This document shows, one piece after another, positions 1 through 64,000 of a stretch of 64,000 bases of DNA. The DNA is from Rhodospirillales bacterium (lineage in GTDB: Bacteria; Pseudomonadota; Alphaproteobacteria; Acetobacterales; Acetobacteraceae). Numbering within the stretch: position 1 is the stretch's first letter; every line of letters starts with the position of its first letter. A model generated the notes under the pieces. That model saw only the letters and a list, made by a program, of their open reading frames with translations. It was not told the origin of the DNA and made no database searches. The stretch covers positions 1-64,000 of the forward strand of contig JANXTF010000068.1 in assembly GCA_025352565.1 (NCBI GenBank). The letters run 5' to 3'. The position numbers and the translations under genes were made by a program.

Positions 1-106
1 CGGAATCGCGGTCTGGGACTATCTGGGCAGCCGGCTCAAGGTCGCCGGGCACGTTGTCGTCGAGCCGCTGGACGTCTACGTCAGGGGCCGGTTCCGCCCT
101 GCCTGA
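1..106 (+). CDS. C-terminal end of an unidentified protein, possibly a transposase (partial)
   Basis: The reading frame starting at base 2 is open from the window edge to a TGA at 104-106 and gives 34 residues rich in hydrophobic and aromatic positions (it begins GIAVWDYLGSRLKV). The WDYLGSRL-type tail reminds me of the C-termini of some alphaproteobacterial transposases, but that is recollection, not an alignment. The 185 bp between it and rnhA hold no recognisable gene, which would fit the end of an inserted element. The N-terminal part lies outside the window. Identity is uncertain. Confidence 0.3.
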   Translation, partial: GIAVWDYLGSRLKVAGHVVVEPLDVYVRGRFRPA

Positions 107-291
107 CCAAGGCCGAAGCCCACATCTTTGCCTCTCTTACGGTTGATGACGCGAAAGCTCTGCAATCGCTTAATGAGTTTTCGGACGGACTCTAAGCCAC
201 ATTTGTAACCTATAGGTCTCTTCTGTAATGGTCGTTACGGTGTCACATCATGCCAAATCGTGCCATCTTACGCCAAATTCGACACCTGGGT

Positions 292-756
292 TTACCCCAG
301 GCTCTGCCGCGCCTCGGTCGCGAGTACGTCCGCCCGCTCGTTCAGCGGATCGCCATTGTGGCCGCGCACCCAGCGCCATTCGACCGTGTGTTTAGCCGTG
401 ATGTCGAGCAGGCGGCGCCATAAATCCATGTTGGCGACCGGATCGCCCGAGGCGTTGCGCCAGTTCCGGCGGACCCAGCCGGTGTGCCAGCGGGTGATTC
501 CGTTGCGGACATATTCGCTGTCGGTGTGGACCACGACCTGACAGGGGCGCTTCAGCGATTCGAGCGCCGCGGCGGCGGCCGTCAGTTCCATGCGGTTGTT
601 GGTGGTCGCGGGCTCCGCGCCGGACATTTGGCGCTCGTGACCTTTGTAGCGGAGAACCGCCCCCCAACCGCCGGGGCCGGGGTTGGGTTTGCAGCCGCCA
701 TCGGTCCAGATGTCGACGTGCCTGATTTCGCCGTGTTCCGGCGGGTCAGAGTCCAT
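292..756 (-). CDS. rnhA: Ribonuclease HI
   Basis: RNase HI cleaves the RNA strand of RNA-DNA hybrids in the cytoplasm, removing R-loops and primers. The 154-residue product matches the usual family length. The metal-binding carboxylates are all visible: D19 in [17 protein letters not shown]57 in NRMELT, D79 in HTDSEY, and the Asp of NERADVLA near the C-terminus, plus the catalytic-loop His of RGHNGDP. The ATG at 756 is chosen because it lies just ahead of the conserved first strand; an upstream in-frame extension would run deep into thrB. The gene overlaps the end of thrB by 11 bp and is the last gene of the ispH-thrB-rnhA operon. Confidence 0.95.
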
Positions 757-1705
757 AGGCGTGCTCGTCGGGCGCGGCCATGTGGAAGCGGAGGCGTCGG
801 ACGTATTCCATCGGGTCCTTGCGGGTGACGAGTGCGCCTTTCGGCGTGTTGATCCAGTCGAACAGGCGGGTGAGCGCGAAGCGAAGCGCGGCACCCTGAC
901 ACAGCACCGGCAATGCGGCCCGCTCGGCGGCGTCGAGCGGCCTGGTCGCGGCGTAGGCGGCGAGGAAAGTGCGGGCGCGGGTGACGTTGAGCGAGATGTC
1001 GGGCTCGAAGCACCAGGCGTTGATGCAGATCGCGATGTCGTAGGCCAGCAGGTCGGTGGCGGCGAAGTAGAAGTCGATCAGGCCCGACAGGCGGCCATCG
1101 AGGAAAAAGACATTGTCGGGGAACAGGTCGGCGTGGATGTGGCCGCGCGGCAGATGGACAGGCCAAGCGGCGAGGATGGAGTCGTGGGCGGCGTTGAGCT
1201 CGGCGGCGAGGCCGGGGGCGATGGCGTCGGCATCCGGCAGGCAGGCGGCCAGCAGAGGCGCCCAGCCGGCGGGGCCCAGCGCGTTCGGACGGCGGGGGGC
1301 GTAGCCGGCGCCGGCCGCGTGCAGGCTGGCCAGCGCAATGCCGAGCGGGCCGCAATGCTCGGGACGGACGCGGCGGGGCCAGATGCCGGGCAGAAAGGTG
1401 GTGATGGCGGCGTGGCGGCCGCACAGTTGGCGCAGGGCGTCGCCGTCGCGCGCCTTCACCGGCAGCGGGCAGGAGATGCCGCGCTGGGCCAAATGTTCCA
1501 TGAGGCCGAGGAACCAGGGCAGTTCGGCGGGATCGACGCGCTTTTCATACAGCGTGAGGATGAAGTCGCCCTGGGTGGTCCGGAGCGAGTAGTTGCTGTT
1601 CTCCACCCCCTCGGCGATGCCGCGAAACGCCACGAGCCCGCCGATGTCGTATTCCGACAGGAACGCGGTCAATGCGTCGTCGGACACCTCGGTATAGACC
1701 GCCAT
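746..1705 (-). CDS. thrB: Homoserine kinase (ThrB type II, APH-like fold)
   Basis: This enzyme phosphorylates L-homoserine to O-phosphohomoserine in threonine biosynthesis. The 319-residue protein belongs to the aminoglycoside-phosphotransferase-like homoserine kinases, not the GHMP type. The catalytic loop reads [10 protein letters not shown] (about 189-198, with H191, D193 and N198), and the metal-binding Asp follows in GLIDFYFA (D211). The N-terminal lobe has a glycine-containing loop ([10 protein letters not shown]) and a Leu-Tyr-Glu-Lys strand. It starts 10 bp after the ispH stop codon and overlaps rnhA, so the three genes are probably co-transcribed, an order common in Rhodospirillales. 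N-acetylhexosamine kinases share this fold, but the sequence style and the neighbours favour ThrB. Confidence 0.93.
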
Positions 1706-1715
1706 GCAGGCTGCC

Positions 1716-2726
1716 TCAGCCGGCGAGCGCGTCCGCGCTTGCCAGCGGGCCGGGGAGCTTGAACACCACGTCCTCCTGCGTCACCTGCCGCTCCTCGATG
1801 TCGAGCGCGTAGCGGGTGGCGATGCGGGCCAGAAGTTGTTCGACCAGGATTTCGGGCGCCGAGGCACCGGCGGTGATGCCCAGCGTGCGGACGCCGTCGA
1901 GCACCGACCAGTCGAGGTCGTCCGAGCGCGGCAGCAGCACCGCGCGGCTGGCGCCGCTGCGCTCGGCCACTTCGCGCAGGCGCTGGGAGTTGGACGAGTT
2001 GGGGCTGCCGATGACCAGAACGAGGTCCGAATCGACGGCGATCGCCTTGACGGCGGCCTGGCGGTTGGTGGTGGCGTAGCAGATATCCTCGCGCTTCGGC
2101 CCCTCGATGCCGGGGAAGCGTTGGCGCAGGATGGCGACGATCTCGGCGGTGTCGTCGACCGAGAGCGTGGTCTGCGTGATGAAGGCGAGACGGTCGGTGC
2201 GGACGGGCACGATGCGACGCGCCTCATCCGCATCCTGGACAAGTGTCATCGCACCTGGAGGAAGCTGGCCCATGGTACCCTCGACCTCGGGGTGGCCGGC
2301 ATGGCCGATCATCAGGATGTGACGGGTCTCGGGGCCGCCGCCGGCAAAATGGCGCTCGGCCTCGCGATGGACCTTCGAGACGAGGGGGCAGGTCGCGTCG
2401 AGATACAGAAGATGGCGGCGCTCGGCCTCGGCGGGCACGGATTTCGGCACGCCATGGGCGGAGAACACGACATGCCCGTCTTCCGGGACCTCGTCGAGTT
2501 CGTCCACGAACACGGCGCCCTGGCGTTCCAGCTGCTCGACCACGTAGCGGTTATGCACAATCTCGTGGCGCACGAAGACCGGTGCGCCGTAGCGGCGCAG
2601 GGCCTCCTCGACGACGCGGATGGCGCGATCGACCCCGGCACAGAAGCCGCGCGGGCCGGCGAGCAGGACGCGGAGACGGGGTAAATCGGAGGGCAGGGCG
2701 GCTTGGTTCGGTTGCATGTTGTCCAT
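1716..2726 (-). CDS. ispH: 4-hydroxy-3-methylbut-2-enyl diphosphate reductase
   Basis: IspH (LytB) performs the last step of the MEP pathway, reducing HMBPP to IPP and DMAPP with an iron-sulfur cluster. The three cluster cysteines are visible in [26 protein letters not shown] and [11 protein letters not shown]. The catalytic-Glu segment [11 protein letters not shown] and the SSNS substrate loop ([11 protein letters not shown]) are intact. I place the start at the ATG at 2726 ([10 protein letters not shown], 336 residues); an in-frame extension to 2780 exists but looks non-homologous. It is first in the ispH-thrB-rnhA operon and is divergent from the lipoprotein gene at 2811. Confidence 0.95.
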
Positions 2727-2810
2727 TGGGCAGGCGCGCCGCACTATGCGCCGGCTGCCTTGCTCGGACAATGCGCCCACGGGAAGCTGTCCCCCGATCT
2801 GGAGTCTTCG

Positions 2811-3356
2811 ATGCCGCTTTCCCTTCCCAATGCCGCAGCATGTCTGCGTCCCGCCGCCTTGGTGACGATGATGTTTGTGGCGGGGTGCGCGGGGGACGAG
2901 AAATTTCCGCCGGACTGCCGCGCGAACGTCGCGCTTGCGCCGGGCGCCGCCGATCTCAGCCTGTATCGACCCGGCGGCCGCGATTTAACCGATTTGGAGC
3001 TGGAGGCAAGAATCAGCGCCGTGTCGGCGGCATGCCTGGTCAAGGATCCGAACACTGTTTCGACCAAGATCAGGGTCGACTTCACCCTTGCGCGCGGACC
3101 GGCCGCAGCGGGACGCAATGCCCAGCTGCGGTATTTCGTGGCTGTGACGGACGGCGGCCGCGTGCTCGACGAGCAGGATTACGCGCTACGCGTGTCCTTC
3201 CCACCCAATATCGAGACGGTCGTGGTGAAGGGCGACGAAATTACGTTGCTGCTGCCCGTAAGCCCGCAAAAATCCGCCGGAGCCTACACGATCTACACGA
3301 GTTTCCGGCTTACGCCCGAACAGCTTGCGGTCAATCGGGCGCGGGGGGCCCGGTAG
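2811..3356 (+). CDS. Putative lipoprotein of unknown function
   Basis: A 181-residue protein with a lipoprotein signal: a hydrophobic stretch ([12 protein letters not shown]) ending in an FVAGC lipobox, so the mature protein would begin with the lipidated Cys followed by [11 protein letters not shown] second and third Cys (about C40 and C75) could form a disulfide. The rest is mixed alpha/beta with a beta-rich second half; I do not recognise a named domain. The ATG at 2811 is chosen because it directly precedes the signal peptide and has GGAG upstream. It is divergent from ispH and convergent with the ppc homologue. The signal peptide is clear; the function is unknown. Confidence 0.8.
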
Positions 3357-3391
3357 CGGGCGTCGTAGCGAGGCCGATGCCGTTATCCGAG

Positions 3392-6157
3392 CTAGCCGAA
3401 CGACCCCACCTCATGCGTCACGGCCGCGGCGACTTCGCGCACGAGTCCGAACAACTCCCCGATCGGCCCGAAAATCTCGGCGTGCTCCCGCCCATACGCC
3501 GCCGCTACGCCGGGGCCGCGCGGTTCGGCGAAATCGACATCCGCCGCGGCGTCGGGGACGTCCGGGAAAATCTCCGCCAGCGCCTGCAACGCCGCCGGCA
3601 CCTCCAGGCGCAGCAGGGCCGCCTCCAGCCCCACCCGCGTGAAGCCGTGGCGCGGCGAGAAATCCGGGATGCCCACGCCCAGCAGCCAGATGCGATGGAT
3701 CATCGCCAGCCGCAGCGCGTGCAGCAGCATCTCGCGCGGCTGCATGCGGGGCGCATCCTGCCAGGTCGCGCGCAGCGCCAGGTGGTCGGCCTGCACGCGG
3801 CGGAACATCGCCTGGGTCGGTGCGCCAAGATCGAGGCGTTCCAGCGCGCGGGCCACCTGGGTCAGCGCCTCCCGGCGGCCTGGCTTTCGCGTGTGCGCGG
3901 CGCGATCCAGCCAGCTTCCCGGATCGAGCGTGCCGATTACCGCGCGCAGCACATCGAGGTCCGAATGCGCCAGGGCGTGCTGGGCGAGATCGAGCGCGCG
4001 GCGGAACCTGCGGCTGCGCCGATGCAGGTCGGAGAAGCTCTCCGGGTGCCGCGCCGCCGCCGTGCCGATGCCCTGCAGCGTGTTTGCGCACCAGCCGATC
4101 TGCTGGAGAATCGCGTTGTTCGGAATCGCCCGCAGATCGCTCACGCGCCGCACTGTGGCGACCCCCATGCCATCCGATTGCCGCGCGGCGGGCCGCGACC
4201 CGGTGCGGTCGATCAGGGCCGGGCCGAACGCGCCCAGCAGCGCCGTGTAGCCGGCATCCTCGACCAGCCCCTCCATCTCGCCGCGTACGGTGGCGAAGAA
4301 ATCGGCGGCGAAATCCGGGTCCGCGTAGATCGGATCCTCGATCGGGCCGGCTGCCGGGTGGAACGCGTGTTCCGCAATGCGCGCGACCGTCGCGAGCGAC
4401 AATTCCGGTGTGCCGAACAACAGATAGCCGTCGCCGCCCTGGAACGCGCTTTCCTCGCGGACCGGCAGATTGGCGCGGCTCAAGGCCTGCCGGCTCGCGG
4501 TCGGCGACAGATATTTGAGCCTTTCGGCGAGCGAGCCGGGATGGGCTCCGCGCCCGATGCTCTCGCCGTGCGTGTCGAACAGGATCACTTCCACGCCGGT
4601 CACGCCGAACTGGCGCAGGGTGTCCGCGATCTTGAGCCGTAGCCGCTCGATCAAATAGCTCGCGGCAAGCTGGCCCACATAGCGCCCGCTGTCCGAATAG
4701 CCGAATTGCAGCGCGAGCCGCCCCGTCGCCTGCAGATACGCGCGGTAATGCGGGCTGCGCAGCGCCTCCTCCAGCACGCGGGCGCCCTGGTCGAGTGCGT
4801 CCGCCGTCTCGAATAGCGGGCTGATCTCGACGTTCTTTTCGATGCCGAACAGCCGTGCGAGCCACAACGCGGCCAGCAGCGTGTAGCCGCTCTCGGTTTC
4901 CGCGATCAGGAAGCGCACCGGCGTCGCGCCGTCGATATGCTTAATGATCTGCGCCACCGTCATCATCAACCGCGCGGCCGAGGCCTGCTCGGCCAATAGC
5001 GCCCCGAAATCCACTGGCACCGGCCGCACCTCGTCGAGTGCCGCATTGATCGCGCCCAGCAGCGCGCGGCGATGCGAGGGGTCTTCCACGCTGTCGACGA
5101 TGTTCAGCCGCTGCCGCACCACATTGTGCAGTTGCGCCGAGTTCAGCCGCACATGGGTGTGCGCCAGCGACAGGCCGTGTGCGGCGAGGCCCGCACGCAC
5201 CACGGCCAGATCGACCTGGGCATCGCCCACGGCGGCGGCGATCGCGGTCGCGAACAGCGCCAGAAGCGGCTGGGGCGTCACCAGTGCATCCTCCCGCCGC
5301 CCGATCAGAACGCGGGCGAATTCCGCCACCTCGTGCGGCGTATGGGCGGCAGCACACGCCGTCTCCTGCGCCGCCACGGCATTGGCGGCGAGCGCCACGC
5401 GCGCGCGCAACGCCTCGGTTTGCGGCAATTCCGTAAGTTGTGCGGCGATGCGCTCCAGCTGCATCCGCTTCATCAGCAGCCGTAGCCGGATCGTGTCGGA
5501 CCAGCTTATGTCGGTGCGGCCGTCCGTGTCGTAGCCCACCCAGGTGGCGAGGATGATCGGGCGCGGCGCCAGTTCATGCCAGCGATCCGGCCAAGCCGAG
5601 CGGCCCAGCGTCAGCAGCGCGCGGTTGAACAGATCGAGCGCGTCGCGTCCGTTGACGATGGCCATATTGGCCTGTGCGAATTCCTGCTTCAGCGTGACTC
5701 CGGTGGGTCGATGGCTGGGGAATTCGGGTGCCGGCTCGCCGCAGGCCGCCCGCGCCAATGCCGCGGAAATCTCGCACGGTAGGGAGAAGGTGGGGTGCGC
5801 GGTGAACACCGCCGCGTAGCGGCTGCGCTCCACCCGCTCGCGATATTGCGCCCATGGCACCGGACTGTCCGACGGGTCGGGCCGCAACACGTTCTGTGCC
5901 ACCGCCGCCAGCGCCGCGCGGTTGGCGCCGGCATCGACGCCGCCCACGTAGTCGGCGATGCGTCCCGCACGGTCGGCGAACGCCTGGTCCCGCAGCAGCC
6001 GGACTATCGCTCCGATGGCCGGGGTATCCAGTTCACCCTCGTCCAGCATCCGGGTGATCGACAGCGCGACGGAAAGGATTGGATTGCCGAACGGATCCTC
6101 TTGCGCCTGCTCCACACGCCGCCGCACGAGGTCGAGAAGGGTCGCGATCTGTTCCAT
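3392..6157 (-). CDS. ppc: Divergent phosphoenolpyruvate carboxylase homologue
   Basis: PEP carboxylase makes oxaloacetate from PEP and bicarbonate as an anaplerotic step. The 921-residue length and overall layout fit the family: FTAHPT near the N-terminus (catalytic His), a GYDTDG segment where canonical enzymes have GGDRDGNP, GYSDSGRYVG where they have GYSDSxKDxG, then LFDTHGESIGRG in place of LFHGRGGxxGRG, and a retained LRAIP segment. The C-terminus ends in GSFG instead of the conserved QNTG or RNTG. The first His motif and the last GRG are kept, but the Arg of GDRDGNP, the Lys of SDSxKD and the Arg of HGRGG are replaced by Thr, Arg and His. Start at ATG 6157; an in-frame extension to 6289 would enter the peroxiredoxin gene. 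Family membership is firm, the catalytic activity is not. Confidence 0.8.
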   Translation of the reverse strand: MEQIATLLDLVRRRVEQAQEDPFGNPILSVALSITRMLDEGELDTPAIGAIVRLLRDQAFADRAGRIADYVGGVDAGANRAALAAVAQNVLRPDPSDSPVPWAQYRERVERSRYAAVFTAHPTFSLPCEISAALARAACGEPAPEFPSHRPTGVTLKQEFAQANMAIVNGRDALDLFNRALLTLGRSAWPDRWHELAPRPIILATWVGYDTDGRTDISWSDTIRLRLLMKRMQLERIAAQLTELPQTEALRARVALAANAVAAQETACAAAHTPHEVAEFARVLIGRREDALVTPQPLLALFATAIAAAVGDAQVDLAVVRAGLAAHGLSLAHTHVRLNSAQLHNVVRQRLNIVDSVEDPSHRRALLGAINAALDEVRPVPVDFGALLAEQASAARLMMTVAQIIKHIDGATPVRFLIAETESGYTLLAALWLARLFGIEKNVEISPLFETADALDQGARVLEEALRSPHYRAYLQATGRLALQFGYSDSGRYVGQLAASYLIERLRLKIADTLRQFGVTGVEVILFDTHGESIGRGAHPGSLAERLKYLSPTASRQALSRANLPVREESAFQGGDGYLLFGTPELSLATVARIAEHAFHPAAGPIEDPIYADPDFAADFFATVRGEMEGLVEDAGYTALLGAFGPALIDRTGSRPAARQSDGMGVATVRRVSDLRAIPNNAILQQIGWCANTLQGIGTAAARHPESFSDLHRRSRRFRRALDLAQHALAHSDLDVLRAVIGTLDPGSWLDRAAHTRKPGRREALTQVARALERLDLGAPTQAMFRRVQADHLALRATWQDAPRMQPREMLLHALRLAMIHRIWLLGVGIPDFSPRHGFTRVGLEAALLRLEVPAALQALAEIFPDVPDAAADVDFAEPRGPGVAAAYGREHAEIFGPIGELFGLVREVAAAVTHEVGSFG

Positions 6158-6251
6158 GCAGGGAAGTGTCGCACCGCGCAGCGGTTCTGTAACGCTCAGC
6201 TTGGCCGGGTTTCGCCGCCCGTTCGATGCGGGGCTCCACGCCGGCGGCCAC

Positions 6252-6279
6252 CCCTCTCCCGTGCGACACGGGAGAAGGG
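6252..6279. repeat. Palindromic C/G-rich element between ppc homologue and peroxiredoxin gene
   Basis: The arms CCCTCTCCCGTG and CACGGGAGAAGGG pair around a 3-base loop, with a single bulged base. It lies just downstream of the peroxiredoxin stop codon (6286) and upstream of the ppc homologue start. There is no T-run, so it is not a classical intrinsic terminator. The CCCTCTCCC...GGGAGAAGGG pattern resembles the elements at 24093 and 28314 and may be a copy of the same dispersed family. Confidence 0.6.
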
Positions 6280-6285
6280 CCGGTT

Positions 6286-6768
6286 TCAAAGAGAGGCCAG
6301 GACCGCCTCGGCGCGGCTCACGTCGAAGCCGCCGGGCGGTTCCACGGCCAGCGACACTATGCGCCCGTCCTGGACCACCATGGCGAACCGCTGGCAGCGC
6401 ACGCCCATGCCGCGACCGACCAGGTCCAGCTCCAGGCCCATCGCCTTGGTGAAGGCGCCCGAGCCGTCGGCCAGCATGACGATTTCGCTGTTCACGCCCT
6501 GGTCTTTGGCCCAGGCGCCCATGACGAACGCATCGTTGACGGACATGCAGATGATCCGCTCGACGCCCTTGGCACGCATCTCGGCCACGTGCTGCACGAA
6601 GCCCGGCAGGTGCTTCATGCTGCAGGTCGGCGTGAACGCGCCGGGGACGGCAAACAGCACGGCCTTGCCTTTGAACAAATCGTCGGTGGAAACCTCTTTC
6701 GGTCCCTCGGCGGTGGCGGTCATCAGCTTCATCGACGGAATGGTCTCGCCGACCTTGATCTGGCTCAT
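6286..6768 (-). CDS. Peroxiredoxin (Prx5 / glutaredoxin-dependent type)
   Basis: A 160-residue thiol peroxidase of the Prx5 subfamily that reduces hydrogen peroxide and alkyl hydroperoxides. The peroxidatic Cys sits in the signature VPGAFTPTCSMKHLPGF (about residues 41-57), followed by VNDAFVMGAWAK, DGSGAFTKAMGLELDL and GVRCQRFAMVV, all characteristic of this subfamily. The second Cys in GVRCQRF may act in resolution. The start is taken at the ATG at 6768 (MSQIKVGETIP); a six-codon upstream extension (MRKRTP) is less typical. It is upstream of, and co-directional with, the ppc homologue, with a palindrome between them. Confidence 0.93.
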   Translation of the reverse strand: MSQIKVGETIPSMKLMTATAEGPKEVSTDDLFKGKAVLFAVPGAFTPTCSMKHLPGFVQHVAEMRAKGVERIICMSVNDAFVMGAWAKDQGVNSEIVMLADGSGAFTKAMGLELDLVGRGMGVRCQRFAMVVQDGRIVSLAVEPPGGFDVSRAEAVLASL

Positions 6769-6902
6769 CGGGGTTCGCTTCCTCATGATCGAGGCCGCGA
6801 CGCGCGGCCCTTGATGTGCGGACTCCTAGCCGTGCGTGCCGGACCTGTCACGCGCGAGCATCGGCGATGCCGCTTGCGTCAGGCGGCGGACACGCCACAC
6901 TA

Positions 6903-7577
6903 ATGTCCATGGTCACCAGATCCCCCCGCGCGCCCGCCATCCGCCAGAGCCGTTCGCGCGCCGCATCCCCGAATGCCGCCAAGCCACGCCGCGATCAGGC
7001 GTTGGCGAGGTCCGCCGGCGATGCGGTCGAACTCGCCGGACAGGTTTTGATCGCCACCCCGAGCATGGGCGACGAGCGATTCGAGCGCAGTGTCATCTTC
7101 CTGTGTCTGCACAATGCCCAGGGCGCCATGGGCATCGTGCTCAATCGTCCGCTGGAGCAGCCCAGCTTCTCCGACCTGCTGAAACAGCTTGAGGTGGCGC
7201 CCAACCCGCCGGCCCGCAGCATCGCGCTTACCTCCGGCGGCCCGATGGACAATGCGCGCGGCTTCGTGCTGCACACCGATGACTGGACCGGCGAGAACAG
7301 CATGAGGGTCGAGCCGGGCCTGGCCCTCACCGCCAGCCTCGACGTGCTGAAGGCCTTCGCCGAGGGCGGTGGACCGCGCCAGGGCGTGCTTGCGCTGGGT
7401 TATGCCGGCTGGGGGCCCGGCCAGCTCGACCAGGAGCTTCAGACCAACACCTGGCTGCTGGCGCCATCCGATCCGGCACTGCTGTTCGACGCGGATCATG
7501 CGACCAAATGGCGTCGGGCGATGGCCAAGCTGAAGGTCGACCCACTCCTGCTTTCCGCCGTCGCCGGACACGCGTGA
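6903..7577 (+). CDS. yqgE: YqgE/AlgH family protein (DUF179)
   Basis: The 224-residue product matches the YqgE/AlgH family, widespread in proteobacteria and of unsettled biochemical role. The signature core is present: AGQVLIATPSMGDERFERSVIFLCLHN, then GAMGIVLNRPL, LTSGGPMDNARGFVLH and LGYAGWGPGQLDQELQTNTWL. About 35 residues before the core are low-complexity and basic. Start at ATG 6903 is tentative; ATG 6909 is equally possible. It is divergent from the peroxiredoxin gene, with about 130 bp between the two starts. Confidence 0.9.
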   Translation: MSMVTRSPRAPAIRQSRSRAASPNAAKPRRDQALARSAGDAVELAGQVLIATPSMGDERFERSVIFLCLHNAQGAMGIVLNRPLEQPSFSDLLKQLEVAPNPPARSIALTSGGPMDNARGFVLHTDDWTGENSMRVEPGLALTASLDVLKAFAEGGGPRQGVLALGYAGWGPGQLDQELQTNTWLLAPSDPALLFDADHATKWRRAMAKLKVDPLLLSAVAGHA

Positions 7578-7699
7578 TACGGAACGTTCCAGTCGAGTGC
7601 TGACGATGACGTGACTGGGCTGGCGCGAACCTGACGGCGGCCCACCCCGTTGTTGCCTCTGAAGGGGCGAATGATCGGCCCCCAATCGGAGGATCGAAT

Positions 7700-8020
7700 A
7701 TGCGTAAGCTTCTTCTCGCCGCAGCGGCATTTGCCACCCTGTCGGGTGCCGCGTTCGCGCAGGGCGCCAATAACGGCGGCGGCTCTGGCGGCACCACGTC
7801 CTACGGCACATCCGGCACCGCGAACACCAACGTCACCGGCGACGCGCCGGGCGCGCTGGGCAAGACCATGAGCAGCAACGGCACCGGCACGACCGCCACT
7901 GGCGGCATCGGCGCGGGCGTGGGTTCGACCGTGACGACCACGGGCCAGGGTGGCCAGCTTGGCGCGAATGGCTCTGGCGCGAGCGGCGGCGGCGGCGCCG
8001 GCACCGCCTCGACAAAGTAG
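7700..8020 (+). CDS. Small secreted Gly/Ser/Thr-rich protein
   Basis: A 106-residue protein with a clear Sec signal peptide (MRKLLLAAAAFATLSGAAFA, cleavage near AFA-QG). The mature part is almost entirely Gly, Thr, Ser, Ala and Asn with no Cys, no aromatic residue except one Tyr, and one Lys at the end; it looks intrinsically disordered. A strong ribosome-binding site (GGAGG at 7688) precedes the ATG at spacing 8, supporting a real gene. The stop is 8 bp from the convergent HAD gene end. I know no function; it resembles the small Gly-rich exported proteins common in Acetobacteraceae and Methylobacteria. Confidence 0.75.
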   Translation: MRKLLLAAAAFATLSGAAFAQGANNGGGSGGTTSYGTSGTANTNVTGDAPGALGKTMSSNGTGTTATGGIGAGVGSTVTTTGQGGQLGANGSGASGGGGAGTASTK

Positions 8021-8027
8021 GCGTCAG

Positions 8028-8879
8028 CTACCAGACGAAAGCCGGCAGCGCGGCGACGGGAGACACCCCGGCGTCGCGCGCGGCGCGCTCGACCATCGCC
8101 GGATCGCCGGCCAGTTCCTCGCCGTGGATACCGCCGAGAACCCAGCAAGAGGCCAAGCCGGCGGCCTTTGCGCCTGCGATGTCGGTTCGCAGCGCGTCTC
8201 CGATCGCGAGCACGCGGCCTCCGTTCAATTCAAGCATCGCGAGCGCAGGGCCATACACGGCCTTGTCCGGTTTGCCGATCAGCCGCGCTTCGCCGCCCAG
8301 TTCGCGGTAACGCTCCGCCATCGCGCCGCCGCAGATGAGGCGTTTGCCATCGCGGATAACCTCGAGGTCGGGGTTGGCGCAGACCATCGGCAGACGCGCC
8401 GCGTGGCACGCCGCGAGCACGCTTTCCCATACCGCGAGGTCGCTGTTGCTGAGCGTTGGATCCGGCCCGGCCACCAGCACGAACTCGGCGTCGGCGGGTG
8501 TCTCCACCAGCGTCAGCCCGAGCCCGTCCAGCAGCGCCCGCTCATGCGGTGGCGCAATGAAATGCACGCGCCGGCCCAGCCGGGCAAAAAACGGGTCTGA
8601 GCGGTCGCGCAGCATGGTCCATGTCACTTCACCGCTGGTCACGATCCGCGTGGTCAGCGCGTCGTCGATGCCCATGCCGCGCATGCCCTCGCGCGCCGCC
8701 GCCGCCCGGCGCGGCGCGTTGGACAGCAGCACCGTGGGCTTGCCCAGATTCCGCAGCCGTTCCAGGCACTCCACGGCCCCCGCATAGGGCGTGATGCCGT
8801 CATGGATCACGCCCCAGAGATCGATCACGAAGCCGTCGTAGGCGGAGGCAAGGTCCGCGAAGCCGGTCAGATGCCGCAT
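8028..8879 (-). CDS. HAD-family hydrolase (class IIA, TIGR01459-type)
   Basis: A 283-residue HAD phosphatase of the NagD/class IIA group. Motif I reads VIDLWGVIHDG (D31-type nucleophile followed by Leu-Trp-Gly in place of the second Asp), the pattern of the alphaproteobacterial TIGR01459 family. Motif II is TVLLSNAPR, the cap follows, and motif III/IV is GKPDKAVYGPAL then LAIGDALRTDIAGAKAAGL. The start at ATG 8879 is directly ahead of MRHLTGFADLASAYDG and only 1 base past the pyrD stop (8881), so the two are co-transcribed. Substrate unknown; nucleotide or sugar phosphates are typical for the fold. Confidence 0.9.
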   Translation of the reverse strand: MRHLTGFADLASAYDGFVIDLWGVIHDGITPYAGAVECLERLRNLGKPTVLLSNAPRRAAAAREGMRGMGIDDALTTRIVTSGEVTWTMLRDRSDPFFARLGRRVHFIAPPHERALLDGLGLTLVETPADAEFVLVAGPDPTLSNSDLAVWESVLAACHAARLPMVCANPDLEVIRDGKRLICGGAMAERYRELGGEARLIGKPDKAVYGPALAMLELNGGRVLAIGDALRTDIAGAKAAGLASCWVLGGIHGEELAGDPAMVERAARDAGVSPVAALPAFVW

Positions 8880-8880
8880 G

Positions 8881-9939
8881 TCATTCCTGAAGGTCGAGGC
8901 CGATGGCCTGTTGGGCGGTGGCGATGCCGGCCTGCGCCAGAGCAGCCAGCAATTCGCGTTTGAGCCGGGGGACAAGCGCCGGGCCGGCATAGGCGAAAGC
9001 GGAATACACCTGCGCGAGGCTGGCGCCCGCCCGCAGCTTGGCCAGAACGTCGGCGCCGGTCTGCACGCCGCCGACCCCCACCAGCACCAGCCGTCCGCGC
9101 GCCAGCACCGCCGCCTCGCGCAGCATGGCTGTGGACCGCGCCATCAACGGTGCGCCCGACAGGCCGCCTGCCTCCCCAGCATGGCGCGAACGCAGGCCCG
9201 CTGGCCGGGCGATGGTGGTGTTGGACACGATCAGCCCGTCCGCCCCGCCATCGACGCAGGTCTCCACGATCGCCGCGAGGCCGCTCGGCGCGAGATCGGG
9301 CGCCAGCTTCACCAGCAGCGGCGGACGCGTCGGGACCGCGCGCGCGATCGCGTCCAGGATGCCGCGCAGGCGCTCCTCGCCCTGCAGGTCGCGCAGGCCG
9401 GGCGTGTTGGGGGAGGAAACGTTGACCACGATGTAGTCCGCGATCGGCGCCACCGCCGCGACCAGGGCCGGATAGTCCCGCTCGGGAACCGCGCCCGTCT
9501 TGTTGATGCCGATATTGGCGCCCACCGGAACGTCCGCGTGGAATGCGCGGAAATTGGCCAGGTAGGCGTCGATCCCGTCATTGTTGAAGCCAAGGCGGTT
9601 GATGACCGCCCGGTCCTCGGTAAGCCGGAACATGCGCGGCCGCGGATTGCCGGGCTGGGGCAGGGGAGTCACGGTGCCGGCCTCCAGCAAGCCGAACCCC
9701 AGGCGGCTCAGCCCGGTCAGGGCGGCTGCGTTCTTGTCGAACCCAGCGGCGAGTCCGATTGGGTTGGAGAACCGCAGGCCCAGCGCCGCGACCGCGAGCC
9801 TCGTATCGTCGGCGCCGGAGACATGGCCCGCGAGTCCCAGCCGCAGCGCCCGCAATGCCAGCCCGTGCGCCGTCTCCGGATCGAGCGCGCGCAGCAGAGG
9901 CACGGCACGCGAGGCCAGCCAGGTGAGCGGCAGGCGCAC
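8881..9939 (-). CDS. pyrD: Dihydroorotate dehydrogenase (quinone), class 2
   Basis: PyrD oxidises dihydroorotate to orotate in pyrimidine synthesis, passing electrons to quinone at the membrane. The 352-residue protein has the class 2 N-terminal amphipathic extension (PLLRALDPETAHGLALRAL), the FMN-barrel start NPIGLAAGFDKNA, the catalytic Ser region VNVSSPNTPGLRDLQ, the FMN Lys in LLVKLAPDL, and GLIVSNTT plus GGLSGAPL and GVGGVQTGADV phosphate-binding loops. It lies between the SCO1-type gene (2 bp gap) and the HAD gene (1 bp gap) in one tight minus-strand operon. Confidence 0.95.
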   Translation of the reverse strand: MRLPLTWLASRAVPLLRALDPETAHGLALRALRLGLAGHVSGADDTRLAVAALGLRFSNPIGLAAGFDKNAAALTGLSRLGFGLLEAGTVTPLPQPGNPRPRMFRLTEDRAVINRLGFNNDGIDAYLANFRAFHADVPVGANIGINKTGAVPERDYPALVAAVAPIADYIVVNVSSPNTPGLRDLQGEERLRGILDAIARAVPTRPPLLVKLAPDLAPSGLAAIVETCVDGGADGLIVSNTTIARPAGLRSRHAGEAGGLSGAPLMARSTAMLREAAVLARGRLVLVGVGGVQTGADVLAKLRAGASLAQVYSAFAYAGPALVPRLKRELLAALAQAGIATAQQAIGLDLQE

Positions 9940-9941
9940 CG

Positions 9942-10646
9942 TCAGCCGACGATCCGGCCGATCTCGGCGGCCATCTCGGACGCCTCCGCGTCGGCGCGGA
10001 TGGGGGCGACGAACTGCCCGTCAGGGGCCATCAGGTAAATGATCGAGCTGTGGTCCATGGTGTAGTCGAGCGGCGCGGTTCCGGTGCGGTGCTCGGCGTA
10101 GTAGACGCGATAGGCCTTGGCGACCGCCGCGATCTGCTCCGGCGTGCCGGTCAGGCCCAGCAGGCGGGGCGTGAACGCCGCCGTGTATTGCAGCAATACC
10201 GCCGGGGTGTCGCGGCCGGGATCGACCGTCACGAAAAGGGGCTGGATACGGTCCGCCCTGGCCCCCAGCGTGTCGAGCGCGCCCGCCATCTGATTCAGTG
10301 TGGTGGGACAGACATCGGGGCAGAACGTGTAGCCGAAATACACCAGCAGGTATTTGCCCCGGAAATCCCGGTCGGTCACGGCGCGCCCGCTGGCATCCGT
10401 GAGCGAGAACGAACCACCGATCGAGACGCCGGTGAGGAGCGCCGCGTTGGGCCTGGCCACGGTGATCCAAAGCGTGACGCCCGCGCCGCTCAACAGCGCG
10501 ACGACCAAAGCGGCGGCGGCGGCGAGTCTCGCGCGATGACGCTGGGTGGAAGTGATCGGCGTATCCTCGGCTGGTGGCGCGTCACGATATGCCGCAACCG
10601 CCGCGCGGCTGAAAGGCCTGTGGCCGAGCGGCCACCGATCGCGCAA
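9942..10646 (-). CDS. SCO1/SenC/PrrC family copper chaperone
   Basis: SCO proteins deliver copper to the CuA site of cytochrome c oxidase and act at the periplasmic face of the inner membrane. A single N-terminal membrane segment (LAAAAALVVALLSGAGVTLWITVA) is followed by a thioredoxin-like domain with the copper-binding CxxxC (YFGYTFCPDVCPTTL) and the distal His in TMDHSSIIYLMAP. No good ATG lies near the anchor. I use a TTG at 10646, which gives about 234 residues; the reading frame stays open to an ATG at 10814, but that would overlap the divergent gene at 10738. The start is uncertain, the family is not. It heads the operon with pyrD and the HAD gene. Confidence 0.88.
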   Translation of the reverse strand: MRDRWPLGHRPFSRAAVAAYRDAPPAEDTPITSTQRHRARLAAAAALVVALLSGAGVTLWITVARPNAALLTGVSIGGSFSLTDASGRAVTDRDFRGKYLLVYFGYTFCPDVCPTTLNQMAGALDTLGARADRIQPLFVTVDPGRDTPAVLLQYTAAFTPRLLGLTGTPEQIAAVAKAYRVYYAEHRTGTAPLDYTMDHSSIIYLMAPDGQFVAPIRADAEASEMAAEIGRIVG

Positions 10647-10737
10647 CCTTGCATGGCGTGAGTATGTTATAGTTACGCTAAATCTTGCAGTGCGGTATAG
10701 AGTGTGACGTGGCTGATTCGCGCAATGGGGACTTCGT

Positions 10738-11664
10738 ATGTCTATCGGAATGATCGGGCGGCGCCGGGCGATGGCCGGCGGAGTACTGGCGGCGACCTCG
10801 CTCGCGGCCACCATGGGCTATGCGGTGCCGCTGCCGCTTATGCCCGAGCCGTTCCGCGCCACCCCATCCGAGGGCCGCTCCCTGATCTCGCCGATCCTGC
10901 CGGCCGCCACGGGCGCGCTGCCCACTTGGCGCCGCCACGCGGTCATCCCACAGCCGGCCAATGGCCGCCCGATCATCTGCATCGTCATCGACGACCTGGG
11001 CGTGATGCATCGCGGAACCGAGCGCATCGTGGCCATGCCCGGTCCGCTCACGCTCTCGTGGTTCCCATTCGCGCCAAGCCTGCCCGAACAGGTTGCCGGC
11101 GGGGCCGCGCGCGGGCACGAGGCGACTCTGCACATGCCGATGCAATCGTTCAGCAACTCCACCTACCAGACCGGGCCGGACCCGCTGCGTATCGACCTCC
11201 CGCCCGCCGAGAATCTGGCCCGCCTGCGCGCCGCCATCGCCGCCGTGCCGAACGTGGTGGGTCTGAACAACCACATGGGCTCGGTCGCCACGCATGACGC
11301 CGCGCTGATGGCTTTGGTCGCCGGCGAGACGCGCGAGCACAGCATGCTGTTCCTCGACAGCCTGACCATCGGCGGCAGCCAGGGTTTCCGCCAAGCGGAG
11401 GCCGCCGGCGTGCCGGCCGCGTCGCGCGACATCTTCATCGACGACAAGAACAACGCGCATCTCATCCAGACGCAGCTTGCCGCCATCGAGCACTCCGCCC
11501 GCACGCGGGGCAACGTCATTGCCATCGGCCATCCCCGCCCGCTGACGGTGGCAGCGCTCGAAGCCTGGCTGCCGACCCTGCCGCAGAAGGGCTTCGTGCT
11601 GTGGCCCCTGGCCGCCACCATCGCCCTGCGTGGCAATTTGCCGCTGCCGGGCGCGCTGGTATAG
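10738..11664 (+). CDS. Divergent polysaccharide deacetylase (YibQ-like, DUF610)
   Basis: The 308-residue protein has a signal peptide-like start (MIGRRRAMAGGVLAATSLAATMGYA) and the divergent polysaccharide-deacetylase domain: ICIVIDDLGV with the Asp pair, LTLSWFPFAPS, EATLHMPMQS, GLNNHMGSVAT with the HMGS metal-site pattern, MLFLDSLTIG and GNVIAIGHPRP. Relatives often lie beside divisome or septal amidase genes and are annotated as periplasmic. Its substrate is not established. It is transcribed away from the SCO1 gene and ends 13 bp before the convergent CaiB gene. Confidence 0.88.
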   Translation: MSIGMIGRRRAMAGGVLAATSLAATMGYAVPLPLMPEPFRATPSEGRSLISPILPAATGALPTWRRHAVIPQPANGRPIICIVIDDLGVMHRGTERIVAMPGPLTLSWFPFAPSLPEQVAGGAARGHEATLHMPMQSFSNSTYQTGPDPLRIDLPPAENLARLRAAIAAVPNVVGLNNHMGSVATHDAALMALVAGETREHSMLFLDSLTIGGSQGFRQAEAAGVPAASRDIFIDDKNNAHLIQTQLAAIEHSARTRGNVIAIGHPRPLTVAALEAWLPTLPQKGFVLWPLAATIALRGNLPLPGALV

Positions 11665-11677
11665 CGGCGGAACAAGG

Positions 11678-12895
11678 CTACCGGGGCCGGCGCGTGTGCA
11701 GCACGCCGTCGGCTTCGAGCTTGGCGATGTCAGCCGGGCTGTAGCCATGTTCGGCCAGCACCTCGGCGCTGTGCTCTGAGAATTTCGGCGGCTTGCGGCG
11801 CGTGCCGCCGGGCGTGCGCGACATCTTGATCGGCGTGCCGAGGCCCCGGTAGTCGCCCAGTTCGGTCACCATCTCGCGCGCCGCCGCGTGGGCGCTGCCT
11901 AGCGCCTCGTCCACATGCAGCACCGGGCCGGCGGGCAGGCCCATACGCAGCAGGCGGTCGCACAAGGCGTGGCCGTCTTCATGGAGGAAGGCGTCCTCCA
12001 ACTCGGCGCGCAAGGCGGCGCGATGGGTCAGACGGTCGCCGTTGCGGGCGAAGCGGGGGTCGTCCGCCAGCGCGGGCTTGCCGATGGCGCCGCACAGCTT
12101 GCGGAACTGACCGTCGTTGCCGGAAGCCACGAAAATCTCGCAGGTCGCGGTGCGGAGCTTCTCGTAGGGAGCGAGGTTGGGGTGCGGGTTGCCGGTGGCG
12201 ACCGGGCGTTTTCCGTTCAGGAAGTAGTTGGCCGCCTGGGGGTGCAGCAGCGCCATGCCGCAATCGTGCAGCGTCATGTCGAGGAATTGGCCGAGGCCGG
12301 AGTTGCTGCGCTCGTGCAGCGCCATCAGGATGGCCACGGCGGAATACAGCCCGGTGCCCATGTCCACGATGGCGCAGCCCAGCCGGGTCGGCCCGCGATC
12401 CGCGTCGCCGTTGATGCTCATGAGCCCGGTCATCGCCTGCACGATCGCATCGTAACCCGGCAATCCGCCCAGCGGCCCGTCGGCGCCGAAGCCAGAAACC
12501 CGGCAATGGATCAGGCGGGGGAAGCGGGGTGCCAGGTCGGCCTCGTAGCCCATGCCCCATTTCTCCATGGAGCCGGGCTTGAAGTTCTCCACGAGAATGT
12601 CCGCCTCCCGCAGCATCCGCAGAATCACCGCGCGGCCTTCGGGCTTGCCGATATCGAGCGCGATGGAGCGCTTGTTGCGGTTCACGCCGATGAAATAGCT
12701 GGCAGTGCCGTCCAGGAACGGTGGCCCCCAGTCCCGCACCTCGTCGCCCTGGGGCGGTTCGACCTTGATGACCTCGGCGCCGTGATCGGACAGGATCATG
12801 GTGCCGTACGGCCCGCCGAGCACGCGGGTGAGATCGACCACCTTCAACCCGGCCAACGCGCCGGCCGAGCGGGCGAGGCCCTTGCCCTCGGTCAT
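11678..12895 (-). CDS. Class III (CaiB/BaiF) CoA-transferase
   Basis: A 405-residue family III CoA-transferase; such enzymes move CoA between carboxylic acids through an Asp-anhydride intermediate. Start region: GLKVVDLTRVLGGPYGTMILSDHGAEVIKVE. The catalytic Asp is expected in the CAIVDMGTGLYSA segment (about residue 175), and the C-terminal portion has the usual MGLPAGPVL and GLGTPIKMSRTPGG pattern. Start ATG at 12895 overlaps the upstream class I beta-subunit stop codon by the ATGA arrangement. Sitting in one operon with two class I CoA-transferase subunits is unusual; the substrate is unknown. Confidence 0.9.
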   Translation of the reverse strand: MTEGKGLARSAGALAGLKVVDLTRVLGGPYGTMILSDHGAEVIKVEPPQGDEVRDWGPPFLDGTASYFIGVNRNKRSIALDIGKPEGRAVILRMLREADILVENFKPGSMEKWGMGYEADLAPRFPRLIHCRVSGFGADGPLGGLPGYDAIVQAMTGLMSINGDADRGPTRLGCAIVDMGTGLYSAVAILMALHERSNSGLGQFLDMTLHDCGMALLHPQAANYFLNGKRPVATGNPHPNLAPYEKLRTATCEIFVASGNDGQFRKLCGAIGKPALADDPRFARNGDRLTHRAALRAELEDAFLHEDGHALCDRLLRMGLPAGPVLHVDEALGSAHAAAREMVTELGDYRGLGTPIKMSRTPGGTRRKPPKFSEHSAEVLAEHGYSPADIAKLEADGVLHTRRPR

Positions 12896-13623
12896 GGGGC
12901 GTTCCAGACGCGGCGGCAGAAATCCGGGTAGGTCTCGCGCATCTCGTCGCATACGGGTCCACGCAGCACTGCAAGCTCTCCTGGCGTCGGGTCGGGGGTG
13001 ATGGGTGCGTCGTCGCCGGCATAGTCGAAGCCGGTGTTGTCCCGCACGCCAGCGGCGGTCTCGCCTGGGTGGAGGGAGACGAGGGAAAAGCCCGCGCCAT
13101 CGAAGCCGAACACACAGCGCCCGGTGACCAGCGCCTGCGCCGTGCCGCGACGGAAAACCCCGGGGGGCGAGATGCCGGGGGCGGAGACGATGTCGACGCG
13201 CTCGACCAGCACGCGGGGCGAGTGCTCCTCGCGGAACAGGATGGTGCGGGGGGTCATGAAATACATGAACGCAGAGCCGAAGCTGCCGGGGAAGCGCGCG
13301 TCGCGTCCGGGCCAGTCGCCGGTGCCGATGAGGTTGAGGTTGGCCTGACCGTCGATCTGCCCGCCGCCGAGGAAAAACAGGTCGATACGGCCCTGGCCCG
13401 CGAGGTCGAACAATTCGCGCGAGCCCTCGGTGAAAGGGTTGCCGCGCGGGCGGTGCAACAGCGACAGGCGGACCTTGTGTCCGAGCTTCCTGACCAGCCA
13501 GCACGCCGCGGCGGGGATAGGGCTCGCTGCGCCCACCGCGATATGGCGGGCCGGGGGCGCCGCCGGGTCCAGGATCAGGCGTGCCACGGCGCCGATCAGG
13601 CGTTCCTCATGGGAAGCGATCAT
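12892..13623 (-). CDS. Class I CoA-transferase, beta-like subunit
   Basis: A 243-residue protein resembling the second subunit of family I CoA-transferases (glutaconate / 3-oxoacid type). It shows the GxxSPIPAAACWL start of the domain, LFFLGGGQIDGQANLNLIGTG (the GGxQxDxxGNxN-like loop) and a FPGSFGSAFMYFM segment. I do not see the Glu-containing SENG motif of classical active-site subunits, so its catalytic status is uncertain. Both ends overlap neighbours by 4 bp (13620-13623 and 12892-12895), which suggests translational coupling in a three-gene unit. Substrate unknown. Confidence 0.82.
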   Translation of the reverse strand: MIASHEERLIGAVARLILDPAAPPARHIAVGAASPIPAAACWLVRKLGHKVRLSLLHRPRGNPFTEGSRELFDLAGQGRIDLFFLGGGQIDGQANLNLIGTGDWPGRDARFPGSFGSAFMYFMTPRTILFREEHSPRVLVERVDIVSAPGISPPGVFRRGTAQALVTGRCVFGFDGAGFSLVSLHPGETAAGVRDNTGFDYAGDDAPITPDPTPGELAVLRGPVCDEMRETYPDFCRRVWNAP

Positions 13624-14450
13624 TCGGCGGCCTGGGAGCGCGAAGGCAACACATGGCGTTCGAGATAGCAGGCGAACCCCGCATCGGTGCGGGCGGCCTT
13701 GGCGTAGTCGGAGATGTGCGCCGCGTCGGCTGCGTATTCGTCCAGCAAACCGAGCGGCCAGGCGCCGCGCGCCGCCACCGCGACCGCGTCGATGTAGGTG
13801 CCGCTGATGGTGCCGGCGGCCATGCGCTCGTCGTCGAGCAGGCTGCCCGCGACCATGCGCTCCACCGTTACCACCGCACGCCGCGCGGCGTGGGCCAGCG
13901 TCGCCAGCTCCCGCCGCCGCCCGACCCACACATTGCCGTCCGCGTCCGCGCATACCGCGTGAAACGCAGCGACATCGGGCGACAGCGCCGGCAGCAGCAG
14001 GATCGGGTCGCCGCCATCGGCGCCCCCTTGGGCAAACGGGTTGTCGATCACTTTCCAGTCCGCCCGGTGCGCCAGGACATCGCTGCCCAGCACGCCCCGC
14101 AGCGGCATGAACGGCACGCCCTTCTCGGCCGCCTGCAACATGGTGTGGATGGCGGGGCAGGTGGCGTCGATCACCGCGATCGCGCCGCGCCGCACGGCGT
14201 CGGCGAAGCGGGGCGCGGTGCCTGCCTCGCCGAGCGTGACGGCGCTGGTCTGCACCGAGGCGACACAGCCCGCGCCGATCAGCAGGTCGGTCGCGAAGCC
14301 CGAGACCGGGACGCCCAGCAGGCGCAATCCGCGCGCGCCGCGCCGGACGAGGGCGCGGGCCAGTTCGCAAGGGGCAAGCGAGTTGTCCGGCGGCAGCGCC
14401 AGGAGGGCACCATCCGGAATCGAGGCGGCAAGCGTTTCGGGCGTTTCCAT
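13620..14450 (-). CDS. Class I CoA-transferase, alpha-like subunit
   Basis: A 276-residue first subunit of a family I CoA-transferase. The early GVPVSGFATDLLIGAGCVASVQTS segment matches the glycine-rich CoA-binding region, followed by FMPLRGVLGSDVL and an NPFAQGGADGGDPILLLPALSPDVA segment typical of these subunits. First gene of the operon; its stop overlaps the beta subunit start. Together with the beta subunit and the CaiB protein it forms a module for activating an unidentified carboxylic acid. The closest annotated classes in related bacteria are glutaconate CoA-transferase-like proteins; the substrate cannot be read from sequence. Confidence 0.82.
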   Translation of the reverse strand: METPETLAASIPDGALLALPPDNSLAPCELARALVRRGARGLRLLGVPVSGFATDLLIGAGCVASVQTSAVTLGEAGTAPRFADAVRRGAIAVIDATCPAIHTMLQAAEKGVPFMPLRGVLGSDVLAHRADWKVIDNPFAQGGADGGDPILLLPALSPDVAAFHAVCADADGNVWVGRRRELATLAHAARRAVVTVERMVAGSLLDDERMAAGTISGTYIDAVAVAARGAWPLGLLDEYAADAAHISDYAKAARTDAGFACYLERHVLPSRSQAAE

Positions 14451-14524
14451 GGGGCCGTAGAGTCGAGGCGGGGGCGGTCCGGGTCAAGCCTTTGTCGGCG
14501 CGAGCGACCAGGGCGCGCCGTGGT

Positions 14525-15391
14525 TCAGGTTGTCGCCAGCTCGTCCGCGTGGAACAGCATCTCCTCGAACAGGTCCCGCATCGTCGCGGCCGACACATTG
14601 GCGTGGCTGGCACAGACGGTGAAGAACGCGCCCGCCGGGTCGTCATGGATGGCGCGGAGCGAGTAGTTGGCGAAATTCGCGGGTGTCCAGACACTGCGGC
14701 CCAGCAGGCGGCGTCCGTCAGGCAGGTCGGTGCGATGCCACCGTTCCATCACGCCGCTCTGCTCGGCAAAGATCGAATACAGCGTGTACTCGGTCCAGGA
14801 ACGGTCGCTGTCCAGCAGGGTCAGCCATGGGTCCGCGCGGGCCGCGAGATGGTCCGCCAGGCGGAGGGCCACGTCTCGCGCCAGCATCTGCGGCGTGACG
14901 TTGAGACCTTGCATGCCGATGTCGAGCGGCATTCGCAGCAGGCCGGACGAGGCCAGCCACCAATGCGGGTGTTCGGCCTTGGTCATCCACGAGGTGAAGC
15001 ATCTTCCGTCGCGTACCAAATGCCCAGGCGCCAGGCGCCGGCACAGCAGCACATCGGGGTCGAGCGTGAGATAGAACGGGGTAGGGCAGATGGCGGCGAA
15101 AGCGAGCTTCAGCGCCTGCTGCTTGTACCAGCCGATGGCGCGGTGCGCGGCGATGCCTGGGATCAGTTCGTCCTCGCCGATCAAAATGAGTTCGACGCCG
15201 GCGGTGTCAGGCAATGCCGCGCGGATCTCGGCCATCTCGCTCGCCACGCACACGAGATGGAGGCGCAGCCGCTCCGGCATGTCGAGGAAGACGGCGAAGC
15301 TGTCGAGCAGCAATCGAAGACGGGGAATGTTCTCCTCGTAATGCGCGCCGGTGATCTTGAGCGGCAGCATGGCGACGAAAGGGAGGGTCAT
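14525..15391 (-). CDS. DUF6492-like putative glycosyltransferase
   Basis: A 288-residue protein that opens with a beta-strand and a PLKITGAHYEENIPRLRLLLDSF helix, continues to LHLVCVASEMAEIRAAL and carries a DxD-like metal motif in FYLTLDPDVLLCR (about 107-119), followed by an HPHWWLASSGLLRMP segment. The layout is that of a GT-A nucleotide-sugar transferase, matching what I know as DUF6492. Start ATG 15391 overlaps the preceding stop codon by 4 bp. It is the last of four co-transcribed glycan genes. Activity is inferred. Confidence 0.7.
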   Translation of the reverse strand: MTLPFVAMLPLKITGAHYEENIPRLRLLLDSFAVFLDMPERLRLHLVCVASEMAEIRAALPDTAGVELILIGEDELIPGIAAHRAIGWYKQQALKLAFAAICPTPFYLTLDPDVLLCRRLAPGHLVRDGRCFTSWMTKAEHPHWWLASSGLLRMPLDIGMQGLNVTPQMLARDVALRLADHLAARADPWLTLLDSDRSWTEYTLYSIFAEQSGVMERWHRTDLPDGRRLLGRSVWTPANFANYSLRAIHDDPAGAFFTVCASHANVSAATMRDLFEEMLFHADELATT

Positions 15392-17139
15392 GAGGGCACC
15401 AACTCGCGGGCCAGGGTGGCCGGCAGAAGCTCCGGCAGCTCAGCGACGCCGTCGGCGGTCCCCCGGAAGGGGATGTTCCGCACCACGCAGAGCGACATCA
15501 CGAGGGTTCGAAACGCGCCATGGCCGTTCGTGGCCCAGATGATCTCGTCGTGTTCGGAGGGCGCGTGCAGCAGCCGCATCAACACGGCCTCGACGCCGGC
15601 CGGGTCCGCCACGTCGAGACAGGTGATGCGACGGCGGCGCGAAAGGGCGCGTGGCTCGCGCGCGATGTCTCCGAGCACGAACATTCCGGGGGCAGGCGTC
15701 TCCCGCCCGCCCGACCAGGCGGCACGCAGGCGGATCGCGGCAGGGTCCCAGGTCAGGTCCGGGTGAAGCGTCGGGGTCGCCATGGGCGGGACCGGCGCCG
15801 TGTCGGACGCGGCGGCCAGCACCGGATCGACGGCGGGCGGCAGAACGGTCCCGATCAGAGCGTGGGTTTCCGCATCCATCACCAATCGGACACGATGGCG
15901 CGCGGCCAAGGCGCGGGCGGCGCCGATCGAGGCCTGCAGGTGTAGCGGGCCAGCGCGCCGCAGGTCGATCTCGATGGCGGGCTTGTAACGTTCGATGACG
16001 CGCAGCAGATGGCCTTCGCCCTGGGCGGCCCGCGCGCGAAGTTCGTCGCGGGCGGCTTCGGTCGCATCGAGCGCGGGCCCCAGGCCAGGCCGGCGCAGCG
16101 CGATCTCGGCCATGCGCGCGGCCATTTCATGCGGCGTGGCGCAGATCAGAGAGCCGTCGAGCCGTGTGCCGGACGCGGCGTGGGTGGCGGCCAGCACCGG
16201 CAGTCCGAGCGCCAGCGCGTCGGCGGTCTTGATCTTGAAACCGGTGCCTTCCCACACCGGCATCACGGCGTAGTCGACCTGCTGGTAGAACTCCCGCTCA
16301 TCGGCCACCTGCCCGAGGCAGATCACGTTCAGGCCAGTGCGAAGATGCCGGCCCACAGCGCCGCCGACCACAAGCTCGACAGGTGCGAAGCTGGCGGCGA
16401 TCTCTTGCTCCAGCGCCGCGCACAGCGCGTTCAGGCCATGGACGTTGAACGGATTGCCCGAGGCAAGCACGCCGAAGCTGACGCGGTCCGCGCGCAGCGG
16501 GCGGGCGCGCCGGGGCAACGGCGCGTCGTCCAACGTCGGCTCGTAGTAAGGCACGTTCACCACCCGGCGCGGCGTGAGGTCGAGCAGTGCGCGCGCCTCG
16601 GTCTCCTGGATGGTCACCGCGATATCGGCACGGCCGATACCGAACAACTCGGCCTCGCGATCCGGCACAAAGAAATCCGGCGATTGCCCGATGCGCGCGA
16701 ACGCGTCCGGCCGCAGCCAGAACAGATCATGGGTCTCCAGCACCTTGGTGGTCGCCGGATGCACGAAGTCGAACGCCTTGCTCAGCCAGACATTATGCAC
16801 CACGGCCACATCGAAGAAGCGGCGTGCGAACAGGTTGGCGAGCGTCGCCTCCAGTCCCGCATCCCACCACTCGTCGAGTCCGTGTCGCGCGCCATGCGCG
16901 GGGGGCCGGCCGACCTGAGGGCCGGCATGGACCACGATCAGTTCGTCCCATTGCCGGCGCATCCCGTCCGCGACCGCGGTATCGTGGCTCCATGCCCAAT
17001 CGTCCTCGAAGGCCAGCAGCAGAAAAGTCGTGCGGTAGCCGGCATCGGCGAGCAGCCGGGTCATCTGGTACACGCGCCGGCGGTGTCCCGCGTCGCGCGG
17101 CAGGCTGGCAAAGGGCGAGATGACGAGCGCGGTCTTCAA
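15388..17139 (-). CDS. GT4-type glycosyltransferase with an extra C-terminal domain
   Basis: A 583-residue protein. Residues ~1-400 have the GT-B plan: KTALVISPFASLPRDAGHRRRVYQM at the start, a mid-protein linker, and a donor-site region with VMPVWEGTGFKIKTADALALGLPVLA where family 4 enzymes have the E-x7-E motif. The last ~180 residues (from about LRRAGPLHLQASIG) form a second region I cannot assign. I place the start at a TTG (17139) inside a TTGA overlap with the GT2 stop codon because no ATG or GTG precedes the first conserved strand. It lies in an operon of four genes each overlapping the next by 4 bp. Acceptor and donor sugars are unknown. Confidence 0.83.
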   Translation of the reverse strand: MKTALVISPFASLPRDAGHRRRVYQMTRLLADAGYRTTFLLLAFEDDWAWSHDTAVADGMRRQWDELIVVHAGPQVGRPPAHGARHGLDEWWDAGLEATLANLFARRFFDVAVVHNVWLSKAFDFVHPATTKVLETHDLFWLRPDAFARIGQSPDFFVPDREAELFGIGRADIAVTIQETEARALLDLTPRRVVNVPYYEPTLDDAPLPRRARPLRADRVSFGVLASGNPFNVHGLNALCAALEQEIAASFAPVELVVGGAVGRHLRTGLNVICLGQVADEREFYQQVDYAVMPVWEGTGFKIKTADALALGLPVLAATHAASGTRLDGSLICATPHEMAARMAEIALRRPGLGPALDATEAARDELRARAAQGEGHLLRVIERYKPAIEIDLRRAGPLHLQASIGAARALAARHRVRLVMDAETHALIGTVLPPAVDPVLAAASDTAPVPPMATPTLHPDLTWDPAAIRLRAAWSGGRETPAPGMFVLGDIAREPRALSRRRRITCLDVADPAGVEAVLMRLLHAPSEHDEIIWATNGHGAFRTLVMSLCVVRNIPFRGTADGVAELPELLPATLARELVPS

Positions 17140-18059
17140 GCCGGTCCCCCGCCGCCGAACACGATGGCCGCGAGGTAGATCGCGCGAAGCTGCAGCTTGA
17201 ACTCGGCGGCGTCGGCGGGCTCGGCGAGCAGCGCGTTGAGGTTGCGCCGGTGGCCCTCCAGCCGCGCGATGGCGGCGCCGTATTCCACCCGATGCGCGGG
17301 ATCGTCGGGTTCCACCGTGCCGGCGACAAGGTCGGACACAGCCTGCCAGTACACCCGGCGGCGGAACCAGCGCGTGGTGAGCCGCTCGGTCGGAATCACG
17401 TGTTGCACCGCGATGGCGGGATCGTAGAACACGCGGTTCAGACCCACGCGGCCGAGCAGGGCGCTTTCCTCGTTGCTCAGCAGCGAATGCGTGCCGCGCC
17501 GGCCGAGATCGGTGTCGAACAGGCCGTATGTGTCGAACACGCCGCGATGCAGGGTGAGGTTGGCGCCCACCACCCACTCGCCCGCCCGCAGAAAGCGCGG
17601 CGTGGGGCTCCAATCGATGCACGACAAGTGGCCCGCGAGGCTGTCGTCGTACCACACCGGCATCGCCTCGCCGCCGTAGTGCGGCGCGACCTTGCCGCCC
17701 ACGGCCAGCAGGTCGCCGCCAGCCATGCGGGCCAGGATGTTGTCGCACCAATCGTCGCAGACCAGCGCATCGTCGTCGAGGAACGCGATGATCTCGCCGC
17801 GCGCGTGCCGCACGGCGTGGTTGCGCGCGTGGGACAGGCCTTGGGTGTCGCACACGATGGCGCGCACGTTCGGGTCGTCCGGCAGCGGGATCGGCCGGCG
17901 CAGCGCGGGCGGCGTGTTCTCGATCACGAGCAACTCACAGTCGGCCCGCGCGAAGCCGCGCGATGCCAGCAGCGTCTGCACGGTGTCGCGCAACGCCTTG
18001 TAGCGGTTATGGGTGCAGATCGCGACCGTAAGGCGCGGGGTCCCGACGTGCGCCGTCAT
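17136..18059 (-). CDS. Family 2 glycosyltransferase
   Basis: A 307-residue GT-A enzyme. It starts with LTVAICTHNRYKALRDTVQTLL, then HARNHAVRHARGEIIAFLDDDALVCDDWC with the DDD metal site, and GANLTLHRGVFDTYGLFDTDLGRRG with the acceptor-side segment and EE pair (SNEESALLGRVG) usual for GT2 proteins. No membrane helix is evident, so it is probably cytoplasmic and adds a sugar to a surface glycan precursor. It overlaps the upstream gene by ATGA and the downstream gene by TTGA. Confidence 0.92.
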   Translation of the reverse strand: MTAHVGTPRLTVAICTHNRYKALRDTVQTLLASRGFARADCELLVIENTPPALRRPIPLPDDPNVRAIVCDTQGLSHARNHAVRHARGEIIAFLDDDALVCDDWCDNILARMAGGDLLAVGGKVAPHYGGEAMPVWYDDSLAGHLSCIDWSPTPRFLRAGEWVVGANLTLHRGVFDTYGLFDTDLGRRGTHSLLSNEESALLGRVGLNRVFYDPAIAVQHVIPTERLTTRWFRRRVYWQAVSDLVAGTVEPDDPAHRVEYGAAIARLEGHRRNLNALLAEPADAAEFKLQLRAIYLAAIVFGGGGPA

Positions 18060-18625
18060 TTGCGCTGCTTCACGTCGATGGCGCGGAACGCGAACGACAC
18101 GTCCCGGCCGGGCGGGATGGTGGCGGGATCGACGCCGATCTCGAAGGCGAGGTCGGCCGCGCCGTCATCCTCCAGCACCAGGCTCGCATAGCGCCGGTCG
18201 TGCTGGGACAGCCACGGATACTGCACGCCGTCGATCCTTAGATAGAACGAGCGTGCCGCCTCCGGAGAGACGAAGGCGTCGATGTCGATCACCAGGTCGT
18301 ACTGCGCGTTGCGCGGCAAGCGAAGCCGTCCGGCGATGCGCGCGGTGAGGCCGACCCATCGCTTAGCCCCATCCGGCACGCCTTCCGGCTCGAACACGTC
18401 GGCGAACAGCTGGTTGGGCAGCCGGGCGTCGTACGACCAACGCGACATTTGCGCGGCCTGGGCCGGCATCATGCGGATGCGGGTGAGGTCGGCGATCAGC
18501 TCCGCCTGGGCGTCGACATGGCCCGCGATCTCCCCCACCGCCGCCCGCAGATCGGCAAAGCCGCGATCGACGCCGGTGAAGAAATCGTCAGGGGCGAGCT
18601 GAAATCGTTCGAGCGAGCGTTGCAT
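18056..18625 (-). CDS. Unknown protein heading the glycosyltransferase operon
   Basis: A 189-residue protein without an obvious signal peptide. The N-terminal ~60 residues are helical with heptad-like spacing (DDFFTGVDRGFADLRAAVGEIAGHVDAQ), and the rest is beta-rich, with alternating strands (YDLVIDIDAF, SFYLRIDGVQYPWLSQ, DVSFAFRAIDVKQRK), resembling a small jelly-roll or carbohydrate-binding module. A similar beta-rich tail with phrases such as EVNLDFTIEDPDRAVEIRVWIE occurs in the unknown protein at 38586. Start ATG 18625 (MQRSLERFQLAPDD). I do not recognise the family; a glycan-assembly accessory role is inferred from the operon. Confidence 0.68.
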   Translation of the reverse strand: MQRSLERFQLAPDDFFTGVDRGFADLRAAVGEIAGHVDAQAELIADLTRIRMMPAQAAQMSRWSYDARLPNQLFADVFEPEGVPDGAKRWVGLTARIAGRLRLPRNAQYDLVIDIDAFVSPEAARSFYLRIDGVQYPWLSQHDRRYASLVLEDDGAADLAFEIGVDPATIPPGRDVSFAFRAIDVKQRK

Positions 18626-18840
18626 GAGGGTTCCCGGAAAAGACCGTATCGGAAAACTGGCCGAGCCGGCGCAACCGGGAATGAAACATGCGTGACCGCG
18701 TGCGGGAGATATCGCGTAATTTCCGTGAGTTGTCGTTTTGACGCTGCTTCGAACAGATCGCCATGACAGGGCGTGTCGTTTGACTCGCCGCCGCCAAGGC
18801 CCTGCTATCCTACCTCTCTCCTCCCTTCCCGGAGCCAGCC

Positions 18841-21204
18841 ATGTCGGAAAAATCCACCGCTCCCGGCGCTCCCGGCATCTCGCCGCACTGGACGTCGAGC
18901 GACAAAAGCGGCGTCGGCACCGCATTGTCCGCGCTCAGCCGCGTGTGGTTCACCACCAGCCACGGCATATTGAACGAGATCTACTACCCGCGCGTCGATC
19001 AAGCCTGTGTGCGCGATTTCGGCCTGATCGTGACCGACGGGCAGGCGGGCGGCTTCTTCGCCGAGGAGAAGCGCGCCACCGAAAGCGGCATCACCAACAT
19101 CGAGGACGGCGTGCCGGCCTACCAACTGGTCAACACCTGCCGCGACCGACATTACACCATCACCAAGCGCATCGTGACCGACCCGTTCCACGACGTCGTG
19201 CTCCAGCAAATCCGCTTCGACACCACCCGGCCCGGCCTGCGCCTGTTCGGCCTTCTCGCGCCGCACCTGGTGAATGGCGGCGCCGACAACTCGGCGTGGC
19301 TCGGCGACTACAAGGGCACCACGATGCTGTTCGCCGAGGGACGGGGCACGTTCATGGCGCTCGGCTGCTCGAAGCCGTTCCTGGCCCGCTCGGTCGGCTA
19401 TGTCGGTGCCAGCGACGGCTGGCAGGAGCTTTCGCGTCACGGGTATCTGCCCAATCAGTGGGAGCAGGCACCCGCCGGCAACGTCGCCATGTGCGCCGAG
19501 ATCGATGTGACCGGCGCGGAGCCGGTCGTGCTGGCCCTCGGCTTCGGAAGCGGTTGGGCGGAGGCGGCGTTCCGGGTGCGCGCGTCGCTCGACCGCAGGT
19601 TCGACGCGATGGCGGATGAATACATCGCCGCCTGGCGCGACTGGCAGCGCCCCTTGCTTGCGTTGCGCGGCGCCAGCACCGAGCGCAACACCTACCGCAT
19701 CAGCACCGCCGTCCTGCGGGCGCATGACAGCCCGAACTTTCCGGGCGGCATCATCGCGAGCCTGTCGATCCCGTGGGGGGCCAGCAAGGGCGACGACGAC
19801 CTTGGCGGCTACCATCTGGTGTGGCCGCGCGACCTGGTGGAGACGGCCGGCGGCCTGCTGGCGTGCGGGGCGTTCGACGATGCGCGGCGGGTGGCGCAAT
19901 ACCTGCGCGCGACCCAGGAGGCGGATGGTCACTGGCCGCAGAATTGCTGGCTCAACGGCTTGCCCTACTGGCAGGGCGTTCAGATGGACGAATGCGCCTT
20001 CCCGATTCTGCTGATCGACATGATGCGCCGGGCGGGGGCGCTGGAGGCAGGCGCGCTCCCGGCCTACTGGCCGATGGTGGAACGCGCCTGCGGCTTCGTG
20101 CTCCGCAATGGCCCCGCCACCGGCCAGGACCGCTGGGAGGAGGATGGCGGCTACTCGACCTTCACGCTGGCGGTGGAGATCGCGGCGTTGCTCGCCGGCG
20201 CCGATCTCGCCGCCATCGCCGGCCGTCCCGCCCTGGCGGCGTTGCTGCGCGACACGGCGGATGCCTGGAACGACTCCGTGGAGGACTGGACCTATGTGCG
20301 CGGCACCGACCTCGCGCGGGCGGCGGGCGTGGAGGGCTATTACGCCCGCATCACGCCTCCCGTGGAGGGCACCGCCGATGCCGACCCCGCCGGCGGCATC
20401 GCGATCAAGAACCGCCCGCTGGACCAGACCGTCATGCCGGCCGGCGACATCATAAGCCCTGACGCGCTCGCGCTGGTGCGGTTCGGCCTGCGGGCCGCGG
20501 ACGATCCGCGCATTCTGGCCACGGTGCGCGCGATCGATCACGCGCTGCGGGTCGAGCTGCCGGCCGGGCCGTGCTGGTATCGCTACAATCACGATGGCTA
20601 CGGCGAGCATGTGGATGGCAGCGGCTTCGATGGCACGGGGATCGGCCGCCTGTGGCCGCTGATGACCGGGGAGCGGGCGCATTACGAACTCGCGGCCGGC
20701 CGGCCCGAGGAAGCGCGGCGCCTGCTGGGCACGCTGGAAGCCTGCGGCAGCCGGGGCGGCATGTTGCCCGAGCAGGTGTGGGACACCGACGACATTCCGG
20801 CCCGCGAACTGGCGCGCGGCCGCCCGAGCGGATCGGCCATGCCGCTGGTCTGGGCGCATGCCGAGCATGTGAAGCTCTGCCGGTCGCTGGCCGATGGCGC
20901 GGTGTTCGACATGCCGCCGCAAACCGTGGCGCGCTATGTGGCCGCGCGGACCAAGCCCCGTGTGCAGCCGTGGCGGCCCAACTGGCGGTCCGGGCGGGTG
21001 AATGCCCACCGCACGCTTCGGCTCGACCTCACTCAGCCCAACGCGGTCAGTTGGACCGATGACGGATGGACGACGACGCGGGTGAATGTCACCGCCGCCA
21101 TGGGGGCGGGGATGCACGTGGTGGAGCTGCCGAGCGACGCCGGGCCTGGCGGCGTGATCGCCTTCCGGCTGGAGGGCGTGGAGCACAGGGTCAGCATCGT
21201 TTGA
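18841..21204 (+). CDS. Glycoside hydrolase family 15 (glucoamylase-type)
   Basis: A 787-residue GH15 protein: an N-terminal beta-sandwich (to about residue 270) followed by an (alpha/alpha)6 barrel. Family features include GGYHLVWPRDLVETAGGLLA, RATQEADGHWPQNCWLNGLPYWQGVQMDECAFPILL with the general-acid region, and GGMLPEQVWDTDDIPARELARGRPSGSAMPLVWAHAEHVKL with the second catalytic Glu. It releases glucose from alpha-glucans; some bacterial relatives act on dextran or trehalose. No signal peptide, so it should be cytoplasmic, which would suit turnover of stored glycogen. A good Shine-Dalgarno (GGAG) precedes the ATG. It is divergent from the glycosyltransferase operon. Confidence 0.93.
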   Translation: MSEKSTAPGAPGISPHWTSSDKSGVGTALSALSRVWFTTSHGILNEIYYPRVDQACVRDFGLIVTDGQAGGFFAEEKRATESGITNIEDGVPAYQLVNTCRDRHYTITKRIVTDPFHDVVLQQIRFDTTRPGLRLFGLLAPHLVNGGADNSAWLGDYKGTTMLFAEGRGTFMALGCSKPFLARSVGYVGASDGWQELSRHGYLPNQWEQAPAGNVAMCAEIDVTGAEPVVLALGFGSGWAEAAFRVRASLDRRFDAMADEYIAAWRDWQRPLLALRGASTERNTYRISTAVLRAHDSPNFPGGIIASLSIPWGASKGDDDLGGYHLVWPRDLVETAGGLLACGAFDDARRVAQYLRATQEADGHWPQNCWLNGLPYWQGVQMDECAFPILLIDMMRRAGALEAGALPAYWPMVERACGFVLRNGPATGQDRWEEDGGYSTFTLAVEIAALLAGADLAAIAGRPALAALLRDTADAWNDSVEDWTYVRGTDLARAAGVEGYYARITPPVEGTADADPAGGIAIKNRPLDQTVMPAGDIISPDALALVRFGLRAADDPRILATVRAIDHALRVELPAGPCWYRYNHDGYGEHVDGSGFDGTGIGRLWPLMTGERAHYELAAGRPEEARRLLGTLEACGSRGGMLPEQVWDTDDIPARELARGRPSGSAMPLVWAHAEHVKLCRSLADGAVFDMPPQTVARYVAARTKPRVQPWRPNWRSGRVNAHRTLRLDLTQPNAVSWTDDGWTTTRVNVTAAMGAGMHVVELPSDAGPGGVIAFRLEGVEHRVSIV

Positions 21205-21252
21205 CGCTTGGTATGCTGTCCATGCAACCGGCGTAAAGGTTGCCGCCCGCCG

Positions 21253-21615
21253 CTATTTCGGCTGCACCGTTGGATTACCGCCGGTTGTGCCTGGCGGGGG
21301 GATGACCGGCATCGGATACAAGCCCGGCGTGGCATGCCCCTTGCTGATGCCAGGGTCCACGTTCGGCGGCGTTATGACGCCGTTGCCCGAGTTGGAACCG
21401 GGTGCCGGGACCGCCATCTGGGGACCGCTGCCCTCGGCGCTCAGGCCTGGGGTTCCCGGTGCGGGAGCGTCACGCGCGGCGGGCGGGTCGATCGCTTGCG
21501 CGTTCGCGGCCACGGCGGATAGGGCCAACGCCAGCAGAACCCATGGCAGCATCGACGGCCGCTCGACCGGGCGCGCGACGGCGATGGCGCGGGGCTTGCG
21601 GCGAGACTGCGGCAT
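21253..21615 (-). CDS. Small Pro/Gly-rich exported or membrane-anchored protein
   Basis: A 120-residue protein with a basic start (MPQSRRKPRAIAVARP), a hydrophobic segment (MLPWVLLALALSAVAANA) that could be a signal peptide or anchor, and a Pro-, Gly- and Ala-rich tail without Cys, which is probably disordered. Start ATG at 21615 has GGAGAG 6 bases upstream; an internal ATG at the hydrophobic segment is an alternative. It is divergent from dnaE2, with about 107 bp between starts, and convergent with the GH15 gene. Function unknown. Confidence 0.65.
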   Translation of the reverse strand: MPQSRRKPRAIAVARPVERPSMLPWVLLALALSAVAANAQAIDPPAARDAPAPGTPGLSAEGSGPQMAVPAPGSNSGNGVITPPNVDPGISKGHATPGLYPMPVIPPPGTTGGNPTVQPK

Positions 21616-21704
21616 GGAGCTCTCCGGGCATGGTGTGACAGTGAACATTTGTCCGCCCGACCCGGTTTGCAACCCGGCACACAAAGACTTGCCTGTTCCC
21701 TATT

Positions 21705-21719
21705 GTTCGCTATTTGTTC
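21705..21719 (+). promoter_or_regulatory. LexA (SOS) operator of dnaE2, GTTC-N7-GTTC
   Basis: GTTC at 21705-21708 and GTTC at 21716-21719 are separated by exactly 7 bases, the direct-repeat LexA box known from alphaproteobacteria. A third GTTC lies at 21695-21698 with a 6-base gap. The box ends only 3 bases before the dnaE2 ATG at 21723, so a LexA dimer would sit over the translation start region. Confidence 0.8.
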
Positions 21720-21722
21720 GCA

Positions 21723-24700
21723 ATGGCCTATGTCGAACTCCATGTCACCAGCAACTACTCCTTTCTGCGGGGCGCCTCGCATGTCGAGGAACTGCTGTTG
21801 GAGGCCAGGGCGCTCGGTCATGCCGCGATCGGTCTGGCCGACCGCAACTCGCTGGCCGGCATCGTGCGGGCGCATCAGCGCGCCTCGGAAATCGGCATCC
21901 GTCTCGTCATCGGCTGCCGGCTCGATTTGGCGGACGGCTTGCCGGTGCTGGTCTATCCCATCGACCGCCCGGCCTATTCGCAACTGTGCCGCCTGCTGAC
22001 CATCGGCAAGCGGCGGGCGGGGAAGGGCGCGTGCCACCTGGAATGGGCCGACCTCGTGGAGCATGGTGCAAGGCTGCTGGTCGTGCTGCTACCGGATCGG
22101 CCGGATGACAGCCTGGCCAGCGGCCTCGCGCGGCTGGCGGCGGATTTCCCTGGGCGCGCCTATCTTGCGCTGACCCATCGCCGCCGACCCGGCGACATGG
22201 TGCGCCTGCGCCGCCTGGCCGATCTCGCGGAGGCGGCGGGGGTGGCCACGCTCGCCACCGGGGATGTGCTGTACCACGCGGCCCAGCGCCGTGTGCTGCA
22301 GGACGTGGTGACGTGCATCCGGGAGGGTTGCCGCATCGACGATGCGGGATTCCGGCGCGAACGCTTCGCCGACCGCCATCTGCGCCCGCCCGAGGAAATG
22401 GCGCGGCTGTTCCGCCACTTCCCCGAGGCCGTGGCGCGCACCGGGGAGATCGTGGCGCGCTGCACCTTTTCGCTGTCGGAATTGCGCTACCAGTATCCCG
22501 ATGAGACCGAGCGACCCGGCGAGACCCCGCAGGCCACGCTCGAACGGCTGACCTGGGAGGGGGTGGAGTGGCGCTATCCGGGCCGCCTTTCACCGCGCGT
22601 GGCCAAGCAGCTGCACCACGAACTCAGCCTCATCAAGCAGCTGGATTACGCGCCGTATTTCCTGACGGTGAACAGCATCGTGCGCCACGCCCGCTCGCTC
22701 GACATTCTGTGCCAGGGGCGCGGGAGCGCCGCCAACTCGGCGGTCTGCTACGTGCTCGGCATCACCTCGATCGACCCCGTGGTGTCGGATTCCATGCTGT
22801 TCGAGCGGTTCGTGTCGGCCGAACGGAAGGAGCCGCCGGATATCGACGTGGATTTCGAGCATGAGCGGCGCGAGGAGGTGATCCAGTGGATCTACCAACG
22901 CTACGGCCTGCGGCACGCGGCCCTGTGCGCCACCGTCATCCGCTACCGCGCGCGCGGCGCCGTGCGAGAGGTGGGGAAGGTGATGGGGCTGAGCGAGGAC
23001 ACCACAGCGGCACTGGCCTCGCAGGTCTGGGGCTGGAGCGAGGAGGGGGTCGAGGAAAAACACGCCGCCGAGCTGAACCTCAACCTCGAAGACCCGCGCC
23101 TGCGCCTCACGCTCGACCTCGCGCGCCAGTTGATCGGCTTCCCGCGCCATCTCAGCCAGCACCCCGGCGGCTTCGTGCTGACGGCGGATCGGCTGGACGA
23201 TCTGGTGCCGATCGAGCCCGCCGCGATGAAGGACCGGCAGGTGATCGAGTGGGACAAGGACGACATCGACATTCTGCGCTTCATGAAGGTCGATGTGCTG
23301 GGCCTGGGCATGCTCGGCTGCATGCGCCGCGCGTTCGACCTGCTGGACGAGCACCGCCATGTCCGTCACGACCTGGCCAGCATTCCGCAGGAGGACCCCG
23401 ACACCTACGCCATGATCCGCCGCGCCGACACCCTGGGCACGTTCCAGATCGAGAGCCGGGCGCAGATGTCGATGCTGCCGCGCATGAAGCCGACGACGTT
23501 GTACGACCTGGTGATCCAGGTGGCGATCGTGCGGCCGGGACCGATCCAGGGCGACATGGTGCATCCATATCTGCGGCGGCGGGAGGGGCTGGAAAAGCCC
23601 GACTATCCGACGCCGGAACTGGAGAAGGTGCTCGGCCGCACGCTGGGCGTGCCGCTATTCCAGGAGCAGGCGATGCAGGTGGCGATCACCTGTGCCGGGT
23701 TCACGCCGGGCGAGGCGGACCAGCTGCGGCGCGCCATGGCCACGTTCAAGATCACCGGCGGCGTCAGCCATTTCCACGACAAGCTGATCGCGGGGATGGT
23801 GGCGCGGGGCTACAGCGAGGCATTCGCGGCCAAGACGTTCAAGCAGATCGAGGGCTTCGGCTCGTACGGCTTCCCCGAGAGCCACGCGGCGAGCTTCGCG
23901 CTGATCGCCTACGCCAGCTCGTGGATGAAGTGCCACCACCCGGACGTGTTCTGTGCCGCGTTGCTGAACGCGCAGCCGATGGGCTTCTACGCGCCGGCCC
24001 AGATCGTGCGCGATGCGGTGGCGCATGGGGTGGAGGCGCGGCCGGTATGCGTGAACGCGAGCCGGTGGGACTGCACGTTGGAGGACGTGGACTTTCCCCC
24101 CACCCCGGCCCTCTCCCCAGGGGGGGCCACAGGGGGGGCCACAGGGGGCCCCACAGGGGGGAGGGGGAAGAAAGCGGCTGTTCGGCTTGGCCTGCGCATG
24201 GCCAAGGGGCTGTCCAACGCCGATGCCGCCGCCCTGATCGCGGCGCGCGACACGCCGTATGAGAGCGTCGAGCAGCTTTGGCGGCGAAGCGGCCTCGGCG
24301 TGGGAGGCCTCGAACGTCTTGCGGAGACCGATGCGTTCGCTGCGCTCGGGCTCGACCGGCGGCAGGCGCAGTGGAAGATCCGAGGGCTTGCCGACACCGA
24401 GCTGCCGCTGTTCGCCGCCCAGCGGGAGACCCCCGAGCCAGCGGTGGCGCTGGTGGCCATGACCGGGGGGCGCGAGGTGGTGGAGGATTACCGCAGCGTC
24501 GGCCTCACCTTGCGGAGCCATCCCGTCAGCTTCCTGCGCGCCGACCTGCGCCGGCAGGGCATGATCGCGTGCGGCGACCTGCTTCGCACCCGCGACGGCA
24601 AGCGTGTGGTGGTGCCCGGCATCGTGCTGGTGCGGCAGAAGCCGGGCAGCGCCAAGGGGGTGATGTTCATCACCATCGAGGACGAGACGGGCCATGCCAA

Positions 24701-24977
24701 CATCATCGTCTGGCCCAGCCTGTTCGAGCGCCAGCGCACCCTGGTGTTCGCCGCCGCCATGCTCGGCGTGCGCGGCCGGGTGCAGCGCGAAGGCGAGGTG
24801 ATCCATGTGATCGCCGACGAATTGCTCGACCTGTCGGCCCTGCTCCGCAGCGTGGGCGCGCGGGACGAGGAATTTCCGCTGCCGCATGGGCGCGGCGACG
24901 AGGCGAGGCGAGGCGGCGGCGGCGATCCGCGCGACGCGGAACGCGGGATCAGGGTGCCAACGCGGGATTTTCGGTGA
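21723..24977 (+). CDS. dnaE2: Error-prone DNA polymerase DnaE2 (ImuC)
   Basis: A 1084-residue C-family polymerase of the ImuC type, which carries out SOS mutagenesis together with ImuA and ImuB. It begins with the PHP domain ([24 protein letters not shown]), has the palm motif [13 protein letters not shown] with two catalytic Asp, a later [15 protein letters not shown], the fingers region ([34 protein letters not shown]) and a C-terminal OB-fold ([24 protein letters not shown]). Residues ~791-817 are a Gly/Pro/Thr-rich insert encoded by a palindromic repeat. Start ATG 21723 matches the conserved N-terminus and lies 3 bases from the LexA box; no Shine-Dalgarno is visible. imuA and imuB are not in the window. 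The stop directly abuts the MATE gene stop. Confidence 0.94.
24093..24173. repeat. C/G-rich palindromic element inserted in frame within dnaE2
   Basis: Inside dnaE2, between [14 protein letters not shown] and [14 protein letters not shown], lies an 81-bp stretch with CCCTCTCCCC on the left and GGGGAGGGGGAAG on the right and an inner tandem of a 12-bp unit (GGGGGGGCCACA twice, then GGGGGCCCCACA). The same core, GGGGGCCACA, and the same outer arms occur in the intergenic palindrome at 28314-28363. Its length is a multiple of three, there is no stop, and it encodes about 27 residues including [14 protein letters not shown]. It is best read as a copy of a dispersed element retained in the gene. 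Confidence 0.8.
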
Positions 24978-26384
24978 CTATTGACGCGGCCGCGTGGTGA
25001 TCGACGCCAGTGCCGCGGCACCGGTGCCGGCCGGAACCGGCGCTGGCACGTTCGTCGGCCGCTCCGTCCCCAGCCGCCCGACCACGCGGAACGCCACCAC
25101 GGCTGCCGCGAAGCCGAAGATGACCGAGCCCAGCGCCTGGCCGATCAGCGCGCCCTTCGGCCCGTAATGCGCGCCGAAATACACCAGAGGGATGGTGCCC
25201 AATGTCGCGCGCCCCCAGTTGAACGCGGTCGAGAGCAGCGGGAAGCCCAGGTTGTTGAACGCGGCGTTGGCGACGAACAGCGCGCCCACGAACAGGAAGC
25301 TGCCGGCGGTCCAGGTGCAGAACAGATGCACCAGCTCCGCCGTGGTGCCGGTGGCCGAGAAGGCGGCGGCGATGTAATTCTGTCCGGCGGCAAGGATGGC
25401 CCAGGCGATGCTGGCGGCGACGACCACGAACAGCAGGCTGTCGCGCATCGTCTCGTGCACGCGGGCGGGCAATCCCGCGCCCAGATTCTGCGCCAGAATC
25501 GGCCCGACCGCCCCGCTCAGCGCGTAGATCATGCCGAACGCGACTGGGCTGATCCGGTCGGCCACCGCCTGGCCGGCCACGGCGCCCGAGCCGAACTGCG
25601 CGATGGTGTGGGTGAGGTAGGCGGCGCCGACGGGGGTCGCGAGGTTGGTCACGATGGCCGGCCCCGCCACCGCCATCACGGTCGCGGCGTCGCCGGGGAT
25701 GGCGCGCCACACGATGGGCGAGAGCATGTCGTGGAACAGCGCGCCCCTCCAGCCGATCGTGAGCAGGACAACGCGGGAGATGACCGTGCTGATGGCGGCG
25801 CCTTCAAGCCCGAGATGCAGCCCGAAGATCAGGATGGGATCGACCACCGCCGTGGTGATGGCGGCGAACAGGGTGATATTCATCGCCCGCCGCGCGTCGC
25901 CCACCGAGCGCAGCAGCGCCGAGCAACACATGCCAGCGGCCATCAGCGGCAGCGACGGCGAGGAGATGGCCAGGAACGTGGCGGCGTAGTCGCGGGTGGC
26001 GCCGGTGGCGCCGGCGGCGGACAGTATCGGGCCGAGCAGAAGCACGGTACCGACGCCCACCACCAGCGTGATCGCGCCCATGACGATGAGGCTCGATGTG
26101 GCGATCCGCCGCGCCCGGGCCTTGTCGCCGGCGCCGATCGCGCGCGAGACGACGGCGCCGACGCCGATCGTCATGCCGATCGCGAGAGATATCTGGAAGA
26201 AGCCCACGAGCCCCGCGAAGCCGATCGAGGCGGCGATCGCCTGTTCGCCCAGGAGCGAGATGTAGAACAGGTTGAGCAGATCGACCGCGAAAACGGCGAC
26301 CAGCCCGATCGCGCCGGTGCCGGCCATGACGACGACATGGCGCAGCAGCGAGCCGGTGACGAAGCGGGCCGGCTGGGTGGTCAT
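24978..26384 (-). CDS. MATE-family multidrug/metabolite exporter
   Basis: A 468-residue inner-membrane protein with about 12 hydrophobic segments in two homologous halves, the MATE plan. Typical features are the N-terminal TGAIGLVAVFAVDLLNLFYISLLGEQAIAAS (with the first-helix Asp), GMTIGVGAVVSRAIGAGDKARARR after helix 2, and the matching FGSGAVAGQAVADRISPVAFGMIYALSGAVGPILAQNLGAG in the second half. It would export cationic drugs or metabolites by Na+ or H+ antiport. Start ATG 26384 (MTTQPARFVTG) is chosen over an upstream in-frame ATG at 26411. It follows aspS with a gap of 43 bp and ends back-to-back with dnaE2. Confidence 0.92.
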   Translation of the reverse strand: MTTQPARFVTGSLLRHVVVMAGTGAIGLVAVFAVDLLNLFYISLLGEQAIAASIGFAGLVGFFQISLAIGMTIGVGAVVSRAIGAGDKARARRIATSSLIVMGAITLVVGVGTVLLLGPILSAAGATGATRDYAATFLAISSPSLPLMAAGMCCSALLRSVGDARRAMNITLFAAITTAVVDPILIFGLHLGLEGAAISTVISRVVLLTIGWRGALFHDMLSPIVWRAIPGDAATVMAVAGPAIVTNLATPVGAAYLTHTIAQFGSGAVAGQAVADRISPVAFGMIYALSGAVGPILAQNLGAGLPARVHETMRDSLLFVVVAASIAWAILAAGQNYIAAAFSATGTTAELVHLFCTWTAGSFLFVGALFVANAAFNNLGFPLLSTAFNWGRATLGTIPLVYFGAHYGPKGALIGQALGSVIFGFAAAVVAFRVVGRLGTERPTNVPAPVPAGTGAAALASITTRPRQ

Positions 26385-26427
26385 GGCGGGCGCTGCTGGC
26401 TTCCCGCGCAAGGGGGAAGGAGAAGCA

Positions 26428-28212
26428 TCAGCCGACGACCTTGGGCGGCAGGTCGAGCCGCAGCGACAGCTCCTTCAGCCGGGGCGACGGCACCTCGGCG
26501 GGGGCGCCCATCATCAGGTCCTCGCCCTGTTGGTTGAGCGGGAACAGGATCACCTCGCGGATGTTGGGCTCGTCGGCCAGCAGCATCACGATGCGGTCGA
26601 TGCCCGGCGCCGAGCCGCCATGCGGGGGGGCGCCGTAGCGGAAGGCGTTCAGCATGCCGCCAAAGCGGGCCTCGACGTCCGCCGCCGTGTAGCCGGCGAT
26701 CTCGAAGGCGCGGATCATGATGTCGGCGCGGTGGTTTCGGATGGCGCCCGACGACAGCTCGATGCCGTTGCACACGATGTCGTACTGGAACGCCTTGATA
26801 TCCAGCGGGTCCATGTCGGTCAGCGCCGCCATGCCGCCCTGGGGCATGGAGAACGGGTTGTGGCTGAAGTCGATCTGGCCGGATTCCTCGTTCATCTCGA
26901 ACATCGGGAAATCGACCACCCAGCAGAAGCGGAACTCGCCCTGGGCGATCAGCCCGAGGTCGTGCCCGAGCCTGGTCCGCACGGTGCCCGCCAGCTTCCA
27001 GGCGGTGTCCTTCTTGCCGGCGGCGAAGAACACGCTGTCTCCCGGCGCCAGGCCGCAGGCGAGGCGGATGGCCTCGGCGCGGTTCGGCTCGAGGTTGCGG
27101 GCGATGGGGCCTTTCGCGCCATCGGCATCGAAGGTGATGTAGCCCAGCCCGGCGGCACCCTCGGCCTTGGCGAAATCGTTCATCTTGTCGAAGAAGCTGC
27201 GCGGGTTGGCGGCGGTGCCGGGAGCCGGGATGGCGCGCACGATGCCGCCCGACGCGGCGATCTTCGCGAACAGGCCGAAGCCGGAGCCGGCGAAATGCGC
27301 GGTCACGTCGGTGACGCGGAGCGGGTTGCGGAGGTCGGGCTTGTCGCTGCCGAACTCCAGCAGCGCCTGGTCGTAGGGGATGCGGACGAACGGCGGCCTG
27401 GTGACGCCGCGGCCCTCGGCGAATTCCTCGAACACGCCGGCGATCACCGGCTCGATCGTGTTGAAGACGTCTTCCTGCGTGACGAAGCTCATCTCGAAAT
27501 CGAGCTGGTAGAACTCGCCGGGCGAGCGGTCCGCCCGGCTCGCCTCGTCGCGGAAGCAGGGGGCGATCTGGAAATAGCGGTCGAAGCCGGCGACCATGGC
27601 GAGCTGCTTGAATTGCTGCGGCGCCTGGGGCAGCGCGTAGAACTTGCCGGGATGCAGCCGCGCCGGGACCAGGAAGTCGCGCGCCCCTTCCGGCGATGAC
27701 GCGGTCAGGATCGGGGTCTGGAACTCGGTGAAGCCGGCCGCGATCATGCGTTGGCGGATGCTGGAGATGACGCCCGCGCGCAGCATGATGTTGCGGTGCA
27801 CCTTGTCGCGGCGCAGGTCGATGAAGCGGTATTTCAGGCGGATCTCGTCGGGGTATTTCTCGTCGCCCGCCACCTGCATGGGCAGTACGTCGGCAGCGGA
27901 CTGGATGGCGAGATGCTCCGCTGCCAGCTCGATCTCGCCGGTGGGCAGCTTGAGGTTGACGGTGTTGCCGAGGCGCTCGACCACGCGGCCGGTGACGGTG
28001 ATGACGCTTTCGAGCCGCAATTTGTCGGCCAGCGCGAACGCCTCGGTGCCGGCGGCGAACACGCATTGGGTGAGGCCGTAATGGTCGCGCAGGTCGATGA
28101 ACAGCAGGCCGCCATGGTCGCGCTTGCTGTGGACCCAGCCGGAGAGGCGGGCAGGGTGGCCCGCATCGGCGGCGCGAAGGGCACCGCAGGTATGGGTTCG
28201 GTAGGCGTGCAT
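26428..28212 (-). CDS. aspS: Aspartyl-tRNA synthetase
   Basis: A 594-residue class IIb synthetase of the bacterial type. The N-terminal anticodon-binding OB-fold ([28 protein letters not shown]) is followed by the catalytic core with motif 2 ([16 protein letters not shown]) and motif 3 ([27 protein letters not shown]), interrupted by the GAD insertion domain characteristic of bacterial enzymes. It charges tRNA-Asp; in bacteria without AsnRS, or those with the GatCAB system, such enzymes may also charge tRNA-Asn. The ATG at 28212 opens the conserved [18 protein letters not shown] start. Divergent from rnd; the ~200 bp between them carry the two repeats described separately. Confidence 0.96.
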
Positions 28213-28246
28213 GGCGGGGTGTCCTGTGCGGCGGCGTTTGGGTGAG

Positions 28247-28284
28247 CGCGGTTATCCACGAGTTTCGCGGTTATCCACGAGTTT
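28247..28284. repeat. Perfect 19-bp tandem repeat with two DnaA-box-like 9-mers
   Basis: The unit CGCGGTTATCCACGAGTTT occurs twice without a spacer (28247-28265 and 28266-28284). Each copy contains TTATCCACG, one base from the DnaA-box consensus TTATCCACA, so two boxes lie 19 bp apart on the same strand, roughly two helical turns. They start 35 bp upstream of the aspS ATG in the aspS-rnd intergenic region. No sequence upstream of dnaA resembles these boxes as closely. Whether DnaA binds here is inference. Confidence 0.75.
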
Positions 28285-28313
28285 GCGGCGCGGTCAAAGC
28301 GTAAGGACGGCTT

Positions 28314-28363
28314 CCCCCTCCCCCTGGTGGGGGCCACAAGGGGGCCTCACCAGGGGGAGGGGG
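28314..28363. repeat. Large C/G-rich palindrome upstream of rnd
   Basis: Perfect 16-base arms, CCCCCTCCCCCTGGTG (28314-28329) and its complement (28348-28363), flank an 18-base core GGGGCCACAAGGGGGCCT. It lies about 50 bp upstream of the rnd start. The core and the arms resemble the stretch inserted in dnaE2 at 24093-24173 and partly the hairpin at 6252. No T-run follows on either strand, so it is not an intrinsic terminator in the classical sense. Confidence 0.85.
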
Positions 28364-28412
28364 AGGCGCAGGTGATTTTTGCGCCAGCCGCGTCACCGTG
28401 TAGAGAAGCGCC

Positions 28413-29594
28413 ATGCCCCGCCAGTCCCGCGACGAATTCCCGCCCCCCGCCCTTGTCACCACCTCGGCCGATCTCGCCGCCCTGTGCGGGCGTCTGCGGC
28501 GCGAAACCTTCGTGACGGTCGATACCGAGTTCATGCGCGAGCGCACCTACTGGCCCGAGCTTTGCGTGGTCCAGCTCGCGGGCGAGCACGAGGTGGCGGT
28601 GGTGGACGCCCAGGCGCCGGGGCTCGACCTGAGCCCCCTGGGCGAATTGCTGGCGGACCAGAGGGTGATGAAGGTGTTCCATGCCGCCCGGCAGGACATC
28701 GAGATATTCGTGCTGCGCTACGGCGACGTGCCGCGGCCGCTGTTCGACACCCAGATCGCCGCCATGGTGGCCGGCTTCGGCGACCAGATCGGCTACGACG
28801 CGCTGGTCTCGTCTTTGACCGGCGGGCATATCGACAAGGCCCACCGCTTCAGCGACTGGTCCGCGCGGCCGCTGTCGGACGCGCAGATCGTGTATGCGGC
28901 GGCCGACGTGACGCATCTGCGGCGCGTCTACGAGAAGCTGACGGCGCGGCTGAAGCAGGATGGCCGCTTCGAGTGGGTGGCCGAGGACATGGCCACGCTG
29001 GCGGACCCCGCGACCTACCGCGCCAACCCCGAGACGATGTGGGAGAGGCTGCGGCCCAAGACCACCAACCGGCGGCTGCTCGGCGTGCTGCGCGCGGTGG
29101 CGGCGTGGCGCGAGCGGGAGGCGCAGAACTCCAACATTCCCCGCCAGCGGATGCTGAAGGACGAGGCGCTGCTGGAGATCGCGGCGATCGGGGCGGATAA
29201 CGCCGAGGCGCTGGCCCGCGCGCGGGGCATCACGCGGGGTTTCGCCGAGGGCCGGATGGGGGCGTCGCTGATCGCGGCGATCGCCGCCGCCAAGGCGCTG
29301 CCGGACGACGCGCTGCCGGCCGCGCCGGGCGGGCGGGATGGGCCACGGCCGTCGCCTGCTTTGGTGTCGCTGCTGAAGGTGCTGCTGGCGGCCAAGTGCG
29401 AGCAGCACCATGTGGCGCCGAAGCTGGTCGCCAACTCCGATGACATCGACCGGCTGGCGACCGAGGACGCGCCCGATATCGCCGCCAGCCATGGCTGGCG
29501 GCACGAGGTGTTCGGGGCGGACGCCGAGGCGTTGAAGGCGGGGCGCATCGCGCTGGGCGTGGACGGCAAGCGGATCAAGCTGCTGCCGGCATAG
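28413..29594 (+). CDS. rnd: Ribonuclease D
   Basis: A 393-residue 3'-to-5' exoribonuclease involved in tRNA maturation. The DEDDy catalytic domain is complete: FVTVDTEFMRERTY (Asp and Glu), FHAARQDIEIF (Asp), and IVYAAADVTHLRRVY (Tyr and Asp). An HRDC-type helical region follows (AWREREAQNSNIPRQRMLKDEALLEIA) and a second helical repeat to the C-terminus. Start ATG 28413, MPRQSRDEFPPPALVTTSADLAALC. The glutathione S-transferase gene begins 10 bp downstream. Confidence 0.94.
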   Translation: MPRQSRDEFPPPALVTTSADLAALCGRLRRETFVTVDTEFMRERTYWPELCVVQLAGEHEVAVVDAQAPGLDLSPLGELLADQRVMKVFHAARQDIEIFVLRYGDVPRPLFDTQIAAMVAGFGDQIGYDALVSSLTGGHIDKAHRFSDWSARPLSDAQIVYAAADVTHLRRVYEKLTARLKQDGRFEWVAEDMATLADPATYRANPETMWERLRPKTTNRRLLGVLRAVAAWREREAQNSNIPRQRMLKDEALLEIAAIGADNAEALARARGITRGFAEGRMGASLIAAIAAAKALPDDALPAAPGGRDGPRPSPALVSLLKVLLAAKCEQHHVAPKLVANSDDIDRLATEDAPDIAASHGWRHEVFGADAEALKAGRIALGVDGKRIKLLPA

Positions 29595-29604
29595 GAGGCG
29601 TACC

Positions 29605-30234
29605 ATGATCGTCGTCCACCATCTGAACAACTCCCGCTCCCAGCGTATCCTGTGGCTGCTGGAGGAACTGGGCGTTCCCTACGAGGTGAAACGCTACGAG
29701 CGCGACCGCGCGACCATGCTGGCGCCGCCGGAATTGCGCGCGGTGCATCCGCTCGGCAAGTCGCCGGTGATCGAGGATGCCGGGCGGGTGGTCGCGGAAT
29801 CGGGCGCCATCGTGGAGTATTTGGCGGCCAGATACGGCGACGGCGCGCTCACGCCGCCGGCCGGTACCGATGCGGCGCTCAAGGTGAACTACTGGATGCA
29901 TTTCGCCGAGGGCAGCGCCATGACGCCGCTGTTGCTGAAGCTTTATCTGAGCCGGTTGGGCGAGGCCGGGGCGCCGCTGCTGGTCCGCGTCCAGGCGCAG
30001 ATCGCGGCGCTGCTGGGGTATATCGAGGCCGAACTGGGCGGCGGTGCGTTCCTGGTGGGCGGCGCGCTCAGCATCGCCGACGTGCAGATGAGCTACCCCC
30101 TGGAGGCGGCGGCGGCACGGGGCGGGCTCGATGCGCGTTATCCGGCGGTGACGGCGTATCTGGCACGGCTGCACGCGCGCCCGGCATATCAGCGGGCGTT
30201 GGAGCGGGGCGGGGAGTACGAGGTGCTGCGGTAG
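29605..30234 (+). CDS. Glutathione S-transferase
   Basis: A 209-residue cytosolic GST. The N-terminal thioredoxin-like domain has the strand-turn-helix MIVVHHLNNSRSQRILWLLEELGVPYEV, with Ser-10/11 near the position that activates glutathione, then HPLGKSPVIEDAGRVVAESGAIVEYL (cis-Pro and the Ser that holds the gamma-glutamyl group). The all-helical C-terminal domain follows, with FLVGGALSIADVQMSYPLEAA. It lies 10 bp downstream of rnd. Substrates are unknown; a detoxification role is likely. Confidence 0.93.
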   Translation: MIVVHHLNNSRSQRILWLLEELGVPYEVKRYERDRATMLAPPELRAVHPLGKSPVIEDAGRVVAESGAIVEYLAARYGDGALTPPAGTDAALKVNYWMHFAEGSAMTPLLLKLYLSRLGEAGAPLLVRVQAQIAALLGYIEAELGGGAFLVGGALSIADVQMSYPLEAAAARGGLDARYPAVTAYLARLHARPAYQRALERGGEYEVLR

Positions 30235-30280
30235 CGCCTCGCGGCGGGGCCGCAACCAGACGTCCGGCTTTGCCGGGCCG

Positions 30281-31660
30281 TCAGTAAATCTTCCCCGCAT
30301 TCAGTATCCCCTTGGGGTCGAACATCGCCTTCAGCCCCCGCATCACCACCATCTCCTCGGGTGTGCGCGAATAGCCGAGATACGCCTTCTTCAGCAGCCC
30401 GATCCCGTGTTCGGCCGACACCGAGCCGCCGAAGTCGCGCACCACCCCGTAGACCACCGCGTTGATCGCGGCGAGGCCGGGGCCGCCGTCGCGCAAGGAG
30501 ACGTTGACGTGCATGTTGCTGTCGGCGATGTGGCCGAACCACATGGCGGGCACGCCCGGATCGATACGGTCCAGCCCCGCGCGGGCGATGCCCACGAATT
30601 CCTGCATCCGGCTGGTGGGCACGCTGATGTCGAAGCTGGCGGCGGGGCCGAAGACGCGGGCGAATTCGGCGACCGAGTCGCGAATGTCCCATATCTCCTG
30701 GGTCTGGCGGCCGGATTGGGCGATCACGGCGTCGGACACGAGGCCCGCGTCCATGGCGGTCTCGATCAGGGCGGTGAACTGCGCCTCGTCGCGGGACTGG
30801 TCGGTGCCCATGGCCTCGATCAGCACGTTCATGGCGCGCGTGGCGGGCAGCGGGCCTGGCTTGCCGAGGGCGGTCGTGGCGTAGGGGTAGAATTCCGGCC
30901 ACAGCACCTCGAACGCGGACAGCGTGCCGCCGAGGTTGGCGCGGACACGGCCAAGGAAGTCGAGCACGGCGGCATAGTTCGGCAGTTCGAGGAACGCGGT
31001 GCAGACGTTGGCGGGCTTGGGGAACAGGCGGAGCACCACGCGGGTGATGACGCCGAGCGTGCCCTCGGCGCCGATGAACAGGTGCTTGAGGTCGTAGCCG
31101 GCGTTGTTCTTCTGCATCTTGTTGAGCATGGTCAACACGGTGCCGTCGGCGAGCACCACCTCGAGCCCGCGCACCAGTTCGCGCGTCATGCCGTAGCGCA
31201 GGACGCGCACGCCGCCCGCGTTGGTGGAGACGTTGCCGCCGATGACGCAGCTGCCGCGGCTGCCGATGTCGAGCGGGAACAGCAGCCCGGCTGCGTCGGC
31301 GGCCTCCTGGATGGCCTGCATGGTGACGCCGGCCTGGACCGTGATGGTGGAGGCGGCCGGGTCGATCTCCTCGATGACGCGCATCCGGCTCAGCGAGAGG
31401 GCGATGCAGCCGGGATTGGGGGTGGCGCCGCCGGCCAACCCGGTGAGGCCGCCTTGGGGCACGACGCCGACGCCGCGCGCGTGGCATTCCCGCATCACCG
31501 CCGCGACCTGTTCGGTGGTGCGGGGATAGGCCACCGCGATCGGGCCGTCAGCCGGCGAGACCTTCACGTTCCAGTCGCCCAGGTGCCGGGGCTCGATCTC
31601 GTTGCCGGACATGACGGCGGTGTCGCCCAATGCGGCGCGGAGGGCTTCGAGCAGTTCCAT
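30281..31660 (-). CDS. FAD-linked oxidase (GlcD / D-lactate dehydrogenase type)
   Basis: A 459-residue flavoprotein of the GlcD/Dld class. The PCMH-type FAD domain carries GVGVVPQGGLTGLAGGA (about 62-78) and PLDIGSRGSCVIGGNVSTNAGG; the C-terminal domain carries WFGHIADSNMHVNVS (metal-binding His) and SVSAEHGIGLLKKAYL. It oxidises a 2-hydroxy acid such as D-lactate, glycolate or D-2-hydroxyglutarate. The start codon overlaps the dctM stop codon (TGATG), so it belongs to the TRAP operon, which suggests the imported substrate is a 2-hydroxy acid. Start ATG at 31660; the large upstream in-frame extension is dctM read in another frame. Confidence 0.9.
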   Translation of the reverse strand: MELLEALRAALGDTAVMSGNEIEPRHLGDWNVKVSPADGPIAVAYPRTTEQVAAVMRECHARGVGVVPQGGLTGLAGGATPNPGCIALSLSRMRVIEEIDPAASTITVQAGVTMQAIQEAADAAGLLFPLDIGSRGSCVIGGNVSTNAGGVRVLRYGMTRELVRGLEVVLADGTVLTMLNKMQKNNAGYDLKHLFIGAEGTLGVITRVVLRLFPKPANVCTAFLELPNYAAVLDFLGRVRANLGGTLSAFEVLWPEFYPYATTALGKPGPLPATRAMNVLIEAMGTDQSRDEAQFTALIETAMDAGLVSDAVIAQSGRQTQEIWDIRDSVAEFARVFGPAASFDISVPTSRMQEFVGIARAGLDRIDPGVPAMWFGHIADSNMHVNVSLRDGGPGLAAINAVVYGVVRDFGGSVSAEHGIGLLKKAYLGYSRTPEEMVVMRGLKAMFDPKGILNAGKIY

Positions 31661-32958
31661 CACATGTGTTCCGGGAGCCAGGTCGAGAGGATGGGGAAGG
31701 CGATGAGGATGGCGAGGCGGATGATGTCGGTGATGACGAAGGGGATCACGCCCACGAAGATGGTCCCGATCCTGACGTCGCGCACCACGCTTTTGATGAC
31801 GAACACGTTCATGCCGACGGGCGGGTGGATGAGGCCGAGTTCGACCGTCATGACGATGATGATGCCGAACCAGATCGGGTCGAAGCCGAGGGCGGTGATG
31901 ACGGGGAAGACGATCGGGATGGTGAGGATCACCATGGCCATGGCGTCCATCACGCAGCCCAGAATGAGGTACATCGCCATGATGACCATGAGCACGCCGT
32001 AGCGGCCGAGGCCGAGGCCGGTGAGGAACTCGGTGACGTGCTGGGGGGTCTGGGTGATGGTGAGGAAGTAGCCGAACAGGAGTGCGCCGATCAGGATGGT
32101 GAAGATCGCGGCACTGGTGCGGACGGCGCGGAGCAGGCACCCCATGAAGCTCGCCATCGACAGGCGCCCGCGGGCCACCGCGATCAGGAACGCGCCGCCC
32201 GCCCCCATGGCGGCGGCTTCGGACGGGGTGAAGGCGCCGCCGTACATGCCGCCGATGACGAACAGGAACAGCAGGGTGATGGCCCAGACGCCCTTGACGG
32301 CCGCGAAACGCGCGCCCCAGGAGCTGCGCGGGCCGGCGGGCAGGAAGTTCGGGCGGACGATGCCCAGGATGGCGATGGTGGCGATGTACATGAACACCGC
32401 CAGAAGGCCCGGCACGATGCCGGCGATATACAGGCGGCCCACGTCCTGCTGGGTGATGAGGCTGTACACCGCCAGCACCAGCGAGGGCGGCAGGATGGCG
32501 CCGAGCGTGCCGCCGGCGGCGATCACCCCGGTGGAGAAGCTCTGCGGGTAGCCGAATTTCCGCATCTCGGGATAGGCGACGGCCGAGAACGTGGCCGCCG
32601 TGGCGACCGAGGAGCCGGAGATGGCGGCGAAGCCGGCACAGGCGGCGATGGTCGCCATGCCGAGGCCGCCCTTCTTGTGGCCGAGGAAGCTGTTGGCGGC
32701 GTGGAACAGCTCGCTGCTCATGCCTGAGGCGGACGCGATGGTTCCCATCAGCAGGAACATCGGAATGACCGCGAAGCCCGCGTCGGTGGCGGTGCGGATG
32801 GGCGACTGCGCCAGCAGCTTCAGCGCCGGGTCGATGCCCGACATCGACGCGAAGCCGAGCACGCCGACCGCTCCCATGGCGAGGCCGATCGGGAAACGCA
32901 ACAGCATGAGCGCGAACAGGGCGACGAAGCCCAGCAGCGCGATGCTGGTCGGGTCCAT
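31660..32958 (-). CDS. dctM: TRAP transporter large permease (DctM)
   Basis: A 432-residue inner-membrane protein with about 12 hydrophobic segments, the DctM subunit that forms the transport channel. Diagnostic stretches are PMFLLMGTIASASGMSSELFHAA, GGLGMATIAACAGFAAISGSSVATAATFSAVAYPEM and GGTLGAILPPSLVLAVYSLITQQDVGRLYIAGIVPG, and the C-terminal GLIHPPVGMNVFVIKSV. It lies just downstream of dctQ (1 bp gap) and its stop codon overlaps the FAD-oxidase start. Confidence 0.94.
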   Translation of the reverse strand: MDPTSIALLGFVALFALMLLRFPIGLAMGAVGVLGFASMSGIDPALKLLAQSPIRTATDAGFAVIPMFLLMGTIASASGMSSELFHAANSFLGHKKGGLGMATIAACAGFAAISGSSVATAATFSAVAYPEMRKFGYPQSFSTGVIAAGGTLGAILPPSLVLAVYSLITQQDVGRLYIAGIVPGLLAVFMYIATIAILGIVRPNFLPAGPRSSWGARFAAVKGVWAITLLFLFVIGGMYGGAFTPSEAAAMGAGGAFLIAVARGRLSMASFMGCLLRAVRTSAAIFTILIGALLFGYFLTITQTPQHVTEFLTGLGLGRYGVLMVIMAMYLILGCVMDAMAMVILTIPIVFPVITALGFDPIWFGIIIVMTVELGLIHPPVGMNVFVIKSVVRDVRIGTIFVGVIPFVITDIIRLAILIAFPILSTWLPEHM

Positions 32959-32959
32959 C

Positions 32960-33469
32960 CTAGTGGCTCATGCCGATGGGGGCAGGACCGACCGGAAGGG
33001 GTGCCCGGAGCTGGCGGGCGAAGCGCACCAGGAGCAGCAGAACCGAGCCGCCGAGGCCGGCCCACGCGAGCGCGTAGAACGGCCAGACCGGCATCCGCAG
33101 ATCGTAGGTCGATTCGTGGGAGGCGTAGATATCCATCACCTTGTCGGCCATCGCCCAGGCGAAGGCCGCCATGCAGACGATGGTGAACAGGCTGTCCAGG
33201 ATGTCGAGCGCCCAGCGGCCGCGCGGCGGCAGGGCGTTCCAGAACAGTTCGACCGTGATGTGGTCGCCCCGGTAGCCGGTGACCGCGATGCCCCAGAAGA
33301 TCAGGATGCCGAGGAAGTTGCGGGACAGGTCGTACGCGTCGGGGATCGACCAGGCGAACACGTAGCGCAGCACGACCGACACGAAGGTGAGGGCGGTGAC
33401 GAACGCCAGGAACCCACCCGCCAGCCGCTCCGCGCCGCCGATCAGACGGTTGATCGCCCCTGGCTTCAT
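32960..33469 (-). CDS. dctQ: TRAP transporter small permease (DctQ)
   Basis: A 169-residue membrane protein with four hydrophobic segments, the small subunit that pairs with DctM. The typical middle segment TGYRGDHITVELFWNALPPRGRWALDI follows the first two helices. Start ATG 33469 (MKPGAINRLIGGAERLAGGFLAFVTALTFVSVV) comes 2 bp after the dctP stop. Co-transcribed with dctP, dctM and the FAD oxidase. Confidence 0.92.
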   Translation of the reverse strand: MKPGAINRLIGGAERLAGGFLAFVTALTFVSVVLRYVFAWSIPDAYDLSRNFLGILIFWGIAVTGYRGDHITVELFWNALPPRGRWALDILDSLFTIVCMAAFAWAMADKVMDIYASHESTYDLRMPVWPFYALAWAGLGGSVLLLLVRFARQLRAPLPVGPAPIGMSH

Positions 33470-33471
33470 GC

Positions 33472-34515
33472 TCAGTAGGCGGCCTTGTACTTGGCCAGTT
33501 GGTCCTGCAGTTCCTTGAACGCCGCGTCGGGATCGAGCCCGGCCTTGCGGGCGCCGTCGGCCCAGGAGGCCTTCAGCGGCTCGGCGGCCTTCTTCCACTC
33601 GGCGAGCTGGGCGGGGGTGAGCTCGGTGAGCACATGGCCCGGCTCGGCGCGCACCTTGGCGATGCCGGCATGTTCGAAATCGACCCAGGGGGAGGCGAAG
33701 CGGACCGCCCATTCGGTGGTGCAATGGTCGTCCACGGCCTTTTTCTGGCCAGGCGACATGGCCTCGTATTTGGCCTTGTTCATCACCCATACGAACGTGG
33801 TGACATAGATCGGGCTGTCGATGTGGAACTTGGTGACCTTGTCGATGCCGAACAGCACCAGCGAGCCCCACGGGAAGTAGATGCCGTCGGCCACGCCCCG
33901 CTCCAGCAGATCGCGCGAGCCGGGGGCGGAGGCCTGGACGTTCGAGCCGCCCATCAGCGTGGTGTAGGCGCCCATGGTGGCGTCGGCGGGACGCAGCTTC
34001 AGGCCCTTCACGTCGGCGGGCGTGGTGATCTGGCGGCGGGAGTGGATGGTGCTGCCGTCGTTGACGAAGGCGAAGCAATAATGGACGTCCTTCATCTCGG
34101 CGGCGGCGTATTTGCGATACCAGGCATCGAGCGCGCCGCTGCCGCCCTTGGCGTCGCCGAACAGGAAGGGCAACTCGCCGGCCGCGATGGCGGGGAAGCG
34201 GCCGGGCTGGTAGCCGGGGTTGATATAGGCGAGGTCGGCAATGCCGTCGCGGGCCATGTCGTAATGGTCGAACGCCTTGCCGAGCTGCTCGGCGGGGAAG
34301 ATGACGGACGAGATGGTCCCGCCGCTGGCCTTTTTCAGATCGTCGGCCCAGTCCTGGATGGCGGCCTGCAACGGGTGCGAGGGCGGCACCCAGTGGGACA
34401 GCTTGAGCTGGACCGGCTTATCCTGCGCCACGGCGGCGCCCGCGGCCGCGCCCGTGAACAAAGCGGCCGCGGCCATGCCGAGGAGGGCGCGCGGGATGGC
34501 TTTCAGTGTCTTCAT
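33472..34515 (-). CDS. dctP: TRAP transporter periplasmic substrate-binding protein (DctP)
   Basis: A 347-residue DctP-type receptor with a Sec signal peptide (MKTLKAIPRALLGMAAAALFTGAAAGAAVAQ, cleavage near AVA-QD). The mature protein begins VQLKLSHWVPPSHPL, carries GLKLRPADATMGAYTTLMGGSNV with the conserved Arg that binds a substrate carboxylate, and GVADGIYFPWGSL in the second lobe. It captures an organic acid in the periplasm for DctQM. Start ATG at 34515; an upstream ATG (34545) would extend the signal peptide unnaturally. First gene of the operon ending in the GlcD-type oxidase. Confidence 0.92.
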   Translation of the reverse strand: MKTLKAIPRALLGMAAAALFTGAAAGAAVAQDKPVQLKLSHWVPPSHPLQAAIQDWADDLKKASGGTISSVIFPAEQLGKAFDHYDMARDGIADLAYINPGYQPGRFPAIAAGELPFLFGDAKGGSGALDAWYRKYAAAEMKDVHYCFAFVNDGSTIHSRRQITTPADVKGLKLRPADATMGAYTTLMGGSNVQASAPGSRDLLERGVADGIYFPWGSLVLFGIDKVTKFHIDSPIYVTTFVWVMNKAKYEAMSPGQKKAVDDHCTTEWAVRFASPWVDFEHAGIAKVRAEPGHVLTELTPAQLAEWKKAAEPLKASWADGARKAGLDPDAAFKELQDQLAKYKAAY

Positions 34516-34735
34516 GGCGGCTCCCGGCGGTTTCTTGAACGTCAATTAACCGCGAGGCTGGCCCAAGCCCGAACCGGACGCAAGCCGCTGCCTGCATGGC
34601 GGACCCCTCGGCGCCAATAACGGCAATAGAGACTTTTCCGGCACGAGGGGCTATAGCGGCGGTGGGTGTCACCTGGACACGGCGCTGCCACGCATCTCGC
34701 GGGCGCCGTTTTCACGGAGCGGAGTAGGGTCTGGC

Positions 34736-35911
34736 ATGTCGAAGCTCGAAGCCTTGGAGGGCCTGGCGAAGTTCCAGCGCCTGCCCGTGTCCGGCCCGCA
34801 GCGGCACGCCAAGCCGCGCCGGCGGTTGTTTCCCCGCCTTGGCTTCCTGCTGTTCGTCGTGCTGCCCGTGCTGGCCACGGGCATCTACTATGAGGGTTTC
34901 GCCGCCGATCAATATATCAGCGAGGCCAAGTTCGTGGTCCGCAGCTCGAACCGGCAATCGACCACCGGGCTCGGCTCGTTCCTGACCAATGTCGGCATCT
35001 CGCGCGCGCAGGACGACACGTACCCGGTGAACGATTTCATCGTCTCGCGCGACGCGGTCAAGCTGCTGCTGGAAAAGCAGGATTTGCGCGCGATCATGGG
35101 CCGTCCGGAGGCTGACATCCTGACGCGTTACCCGAATTTCTACGGTAATGACACGTTCGAGAGCCTGTACAAGCGCTATAAGGATTTCGTCGCCGTCAAT
35201 CTCGATACATCGTCGGGCATCAGCACGCTGACGGTGCGGGCCTTCCGCGCGGGCGACGCCCAGAAGGTCGCGGTGGCGTTGCTTGGTGACGCGGAGGGGC
35301 TGGTCAATCGCATGAACGACCGGGCGCGGCATGACGCGGTCACCGTCGCGCAATCCGAGGTGGAGCGCGCCGAAAAGCGCGTGTCCGACGTCCAGGCGGC
35401 GTTGACCCAGTTTCGCCTGAAGCAGAACACGCTGGACCCGTCGAAAGCGGGCTCGGGCCTGCTCGACCTTATCGGCCGATTGTCGCAGGAATCGGCGTCG
35501 AGCAAGGCGCAGCTTTCAGAACTGCTCCGCACCTCGCCGCAGAGCCCGCAACTGCCTGGCCTGCGCAATCGCATCGGCGCGCTCGACCGGCAGATCGCCG
35601 AGGAGCAGCGCAAGATCGTCGGCGGCGACAGCTCGATCGCGAGCAGCATCGGCGACTACGAACGGCTGTTGCTCAGCCGCGAATTCGCCGACAAGTCGCT
35701 GTCGTCCTCGATCGGCTCGCTCGAAACCGCGCGTGTGGAAGCGCAACGCCAGCAGCTTTACCTGGAGCGAGTCGTCCAGCCGAATCTGGCCGACGACTCG
35801 CTGTATCCGCGGCGGATCGTCTCGATCGCGACCGTGCTGCTCGCGGCACTGCTCATCTACGGGATCGGCTGGCTCCTCCTTGCCGGCGTGCGCGAACACA
35901 CCGCAGCCTGA
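34736..35911 (+). CDS. kpsE: Capsule polysaccharide export inner-membrane protein (KpsE/BexC-like)
   Basis: A 391-residue polysaccharide co-polymerase of the KpsE/BexC type, which bridges the ABC transporter and the outer-membrane pore. There is a membrane segment near the N-terminus (FPRLGFLLFVVLPVLATGIYYEG, about 30-53), a periplasmic domain with YISEAKFVVRSS and a long helical coiled-coil region (about 200-340), and a second membrane segment near the C-terminus (IVSIATVLLAALLIYGIGWLLLAG). Start ATG 34736 begins MSKLEALEGLAKFQ. Followed 45 bp later by the KpsT-like ATPase, which supports the assignment. The matching permease is not here. Confidence 0.9.
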   Translation: MSKLEALEGLAKFQRLPVSGPQRHAKPRRRLFPRLGFLLFVVLPVLATGIYYEGFAADQYISEAKFVVRSSNRQSTTGLGSFLTNVGISRAQDDTYPVNDFIVSRDAVKLLLEKQDLRAIMGRPEADILTRYPNFYGNDTFESLYKRYKDFVAVNLDTSSGISTLTVRAFRAGDAQKVAVALLGDAEGLVNRMNDRARHDAVTVAQSEVERAEKRVSDVQAALTQFRLKQNTLDPSKAGSGLLDLIGRLSQESASSKAQLSELLRTSPQSPQLPGLRNRIGALDRQIAEEQRKIVGGDSSIASSIGDYERLLLSREFADKSLSSSIGSLETARVEAQRQQLYLERVVQPNLADDSLYPRRIVSIATVLLAALLIYGIGWLLLAGVREHTAA

Positions 35912-35956
35912 TCGTCGCGCCATGTCTGGTCTGGCGAAATTCCGGCATGTGGCCGG

Positions 35957-36610
35957 ATGATTAAGGTCGAGGAGTTGGTCAAGGACTACCACACGGAACG
36001 TGGTGTGCGGCGGATTCTGGATCGGGTTTCCTTCGAGTTCGGCCCCGGCGATACCGTGGCCGTGCTCGGGCAAAACGGTGCCGGCAAATCCACATTGATG
36101 AAGCTGGTGGGTGGGCTGGAGATGCCGACGTCGGGCAAGATCCTCAACACGATGTCCACCTCCTGGCCGCTGGCGCTGGGCGGCGGGTTCCAGGGCAGCC
36201 TGACCGGCAATGACAACATCCGCTTCATCGCGCGCATCTACGGCAAGTCCCCCGACGAGGTCCGCGAGTATGTCGCGGAGTTTTCGGAGCTTGGCGCGTA
36301 TCTCGCGATGCCGGTGAAAACCTATTCGTCGGGCATGCGCGCGCGGCTGATGTTCGGATTGTCGCTCGCGATCGACTTCGATTGCTACCTGATCGACGAG
36401 GTCATCATGGTGGGTGACCACAGGTTTCGCGAGAAGTGCAACGAACGCCTGTTCAGCAAACTGAGCGCGCGCGCCTTCCTGATCGCCTCCCACGACCCGA
36501 ATTTTCTGGCGGAGCACTGCACCAAGGCGGTCGTGCTCTACAAAGGCCGTGCCCGCGTGTTTACCGACGTGCAAGTCGCGGTCGAAGTCTATCATTCGCT
36601 GGTCGTTTAA
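35957..36610 (+). CDS. kpsT: ABC-type capsular polysaccharide exporter ATPase (KpsT-like)
   Basis: A 217-residue ATPase of the polysaccharide exporter class (KpsT/BexA/CtrD). Walker A is GQNGAGKST (about 39-47), the signature is YSSGMRARL, Walker B with the following Glu is YLIDEVIMVGD, and the switch His is in ASHD. The Glu-Val-Ile after Walker B and the late TKAVVLYKGRARVF are typical of this family. It would energise export of a lipid-linked polysaccharide across the inner membrane with a KpsM permease, which is absent from this window. Confidence 0.93.
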   Translation: MIKVEELVKDYHTERGVRRILDRVSFEFGPGDTVAVLGQNGAGKSTLMKLVGGLEMPTSGKILNTMSTSWPLALGGGFQGSLTGNDNIRFIARIYGKSPDEVREYVAEFSELGAYLAMPVKTYSSGMRARLMFGLSLAIDFDCYLIDEVIMVGDHRFREKCNERLFSKLSARAFLIASHDPNFLAEHCTKAVVLYKGRARVFTDVQVAVEVYHSLVV

Positions 36611-36616
36611 GGTTCC

Positions 36617-36718
36617 ATGACATCCGCCATTGCTGAATTGATTCTGCCGTCCTTGGCCGCTGTGGGGAGGAACGGAGGAAGCGCGGCACCGACCTTTCTG
36701 GCGACGCACCTCTTTTGA
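36617..36718 (+). CDS. Possible 33-residue leader ORF before the hydrolase fusion
   Basis: Between kpsT and the hydrolase fusion an ATG opens 33 codons (MTSAIAELILPSLAAVG...) whose TGA overlaps the TTG proposed for the fusion (TTGA at 36715-36718). The composition is not distinctive and a weak AAGG lies upstream. It could be a leader peptide coupling translation of the weak TTG start, the real N-terminus displaced by a frameshift, or chance. Confidence 0.25.
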   Translation: MTSAIAELILPSLAAVGRNGGSAAPTFLATHLF

Positions 36719-38535
36719 GCGCCGTCGAGCTTTTGAGGACGGCCGATGTTGCGGTGCGCGAGTGGCGCGGCTTCTCGAATGCCTGCTGCTACGTCACGTT
36801 CGACTCGTATTCCGATCATCGCGGACTGGATCGCGCGGGGTTCGGCGAACAATTCCTGGGCGAGCACCAGATCGACGCCATCCACGTCCTCACCCGAGAG
36901 AACGACTGGTATCAGCATGCTGAAATCCTGGAGATCTGCGCGCGTATCCGCGAATTGACCGCCGGATACGACCGTGTGATCGCCTACGGCTCCAGCATGG
37001 GCGGTTATGCGGCAATCCGGTTCGGGAGCCTTGTCGGGGCCAAATTGGCGTTCGCGCTCTCGCCGCAATTCTCGATCGACCCCAGGCGCGTGCCCTTCGA
37101 GCATCGGTGGTGCGACGCCGCGCGCATTGGCTACCTCTACGAAGACGATCCCGCGTCTTTCGTCGAGACCGCGATCATCGCCTACGACAAGGAAGACCTC
37201 GACGCCCGTCAGGTCGCGCTGTACCGGCCGCACACGCATGTGGTCGATATCGGATTGCTGGATTGCGGGCATCCCTGTTCAGGGTTCCTGGCGGAACTTA
37301 ACCTCTTGCAGAGGGCTGTGCTGGATTTGGCGCAGGGCACCTTCGACGCGGCGGCCTTCGAGCAGGAGGCACGGCGCCGACGCCGGGAATCGGGCCAGTA
37401 CTATTTCACGCTGAGCCGCAAATCGCGCAATTCCACCCGCCGACTGGCGCTCGCCGAGCAAGCGGTTCTGCGCGGCACGAGCAACATCGCCTATCTTGCC
37501 AACCTCGCCAGCATGGCGGCCGGGGCCGGCCATTTCGCGGCCGCCATGGAGGCGCTCGAACGCTGCGACGAGATCGCGCCGGCGCACCCGGTGGTGCGCT
37601 ATCACCGCAGCGAGGTGCTGGAAAAGGCCGGTGATCTGGCAGGCGCTGTCGCGGCGCTGGAAGACGTGCCTCCCGAGTTCGTCAGGACCGGCGCGCACGA
37701 ATACCGTCTCGAGATGCTGCGCGCGCGGGCGGCGGAGGCGAACCGCACGATGTCGGCGAACGAGGGCGTGCCCGTGCCGCCGCCGCCGAGCGCGGTCGCG
37801 TCGTGGCACGACGTGGCGCCGCCCAAGGGCATCGTCGCCCAGGCGCGCCGACGGCTGGAACACGCGGCCGGCTGGCTGATGCGGGCCAACGCGCTGGACC
37901 GGACCCGCCGATTGGGCATGGCAAGCATGGCGGTCGAGACGCGGGTCACGACATTCCCGTCCCCACCGCCATTCGTCACCTCATGGCAACGCCACGATTG
38001 GCTGATACGCCACCTGCCGCGCCTGCCGGTCGATCTGATTCTGGTGGGCGACTCGCTCGCGGAATACTGGCCCGCGACCGAGTGGCCGCAGTGGCGCGTG
38101 TTCAACTATGGCGTGGCGGCCGACAAGACGCAGCACGTGGTGTGGCGCCTCGGCGAACTCACGCGGCGGATCGTCGCCGCCCGCGTTGTCGTGATCGTCG
38201 GCACCAACAACCTTGGCGCGGGGGACACGCCGGAAGGCATCGTTGCCGGGATCGAGCAGGTGGTGAGGCGTGTCGGGATGCTGGTGCCGGACGCCACGAT
38301 CCTCGCGATCGAGATGCCGCCCTGCGGTCCGAATTTCGATTTTCGCGAGGATGATCGCATTGCCGCGAACCGGCTGCTCCGCGAGGCGGGATTCGTGCGC
38401 ACGCTGAACGTGGATGCCGAACTGATCGCGCCAGAGGCGGCCGACAACCCCTACTACATGGCCGACCATATTCACTTCACCCCAGAGGGATATCGGCTGC
38501 TCACCTGGCTGGCGCGGCAGGCGTTGCCGTCGTGA
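36715..38535 (+). CDS. Alpha/beta-hydrolase, TPR and SGNH-hydrolase fusion in capsule locus
   Basis: A 606-residue protein with three parts. Residues ~20-205 look like an alpha/beta hydrolase: strand YVTFDSYSD, then the nucleophile elbow YGSSMGGYAA (S94 in GSSMG), an Asp in AYDKED and a candidate His in DCGHPCSG (H186). Residues ~242-345 contain TPR-like helical pairs (NIAYLANLASMAAGAGHFAAAMEALERC). After a Pro-rich linker (~350-370), residues ~435-606 form an SGNH/GDSL hydrolase: GDSLAEYW (S447), NYGVAADKT, VGTNNLG, and DHIHFTPEGYRLL with D584 and H587. No signal peptide or membrane helix is seen. Start is a TTG at 36715 and is uncertain. Its place after kpsE-kpsT suggests acyl transfer or removal on a surface polysaccharide; that is inference. 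Confidence 0.75.
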   Translation: MSAVELLRTADVAVREWRGFSNACCYVTFDSYSDHRGLDRAGFGEQFLGEHQIDAIHVLTRENDWYQHAEILEICARIRELTAGYDRVIAYGSSMGGYAAIRFGSLVGAKLAFALSPQFSIDPRRVPFEHRWCDAARIGYLYEDDPASFVETAIIAYDKEDLDARQVALYRPHTHVVDIGLLDCGHPCSGFLAELNLLQRAVLDLAQGTFDAAAFEQEARRRRRESGQYYFTLSRKSRNSTRRLALAEQAVLRGTSNIAYLANLASMAAGAGHFAAAMEALERCDEIAPAHPVVRYHRSEVLEKAGDLAGAVAALEDVPPEFVRTGAHEYRLEMLRARAAEANRTMSANEGVPVPPPPSAVASWHDVAPPKGIVAQARRRLEHAAGWLMRANALDRTRRLGMASMAVETRVTTFPSPPPFVTSWQRHDWLIRHLPRLPVDLILVGDSLAEYWPATEWPQWRVFNYGVAADKTQHVVWRLGELTRRIVAARVVVIVGTNNLGAGDTPEGIVAGIEQVVRRVGMLVPDATILAIEMPPCGPNFDFREDDRIAANRLLREAGFVRTLNVDAELIAPEAADNPYYMADHIHFTPEGYRLLTWLARQALPS

Positions 38536-38585
38536 TGGCGACATAATCCCGCGTCCCTCGTGCGAGGGAGCCGGAGGCGGCCCGG

Positions 38586-39671
38586 TCAGGCCGACAAGCG
38601 GCCGCCGAGATATTCGTCCACCGAGGCGGCCTGCGGCACCAAAGCGGGTCCCGGCGTCAGTGAAACGAAACCCACCGCGATATGGCCCTCGAAGGCGGGG
38701 CGCTCGATCCAGACGCGGATCTCCACGGCGCGATCCGGGTCTTCGATGGTGAAATCGAGGTTCACCTCGTAGACGCCGGCCGAGTCGGGCGTGATAGTGG
38801 TATGCGCGATGCGCTCGTTGGTCGCCACATCCACTGTGAACGGCACGCCCACGGTTTCGGTGGAGAAACCGAGCACCATGCGGGCCTTCCAGTTGCCCGC
38901 GAACACCTGCATATAGGGGCCGAACACGAGGCACCGCGCGCGCCCGGCGATGTCGATGTCGCGCATCGCGGCTTCGGCCGGCGCATCGGCAATCCCGAAC
39001 AGATCGCGCGGCCAGACCAGCTTGCCGAACGGGCGGCCCGCGAAGGCCTCGGTGTAGGTGCCGAGAGTCTCATCGAGAATGGCACGATCACGTTCCGTCA
39101 GGCCCTCGAACGTCGCGCGCAGGCTGCCCGTGATCGCGTCGTCGCTCGCTTGCCCGGCGGCGGCGAGGAACGGCTCCGGGCATGCGGACGCGCATTCCGC
39201 GACGATGTCGGCAATGCCCGGCTCCGTGATCGCAAGGCCGAGATGGCTGGCCAATGCGCGCACGGTGCCAGGCAGGTCAGCGCCATCGCGGCCCGGATTC
39301 AGCACCAGGGCATTTTCGGCACGCCCGAAAGCCATCAGCGTGACGCAGCATCCGGAGATGATGCGGACGGCGGCCACCACCGAGTGCGCGTGGGTGGCGA
39401 CCAGATAGAGCGCGCTGCGCGTCGGGTCGTCGAGGAACACGACCATCGGCTTGACCGAGGCCAGCAGCGCCTTGCGCAGCCGCGCATCCGGCTGGCGGAC
39501 AGCAACCACGATGTCATCCGCTTCCGACACGATCACGGTCTCGGCGATGGCGTCGAGCGTGTTCGCCAGGATGAATTGCGGAGGCCCGTAGGTGCGGCCG
39601 ATCAGGGCGGCGATGACGGCCTCTCCCCAATCGGTGAACAAGCCCGGCAGACCGATGGACAGGACCATCAT
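38586..39671 (-). CDS. Unknown protein beside the polysaccharide export lipoprotein
   Basis: A 361-residue protein I do not recognise. The first half is mixed helical, with SALYLVATHAHSVVAAVRIISGCC and AFGRAENALVLNPGRDG; the second half, from about RCLVFGPYMQVFAGNWKARMVLGF, is beta-rich and resembles a jelly-roll, with YEVNLDFTIEDPDRAVEIRVWIE. The tail is similar in feel to the unknown protein at 18056, another glycan-cluster gene. No signal peptide is obvious. Start ATG 39671; the Wza/KpsD-like gene ends 11 bp upstream, so the two are probably co-transcribed. A role linked to polysaccharide production or regulation is guessed from position only. Confidence 0.7.
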   Translation of the reverse strand: MMVLSIGLPGLFTDWGEAVIAALIGRTYGPPQFILANTLDAIAETVIVSEADDIVVAVRQPDARLRKALLASVKPMVVFLDDPTRSALYLVATHAHSVVAAVRIISGCCVTLMAFGRAENALVLNPGRDGADLPGTVRALASHLGLAITEPGIADIVAECASACPEPFLAAAGQASDDAITGSLRATFEGLTERDRAILDETLGTYTEAFAGRPFGKLVWPRDLFGIADAPAEAAMRDIDIAGRARCLVFGPYMQVFAGNWKARMVLGFSTETVGVPFTVDVATNERIAHTTITPDSAGVYEVNLDFTIEDPDRAVEIRVWIERPAFEGHIAVGFVSLTPGPALVPQAASVDEYLGGRLSA

Positions 39672-39682
39672 CGGCCGGCTTC

Positions 39683-40858
39683 CTATTTCGCCGCGCTGTA
39701 CAGGCTTGCGCCGCCAATGATCGGCCCGGTGATGGAGCCGATGATCGAGAGGAATTTCTGCACGTTCGTGAGCGGCGCGTTCGACACGTAGAGAATATCC
39801 TTGTCGCGCATCGGGAATTGCTTGGCCGCGAAGAACGAGGCGGCATTTTGCATGTCGAGCCGGAAGATCACCGGCACCAGGCGCTGGGCGGCCGGAATGC
39901 GGTATTGCGGCGAAAGCTGGGTCACGATCTCGGACGGCTCCATTCGCATCAGGAACACGCCGCGCGGGTCGGAGCGGTAATCCTGCAAGCCGCCGGCCTT
40001 TGCCATGGCGATCTCGAGCGTGAGGTCGTCCTGGTCGATCGAGAACAGCGAATTGTTGCCGACCGCGCCGAAAGCGGTGAAGGCGCGCGGCGTGCGGGTG
40101 AGGGTGAGGGTGTCACCGGGCCAGACATAGATGTTCTCGCGCGGGTTGGTCACGATCGTGGACAGGGGAAAGCGCACCGTGCTGCCGCCGCGGGTGAGTT
40201 GGACATACATCTCGAACACCGGCGCGCGGATGCCGCCGGCCTGGGCGATCACGTCGAGGATGCGGTCGCCCTGGGGCGAGAGGGACACGCGCGAGCCGGA
40301 GATCACCTCGCCGGCCACGGTCACGGTGCGGCTGACGTTCTTGGCGATGGTGACGACCACCTGCGGGTCATCGGTCTTGCCGCTCAGCGCAGCGACGATC
40401 TTCTGCTGGACGGCGGTGGGGGTGGAACCGGCGGCGCGGATCTGGCCCGCGAACGGCACGGTGATGGTGCCGTTGGGGCCCACCATCTGCTCGGGTAGCG
40501 GCACGCCGCGCGATCCGGTACTGAGCGATTGCGCGGTCGGCAGGCTGCTGAACAGGCCGCCGGAGGCCGCCTCCCAGATGGTCACGTTGATGACGTCGCC
40601 GACGCCGATGACCGGGCTCGGGGGCGGGCGGATGTCGCCGAAGCGTTGCAGCGGCGTGTCGCGGATTTCCTGATTGAGGATGCCGACGACCCGGCTATCG
40701 ATATCGACCACGTCGTAGTTGGAGACCAGAGTCGCGCCGTTCTCGGTCACGCTCTGCTTGCGGATCTCGGAAAGCGTCGGCCCCGAGGAGGGCAGGGTGC
40801 AGGCGGCAAGACCCGGAACCAACAGCAGCACGGACCACGCAAGACGCGATTTAATCAT
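39683..40858 (-). CDS. Polysaccharide export outer-membrane lipoprotein (Wza/KpsD-like)
   Basis: A 391-residue outer-membrane polysaccharide export protein. The N-terminus is a lipoprotein signal (MIKSRLAWSVLLLVPGLAAC, with lipobox LAAC). The Poly_export domain follows: VIGVGDVINVTIWEA, then VGPNGTITVPFAGQIRAAGSTPTAVQQKI, then SLBB-type domains (TVTVAGEVISGSRVSLSPQGDRILDVIAQAGGI and further repeats to ~325). It forms the pore through which KpsE/KpsT-exported polymer leaves the cell. It is transcribed opposite to kpsE-kpsT and with the unknown 361-residue gene downstream. Confidence 0.93.
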   Translation of the reverse strand: MIKSRLAWSVLLLVPGLAACTLPSSGPTLSEIRKQSVTENGATLVSNYDVVDIDSRVVGILNQEIRDTPLQRFGDIRPPPSPVIGVGDVINVTIWEAASGGLFSSLPTAQSLSTGSRGVPLPEQMVGPNGTITVPFAGQIRAAGSTPTAVQQKIVAALSGKTDDPQVVVTIAKNVSRTVTVAGEVISGSRVSLSPQGDRILDVIAQAGGIRAPVFEMYVQLTRGGSTVRFPLSTIVTNPRENIYVWPGDTLTLTRTPRAFTAFGAVGNNSLFSIDQDDLTLEIAMAKAGGLQDYRSDPRGVFLMRMEPSEIVTQLSPQYRIPAAQRLVPVIFRLDMQNAASFFAAKQFPMRDKDILYVSNAPLTNVQKFLSIIGSITGPIIGGASLYSAAK

Positions 40859-40917
40859 GAGGCACTCCCGAACCGATCACCGCCAGCCATACCGCGCCCA
40901 TGGCTTGCCGCCAACCA

Positions 40918-42276
40918 TTACGAAGATGCCCCGGTGGGGGAATCCTCGTTCGGGGAGATTTGGGTCACACCAAGCCTGGCATACATCGCGGCCAGGCGCT
41001 CGCGGTAGCGTTCCGGGCTGAACATCTCGGCGCGCACCGGGCCGGCCTGCGACAGGCGTTGCCGCAAGGCCGCGTCCGAATCGAGCGCACGGATCGCCTC
41101 GACCATGCCACGCACGTCGTAGGGATCGATCGTGAGGGCTGCATCGCCCACCAATTCGGGAAGCGAGGCCGCGGTGGAGGTCATCACTGGGGTGCCGAGA
41201 TGCATGGCTTCCAGCACCGGCAGGCCGAAACCCTCGTACAGCGAGGGGAACAGCACCGCCTTGGCGCCCCGCACCAGGCTCATCAGCAGCGAGAACGGCG
41301 CGTAGTCGAGCAGCATGATCCGGTTGCGGGTGAAGGTGCGCGGGCCGTCGCTGACCAGATAGCGGATGTTGTCGTCGAACATCAGGCGGAGTTCGCCCTC
41401 GGATTTCCAGGCCTTCTTGCCGACGATCACGAGCGGCGCCGAGACGCCACTGGCAAGATACGCCTCGATCAGCCGCCCCACGTTCTTCTTCGGCTCGATG
41501 GCGCCGAAGAAGAGGTAATAGCCTTTGGAAGCAAGCCCGAAGCTGCCGAGAATATCGCCGCTCACTTCCGCATCGGACATGGTGCGGTAGGTCTCGGGAA
41601 TTTCCACTGACTGGTAGGTGTTCACCACGCGGTCTTCCGCAATGCCCAGAAGTTCCACGATGTCGCGCTTGGAGCACTCGGAAACCGTGACGATGAGGTC
41701 CGCCGTGGCGGCGATCTCGCGGCTTAGGCGCAGGTAGCGGCGTTTGTTGTCCAGCGTGGTGAACGGCAGGCGCAGGGGCACCAGATCGTGCAAGGTGTAG
41801 ATGTTACGGGCACCCTTGACGCTGACGGGCACCGGGTAGGTCCAGTGCATGATGTCGGGGGGTGGCTCGGGGAATTTCACCGGCAGGCGGTGGCCGGTGG
41901 CGTCGAACGCGGTGTCGGCCAGGGGGAACAGGTCGCGCACGTTCCAGATCTCGTCCGCGACCGGCAGGCTTTGGGAGATCACCGCCCCCGTGACCGGCAC
42001 GCGCCATGCCTTCTGGCCGAACGGGTGGCCTGCCAGGCGGCGATATCCTCTCAATGTTTGCAACCACTTGGGCACCCGCTTGCTGGCCGGGTCGAAGAAG
42101 GCGATCTCGCGGGCCAGGAGGTCTTTCGAGGCGCCGGCGCGGCGGCCGTACAGGATGCCGACGTCATGGCCCATGCCGCGCAGCGCACGGCTCAGGTTTC
42201 GCGCGTAGGTGGCGACCCCAGTGCCTTGTTCGAGCGTGAGATTATAGCCATCGACGAAGATGCGGGTGGGCTTCAT
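40918..42276 (-). CDS. GT4-type glycosyltransferase
   Basis: A 452-residue GT-B glycosyltransferase. The acceptor lobe starts [28 protein letters not shown]; the donor lobe carries [19 protein letters not shown] and [27 protein letters not shown] with the E-x7-E pair of family 4 enzymes. It would transfer a sugar to the exported polysaccharide. Start ATG 42276 ([12 protein letters not shown]). It lies directly upstream of the export lipoprotein gene on the same strand (59 bp gap) and downstream of the FAD oxidoreductase. Confidence 0.93.
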
Positions 42277-42308
42277 GGGCGGTGCAGTAGGCCAAGAAGT
42301 CGGTTGTG

Positions 42309-43415
42309 TCACGCCGCGCGGGCCAGGCCGGCGACCTGGGCGGCGATCGCCATGGACGCCGTGAGGCCAGGGCTTTCGATGCCGAACAGGTTGATAAGGC
42401 ACGGCAATCCGTGCTTGGCCTCGCCCTGGATCACGAAATCCTGGCCCGGCGCACCCGGCGGCACGATTTTCGGCCGGATGCCGGCATAGCCGGGCAGTAG
42501 GGCACCATCGCGCAGATCCGGCCAGTACCGTCGTACCGCCGCATAGAATCCATCGGCGCGCGACGGATCGACGCGGTAATCCAGCGTATCCACCCACTCC
42601 ACATCGGGTCCGAATCGGGCCTGGCCACCGAGATCGATGGTCAGATGCACCCCCAAACCGCCGGGCACCGGCACCGGATAGATCAGCCGCGAGAACGGCG
42701 AGCGGCCGGCCAGCGAGAAGTAACTCCCCTTCGCATAATAGGCGCGCGGCACCATCTGGCTTGGCATCCCCTTGATATCGCCCGCCAATCCCGGGGCGTG
42801 CAGTCCCGCCGCATTCACCACCATGCGGCACCGCAGCGTGGTCGTTTCCGCGCCCCCCACCTCCAGTTCGATCCGCGCGCCGGCCACCCTGCCGCCCAGG
42901 ACGGGGCTGTGGAACACGAAGATCGCGCCATCGCTTTCGGCGTCGCCCTGGAACGCCAGCATCAGCCCGTGGCTGTCGATGATGCCGGTTGTCTCGGACA
43001 GCAGGGCCGCCGTGCAAACCAGGCTCGGCTCCATCGCGCGGGCCTCCGCGGCGCTCAAAAGCCGCATTCCAGCGACACGATTCGCCTCCGCCCGGTCACG
43101 GATTCCGCCTAATCGGTGATTTTCCGCCTCTGAAACGGCCACGATCAGCTTGCCGCAGGCCCGGAAATCCACCCCTCTCTCCGCGCAATAGTTATACAAC
43201 ATATCTTTCCCCTCCACGCAGAGCCGGGCCATCAGGCTGCCTTGCGGATAGTAGATCCCGGCATGGATCACCTCGCTGTTGCGCGACGAGGTCGCGGTCC
43301 CGATCGCTTCGGCCGCCTCCAGCACGATCACCTCGCGCCCCATCGCGGCCAGCGCGCGGGCCACGGCCAGTCCCACCACCCCGGCACCCACCACCACGCA
43401 ATCGACATCTTCCAT
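42309..43415 (-). CDS. lhgO: FAD-dependent oxidoreductase, LhgO-like
   Basis: A 368-residue DAO-type flavoenzyme resembling L-2-hydroxyglutarate oxidase. The Rossmann start is [30 protein letters not shown] (GxGxxG and terminal Glu), followed by [22 protein letters not shown], the phrase typical of LhgO, and a C-terminal [21 protein letters not shown] and [17 protein letters not shown]. It would oxidise L-2-hydroxyglutarate to 2-oxoglutarate with electrons passed to the quinone pool. Start ATG 43415 (MEDVDCVV). It is divergent from the substrate-binding protein with only 50 bp between starts. Confidence 0.85.
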
Positions 43416-43465
43416 CGCGACCCTCCGCCGCCGATACTGCCCCGGCACGCACGCAGGAGCGAGAC

Positions 43466-45043
43466 ATGCACCGCCGCCAATTGATCGCCGCCACCACGGC
43501 GGCGCTCGCCATGCCATCCATCGGCCGCGCGGCCAGCGCCAGCACGCTGCGCTTCGTGCCGGACGCCGATCTGGCGACGCTCGACCCGGTCTGGACCACC
43601 AGCTACCAGAGCCGCGACCATGGCTTCCTCGTCTACGACACCCTGTTCGGCCAGGACGCCAGCTTCAAGGCCACGGTGCAGATGCTGGAAGGCTTCGTCG
43701 TCGAGGACGACGGCCGCAGTTACAAGATGGCCCTGCGCCGCAACCTGAAATTCCACGACGGCACGCCGGTGCTCGCGCGCGATTGCGTCGCCTCCATCGC
43801 GCGCTGGGGCAAGCGCGACGCATTCGGCCAGGCGCTGATGGCCGCCGTCGATGAACTCTCCGCGCCCGACGACCGCACCATCCTGTTCCGCCTCAAGGCG
43901 CCGTTCCCGCTATTGCCCGACGCGCTCGGCAAGACATCCCCCAACATGTGCCCGATCATGCCCGAGCGCCTGGCGCTCACGGACGGATTCACCCAGGTGA
44001 AGGAGGCCATCGGCAGCGGCCCGTACCGCTACAAGGCTGACGAACGCGTTCCGGGCGCCCGCGTCGCCTACGAGAAATTCGCCGACTACGCGCCGCGCGA
44101 CAACGGCAAATCCGAGCGCACCTCCGGCCCGAAAATCGCCAATTTCGACCGCATCGAATGGGTCATCCTGCCGGACCCCTCCACCGCATCCTCCGCCCTG
44201 CAACGCGGCGAGATCGACTGGTGGTACGCCCCGGTCGCCGATCTGCTGCCGAACCTGCGGAAAAACAAGGACATCCGCGTCGAGACCATCGTGCCCACCG
44301 GGGTCATCGCCACCATGCGCTTCAACCAGACCCAGGCCCCGTTCGACAATCCCGCCATCCGGCGCGCGATCCTGGGCGCCGTTCAGCAATCCGACTACAT
44401 GACGGCGGTGATGGGCGAGGACCACAAATTGTGGCGCGACCAAGTGGGCTATTTCTGCCCCAACACGCCGATGGCCAGCAAGGCCGGGATGGATGCGCTC
44501 ACCGGCCCGCGCGACCTCGAACGCGCCAGGCGCGACATCGCCGCGGCCGGCTACAAGGGCGAGCGCGTCGTGCTGCTGTCGCCGCAGGACATCGCCAGCG
44601 TGAAGTCGCTCGCCGAAGTCACCGCCGACATGCTGAAAAAGATCGGCCTGAATGTCGATGCCCAGGCCATGGACTGGGCGACCGCCGTGCAGCGCCGCGC
44701 CAATGCCGGCCCGGCCGATCAGGGCGGTTGGAGCATTTTCCAGACCTCGTGGGCGGGCCTCGATCAATTCAATCCCGCCGGCCACATCTTCCTGCGGGCC
44801 AACGGCCGCAACGCCGCCCCCGGCTGGCCCAGCAGCGACAAGCTCGAGGCCCTCCGCGCGGAGTGGTTCGCCGCCACCGACCTCGACGCGCAGAAGGCCG
44901 TCTGCGAGAAGATCCAGCTCCAGGCGTTCCAGGACGTGCCGTACATCCCGCTCGGCCAGACGCTGCCGCCGACGGCCTATCGCGCGGATTTGACCGGCGT
45001 GCTCGACGGGCTGCCGCTGTTCTGGAACGTCAGGCGGGGGTGA
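43466..45043 (+). CDS. ABC transporter substrate-binding protein, family 5 (peptide/nickel type)
   Basis: A 525-residue periplasmic binding protein of the DppA/OppA class. A signal peptide with a twin-arginine-like start ([25 protein letters not shown]) is followed by [32 protein letters not shown], the first-lobe pattern of the family, and by [20 protein letters not shown] in the central domain. Substrates are peptides, glutathione or other small molecules; no permease or ATPase genes are beside it, so the transporter is elsewhere or shared. GAG near 43454 serves as ribosome-binding site. Start ATG 43466. Confidence 0.9.
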
Positions 45044-45211
45044 GGGAGCGCGCGCGGGCGAATCTTAGGAGGTTCAGGCAATGACGCTGTGAACCGGGTG
45101 GACAATCACTCCCGCTTCGGCACAGCGCCGAACACAGGGTAATTGCCCACTCCGGTTTTTGAAGCAAAGCCCGGTGAGGTCTCAGCCCCAGCGAGCGGGC
45201 AATGTTAAGGC

Positions 45212-45646
45212 CTACACTGCAACGTATTCGACCCACGTATCCGTCACGACGACATCTGACGCCGGGTACCAGTAGTAATATATGTCCACACCGTCGTCAA
45301 AGCAGTATCCGTAGTAAACATCAGAGATTTGGGCAAATTGCAGATCGCCGTATCCAACGAGGCGGAAATTCGTCGAATTTGAACTGGCCATTTTCTTGTT
45401 GGTTTTGACTTTTGTGACGACTAGCGCGCCCGCACTCATTCCGGTAACTTTGCCGTTGCTAACTTCTGCCAGCACGGTCTCCTTTCCAATCTTGCCGACT
45501 TGGTGCTTCCCATTCTGCTTCAGCTTTTCGCCAAGCAAATTATGCCCGTTGAGATGATGAGCAGGGTTTTTTGCAAAGGACGCACCGGCAGCGGCGACAG
45601 CCCCAGCAGATGCAAGCAAGCCCAACATGGCGCGACGATGGAACAC
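45212..45646 (-). CDS. Small secreted protein of unknown family, AT-richer than its neighbours
   Basis: A 144-residue protein with a signal peptide (MFHRRAMLGLLASAGAVAAAGASFA) and a hydrophilic N-terminal part rich in Lys, Asn and Gly (NGHNLLGEKLKQNGKHQVGK), then a Tyr- and Asp-rich tail (VYYGYCFDDGVDIYYYWYP). Codon use in the mature part includes many A/T-ending codons, unlike the neighbours, which suggests recent acquisition. The RR near the start gives a twin-arginine-like look, but the motif is incomplete. I do not recognise the family. Confidence 0.65.
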   Translation of the reverse strand: MFHRRAMLGLLASAGAVAAAGASFAKNPAHHLNGHNLLGEKLKQNGKHQVGKIGKETVLAEVSNGKVTGMSAGALVVTKVKTNKKMASSNSTNFRLVGYGDLQFAQISDVYYGYCFDDGVDIYYYWYPASDVVVTDTWVEYVAV

Positions 45647-45776
45647 GGCATTTCTCCATATGGATTTAAGCGCCGCAGGGTTTTATTGCGGCGAGACGCA
45701 TTCTCTGGTCGAGTCGGGCCACATTAAGGCGAAGATTGGCCCTTGGCGCGGCGGCGGCTAAAATGTAGCTCCTGCC

Positions 45777-46417
45777 TTATGGCAGTAAGCCCAACCTCGG
45801 ATCGCTACTCGGTAACCCCAAAAGTGCGTCCACCCGAGCGACCATTGACGGTGACAGGCCCTTGTTTGAGGCGGCCACGAGTTCGGCAGCGCGCGCCGAA
45901 CTCATCGCCGCGTTGCGGGCGGCAATTTCGGCCAACGTGGAAGACGGCATGCTCAGGGCCGTCAGCATCGCGCGGTCATAGGCCGCGATCCTGCCCACCT
46001 CGGAGTTCCGCGCCGCGCGGGAGAGTGCGCGCGGCGACGCGTGTGCGGCATTGAGGGCGCCCAACGCATTGGCGAGTGCCCCGTGGCTGGCCACGTTTCC
46101 GGATCGCGCCGTGCCCCGTGCTGAACTTCGAGCTGATCCACTCGCCAGACCAGCGGTGCCGCGGGTTCCCGCGTTTGCCGCGCCCCTGGATCTGGAATCA
46201 TGCTTCCGCCCGGCGCTGCTGAAGTCGCCTCCGCGTCAACTCGAGGCATTTGACCCGCCGACGGTCTCGTGCCCGCCGGAGTCGCGTCCCCCCCCTTCGC
46301 CACCGCCATTCCCGCCGCCACCGCCGGCTTGCCGAAGCCCTGGCCCTGAAAGCAGATCGAGACAGGCGCCGCAGCCAGGACTGTTGCGGCCGTCGCGCAA
46401 GCCAAAATTCTCAGCAA
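45777..46417 (-). pseudogene. Probably frameshifted secreted-protein gene
   Basis: Two overlapping minus-strand frames appear to be halves of one gene. The upstream frame (from ATG 46417) gives a signal peptide (MLRILACATAATVLAAAPVS) and a Gly/Pro/Ala-rich segment. The downstream frame, ending at 45777, encodes the phrase GALANALGALNAAHASPRAL and SEVGRIAAYDRAMLTALSMP, which resembles the core of a small alphaproteobacterial exported family (NAAHAS and GRIAAY). Within about 46090-46230 both frames are open and lack a connecting start, so a single-base indel or a sequencing error would join them. It could also be two unrelated ORFs. Confidence 0.4.
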
Positions 46418-46600
46418 GAGCCGCCGAGAGCTTTGGACACGACGGTGGTCCAGCGTGGGGCGATACCGACTGAATACCGGCGAACGAGACCGTCATGCCC
46501 TGCATGGTAGCCAGCACCGAAGCGAGCTCCTTATTGACACTATTTCGGCGCCAACCTTTCCGGCTGGCGATGGTTCTACTGGCTTGGAGCACAAGCCGAC

Positions 46601-47254
46601 CTACCCCACCAACCGCCCCGCCTCCACCGAATGCGCGAAAAACCCCGCACCCCCCGTGCCTCCCGGCAGCCACGCCTTGCGGTGCGCCCTGAACCCTACT
46701 TCCATCGGCGCGGAAATCCAGTTCTGCCCGCCTGCCTGGGTCACGAACGGGCCCTGCGCCAGCAGCGTCGCCGCATCGATGTCGCTGGGGCGCAGGATGG
46801 CGATGTGGCCCGGCTTGTGCGGGTCGGGGTTCTCGTAAACCGCCACCGTCAGCGCCCCGGCATTGGCCCGCGCCTGCGCCGCCTGAACATCCGCCATCGT
46901 GTCCCACCCCTGCGCCACCGCCACCGGCGTCCGCAGCCAGGCCATCTGGGCGTTGGCCAGCAGGGTCGGGCTGTGTTCGGGCGGGCGCAGCAGATACACG
47001 CCGAGGCGCATCGCAATGCTGGCGACGAAGGCCGAGCAATGCGTATGCCCCTTGATGGTGGCGAACGGATGGATCGCCGCCCCCGTGTTCCACTCCACCT
47101 TGAAGCCCGGCAGCCACAGCCGCTCCACGCCGCTGCGGTCGAGGAACGATGCGAGCCCGGTCCCCTGTGCGCCCACCACGCCGCAGCATGGCGCGGCGAG
47201 GGCGGTGGCGGGAAGGCTGGCGAGCAGGCCAACGAAGCTGCGGCGGCAAAGCAT
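46601..47254 (-). CDS. Exported CHAP/NlpC-like protein (putative cysteine peptidase or amidase)
   Basis: A 217-residue protein with a signal peptide (MLCRRSFVGLLASLPATALA). The segment GHTHCSAFVASIAMRLGVYL (C73) followed by PGHIAILRPSD (H150) is laid out like the Cys and His of CHAP or NlpC/P60 peptidoglycan amidases, and a later Asn/Gln could complete the site. No close family name comes to mind. It is divergent from opgG, with 184 bp between starts, and might act on peptidoglycan or be an inactive relative. The exported nature is clear; the activity is inferred. Confidence 0.6.
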   Translation of the reverse strand: MLCRRSFVGLLASLPATALAAPCCGVVGAQGTGLASFLDRSGVERLWLPGFKVEWNTGAAIHPFATIKGHTHCSAFVASIAMRLGVYLLRPPEHSPTLLANAQMAWLRTPVAVAQGWDTMADVQAAQARANAGALTVAVYENPDPHKPGHIAILRPSDIDAATLLAQGPFVTQAGGQNWISAPMEVGFRAHRKAWLPGGTGGAGFFAHSVEAGRLVG

Positions 47255-47438
47255 GATGGGGCGTTCCTCGGTCGGCGGTCATGGGCGGTGTTGCGGCAGA
47301 CTACCGGGTGGTCCGCCCGTGCCGCACCAGTTTTTCGCAACGACTTGTCACATCCCGCACCGCACAATCCCCGACGAAACCCTTGCCCCCCCGGCACGAT
47401 AAAGCCTCCAGCACCATCGAGCCCCGAGGACCCGCGCC

Positions 47439-48965
47439 ATGCTTCGCCGCCAGCTTCTGCAAGGCAGCATGTCGTTCTCGGCATTGCTGCTCACCACCAC
47501 GCTCGCGCCAGCGGACTCGCCCACGAAGTCCCCCGGCGCCGTCCCGTTCGACCGCGCCACCATCCGCCGTCTTGCCGCGGACCTCGCCGCCAAGCCCTTC
47601 CAGCCGCCCGACACCAAGCTGCCGGACGCGCTGTCCAAACTCACCTACGACCAGTACCGCACGATCCGCTTCGACGCGTCCAAATCCCTCTGGCGCGGCC
47701 AGAAGCTGCCGTTCGAGGCGCAGTTCTTCCATCGCGGCTTTCTCTACTCCAACCGGGTGGACATCTTCGAGGTCGCCAACGGCCAGGCCATCCCGTTTCC
47801 CTACGCGCCAGACCTGTTCGACTTCGGCACCAACGCCCGCCCCCCCGCCGAGGATATCGGTTTTGCCGGCTTCCGCCTGCACGCCCCCATCAACAGGGGA
47901 GAATTCTACGACGAGTTCTGCGTGTTCCTGGGCGCCAGCTATTTCCGCGCCGTCGGCAAAGGCCAGACCTACGGCCTCTCCGCCCGTGGCCTTTCGATCA
48001 AGACCGGCGACCCGGCGGGCGAGGAATTCCCGTTCTTCAAGACCTTCTGGATCGAGCGCCCGGCCCAAGGCGCCGCCTCGGTGGTGATCCACGCCCTGCT
48101 CGACAGCGAGAGTGCCGCCGCCGCGTTCCGCTTCACCGTGCGCCCCGGCGAAGACACGGTGTTCGATGTGGAGATGACGCTCTACCCCCGCACCGACATC
48201 ACGGCGGCCGGCTTCGCGACCATGACCAGCATGTTCTACTTCGATGCCAACAGCCACGCCGGCGTCGACGATTATCGCCCCGGCGTGCATGACAGCGACG
48301 GGCTGCAGATGCTCACCTCGCGCAACGAGGATCTGTGGCGCCCGCTGGCCAACCCCACCACGCTGCAGATCAGCGCCTTCGCCGACCCGAGCCCGCGCGG
48401 CTTCGGGTTGATGCAGCGCAAGCGCGATTTCCGCGCCTATGACGACCTGGAGGCCCATTACGAGCAGCGCCCGAGCCTGTGGGTGGAGCCGATTGGCGAT
48501 GCGGGGGAGGGGGCCATCGAACTCATCGAAATCCCCACCAAGCAGGAGATCCACGACAACATCGTCGCCTTCTGGCGTCCCAGGCAGGTGCTCAAGGCCC
48601 GCATGGAACATATCTTCACCTACCGCCTGCACTGGTGCGTGCAGGCACCCATCCCGAACGAGATCGCGCGCGTGGCCGATACCCGAACCGGCACTGGAAC
48701 CGATGCCGCCAGCCGCTTGTTCATCCTGGAAGCCGCCGGCCCGGCACTCGGCAAAATCCCGGCGAATGCCGGGTTGCGCGTGGAGGTCTCAGCCGATCAC
48801 GGCAAGATCGCCAACGCCGTGGCCATGGCGAACCCCAAGCTCGGCACCTGGCGCATGAGTTTCGAACTATTGCCGGAGGGCGCCAAGCTGGTCGAACTCC
48901 GCGCCCGCCTCATGGGCGACCAGGGTCCGCTTTCGGAAACCTGGACCTACCGATGGACGGCCTGA
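47439..48965 (+). CDS. opgG: Glucan biosynthesis protein (OpgG/OpgD type)
   Basis: A 508-residue periplasmic protein required for osmoregulated periplasmic glucans (OPGs), acting on the backbone made by OpgH. The start has a twin-arginine-like signal (MLRRQLLQGSMSFSALLLTTTLA), a feature of the OpgD relatives. The fold is a beta-sandwich with the conserved segments DQYRTIRFDASKSLWRG, FFHRGFLYSNRVDIFEV, GFAGFRLHAPIN and FLGASYFRAVGKGQTYGLSARGL, and DGLQMLTSRNEDLWRPLANP in the middle. Its stop codon is overlapped by opgH by 13 bp, giving the usual opgGH order. I keep the name opgG for the operon position; opgD is the alternative. Confidence 0.92.
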   Translation: MLRRQLLQGSMSFSALLLTTTLAPADSPTKSPGAVPFDRATIRRLAADLAAKPFQPPDTKLPDALSKLTYDQYRTIRFDASKSLWRGQKLPFEAQFFHRGFLYSNRVDIFEVANGQAIPFPYAPDLFDFGTNARPPAEDIGFAGFRLHAPINRGEFYDEFCVFLGASYFRAVGKGQTYGLSARGLSIKTGDPAGEEFPFFKTFWIERPAQGAASVVIHALLDSESAAAAFRFTVRPGEDTVFDVEMTLYPRTDITAAGFATMTSMFYFDANSHAGVDDYRPGVHDSDGLQMLTSRNEDLWRPLANPTTLQISAFADPSPRGFGLMQRKRDFRAYDDLEAHYEQRPSLWVEPIGDAGEGAIELIEIPTKQEIHDNIVAFWRPRQVLKARMEHIFTYRLHWCVQAPIPNEIARVADTRTGTGTDAASRLFILEAAGPALGKIPANAGLRVEVSADHGKIANAVAMANPKLGTWRMSFELLPEGAKLVELRARLMGDQGPLSETWTYRWTA

Positions 48966-51076
48966 CCGCACATTTCCGGGCGCTCCCTGACGAGGCACCG
49001 TTGGCGATGCCGACGCAATGCTTGCGTACCGCCTCCGCCTCGAACCGCATGCCCACCACCACCCCGCGAATGATGCTGGCGCGGCGAATGCTGGTCATCG
49101 GCGGTGCCATCCTGTTCACCGCCGAAGGCGCCCACGAGATGTATCTCGTGCTCGGCGGCAGCGGCCTCACCATTCTGCAACTCGGCATCCTTGCGGTGTT
49201 CGTCGTGTTGTTCGCCTGGATCGCGCTCGCCTTCACCAGCGCCGTGTGCGGGTTTTTCTCGCTCATCGCCGGCGGCGGAAGCGGTCTCGGCATCTCCGTC
49301 ACGGGCCCGCTCCCCAGCCTCGCCTCGCGCACAGCCCTGTTGATGCCCACCTACAACGAGGCGCCCACCCGCGTCATGGCGGCACTCGAAGCGATCCACG
49401 GGGCACTCCGCGGGTGCGACGCCGTGGCCCATTTCGACATCTTCATCCTCAGCGACACCACCGACCCGGATGTCTGGATCGCGGAGGAAGCCGCCTTCCT
49501 CGCGTTGCGCGGCCGCACCGGGGATGACGGCCGCATCTTCTATCGGCGCCGTCCGAAGAACATCCAGCGCAAGGCCGGCAACATCGGCGAATGGGTGCGG
49601 CGCTTCGGCGCAAGCTATCCCCAGATGCTGGTGCTGGACGCCGACAGCGTGATGACCGGCGAGGTCATTGTTCGCATGGCCGCCGCCATGGAGCGCAACC
49701 CCGATGTCGGCCTGATCCAGACGCTGCCGATCATCGTCAACGGCAGCACCCTCTTTGCCCGGATGCAGCAATTCGCCGGCCGCGTGTACGGTCCCCTGAT
49801 CGCCCACGGCATTGCCTGGTGGCACGGCTCGGAGGGCAATTACTGGGGGCACAACGCCGTCATCCGCACCCAGGCCTTCGCCGAGCAGGCCGGCCTGCCG
49901 GAACTCCGCGGCCGCAAGCCGTTCGGCGGCCATATCCTCAGCCATGATTTCGTGGAGGCCGCCCTCATGCGGCGCGGCGGCTGGGCGGTCCACATGATCC
50001 CGTCGCTGCAAGGCAGTTACGAGGAAAGCCCGCCCTCGCTCACCGAACTCGCCGTGCGCGACCGCCGCTGGTGCCAGGGCAATCTGCAGCACGCGGCCGT
50101 GCTGTCCGCGCGCGGCCTGCACTGGGTCAGCCGGCTGCATCTGCTGATGGGCATCGGCTCGTACATCACCGCACCGTTGTGGCTGTTGTTCCTCGTCACC
50201 GGCATCCTGATCTCGCTCCAGGCCCGCTTCGTGCCGCCGAACTATTTCCCGGCCGGGCGCTCGCTGTTTCCGCTGTGGCCATCGGTCGACCCGGTTCGCT
50301 CCATGTGGGTCTTCGTCGGCACGATGGCCGTGCTGCTCGCCCCCAAAATGCTCGCCTATGTCGTGCTGCTTTTCAACGCCGAGGAACGCCGGGGCTGCGG
50401 CGGCGCGATCCGCGCGTTCGTCAGTCTGCTGCTGGAAACCTTGATCGCGGGCCTGATCGCGCCCGTCGCGATGCTGATCCAGTCCATGCACGTCGTCTCG
50501 ATCCTCGGCGGCCGCGACGGCGGCTGGCAGCCGCAGAAGCGCGACGACGGCGGCATCGCGTTCCGCGACGTGGCCCGTGCCTATTGGCGCTACACCGTGT
50601 TCGGCCTCCTCCTCGGCGTGCTCGCGTTCTTCGTGTCGTTCGCGCTGGCGCTGTGGATGTCTCCGGTCGTGATCGGTTTGGCGTTGGCCATCCCGTTGGT
50701 GGCGCTGACCGGCTCGCGCAAAGCGGGCCTGGCACTCCGCCGCGCGGGCCTGCTCCTGATCCCCGAGGAACGCGCGCCGCCCTCCGTGCTGGAGCATGCG
50801 CTGGCGCTGCAACGCGACCTCGCCACCGCGCCAACGCCGCCCTCGCTCCAGCGCCTGCTCTCAGACCCGGCCCTGCTCGGCGCCCACCGCGCCATGCTGG
50901 CACCCCCGCGCCGTCCGCGCGAGGGTCCGATCGACCCGCATCTCGTCATGGGCCTCGCCAAGCTCGACGAGGTGGAGACGTTGCAAGGCGCCAGTACCCA
51001 TCTCGCAAAATCCGAACTGGCCGCGGTTCTGGCGGACCGGAGAGGTCTCGACCGGCTGGCATCCCTGCGGGCGTGA
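48953..51076 (+). CDS. opgH: Glucans biosynthesis glucosyltransferase OpgH
   Basis: A 707-residue inner-membrane GT2 enzyme that builds the beta-glucan backbone of OPGs. It starts MDGLTAHFRALPDEAPLAMP, a typical OpgH start, at ATG 48953 inside the end of opgG. Two membrane segments precede the GT domain (LMPTYNEAPTRVMAALEAI), which shows the LVLDADSVMTG metal site, SHDFVEAALMRRGG and the terminal RDRRWCQGNLQH (QxxRW-like) motif. Several more hydrophobic segments follow, then a hydrophilic C-terminal tail. UDP-glucose is the donor in the family. Convergent with the RND pump genes, with a 15-bp tandem repeat between. Confidence 0.94.
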   Translation: MDGLTAHFRALPDEAPLAMPTQCLRTASASNRMPTTTPRMMLARRMLVIGGAILFTAEGAHEMYLVLGGSGLTILQLGILAVFVVLFAWIALAFTSAVCGFFSLIAGGGSGLGISVTGPLPSLASRTALLMPTYNEAPTRVMAALEAIHGALRGCDAVAHFDIFILSDTTDPDVWIAEEAAFLALRGRTGDDGRIFYRRRPKNIQRKAGNIGEWVRRFGASYPQMLVLDADSVMTGEVIVRMAAAMERNPDVGLIQTLPIIVNGSTLFARMQQFAGRVYGPLIAHGIAWWHGSEGNYWGHNAVIRTQAFAEQAGLPELRGRKPFGGHILSHDFVEAALMRRGGWAVHMIPSLQGSYEESPPSLTELAVRDRRWCQGNLQHAAVLSARGLHWVSRLHLLMGIGSYITAPLWLLFLVTGILISLQARFVPPNYFPAGRSLFPLWPSVDPVRSMWVFVGTMAVLLAPKMLAYVVLLFNAEERRGCGGAIRAFVSLLLETLIAGLIAPVAMLIQSMHVVSILGGRDGGWQPQKRDDGGIAFRDVARAYWRYTVFGLLLGVLAFFVSFALALWMSPVVIGLALAIPLVALTGSRKAGLALRRAGLLLIPEERAPPSVLEHALALQRDLATAPTPPSLQRLLSDPALLGAHRAMLAPPRRPREGPIDPHLVMGLAKLDEVETLQGASTHLAKSELAAVLADRRGLDRLASLRA

Positions 51077-51123
51077 TGGCGGTCGCAAAAGCCGGCCAGC
51101 GATCGTCTCTCGCCGCTCAATGC

Positions 51124-51183
51124 GCCCCCTCGATGAGGCCCCCCTCAATGAGGCCCCCCTCAATGAGGCCCCCCTCAATGAGG
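51124..51183. repeat. Four tandem copies of a 15-bp palindromic unit between opgH and the RND gene
   Basis: The unit CCCCCCTCAATGAGG is repeated at 51139, 51154 and 51169 with perfect copies, preceded by an imperfect copy at 51124 (GCCCCCTCGATGAGG). Each unit contains the inverted repeat CCTC-AAT-GAGG, so the array can form a row of small hairpins on either strand. The last copy includes the stop codon of the RND permease (51175-51177). It lies in the 98 bp separating convergent genes and has no T-run. Confidence 0.85.
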
Positions 51184-54100
51184 CAGGGGCGCCTTGCGTC
51201 CGAACCGCGCTTTGGTCCGCTCGCGGATGGTCTGAAACACGACATACAGCATCGGGATCAGGAATATCCCGATCGAGCTTGCCGCCAGCATTCCCGCGAA
51301 CACCGGCGTTCCCACCGCCCGCCGGCTCAGCATGGCGGCTCCCTGGGCCGTCACCAGCGGGATCAGCCCCAGGATGAACGCGATCGAGGTCATCATCACG
51401 GCGCGGAACCGCATCTGGGCGCCCAGCGCCGCGGCCTCCATGATCGACTTGCCAGCCTCACGCTGTTCCTTGGCGAAGGCGATGATCAGAATCCCGTTCT
51501 TGGCCGCCAGCGCGATCAGCACCACCAGCCCGATCTGCGCGTACAGATCCAATGACATGCCGGTCAGGATCATGCCGATGAACGAGCCCAGCACACCCAC
51601 GGTCACCGACAGCAGCACCGGGATCGGGATCATCCAGCTTTCGTACAGCGCCACCAGGAACAGGTAGGCGAACAGCACCGCCAGCGCCAAAATCTGGCCG
51701 GTCTGCCCCGAGGCCTGCACCTCCTGGTACGCCGTCCCGGTCCACTCGAAATCATACCCCGGCGGCAGCGTACGGCGGGACACCTCCGCCATTGCCTGCA
51801 ACGCGGCCCCCGACGACACGCCGGCCCCGGGCGCGCCGTTCACCGTCACGGAACGGTAGTTGTTGTAGCGGCTGATCGTCTGCGGCCCGAGCACCACCCG
51901 CGCATCGGCGATGGCGCGCAGCGGCACCATCGTGCCGGTTTTGTTGCGCACGAAAATGCGCCAGATCGCCGGGATGTCGGTGCGATCCACCGCCTCGCCC
52001 TGGAGGTTGACCTGCCAGGTGCGTCCGAACAGATTGAAGTCGTTGACGTAAATTCCGCCCAGGGTCGCCTGCAACGCGGCGAACACGTCGCTGATGTTGA
52101 CCCCGAGCGCCTGCGCCTTGTCGCGGTCGATGTCCAGGTACAGGCTCGGCGTGGTCGGACTGAAGGTCGAGAACACGCGGCTCATGCGCGGGTCCTGGTT
52201 GGCCGCCCCCACCAGACCCTGCACCACGCTGCCCATCTCGACCGGCTCGCGGCCCTCGAGGTTCTGCAACTGGTACTCGAAGCCGCCGCTGGTCGAGAGC
52301 CCAATGATCGGCGGCAGGTTGAACGCCAGCACGATCGCGTCGCGGATCTGCGAGGTGGCGCCGAACACGCGGCCGATCACCGCCTGCACCTTGTCGGCCA
52401 CCGCCGTCCGGTCGGCGAACGGCTTGAGGCGCGCGACCATGAATGCGGCATTGCTCTGCGCGCCGCCGTCGAGCAGCGAGAAGCCCACGACGGCCAGCGT
52501 GTTCTCGATCTGCGGCAGCCCCTTGAGCACGCCCTCCACGCGCTCCACCACGGCGCGCGTGCGGGCGACCGACGCGCCATCCGGCAACTGCACCGCCATG
52601 AAGAACGCGCCCTGGTCTTCTTCCGGCAGGAACCCGGTCGGCGTTCGCAGCGATAGCCCGAACGTGCCGGCCGCAAACACCCCAACCAGCAGCACGGCGA
52701 CGATCGCGAGGCGGATGAACCGCCGCACCAGGGCGGCATACCCGTCGCGGACATGGTCGATCCCGCGCATCACGCGACCCATGATGCCGCGCCTGGCGCC
52801 GGTGTGGCGCAGGAACACTCCGCACAGCGCGGGCGACAATGTCAGCGCGTTGATGGCGGAAATCAGCATGGCCACGCTGATCGTCACCGCGAACTGGCGG
52901 AACAGCTGCCCCGATATCCCGGGGATGAACGCGATCGGCACGAACACCGACAGCAGCACCAGCGTGATCGCCACGATCGGCCCGGTGATCTGGGCCATCG
53001 CCTTCTTGGTGGCCTCCCTGGGCGACAGGTCCGGCTCCTCCTGCATCACGCGCTCGACGTTCTCGACCACCACGATCGCGTCATCGACCACGATGCCGAT
53101 GGCCAGCACCATCGCCAGCAGCGACACCGTGTTGGCCGAATACCCCACCGCCAGCAGCACCGCGAACGTCGTGACCAGGCTCACCGGCACCGCGATGGTG
53201 GGGATGATCGTCGCGCGGAAATTCCCGAGGAACAGAAACACCACGATCACCACGAGCACGAACGCCTCGGCCAGAGTCTTGATGACCTCGCCGATCGTGT
53301 CGCTGACGAAGGTGGAGCTGTCATAGAACACGATGGTCTTCATGCCCTCGGGGAAGCGTTTGCCGAGGTCGTCGAGCGTCTGGCGCACGCGCGCCGAGGT
53401 GGAAACCGCGTTGGCCCCGGGCGCCAGATAGATGCCGATGGTGACCGCGGGGTTGCCGTTGAACCGGCTCTCGGTGTCCTGGCTCGCGGCGCCCAGCTCC
53501 ACCCGCGCCACGTCGCGCACCCGCAGCACCGAGCCATCGGGGTTGGCGCGCACCACGATGTTGCCGAACTCCTCGGGCGAGGTGAGCCGTCCCTTGGTTT
53601 GCAGATTGATTTGGAACTGCGTGTCCGCACTGGTCGGCCGCGCGCCGACACGGCCCACCGCCGCCTGCGTGTTCTGCGCCTGGATCGCGCTCACGATGTC
53701 GCTGGGTGCCAGGTTCAGGCTGATCAGCCGGTCGGTGTAGAACCAGATGCGCATCGAGTAGTCGAGCGCGCCGAACACGAAGGCCTGGCCCACGCCCTGC
53801 ACGCGGGCGAGGCGGTCCAGGATGTTGATGGTCACGTAGTTGCTGATGAACAACGGGGCCTGCTTGCCGCCCTCGCTGTAGAAGCCGAGGAACTCCAGGA
53901 TCGCCGCACTGCGCTTTTGCGCGGTCACGCCCTGGCGCTGCACCTCCGGCGGCAGCTTGGACAGGGCCGCCTGCACGCGGTTGTTGACGTTGACCGTGTC
54001 GATGTCGGCGTCGGTGCCCAGTTGGAAGCTGACCGTCAGCGAGTAGCTGCCGTCATTGGCGCTGTTGGACTTCATGTACAACATGCGGTCCGCACCGTTG

Positions 54101-54309
54101 ATGGCGGCTTCCAGCGGCTGTGCCACGGTGGCCTCCACGACGGCCGCCGAGGCGCCAGGATAGCGCGCGGTCACCTGTACCTGCGGCGGCACGATGTCGG
54201 GGAATTGCGCCACCGGCAGGCGGGTCAGCGAGATCAACCCCGCGATCGTCATCACGATGGCGATCACCACCGCGAGTCGCGGGCGATCGACGAAGACGGC
54301 GGAGATCAC
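51175..54309 (-). CDS. RND multidrug efflux permease (HAE1 family, AcrB-like)
   Basis: A 1044-residue trimeric inner-membrane pump that exports drugs using the proton gradient. The first segment ([23 protein letters not shown]) and the porter opening [30 protein letters not shown] are typical. The proton-relay helix is [26 protein letters not shown], with the paired Asp, and the C-terminal half has [20 protein letters not shown] with the relay Lys. Length equals that of AcrB. It follows the adaptor gene (3 bp gap). An outer-membrane channel gene is not in the window, so the complex probably uses a TolC-type protein encoded elsewhere. Confidence 0.95.
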
Positions 54310-54312
54310 GGG

Positions 54313-55476
54313 CTATTTCCCGGCCGGCGCGGCGCCCGGCGGGCCGCCGGCCGGCGGCCCTGGGTTCACCTTGGCACCCGGACGAACCCGCTGCAGCCCG
54401 TCCACCACCACAATGTCGCCTTCGGCAAGCCCGCCCGCCACCACCGCGACCGTGGGCGTCGACTGGCCCAGTTGGATGCGCCGCTGCGTCGCGGTGTTCG
54501 TGTCGTCCAGCACATAGACGTAGCTGCCCTGCTGGTCCGACAGCACGGCGGTGCGCGGCACGGCGAGCGCCTGCACCGGCTCCACCCCCTCCACCGTGAC
54601 CGTCACGAATTCGCCATCGGCGAGGTCGCGGTTGCCGACATCGCCGATCTTGGCGCCGGCGCGGAGCGGATTCGGGATTTTGGCCCGCAACGTCAGCGTG
54701 TCGGTGTTGGCCGCGACACTGGGATCGACATAGTCCAGATGCCCCGTCTGGCCATACATCGTGCCGTCCGGCAGCTTCACCTTGACGACCACGGCGCCCA
54801 GCCCGCCCTTGTCGGCATAGCGGTTCCGCAGGTCGATGGCGGCGCGCACCGCCACCGGGAACAGCACATACATCGGGTCCTGGCTCACGATGCTCACCAG
54901 CGGGCCGCTGCCGGGCGTCACCACGTTGCCGACGCTGAGTGCGGTGCGGCCGATCTTGCCCGCGACCGGCGCCTTGATCTCGGTGTAATCGAGGTTGATC
55001 TGCGAACTCTTCAACTGCGCCTGCGCGCCCAGAAGCTGTGCCGCCTGGCTGGCCTGCTGCGCCAGCGCGTCGTCCAGCGTCGAACGCTGCCCCGCCGGGG
55101 TGTTGATGAGCGATTGCTGCCGCCCCACCCCGAGCGTCGCGTTGCGCAGCAATGCCCCGAATTGCTGTGCCGCAGCCTGCTTGGCCTGGAGATCGGCCTC
55201 GAACGGCGCGCGGTCCAGCCGGTACAGCAAATCCCCCTTGCTCACCTCGTTGCCCTCCACGAACAGCCGCTCCAGGATGAACGCCGTCACCCGCGCCACG
55301 ATATCCACCCGGTCGATCGCCTGGACCCGGCCCACGAACTCGCTGGTCTCCGTCACCGCTTGCCGCCTGGCCTTCACCACCCCCACGGCCGGCGGCCCCG
55401 GTGGCCCCGGCTGGGCCACGGCGGGTGACGCCACCGACAGGGCGGACAGCAGCATGAACAAGCGGCGCAATCGCAT
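54313..55476 (-). CDS. RND efflux adaptor (membrane fusion protein, AcrA-like)
   Basis: A 387-residue periplasmic adaptor with a signal peptide (MRLRRLFMLLSALSVASPAVAQ). The sequence runs through the barrel-sandwich half (VGRVQAIDRVDIVARVTAFILERLFVEGNEVSKGDLLYRLD), a hairpin of two long helices (about 105-170), the second lipoyl half (DYTEIKAPVAGKIGRTALSVGNVV), then beta-barrel and membrane-proximal domains. There is no Cys at the predicted cleavage site, so it is not lipid-anchored in the usual way. First gene of the operon with the AcrB-like permease. Confidence 0.94.
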   Translation of the reverse strand: MRLRRLFMLLSALSVASPAVAQPGPPGPPAVGVVKARRQAVTETSEFVGRVQAIDRVDIVARVTAFILERLFVEGNEVSKGDLLYRLDRAPFEADLQAKQAAAQQFGALLRNATLGVGRQQSLINTPAGQRSTLDDALAQQASQAAQLLGAQAQLKSSQINLDYTEIKAPVAGKIGRTALSVGNVVTPGSGPLVSIVSQDPMYVLFPVAVRAAIDLRNRYADKGGLGAVVVKVKLPDGTMYGQTGHLDYVDPSVAANTDTLTLRAKIPNPLRAGAKIGDVGNRDLADGEFVTVTVEGVEPVQALAVPRTAVLSDQQGSYVYVLDDTNTATQRRIQLGQSTPTVAVVAGGLAEGDIVVVDGLQRVRPGAKVNPGPPAGGPPGAAPAGK

Positions 55477-55657
55477 CGCGAACCTCGCGGGCAGGAAGGT
55501 GGAGCGTAGAAATAGCCGTGTTGACGCCAAATGCGAGGGGAGGACGCATTCGGCCGGTGGTTGACCTGCTTCCCCACACGGGGGGAGCACAAGCCCGGCC
55601 ATGACGGCTGCGATAAGGCGGGGTATGCTGCACGCCCACACGACAGGGAAGCCCGCT

Positions 55658-56581
55658 ATGGCAAAGGAACACGTCATCGTCTGCGAGGTCGGCCCGCGTG
55701 ACGGCCTGCAGATGGCAAAGACCATCATGCCGACCGCCACGAAAACCCGCTGGATCGCCGCTATCGCCGCCGCCGGCGTCCCCGAGATCGAGGTCGGCAG
55801 CTTCGTCCCCGCGCGTTTGATCCCGCAAATGGCCGACACCGCCGAGATCGTGCGCCGCGCCGTGCTGCTGCCCCGCGTGGTCGTGGTCGCCCTGGCGCCA
55901 AATTTGCGCGGCGCGCAGGACGCCTACGCCGCCGGCGCGCACCGCGTCAGCGTCCCCGTCTCGGTCAGCGAGGGCCACAGCCGCGCCAACACCAACCGCA
56001 GCCCGATGGAGCAGGTGGCCGAGGTCGGCCGCATCGTCGCCTGGCTCGGCACCCAGCCGCGGCGCGTCGAGGTCGAGGGCGCCTGCTCGACGTCGTTCGG
56101 CTGCTCGATCGACGGCGCGGTGCCCGAAGCCAACGTGGTCCGCGTGGCCGAGGGGCTGGTGGCGGCCGGGGTGGACGGCATCGGTCTTGCCGACACCGTG
56201 GGCTACGGCCATCCGGCGCAGATCCGCTCCGTGGTCCGCGCGGTGCGCGCGGCCATCGGCGACAAGCTGGAGGGCCTGCATCTGCACGACACGATGGGCC
56301 TCGGCCTCGCCAACGCGCTGGCCGGGCTGGAGGAAGGCATCCGCAACTTCGACGCCTCGCTGGCGGGCCTCGGCGGCTGCCCCTTCGCTCCCGGCGCGTC
56401 CGGCAACATCGTCACCGAAGACCTCGTGTTCATGCTGGAAAGCATGGGGTTCGACACCGGCATCGACATCGAACGACTGGTCGCCGCCCGTGCCATCCTG
56501 GCCGAGGGCCTGCCGAACGAGCCGGTCCACGGCGCCGTCTCGCGCGCCGGGCTGCCGCGAACCTTCCGCATGGCGGCCTGA
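55658..56581 (+). CDS. Hydroxymethylglutaryl-CoA lyase
   Basis: A 307-residue TIM-barrel lyase of the HMG-CoA lyase family. It starts VIVCEVGPRDGLQMAKT (metal and substrate Asp/Arg), has the FGCSIDGAV and IGLADTVGYGHPAQIRSV segments, HLHDTMGLGLANALAG with the metal His pair, and the diagnostic FDASLAGLGGCPFAPGASGN with the catalytic Cys. It cleaves HMG-CoA into acetyl-CoA and acetoacetate, or a close analogue such as citramalyl-type esters. Start ATG 55658 (MAKEHVIVCEV) follows a leader frame that is not conserved. The CaiB gene follows 3 bp later, so the two probably form a pathway step. Confidence 0.93.
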   Translation: MAKEHVIVCEVGPRDGLQMAKTIMPTATKTRWIAAIAAAGVPEIEVGSFVPARLIPQMADTAEIVRRAVLLPRVVVVALAPNLRGAQDAYAAGAHRVSVPVSVSEGHSRANTNRSPMEQVAEVGRIVAWLGTQPRRVEVEGACSTSFGCSIDGAVPEANVVRVAEGLVAAGVDGIGLADTVGYGHPAQIRSVVRAVRAAIGDKLEGLHLHDTMGLGLANALAGLEEGIRNFDASLAGLGGCPFAPGASGNIVTEDLVFMLESMGFDTGIDIERLVAARAILAEGLPNEPVHGAVSRAGLPRTFRMAA

Positions 56582-56584
56582 GCG

Positions 56585-57757
56585 GTGGGCTTGCCGCTCG
56601 ACGGCATCAAGGTCGTCGAATTCGTCCACATGGTCATGGGCCCGACCTGCGGGCTCGTGCTGGCCGATCTGGGGGCCGACGTGGTGAAGGTCGAACCCCC
56701 GCCGGAGGGCGACAACACGCGGCGCCTGAGTGGCGCGGGCGCGGGCTTCTTCGCCATGGCCAACCGCAACAAGCGCAGCCTGATGGTCGATCTCAAAACG
56801 CCTGACGGCATGGCCATGGTGATGCGCCTGCTCGCCGATGCCGACGTGGTGATCGAGAATTTCCGCCCCGGCGCCATGGACAAGCTCGGCCTCGGCTGGG
56901 CCGACCTCGCCGCGCGCAACCCCCGTCTCATCTACTGCTCGTGCAAGGGCTTCCTGCCCGGGCCGTACGAGCACCGCCCGGCACTGGACGAGGTGGTGCA
57001 GATGATGGGGGGCCTCGCCTACATGACCGGCGCCGTCGGCAAGCCGTCCCGCGCCGGCTCCTCGGTCAACGACATCATGGGCGGCATGTTCGGCGCCATC
57101 GGCATCCTGGCGGCCCTGCACGAACGGCACGCCAGCGGACGCGGCCGGCTGGTGCAATCGGGGTTGTTCGAGAACAACACCATGCTGGTGGGTCAGCACA
57201 TGGCGCAATACGCCGTCACCGGGGTGGAGGCGCGGCCGATGACCGAGCGGATGCCGGCTTGGCCGGTTTACGACATCTTCGAAACCAGCGACGGCCAGCT
57301 TTTCGTGGGCGTGGTCACCGATGGCCAGTGGCGCATCTTCTGCGAGGCGTTCGGCCTCACCGCTTTCCTGGCAGACCCGGGCCTCGCCACGCAGCGCCAA
57401 CGCACCGAGGGCCGTGCCCGCACCATCCCCGTCATCGCCGCGTCGCTGGCCACCTACACCCGCGCGGCGCTGATCGAGAAATGCGAGGCGCTCGGCCTGC
57501 CCTACGCGCCCATCGCCCGCCCTATCGAGATGTTCGACGACCCGCATCTGAACGCCTCGGGCGGCCTCGTTCCCGTCACGCTGCCGGATGGGCGGGTCAC
57601 GCGGCTGCCGGCCCTGCCGCTCTCGCTCGACGGGGCGCGGCTGCCCTTGCGGCGCGATCTGCCGGGGCCGGGCGAGCACGGCGCCGAGATCGCCCGCGAA
57701 CTCGGCTACGACGAAGCCACCATCGCCACGCTGAAGGCGAGCGGCGCGCTCTGTTGA
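56585..57757 (+). CDS. CaiB/BaiF CoA-transferase paired with HMG-CoA lyase
   Basis: A 390-residue class III CoA-transferase with GTG start at 56585. Features: LPLDGIKVVEFVHMVMGPTCGLVLADLGADVVKVEPP, then NRNKRSLMVDLKTPDGMAM, ADVVIENFRPGAMDKLGLGW, and AGSSVNDIMGGMFGAIGILAALHER, where the catalytic Asp is expected (NDIMGG). It sits 3 bp after the HMG-CoA lyase, the arrangement seen for succinate:HMG-CoA-transferase-like pairs, so it may activate 3-hydroxy-3-methylglutarate or a related dicarboxylate before cleavage. That pairing is an inference from context. Confidence 0.92.
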   Translation: MGLPLDGIKVVEFVHMVMGPTCGLVLADLGADVVKVEPPPEGDNTRRLSGAGAGFFAMANRNKRSLMVDLKTPDGMAMVMRLLADADVVIENFRPGAMDKLGLGWADLAARNPRLIYCSCKGFLPGPYEHRPALDEVVQMMGGLAYMTGAVGKPSRAGSSVNDIMGGMFGAIGILAALHERHASGRGRLVQSGLFENNTMLVGQHMAQYAVTGVEARPMTERMPAWPVYDIFETSDGQLFVGVVTDGQWRIFCEAFGLTAFLADPGLATQRQRTEGRARTIPVIAASLATYTRAALIEKCEALGLPYAPIARPIEMFDDPHLNASGGLVPVTLPDGRVTRLPALPLSLDGARLPLRRDLPGPGEHGAEIARELGYDEATIATLKASGALC

Positions 57758-57794
57758 GCATGGCACGATCACGCCGCTCGCGGGTTGATGCACC

Positions 57795-58976
57795 ATGACA
57801 TTCCTTATTGCCGCGCTCGCCGCCATCGTGCTCGTTGTCATCCTGCAGGATGCGTTCGAGGTGATCCTGCTGCCTCGCCGCGTCACCCGGCGGTGGCGGC
57901 TCATGCGCATCTACTACCGATGGACGTGGCGGGCCTGGTCGAGCGTCGCGCAGCGGATCGGCCGGAAGTCGCGGCGCGAGCACGTCATCAGCCTGTATGG
58001 CCCGCTCTCGATGGTGCTGCTCTTCGCCATCTGGGCCGGCAGCCTCATCGTCGCGTTCGGCATGCTGGAATGGGCGGCGCAGGAACCCGCCGCGTCCTCG
58101 CCGCTGACCGAGCAGATCTACATGAGCGGCGTGACCTTCTTCACGCTCGGCTATGGCGACGTGGTGCCGCATAGCGGCCTGGCGCGCGGCCTGAGCGTGC
58201 TCGAAGCCGGCACCGGGATCGGCCTTATCGCCCTCGTCATCGGCTATCTGCCGGTGCTGTATCAGCTGTTCTCGCGGCGCGAGGCGCATGTCATCCAGCT
58301 CGACGCCCGCGCCGGCTCCCCGCCCACGGCCACCACCATGCTGTGCCGCCACGCCGAGGCGGGTGCCTTGGCCAAGCTGGACGAGCTGCTGCGCGAATGG
58401 GAGGTGTGGGCCTCCGAACTGCTGGAAAGCCATCTGTCCTACCCGATGCTGGCTTATTACCGCTCCCAGCATGACAACCAGTCCTGGCTGGCCGCGCTGA
58501 CCTCCGTGATGGACACCTCGGCCCTGGTCCTGGTCGGTGTCGAGGGCCTGCCGCCGTTGCAGGCGCGCATGACCTTCATGATGGGCCGCCTTGTCGTCGT
58601 GGAGATGGCCCGCTGGTTCGAGGTTGAGCCCTCCCGCTACGATGGCGACCGCCTGCCGCCTGACGAGTTCGGGCGCATGGAGGCAAGCTTCGTGGAGGCG
58701 GGGCTCGACTGGGCCGGCGGCCCGGACGCGCAAACCACCATGGCTACCCTTCGCGCCACCTACGAGCCCCTGCTCGATGCCCTGGCCCGCCACCTTCTGC
58801 TCCCGGTCCCCAAGATCGTCCCCGACGCCGGCGCCTCGGACCACTGGGAGCGCGGCCATCGCGGCCTCATCGCCCGCCGCTTGGTGGACGAGCTTTCCGC
58901 CCGGCCGTCGCATGGCAGGACCGAACGGAGCGGATCGGCCTGGCGCAGGCTGCGGCAACGCACCGAGCCGGATTGA
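57795..58976 (+). CDS. Two-transmembrane potassium channel family protein
   Basis: A 393-residue protein with a hydrophobic start segment (LIAALAAIVLVVILQDAFEVILLP), a second (LSMVLLFAIWAGSLIVAFGMLEWA), the pore loop EQIYMSGVTFFTLGYGDVVPHSG with the TLGYGD selectivity signature, and a further helix GIGLIALVIGYLPVLYQLF. A large cytoplasmic C-terminal domain (~180-393) with no recognisable TrkA-N or cyclic-nucleotide domain follows. It would conduct K+ or monovalent cations, possibly regulated by the unassigned tail. Start ATG 57795. It is 37 bp after the CaiB gene. Confidence 0.85.
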   Translation: MTFLIAALAAIVLVVILQDAFEVILLPRRVTRRWRLMRIYYRWTWRAWSSVAQRIGRKSRREHVISLYGPLSMVLLFAIWAGSLIVAFGMLEWAAQEPAASSPLTEQIYMSGVTFFTLGYGDVVPHSGLARGLSVLEAGTGIGLIALVIGYLPVLYQLFSRREAHVIQLDARAGSPPTATTMLCRHAEAGALAKLDELLREWEVWASELLESHLSYPMLAYYRSQHDNQSWLAALTSVMDTSALVLVGVEGLPPLQARMTFMMGRLVVVEMARWFEVEPSRYDGDRLPPDEFGRMEASFVEAGLDWAGGPDAQTTMATLRATYEPLLDALARHLLLPVPKIVPDAGASDHWERGHRGLIARRLVDELSARPSHGRTERSGSAWRRLRQRTEPD

Positions 58977-59081
58977 GCGAGGCGCGGTCAGTCTCTGATA
59001 TATCGTAAAGGGCGGGCAACGGAGGCGGCTCGCAATGACGGCTTTTTCCGCGTGCCTCGAAACCTACCTGGAGCCTCGAAC

Positions 59082-60416
59082 ATGAGCGCCACCGCCCCGC
59101 TGCCCGAAGTCAAGACCCCGCTGCTCGAAGTCGCCAACTGCCGGCAATCCTACCACAAGGAAAGCAGTGCCGACCTGTTGGTCCTGGACGACGTGAACCT
59201 CGTCCTGCAATCGGGCGAGATCGTGGGGCTGCTCGGCCGTTCGGGCTCCGGCAAATCGACATTGCTCCGGATCGTCTCGGGCCTGCTGCTGCCGACAGCG
59301 GGCGATGTGCGCTGGCGGGGCAAGCCCGTGACCGGCCCGGCCGATGGCGTCGCGATGGTGTTTCAGAGCTTCGCGCTGTTCCCGTGGCTGACCGTCGAGG
59401 AGAACGTGGAACTCGGCCTGGAGGCGCTGGGGGTGCCCAAGGCCGAGCGCGAGAGCCGCACCGAGGCTGCGATCGACCTGATCGGCCTCGGCGGCTACGA
59501 GAGCGCCTACCCCAAGGAATTGTCCGGCGGCATGCGCCAGCGCGTGGGTCTGGCGCGGGCATTGGTGGTGCATCCCGACCTGCTGCTGATGGACGAGCCG
59601 TTCAGCGCGCTCGATGTGCTGACCGCCGAGACGCTTCGGACGGACCTCATCGATCTGTGGTCCGAGGGCAAGCTGCCAGTGAAATCGGTGCTGATGGTGA
59701 CGCACAACATCGAGGAGGCGGTGCTGATGTGCGACCGCATCCTGGTGTTCAGCTCCAACCCCGGCCGTGTCGCGCATGAGTTGCAGGTGCCGTTCCCGCA
59801 TCCGCGCAACCGCCAGGATGCGGCGTTCCGCGAGTTGGTGGACGACATCTATTCGGTGATGACGCGGCGCACCGCCAAGCCCGCCGCCCCCGCGCACGCG
59901 CCCACGGTGGAGGCGGGCTTCGCGACCGCGCTGCATCCCGTCTCGACCAATTTGCTCGCCGGGCTGCTGGAAGCGCTGACCGCCTCGCCGTACGAAGGCC
60001 ACGCCGACCTGCCGGCGCTGGCGCAGTCGTTGCAACTGGAGGCGGACGAATTGCTGCCGATGGGCGAGGCGCTGCAATTGCTTCGTTTCGCCGATCTCGC
60101 GGAAGGCGACCTGCACGTGACCGCGCATGGCCGCGCCTTCGTCGATGCCGACACCGACGACCGCAAGAAGCTGTTCGGCGCCTCGCTGCGGACGCATGTC
60201 CCGCTGGTCGCGTCCATCCGCCGCACGCTCGACGAGCGCTGGAACCACCGGGCCAGCGCCGTGCGGTTCCGCGAGGAGTTGGAGGACCACATGTCGCCTG
60301 CCTACGCGGCGGACACGCTGCGGACGGCGGTGTCGTGGGGGCGCTACGCCGAGTTGTACGCCTATGACGAGGAGGCCGCCGAATTCAGCCTGGAAGATCT
60401 GGAGGTGGCGGCGTAG
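59082..60416 (+). CDS. Nitrate/sulfonate-type ABC transporter ATPase with C-terminal AAA-associated domain
   Basis: A 444-residue protein. The first ~260 residues form an ABC ATPase: Walker A GRSGSGKST, FQSFALFPWLTVEENVELGLEALG, the signature LSGGMRQRVGLARAL, Walker B LLLMDEPFSALDVLTAET and VTHNIEEAVLMCDRILVFSSNPGRV with the switch His. The last ~150 residues (from about VSTNLLAGLLEALTASPYEGHADLPALAQSLQ) are the AAA-associated C-terminal domain often fused to this subfamily. The partner permease is usually next to it; here the next gene is an enoyl-CoA hydratase. Start ATG 59082 (MSATAPLPEV). Confidence 0.9.
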   Translation: MSATAPLPEVKTPLLEVANCRQSYHKESSADLLVLDDVNLVLQSGEIVGLLGRSGSGKSTLLRIVSGLLLPTAGDVRWRGKPVTGPADGVAMVFQSFALFPWLTVEENVELGLEALGVPKAERESRTEAAIDLIGLGGYESAYPKELSGGMRQRVGLARALVVHPDLLLMDEPFSALDVLTAETLRTDLIDLWSEGKLPVKSVLMVTHNIEEAVLMCDRILVFSSNPGRVAHELQVPFPHPRNRQDAAFRELVDDIYSVMTRRTAKPAAPAHAPTVEAGFATALHPVSTNLLAGLLEALTASPYEGHADLPALAQSLQLEADELLPMGEALQLLRFADLAEGDLHVTAHGRAFVDADTDDRKKLFGASLRTHVPLVASIRRTLDERWNHRASAVRFREELEDHMSPAYAADTLRTAVSWGRYAELYAYDEEAAEFSLEDLEVAA

Positions 60417-60548
60417 CCGCGGCCACGCGCCGGCCAGCCCCCGTGCCGGAAGCCTAAATCGCTGTGACGCCCGAGCCGGCAAGTAGGCTGGCGGTCCTGG
60501 CCGCGATCTCCTAGATACGCCATCCCCTTTCACGCGGAGCTTGCCCCG

Positions 60549-61322
<774 letters not shown>

Positions 61323-61456
61323 CATGCGGCGCGGGCGGCTGGAGCTATGGGACGCTTTCTTGACTCCCGCCGCCGCGCTGCCTAAAAACCGCCTCTTGCC
61401 GCGCCGCCCGGCGCCACGATTGAATTCAACGCCACCACAGCCTGCGAAGAGAGCCC

Positions 61457-61726
61457 ATGGCCAACACCGCCTCCGCGCGCAAGCGCATCCGCCAGACCGC
61501 GACCCGCACCGCGCGCAACCAGGCGCGCATGTCGCGTATGCGCACCTTCGTCAAGAAGGTCGAGCAGGCGATCGCCGGCGGGGACAAATCCGCCGCCGTC
61601 GATGCGCTCCGCAGCGCCCAGCCCGAAATGCAGCGCGCCGTCACCAAGGGTGTGATGCATCTCAACACCATTGCCCGAAAGATTTCCCGGCTGTCCGCAC
61701 GGATCAAGTCGCTGCCGGCCGCCTGA
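61457..61726 (+). CDS. rpsT: 30S ribosomal protein S20
   Basis: An 89-residue, strongly basic protein with the S20 start [43 protein letters not shown] and the middle helix [19 protein letters not shown]20 binds 16S rRNA early in 30S assembly. It stands alone, 135 bp after the enoyl-CoA hydratase, and ends in a strong intrinsic terminator. Confidence 0.97.
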
Positions 61727-61742
61727 CGTAGCCATTCGGACC

Positions 61743-61777
61743 AAGCCCCCGACAATATGTGTCGGGGGCTTATTTTT
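61743..61777 (+). terminator. Intrinsic terminator of rpsT
   Basis: Arms AAGCCCCCGACA and TGTCGGGGGCTT pair around a short loop, followed by a T-run (TATTTTT) ending at 61777. It starts 16 bp after the rpsT stop codon. Confidence 0.92.
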
Positions 61778-62032
61778 CTGCGCGGCGACGCGCAGTTCGC
61801 GGGCGCGTTGAACCGAAACCCGACATGTAATGTCTGGCGTATGTTCCTGCGAATACAATACTTAAATGTTTGTATCTGCGAATCCATTTCATCCCGGATG
61901 TTTTGGATTGCGTCCGCGGCCGTTCAGGCCTAGGTTTTTGTAGCCGGCCGCGCCGCGTGGCGACCGCTTTAAACATGAATTCTATCGACTCTCCGTTCGG
62001 GGGAGCGTTGTTGTTATGGCGTGTTTTACGGC
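61778..62032. other. Non-coding region upstream of dnaA
   Basis: Together with the terminator this makes ~306 bp without a gene. It is AT-richer in the middle (61850-61920: tracts of TTAAATGTTTG and GGATGTTTTGGATTG) and would hold the dnaA promoter. I find no close match to TTATCCACA on either strand, so I cannot claim an origin here. No tRNA or riboswitch is visible. Confidence 0.6.
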
Positions 62033-63532
62033 ATGCGGGGCGGGGTGGCGGTGTCGAGCGGTAGCATCAATCAGCGGGCGGTCTACGCGGCAGAACCGCA
62101 GCCAGCCGACGAACACAGGCTTTCGGCCCAGTGGGCGCGTGTGCGCGGCCGGTTGCAGACCGAGGTGGGCGATGCCGAGTACCGCTCATGGCTGCGCCAT
62201 GTGGCGCTCGTGGGCGTCGATGGCGACGAGGTCACCATGCGCCTGCCCACGCGCTTTCTGCGCGACTGGGTGCGAAGCCATTACGGCGAGCGCCTGAACG
62301 ATCTCTGGCGCGCCGAGGATGACCGCATCCGCCGCGTCGATATCCGCGTCGGCGCGGGTGCGCCGCCGGCTTCCGCCAAGGCGCCGACCGCCGCCAGTGC
62401 GATTTCGCCGGAACTGCCGCCGGCCGAGCTTCCGGCGCGGGAAATCCCCGCGCGCGCGGCCGCTGTGCCGCGGGGTGAGGATCGCCCGGAAATCCGCGGC
62501 GATGCGTCGCTTGACCAGCGCTTCACCTTCGACAGCTTCGTGGTCGGCAAGCCGAACGAGTTCGCCCATGCCTGCGCCCGCCGCGTGGCCGAGAACCCGG
62601 CGTCCCAAGGCTTCAATCCGCTTTTCCTCTATGGCGGGGTCGGCCTCGGCAAGACGCACCTGATGCACGCCATCGCATGGGAACTGACGTCGCCCGCGCG
62701 GGTCGGCGCGCCGGTCTCGGTCGCCTACATGTCGGCCGAGAAGTTCATGTACAAGTTCATCGCGGCGATCCGCTCGCAATCGACGATGGAGTTCAAGGAG
62801 CAGCATCGCAGCGTCGATGTGCTGATGATCGACGACCTGCAGTTCCTGATCGGCAAGGACGCGACGCAGGAGGAGTTCTTCCACACCTTCAACGCGCTGG
62901 TCGATGCCGGCAAGCAGATCGTGGTATCGGCCGACAAGTCGCCGTCGGACCTTTCCGGCCTCGAGGACCGTGTCCGCACCCGGCTGGGCTGCGGCATGGT
63001 GGCGGATCTGCACGCGACCACGTTCGAGTTGCGCATCTCCATCCTGGAAGCCAAGGTCGCCCGCACCGGCGTGTCGATTTCCTCCAAGGTGATCGAATAC
63101 CTGGCCCACAAGATCACCTCCAACGTGCGCGAACTCGAAGGATCGCTCAACCGATTGGTGGCCCACGCCAATCTGTTCGGCCGTGCGATCACCCTCGAGA
63201 CCACGCAGGAGGTGCTGCACGACATTCTCAAGGCGCATGACCGCCGCGTGACGATCGAGGAAATCCAGCGCAAAGTCTGCGAGCACTGGAACATCCGCAT
63301 GACCGACATGTCGTCGGAGCGCCGCGCCCGCAACGTCGCGCGGCCGCGTCAGGTGGCGATGTATCTCGCCAAACAGCTCACCAGCCGCTCGCTGCCGGAG
63401 ATCGGCCGCAAATTCGGCAACCGCGACCACACCACCGTCATGCACGCCGTCCAGCGCATCGGCAGCCTGATGGCGAGCGATGTGGGCTTTGCCGAGGATG
63501 TGGAACTGCTGCGGCGGATGCTGGAGGGGTAG
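62033..63532 (+). CDS. dnaA: Chromosomal replication initiator protein DnaA
   Basis: A 499-residue initiator with all four domains: N-terminal DnaB/HobA-binding region (SAQWARVRGRLQTEVGDAEYRSWLRHV), a Pro/Ala-rich linker (~105-150), the AAA+ core with Walker A LYGGVGLGKTHLM and Walker B VDVLMIDDLQFLIGKD, and the C-terminal DNA-binding domain ending with RPRQVAMYLAKQLTSRSLPEIGRKFGNRDHTTVMHA, the DnaA signature. The start is ambiguous: ATG 62033 is used, but GTGs at 62021, 62045 and 62051 are also in frame. A GGGGGAG sequence near 62000 would favour the 62021 GTG. Confidence 0.96.
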   Translation: MRGGVAVSSGSINQRAVYAAEPQPADEHRLSAQWARVRGRLQTEVGDAEYRSWLRHVALVGVDGDEVTMRLPTRFLRDWVRSHYGERLNDLWRAEDDRIRRVDIRVGAGAPPASAKAPTAASAISPELPPAELPAREIPARAAAVPRGEDRPEIRGDASLDQRFTFDSFVVGKPNEFAHACARRVAENPASQGFNPLFLYGGVGLGKTHLMHAIAWELTSPARVGAPVSVAYMSAEKFMYKFIAAIRSQSTMEFKEQHRSVDVLMIDDLQFLIGKDATQEEFFHTFNALVDAGKQIVVSADKSPSDLSGLEDRVRTRLGCGMVADLHATTFELRISILEAKVARTGVSISSKVIEYLAHKITSNVRELEGSLNRLVAHANLFGRAITLETTQEVLHDILKAHDRRVTIEEIQRKVCEHWNIRMTDMSSERRARNVARPRQVAMYLAKQLTSRSLPEIGRKFGNRDHTTVMHAVQRIGSLMASDVGFAEDVELLRRMLEG

Positions 63533-63579
63533 CCTTTCCGCCGCGTTCCCCGGCCTTGGCCGAACCAAACCTCGGCTGT

Positions 63580-64000
63580 CTATTTTGCCGCCGCCGCCCG
63601 CAACTGCGCGATCGTCGCCCGCGTGGTGATCTGCTCCGGGTCGACCCGTAACTCGATCACCGCCGGCTTGCCGCTCGCCGCCGCGCGACGGAACGCGGGC
63701 GCGAACGCGGCGGTGGCCGAAACCGTCTCGCCATGGCCGCCGAACGCCTCGATGAAGCGTGCGAAATCCGGATTGGTGAGCGAGGTGCCGGACACCCGGC
63801 CCGGATAGGCGCGCTCCTGGTACATGCGGATCGTCCCGTACATCGCGTTGTTGAACACCAGCACGATCGGCGCCACGCCATGGTGGAACGCGGTCGCGAT
63901 CTCCTGGCCGGTCATCAGGAACCCGCCATCGCCGACGCAGGCCACCACCTGCCGGCCGCGATGCGAGATCGCCGCCCCGATCGCGGCCGGGACGGCATAG
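63580..64000 (-). CDS. Thiamine-diphosphate-dependent enzyme, C-terminal part (partial)
   Basis: The frame stays open to the right edge; about 140 C-terminal residues are visible. The start of the visible part (AVPAAIGAAISHRGRQVVACVGDGGFLMTGQEIATAF) carries the ThDP motif GDGG, followed ~30 residues later by LVFNNAMYGTIRMYQERAYP (the NN metal site), then the C-terminal VIELRVDPEQITTRATI. This is the PP domain of acetolactate synthase-like, oxalyl-CoA decarboxylase-like or benzaldehyde-lyase-type enzymes. The subfamily cannot be decided without the N-terminal part. It is convergent with dnaA. Confidence 0.85.
   Translation of the reverse strand, partial: YAVPAAIGAAISHRGRQVVACVGDGGFLMTGQEIATAFHHGVAPIVLVFNNAMYGTIRMYQERAYPGRVSGTSLTNPDFARFIEAFGGHGETVSATAAFAPAFRRAAASGKPAVIELRVDPEQITTRATIAQLRAAAAK

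Follow-up and report, generated by a model that had tools for sequence, protein, structure and literature searches.

The window analysed here, a stretch of 64,000 nucleotides from a Rhodospirillales bacterium of the Acetobacteraceae (assembly GCA_025352565.1, contig JANXTF010000068.1), holds a set of polysaccharide export genes around a reading frame for a three-part protein. On the + strand, a gene for a KpsE-like inner-membrane export protein (34736-35911; TIGR01010, E 6.5e-91, 305 bits, under the model's cut-off of 437.5) is followed by one for a KpsT-like ABC ATPase (35957-36610; PF00005), for which polysaccharide-export ATPase models rank first. A frame encoding an alpha/beta hydrolase (ABH) domain, a TPR region and an SGNH domain in one 606-residue protein (36715-38535) begins 104 bases after the KpsT-like gene on the same strand, and the TIGR01010 and ATPase matches bear out the initial annotation, which had placed this fusion directly after kpsE-kpsT. 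Tail to tail with it lies an opposite-strand set comprising a 361-residue protein (38586-39671, -), a KpsD/Wza-like polysaccharide export protein (39683-40858, -; PF02563, E 2.4e-17) and a GT4-type glycosyltransferase (40918-42321, -; PF00534, E 1.9e-20), the starts of the latter two being uncertain. The kpsE and kpsT genes are adjacent (34736-36610), with no KpsM gene in between. Elsewhere in the same genome, two KpsC/KpsS-like genes stand side by side on another contig (L178:9633-12377), and an ABC-2 permease (PF01061) that we took by eye for KpsM is found on a third (L181:390-1124, -). Because the KpsC/KpsS-like pair and the KpsM-like permease sit on other contigs, a Kps-type pathway is likely present in scattered form. 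Neighbouring genes were located by tblastn, because lower-GC genes escape the gene caller.

The 361-residue protein has no family match in Pfam, NCBIfam (E≤1) or PADLOC, and its profile gave weak matches in the PDB, to repeat proteins only. The C-terminal part of the protein (about residues 220-345) recurs at four further loci (L092, L114, L117 and L125), where each copy adjoins KpsE/T/D or glycosyltransferase genes, and we regard it as a candidate new capsule-locus family. In the congener G001 (L059/L092), the only further member of the genus whose genome was searched, the same KpsT, 361-residue protein, KpsD and glycosyltransferase genes surround the fusion.

The fusion runs through 606 codons, the length given for it earlier, in a single frame without an internal stop. 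Its exact start is uncertain; the start codon is TTG, no clear ribosome-binding site was seen ahead of it, and the alignments of relatives to the fusion protein begin at residues 3-6. Residues 1-210 (36715-37344, +) form the ABH domain, a CsaC/Asp2-like putative glycan O-acetyltransferase assigned from a structural model, structure matches and residue counts; the Pfam model Abhydrolase_6 matches residues 38-177 below its cut-off (E 7e-4). The TPR region, residues 211-340 (37345-37734, +), is defined by the helices of the model, by matches to TPR structures and by Pfam TPR_19 in a single short stretch (residues 269-322; 27.2 bits against a cut-off of 25). A linker that is not conserved, residues 341-405 (37735-37929, +), leads to the SGNH domain, residues 406-606 (37930-38532, +), of a kind resembling PAF acetylhydrolase (PAF-AH) and sialate O-acetylesterase; it is assigned from Pfam (Lipase_GDSL_2 at residues 444-595, E 3.9e-15, 57.2 bits against a cut-off of 32.9), a PDB sequence match, its model and structure matches. 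The catalytic positions read earlier from the translation are all in place, with S94 in GSSMGG (codon 36994), H186 in GHP (37270), S447 in GDSL (38053) and D584-x-x-H587 (38464 and 38473), and the description of two unrelated serine-nucleophile domains joined through TPRs, with intact active-site residues, is upheld.

The junction between the domains is real, because the same single-frame fusion recurs in the congener, where it is 64% identical over its full length, and in L095, L096 (a Hyphomicrobiales MAG) and L099 (Bosea sp. Root381). The possibility of a frameshift artefact is ruled out, the fusion being open and conserved in L092, L095, L096 and L099. A reading as a defence gene was discarded, there being no PADLOC match at E≤0.01. 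The initial annotation had named separate coding of the two parts in relatives, with a frameshift at the junction, as grounds for doubt; the parts are indeed often separate genes in relatives, or only one is present, but the frameshift is not borne out. Between the window and L092, identity is 74% in the ABH domain, 68% in the TPR region, 64% in the SGNH domain and 20% in the linker. Among all fusions the corresponding ranges are 47-74% for ABH, 38-64% for SGNH and 11-20% for the linker, the pattern that a free tether between two domains under selection would give.

An AlphaFold2 model of residues 1-345, built on an alignment of 57 sequences, reached a pLDDT of 95.9. When VIA-align was run over the chains ranked highest by Foldseek, Gap2 (6oyc_B) was the top match among the 50 listed, with a Z of 17.0 over 200 residues, and the CsaC entries 6yuo, 6yuv, 6yuq and 6yus scored Z 15.4-16.0 (rmsd 3.1-3.2, 192-193 residues); the remaining 45, judged by titles and ranges, are TPR or TPR-like helical proteins. 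The best non-TPR structure matches among those listed are two glycan O-acetyltransferases, Gap2/Asp2 and CsaC. Foldseek placed CsaC chains at ranks 2-5, in a near-tie with the esterase 5lcn (E 4.1e-4 and TMq 0.40, against 1.4e-4 and 0.41 for CsaC), so that fold alone does not decide the class. At the level of sequence, CsaC is absent from the PDB matches to ABH family profiles at E≤1 and at E≤10, and Gap2 appears at E 0.6 only. The idea of a CsaC/OatC likeness had been drawn from the literature ahead of the fold result.

Excerpts of the CsaC report (PMC7501274) describe an enzyme that acetylates the meningococcal A capsule through a triad, S114-D198-H228, extended by Q138; the Q138A substitution lowers transfer by 96.8%, R148 binds and places the acceptor, and His201, at Asp+3, holds the glutamine. 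In the ABH domain of the fusion, Q118 (codon 37066) lies at Ser+24, matching the spacing of CsaC Q138, and we infer the spatial equivalence of the two from this spacing and the fold. Another conserved residue, R131 (37105), lies at Ser+37, where the acceptor-binding R148 of CsaC is at Ser+34, and D158 (37186) supplies the catalytic acid that the initial annotation had left unnamed. D158 is present in every one of the 109 ABH sequences in the alignment, that of the window among them; S94 is kept in 108 (in 80 loci the search motif itself demanded the Ser), R131 and H186 also in 108, and Q118 in 106, and all five residues are invariant in the 57-row alignment. Leu replaces Q118 in three sequences, including two ABH copies from L078. 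Both the Ser and the His are missing from L084. The family has no His at Asp+3, where CsaC has His201. Position 166, at Asp+8, is His in 99/109 sequences and Gln in 10/109, and its His is a candidate partner of Q118. In the window, which belongs to the latter group, residue 166 (codon 37210-37212) is Gln, and in the congener L092 it is His.

We consider it likely that the ABH domain is a glycan O-acetyltransferase, a 'writer' of the CsaC/Asp2 kind. The absence of CsaC from the profile matches, the lack of a His at the spacing of His201 and the Gln at 166 in the window count against this. The domain is probably not a hydrolase, because its best non-TPR matches are glycan O-acetyltransferases and a Gln stands at the CsaC position, and the term 'dual hydrolase' used for the protein earlier gives way on this point. 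That both domains are hydrolases after all, with acylated sugars or different esters as substrates, is a reading to which generic hydrolase Pfam models (matching 11-12 of 20 ABH members), the closeness of 5lcn in Foldseek and, in the excerpts of PMC7501274, the fact that CsaC's own best DALI relative is an esterase lend some weight. Gap2 and CsaC nevertheless outrank 5lcn by VIA-align, in which 5lcn is not among the 50 matches listed, and the CsaC authors suggest, in the same excerpts, that the Gln found here in nearly all aligned sequences marks transferases; we judge two esterases unlikely.

For the SGNH domain the model drew on no more than five sequences and reached a pLDDT of 82.6. Its nearest relative is PAF acetylhydrolase Ib (phmmer E 2.6e-13 in the PDB; Z 22.0), followed by the Bacteroides sialate O-acetylesterase EstA (Z 20.1). 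The alpha subunits of the former and EstA share the SGNH fold and the active-site residues with the fusion; they differ in being separate enzymes, 18-27% identical to its SGNH domain. In the window S447, G466, N498/N499, D584 and H587 are all in place, in active-site roles that we presume to be those of the PAF-AH residues. The Ser is present in four of the five fusions, and the Gly, Asn and Asp-x-x-His in all five. The L095 fusion has Ala (GCC) in place of this Ser, either an error or a natural loss, and perhaps an error because the coverage of the contig is 1.33. The genome of the window has two further SGNH genes, and at E≤0.001 no ABH match besides that of the fusion. From the model and the kept residues, we lean towards a putative role of the SGNH domain in removing O-acetyl groups, that is, as an 'eraser'.

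SGNH domains can also be transferases, and in excerpts of the work on OafA/OafB-type proteins (PMC7448272) both domains are needed. By analogy with AT3-SGNH and MBOAT-SGNH proteins, the ABH domain could load an acetyl group and the SGNH domain pass it on or add a second one, and the SGNH domains of OatA (Z 14.1) and PatB do occur among the structure matches. The two structures nearest to the SGNH domain are acetylhydrolases, however, and L095 retains the ABH residues with Ala, possibly in error, in place of the SGNH Ser. The fusion is also without a membrane part, so no relay across a membrane is needed, and we hold a relay or dual transferase to be improbable compared with a writer joined to an eraser.

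A scan of genome contigs with a single protein as query found nothing; an alignment-based scan of named genomes returned 476 ABH-TPR relatives, and the best 80 of them were taken further. Four of these 80 (L092, L095, L096 and L099) continue into SGNH without leaving the open frame; in the sequence examined for the other 76, SGNH is not matched at E≤1e-4. In the family of the window, the N-terminal part is matched at E≤1e-10 in 62 of 299 genomes; among the 20 loci first fetched around those matches, SGNH is in frame only at that of G001, and no fusion beyond those of G000 and G001 was found among 60 relatives. Six of 385 genomes of the class have a match, with no other fusion. The 81 relatives of the Bosea strain yielded nine matches, and only Bosea itself extends past residue 412 of 603; the L095 and L096 genomes, each compared with 60 relatives, likewise yielded no further fusion. 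Cultured strains carrying ABH-TPR relatives include Bosea, Sphingomonas, Brevundimonas and Acidisphaera.

A tree built from 91 ABH sequences groups four fusions with four unfused sequences in a well-supported eight-row set, and places the fifth fusion, that of L099, elsewhere. The fusion label needs three changes on this tree, a number as low in 1 of 500 shuffles, and both a single gain with losses and transfer are possible origins. The two activities are linked in the five fusions and also at L078 (6163-12760, -), where three SGNH and three ABH-TPR genes lie side by side in 6.6 kb. The SGNH proteins of this run may act outside the cytosol because they start with signal-like stretches. Tandem ABH-TPR genes in two or three copies occur in L145, L148, L150, L159 and L170 (Ancylobacter, Loktanella, Marivivens), and in L086 and L087, whose frames span 987 and 807 codons, a very long array of TPRs comes after the ABH domain.

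Three of the five fusions (window, L092 and L095) adjoin kps genes. In the two genomes of the genus alike, the fusion sits between kpsT and the kpsD-glycosyltransferase genes, and the L095 fusion is adjoined by KpsD, a KpsC/S-like gene and two glycosyltransferases. The fusions of L096 and L099 have no kps genes nearby and stand among unrelated genes. For the wider family, KpsE, KpsT, KpsD or the 361-residue protein lies within flanks of ≤8 kb at 10 of the best 80 loci. Most ABH-TPR genes in 20 loci without the fusion, read by eye, stand beside housekeeping genes; two of the loci read have sugar genes near ABH-TPR, NeuB with a cytidylyltransferase in L153 and a DegT aminotransferase in L100. 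Names of neighbouring genes (L093, L099, L103, L112 and others) were read by eye, save two sets of ten proteins that were searched. A PF02563 gene lies within 20 kb of ABH-TPR in 4 of 50 genomes (L095, L117, L122, L154), against about 1.4 expected, and within 40 kb in 8 of 50 (adding L159, L116, L121, L107), against about 2.9, the expected counts deriving from 160 PF02563 matches summed by hand, 150 of them listed. A count from coordinates alone, 13 of 50 genomes with such a gene within 10 kb, was mostly dropped after a contig check (two nearest candidates). The family-wide link of ABH-TPR to capsule export is weak, about threefold. The initial annotation had asked about co-occurrence with kpsE/kpsT in related genomes; this stands for three of the fusions and not for L096 and L099, nor more than weakly for unfused relatives.

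These neighbourhoods bear on whether the same chemistry might serve another substrate, a different glycan or a small molecule, with the kps location being incidental. The unrelated surroundings of L096 and L099, the housekeeping neighbours of most unfused genes and the modest PF02563 excess at 40 kb all accord with this. The arrangement shared by both genomes of the window's genus, the company of the L095 fusion and the ten loci with export genes or the 361-residue protein speak for the capsule instead, and we rate an incidental location as rather unlikely. The substrate that we favour for the fusion is a polysaccharide exported by the Kps system. Kps systems complete their chains inside the cytosol. 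A simple hydropathy window found no signal peptide or membrane segment in any of the five fusions, and the place of the fusion therefore fits a Kps system with cytosolic chain completion. Six stand-alone SGNH proteins, unlike the five fusions, show signal or membrane stretches by the same measure.

We tentatively propose a putative cytosolic two-enzyme module for acetylating the Kps-exported polysaccharide, based on the residues, models and gene order described above. In this module S94, aided by H186 and D158 and by the additional Q118, would probably take an acetyl group from acetyl-CoA, and the acetyl would then, with similar likelihood, be handed to a sugar hydroxyl placed by the conserved R131. 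The SGNH domain (S447-D584-H587) would fairly probably remove O-acetyl, as PAF acetylhydrolase Ib and sialate O-acetylesterase do. Both domains might work on one and the same cytosolic chain ahead of its export, the TPR region would perhaps dock the enzyme to the machinery that makes or exports the chain, and one polypeptide could conceivably thereby set the degree of acetylation. The earlier suggestion of a protein that may bind and remove acyl groups on a surface polysaccharide is thus supported in part: adding and removing such groups is a plausible role for the modelled domains, and the form with two hydrolases is not supported.

Among described systems, the capsule enzyme CsaC (PDB 6YUO) of serogroup A N. 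meningitidis shares with the fusion the ABH fold (Z 16.0), the triad, the Gln at Ser+24, the lack of a signal peptide, and a gene beside ABC-type capsule export genes; a conserved Arg lies in the lid stretch of each, at Ser+34 in CsaC and at Ser+37 here. CsaC differs in being a single domain with no sequence similarity found, whereas the fusion adds TPRs and SGNH and has no His at the Asp+3 position of His201. Asp2/Gap2 (PDB 6OYC), the best ABH structure match, shares the Ser-Asp-His triad, through which Asp2 acetylates GlcNAc on GspB in excerpts of PMC5578698; these proteins differ in belonging to accessory Sec operons of Gram-positive bacteria, where Asp2 modifies serine-rich-repeat glycoproteins. 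No accessory Sec operon was found at the fusion, whose neighbours are KpsE, KpsT, KpsD, a glycosyltransferase and the unmatched protein. The ABH-type capsule O-acetyltransferases OatC/CssE and E. coli K15 ORF5 resemble the fusion by description in a GXSXGG elbow, a triad and a capsule locus (PMC3046976 and PMC7387560, in excerpts), and K15 ORF5 is listed there under UPF0227, a Pfam family that weakly matches the fusion protein (E 0.29). OafA/OafB (PMC7448272, excerpts) likewise fuse an acyltransferase domain to SGNH for sugar acetylation, but theirs is a membrane AT3 domain with a periplasmic SGNH, against a soluble ABH-TPR part here; the fusion has no Pfam match to a membrane acyltransferase domain and no membrane segment by hydropathy. 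In Klebsiella, KpACE erases and WcsU writes capsule acetylation, and the balance between them is important (PMC11556721, excerpts); there the two are separate proteins, not one polypeptide.

We found no description of the ABH-TPR-SGNH architecture, or of a function for the ABH-TPR family, in the open-access literature searched. In the reports cited, the writing and the erasing of capsule acetyl groups fall to proteins of their own (WcsU and KpACE; CsaC alone). We raise, with some doubt, the possibility that a single putative enzyme, drawn from a broad Gln-extended ABH-TPR acetyltransferase family of Alphaproteobacteria, both writes and erases O-acetyl groups ahead of export. If this is true, polysaccharide acetylation would be balanced within one enzyme before the chain leaves the cell. 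The family also bears on a question raised by the CsaC authors, who point out in PMC7501274 that other, uncharacterised proteins have this Gln too and ask if its presence makes a transferase out of an esterase. For ABH proteins of that sort the answer would be directly testable here, because the family offers hundreds of relatives, a Gln kept in nearly all aligned members and cultured carriers.
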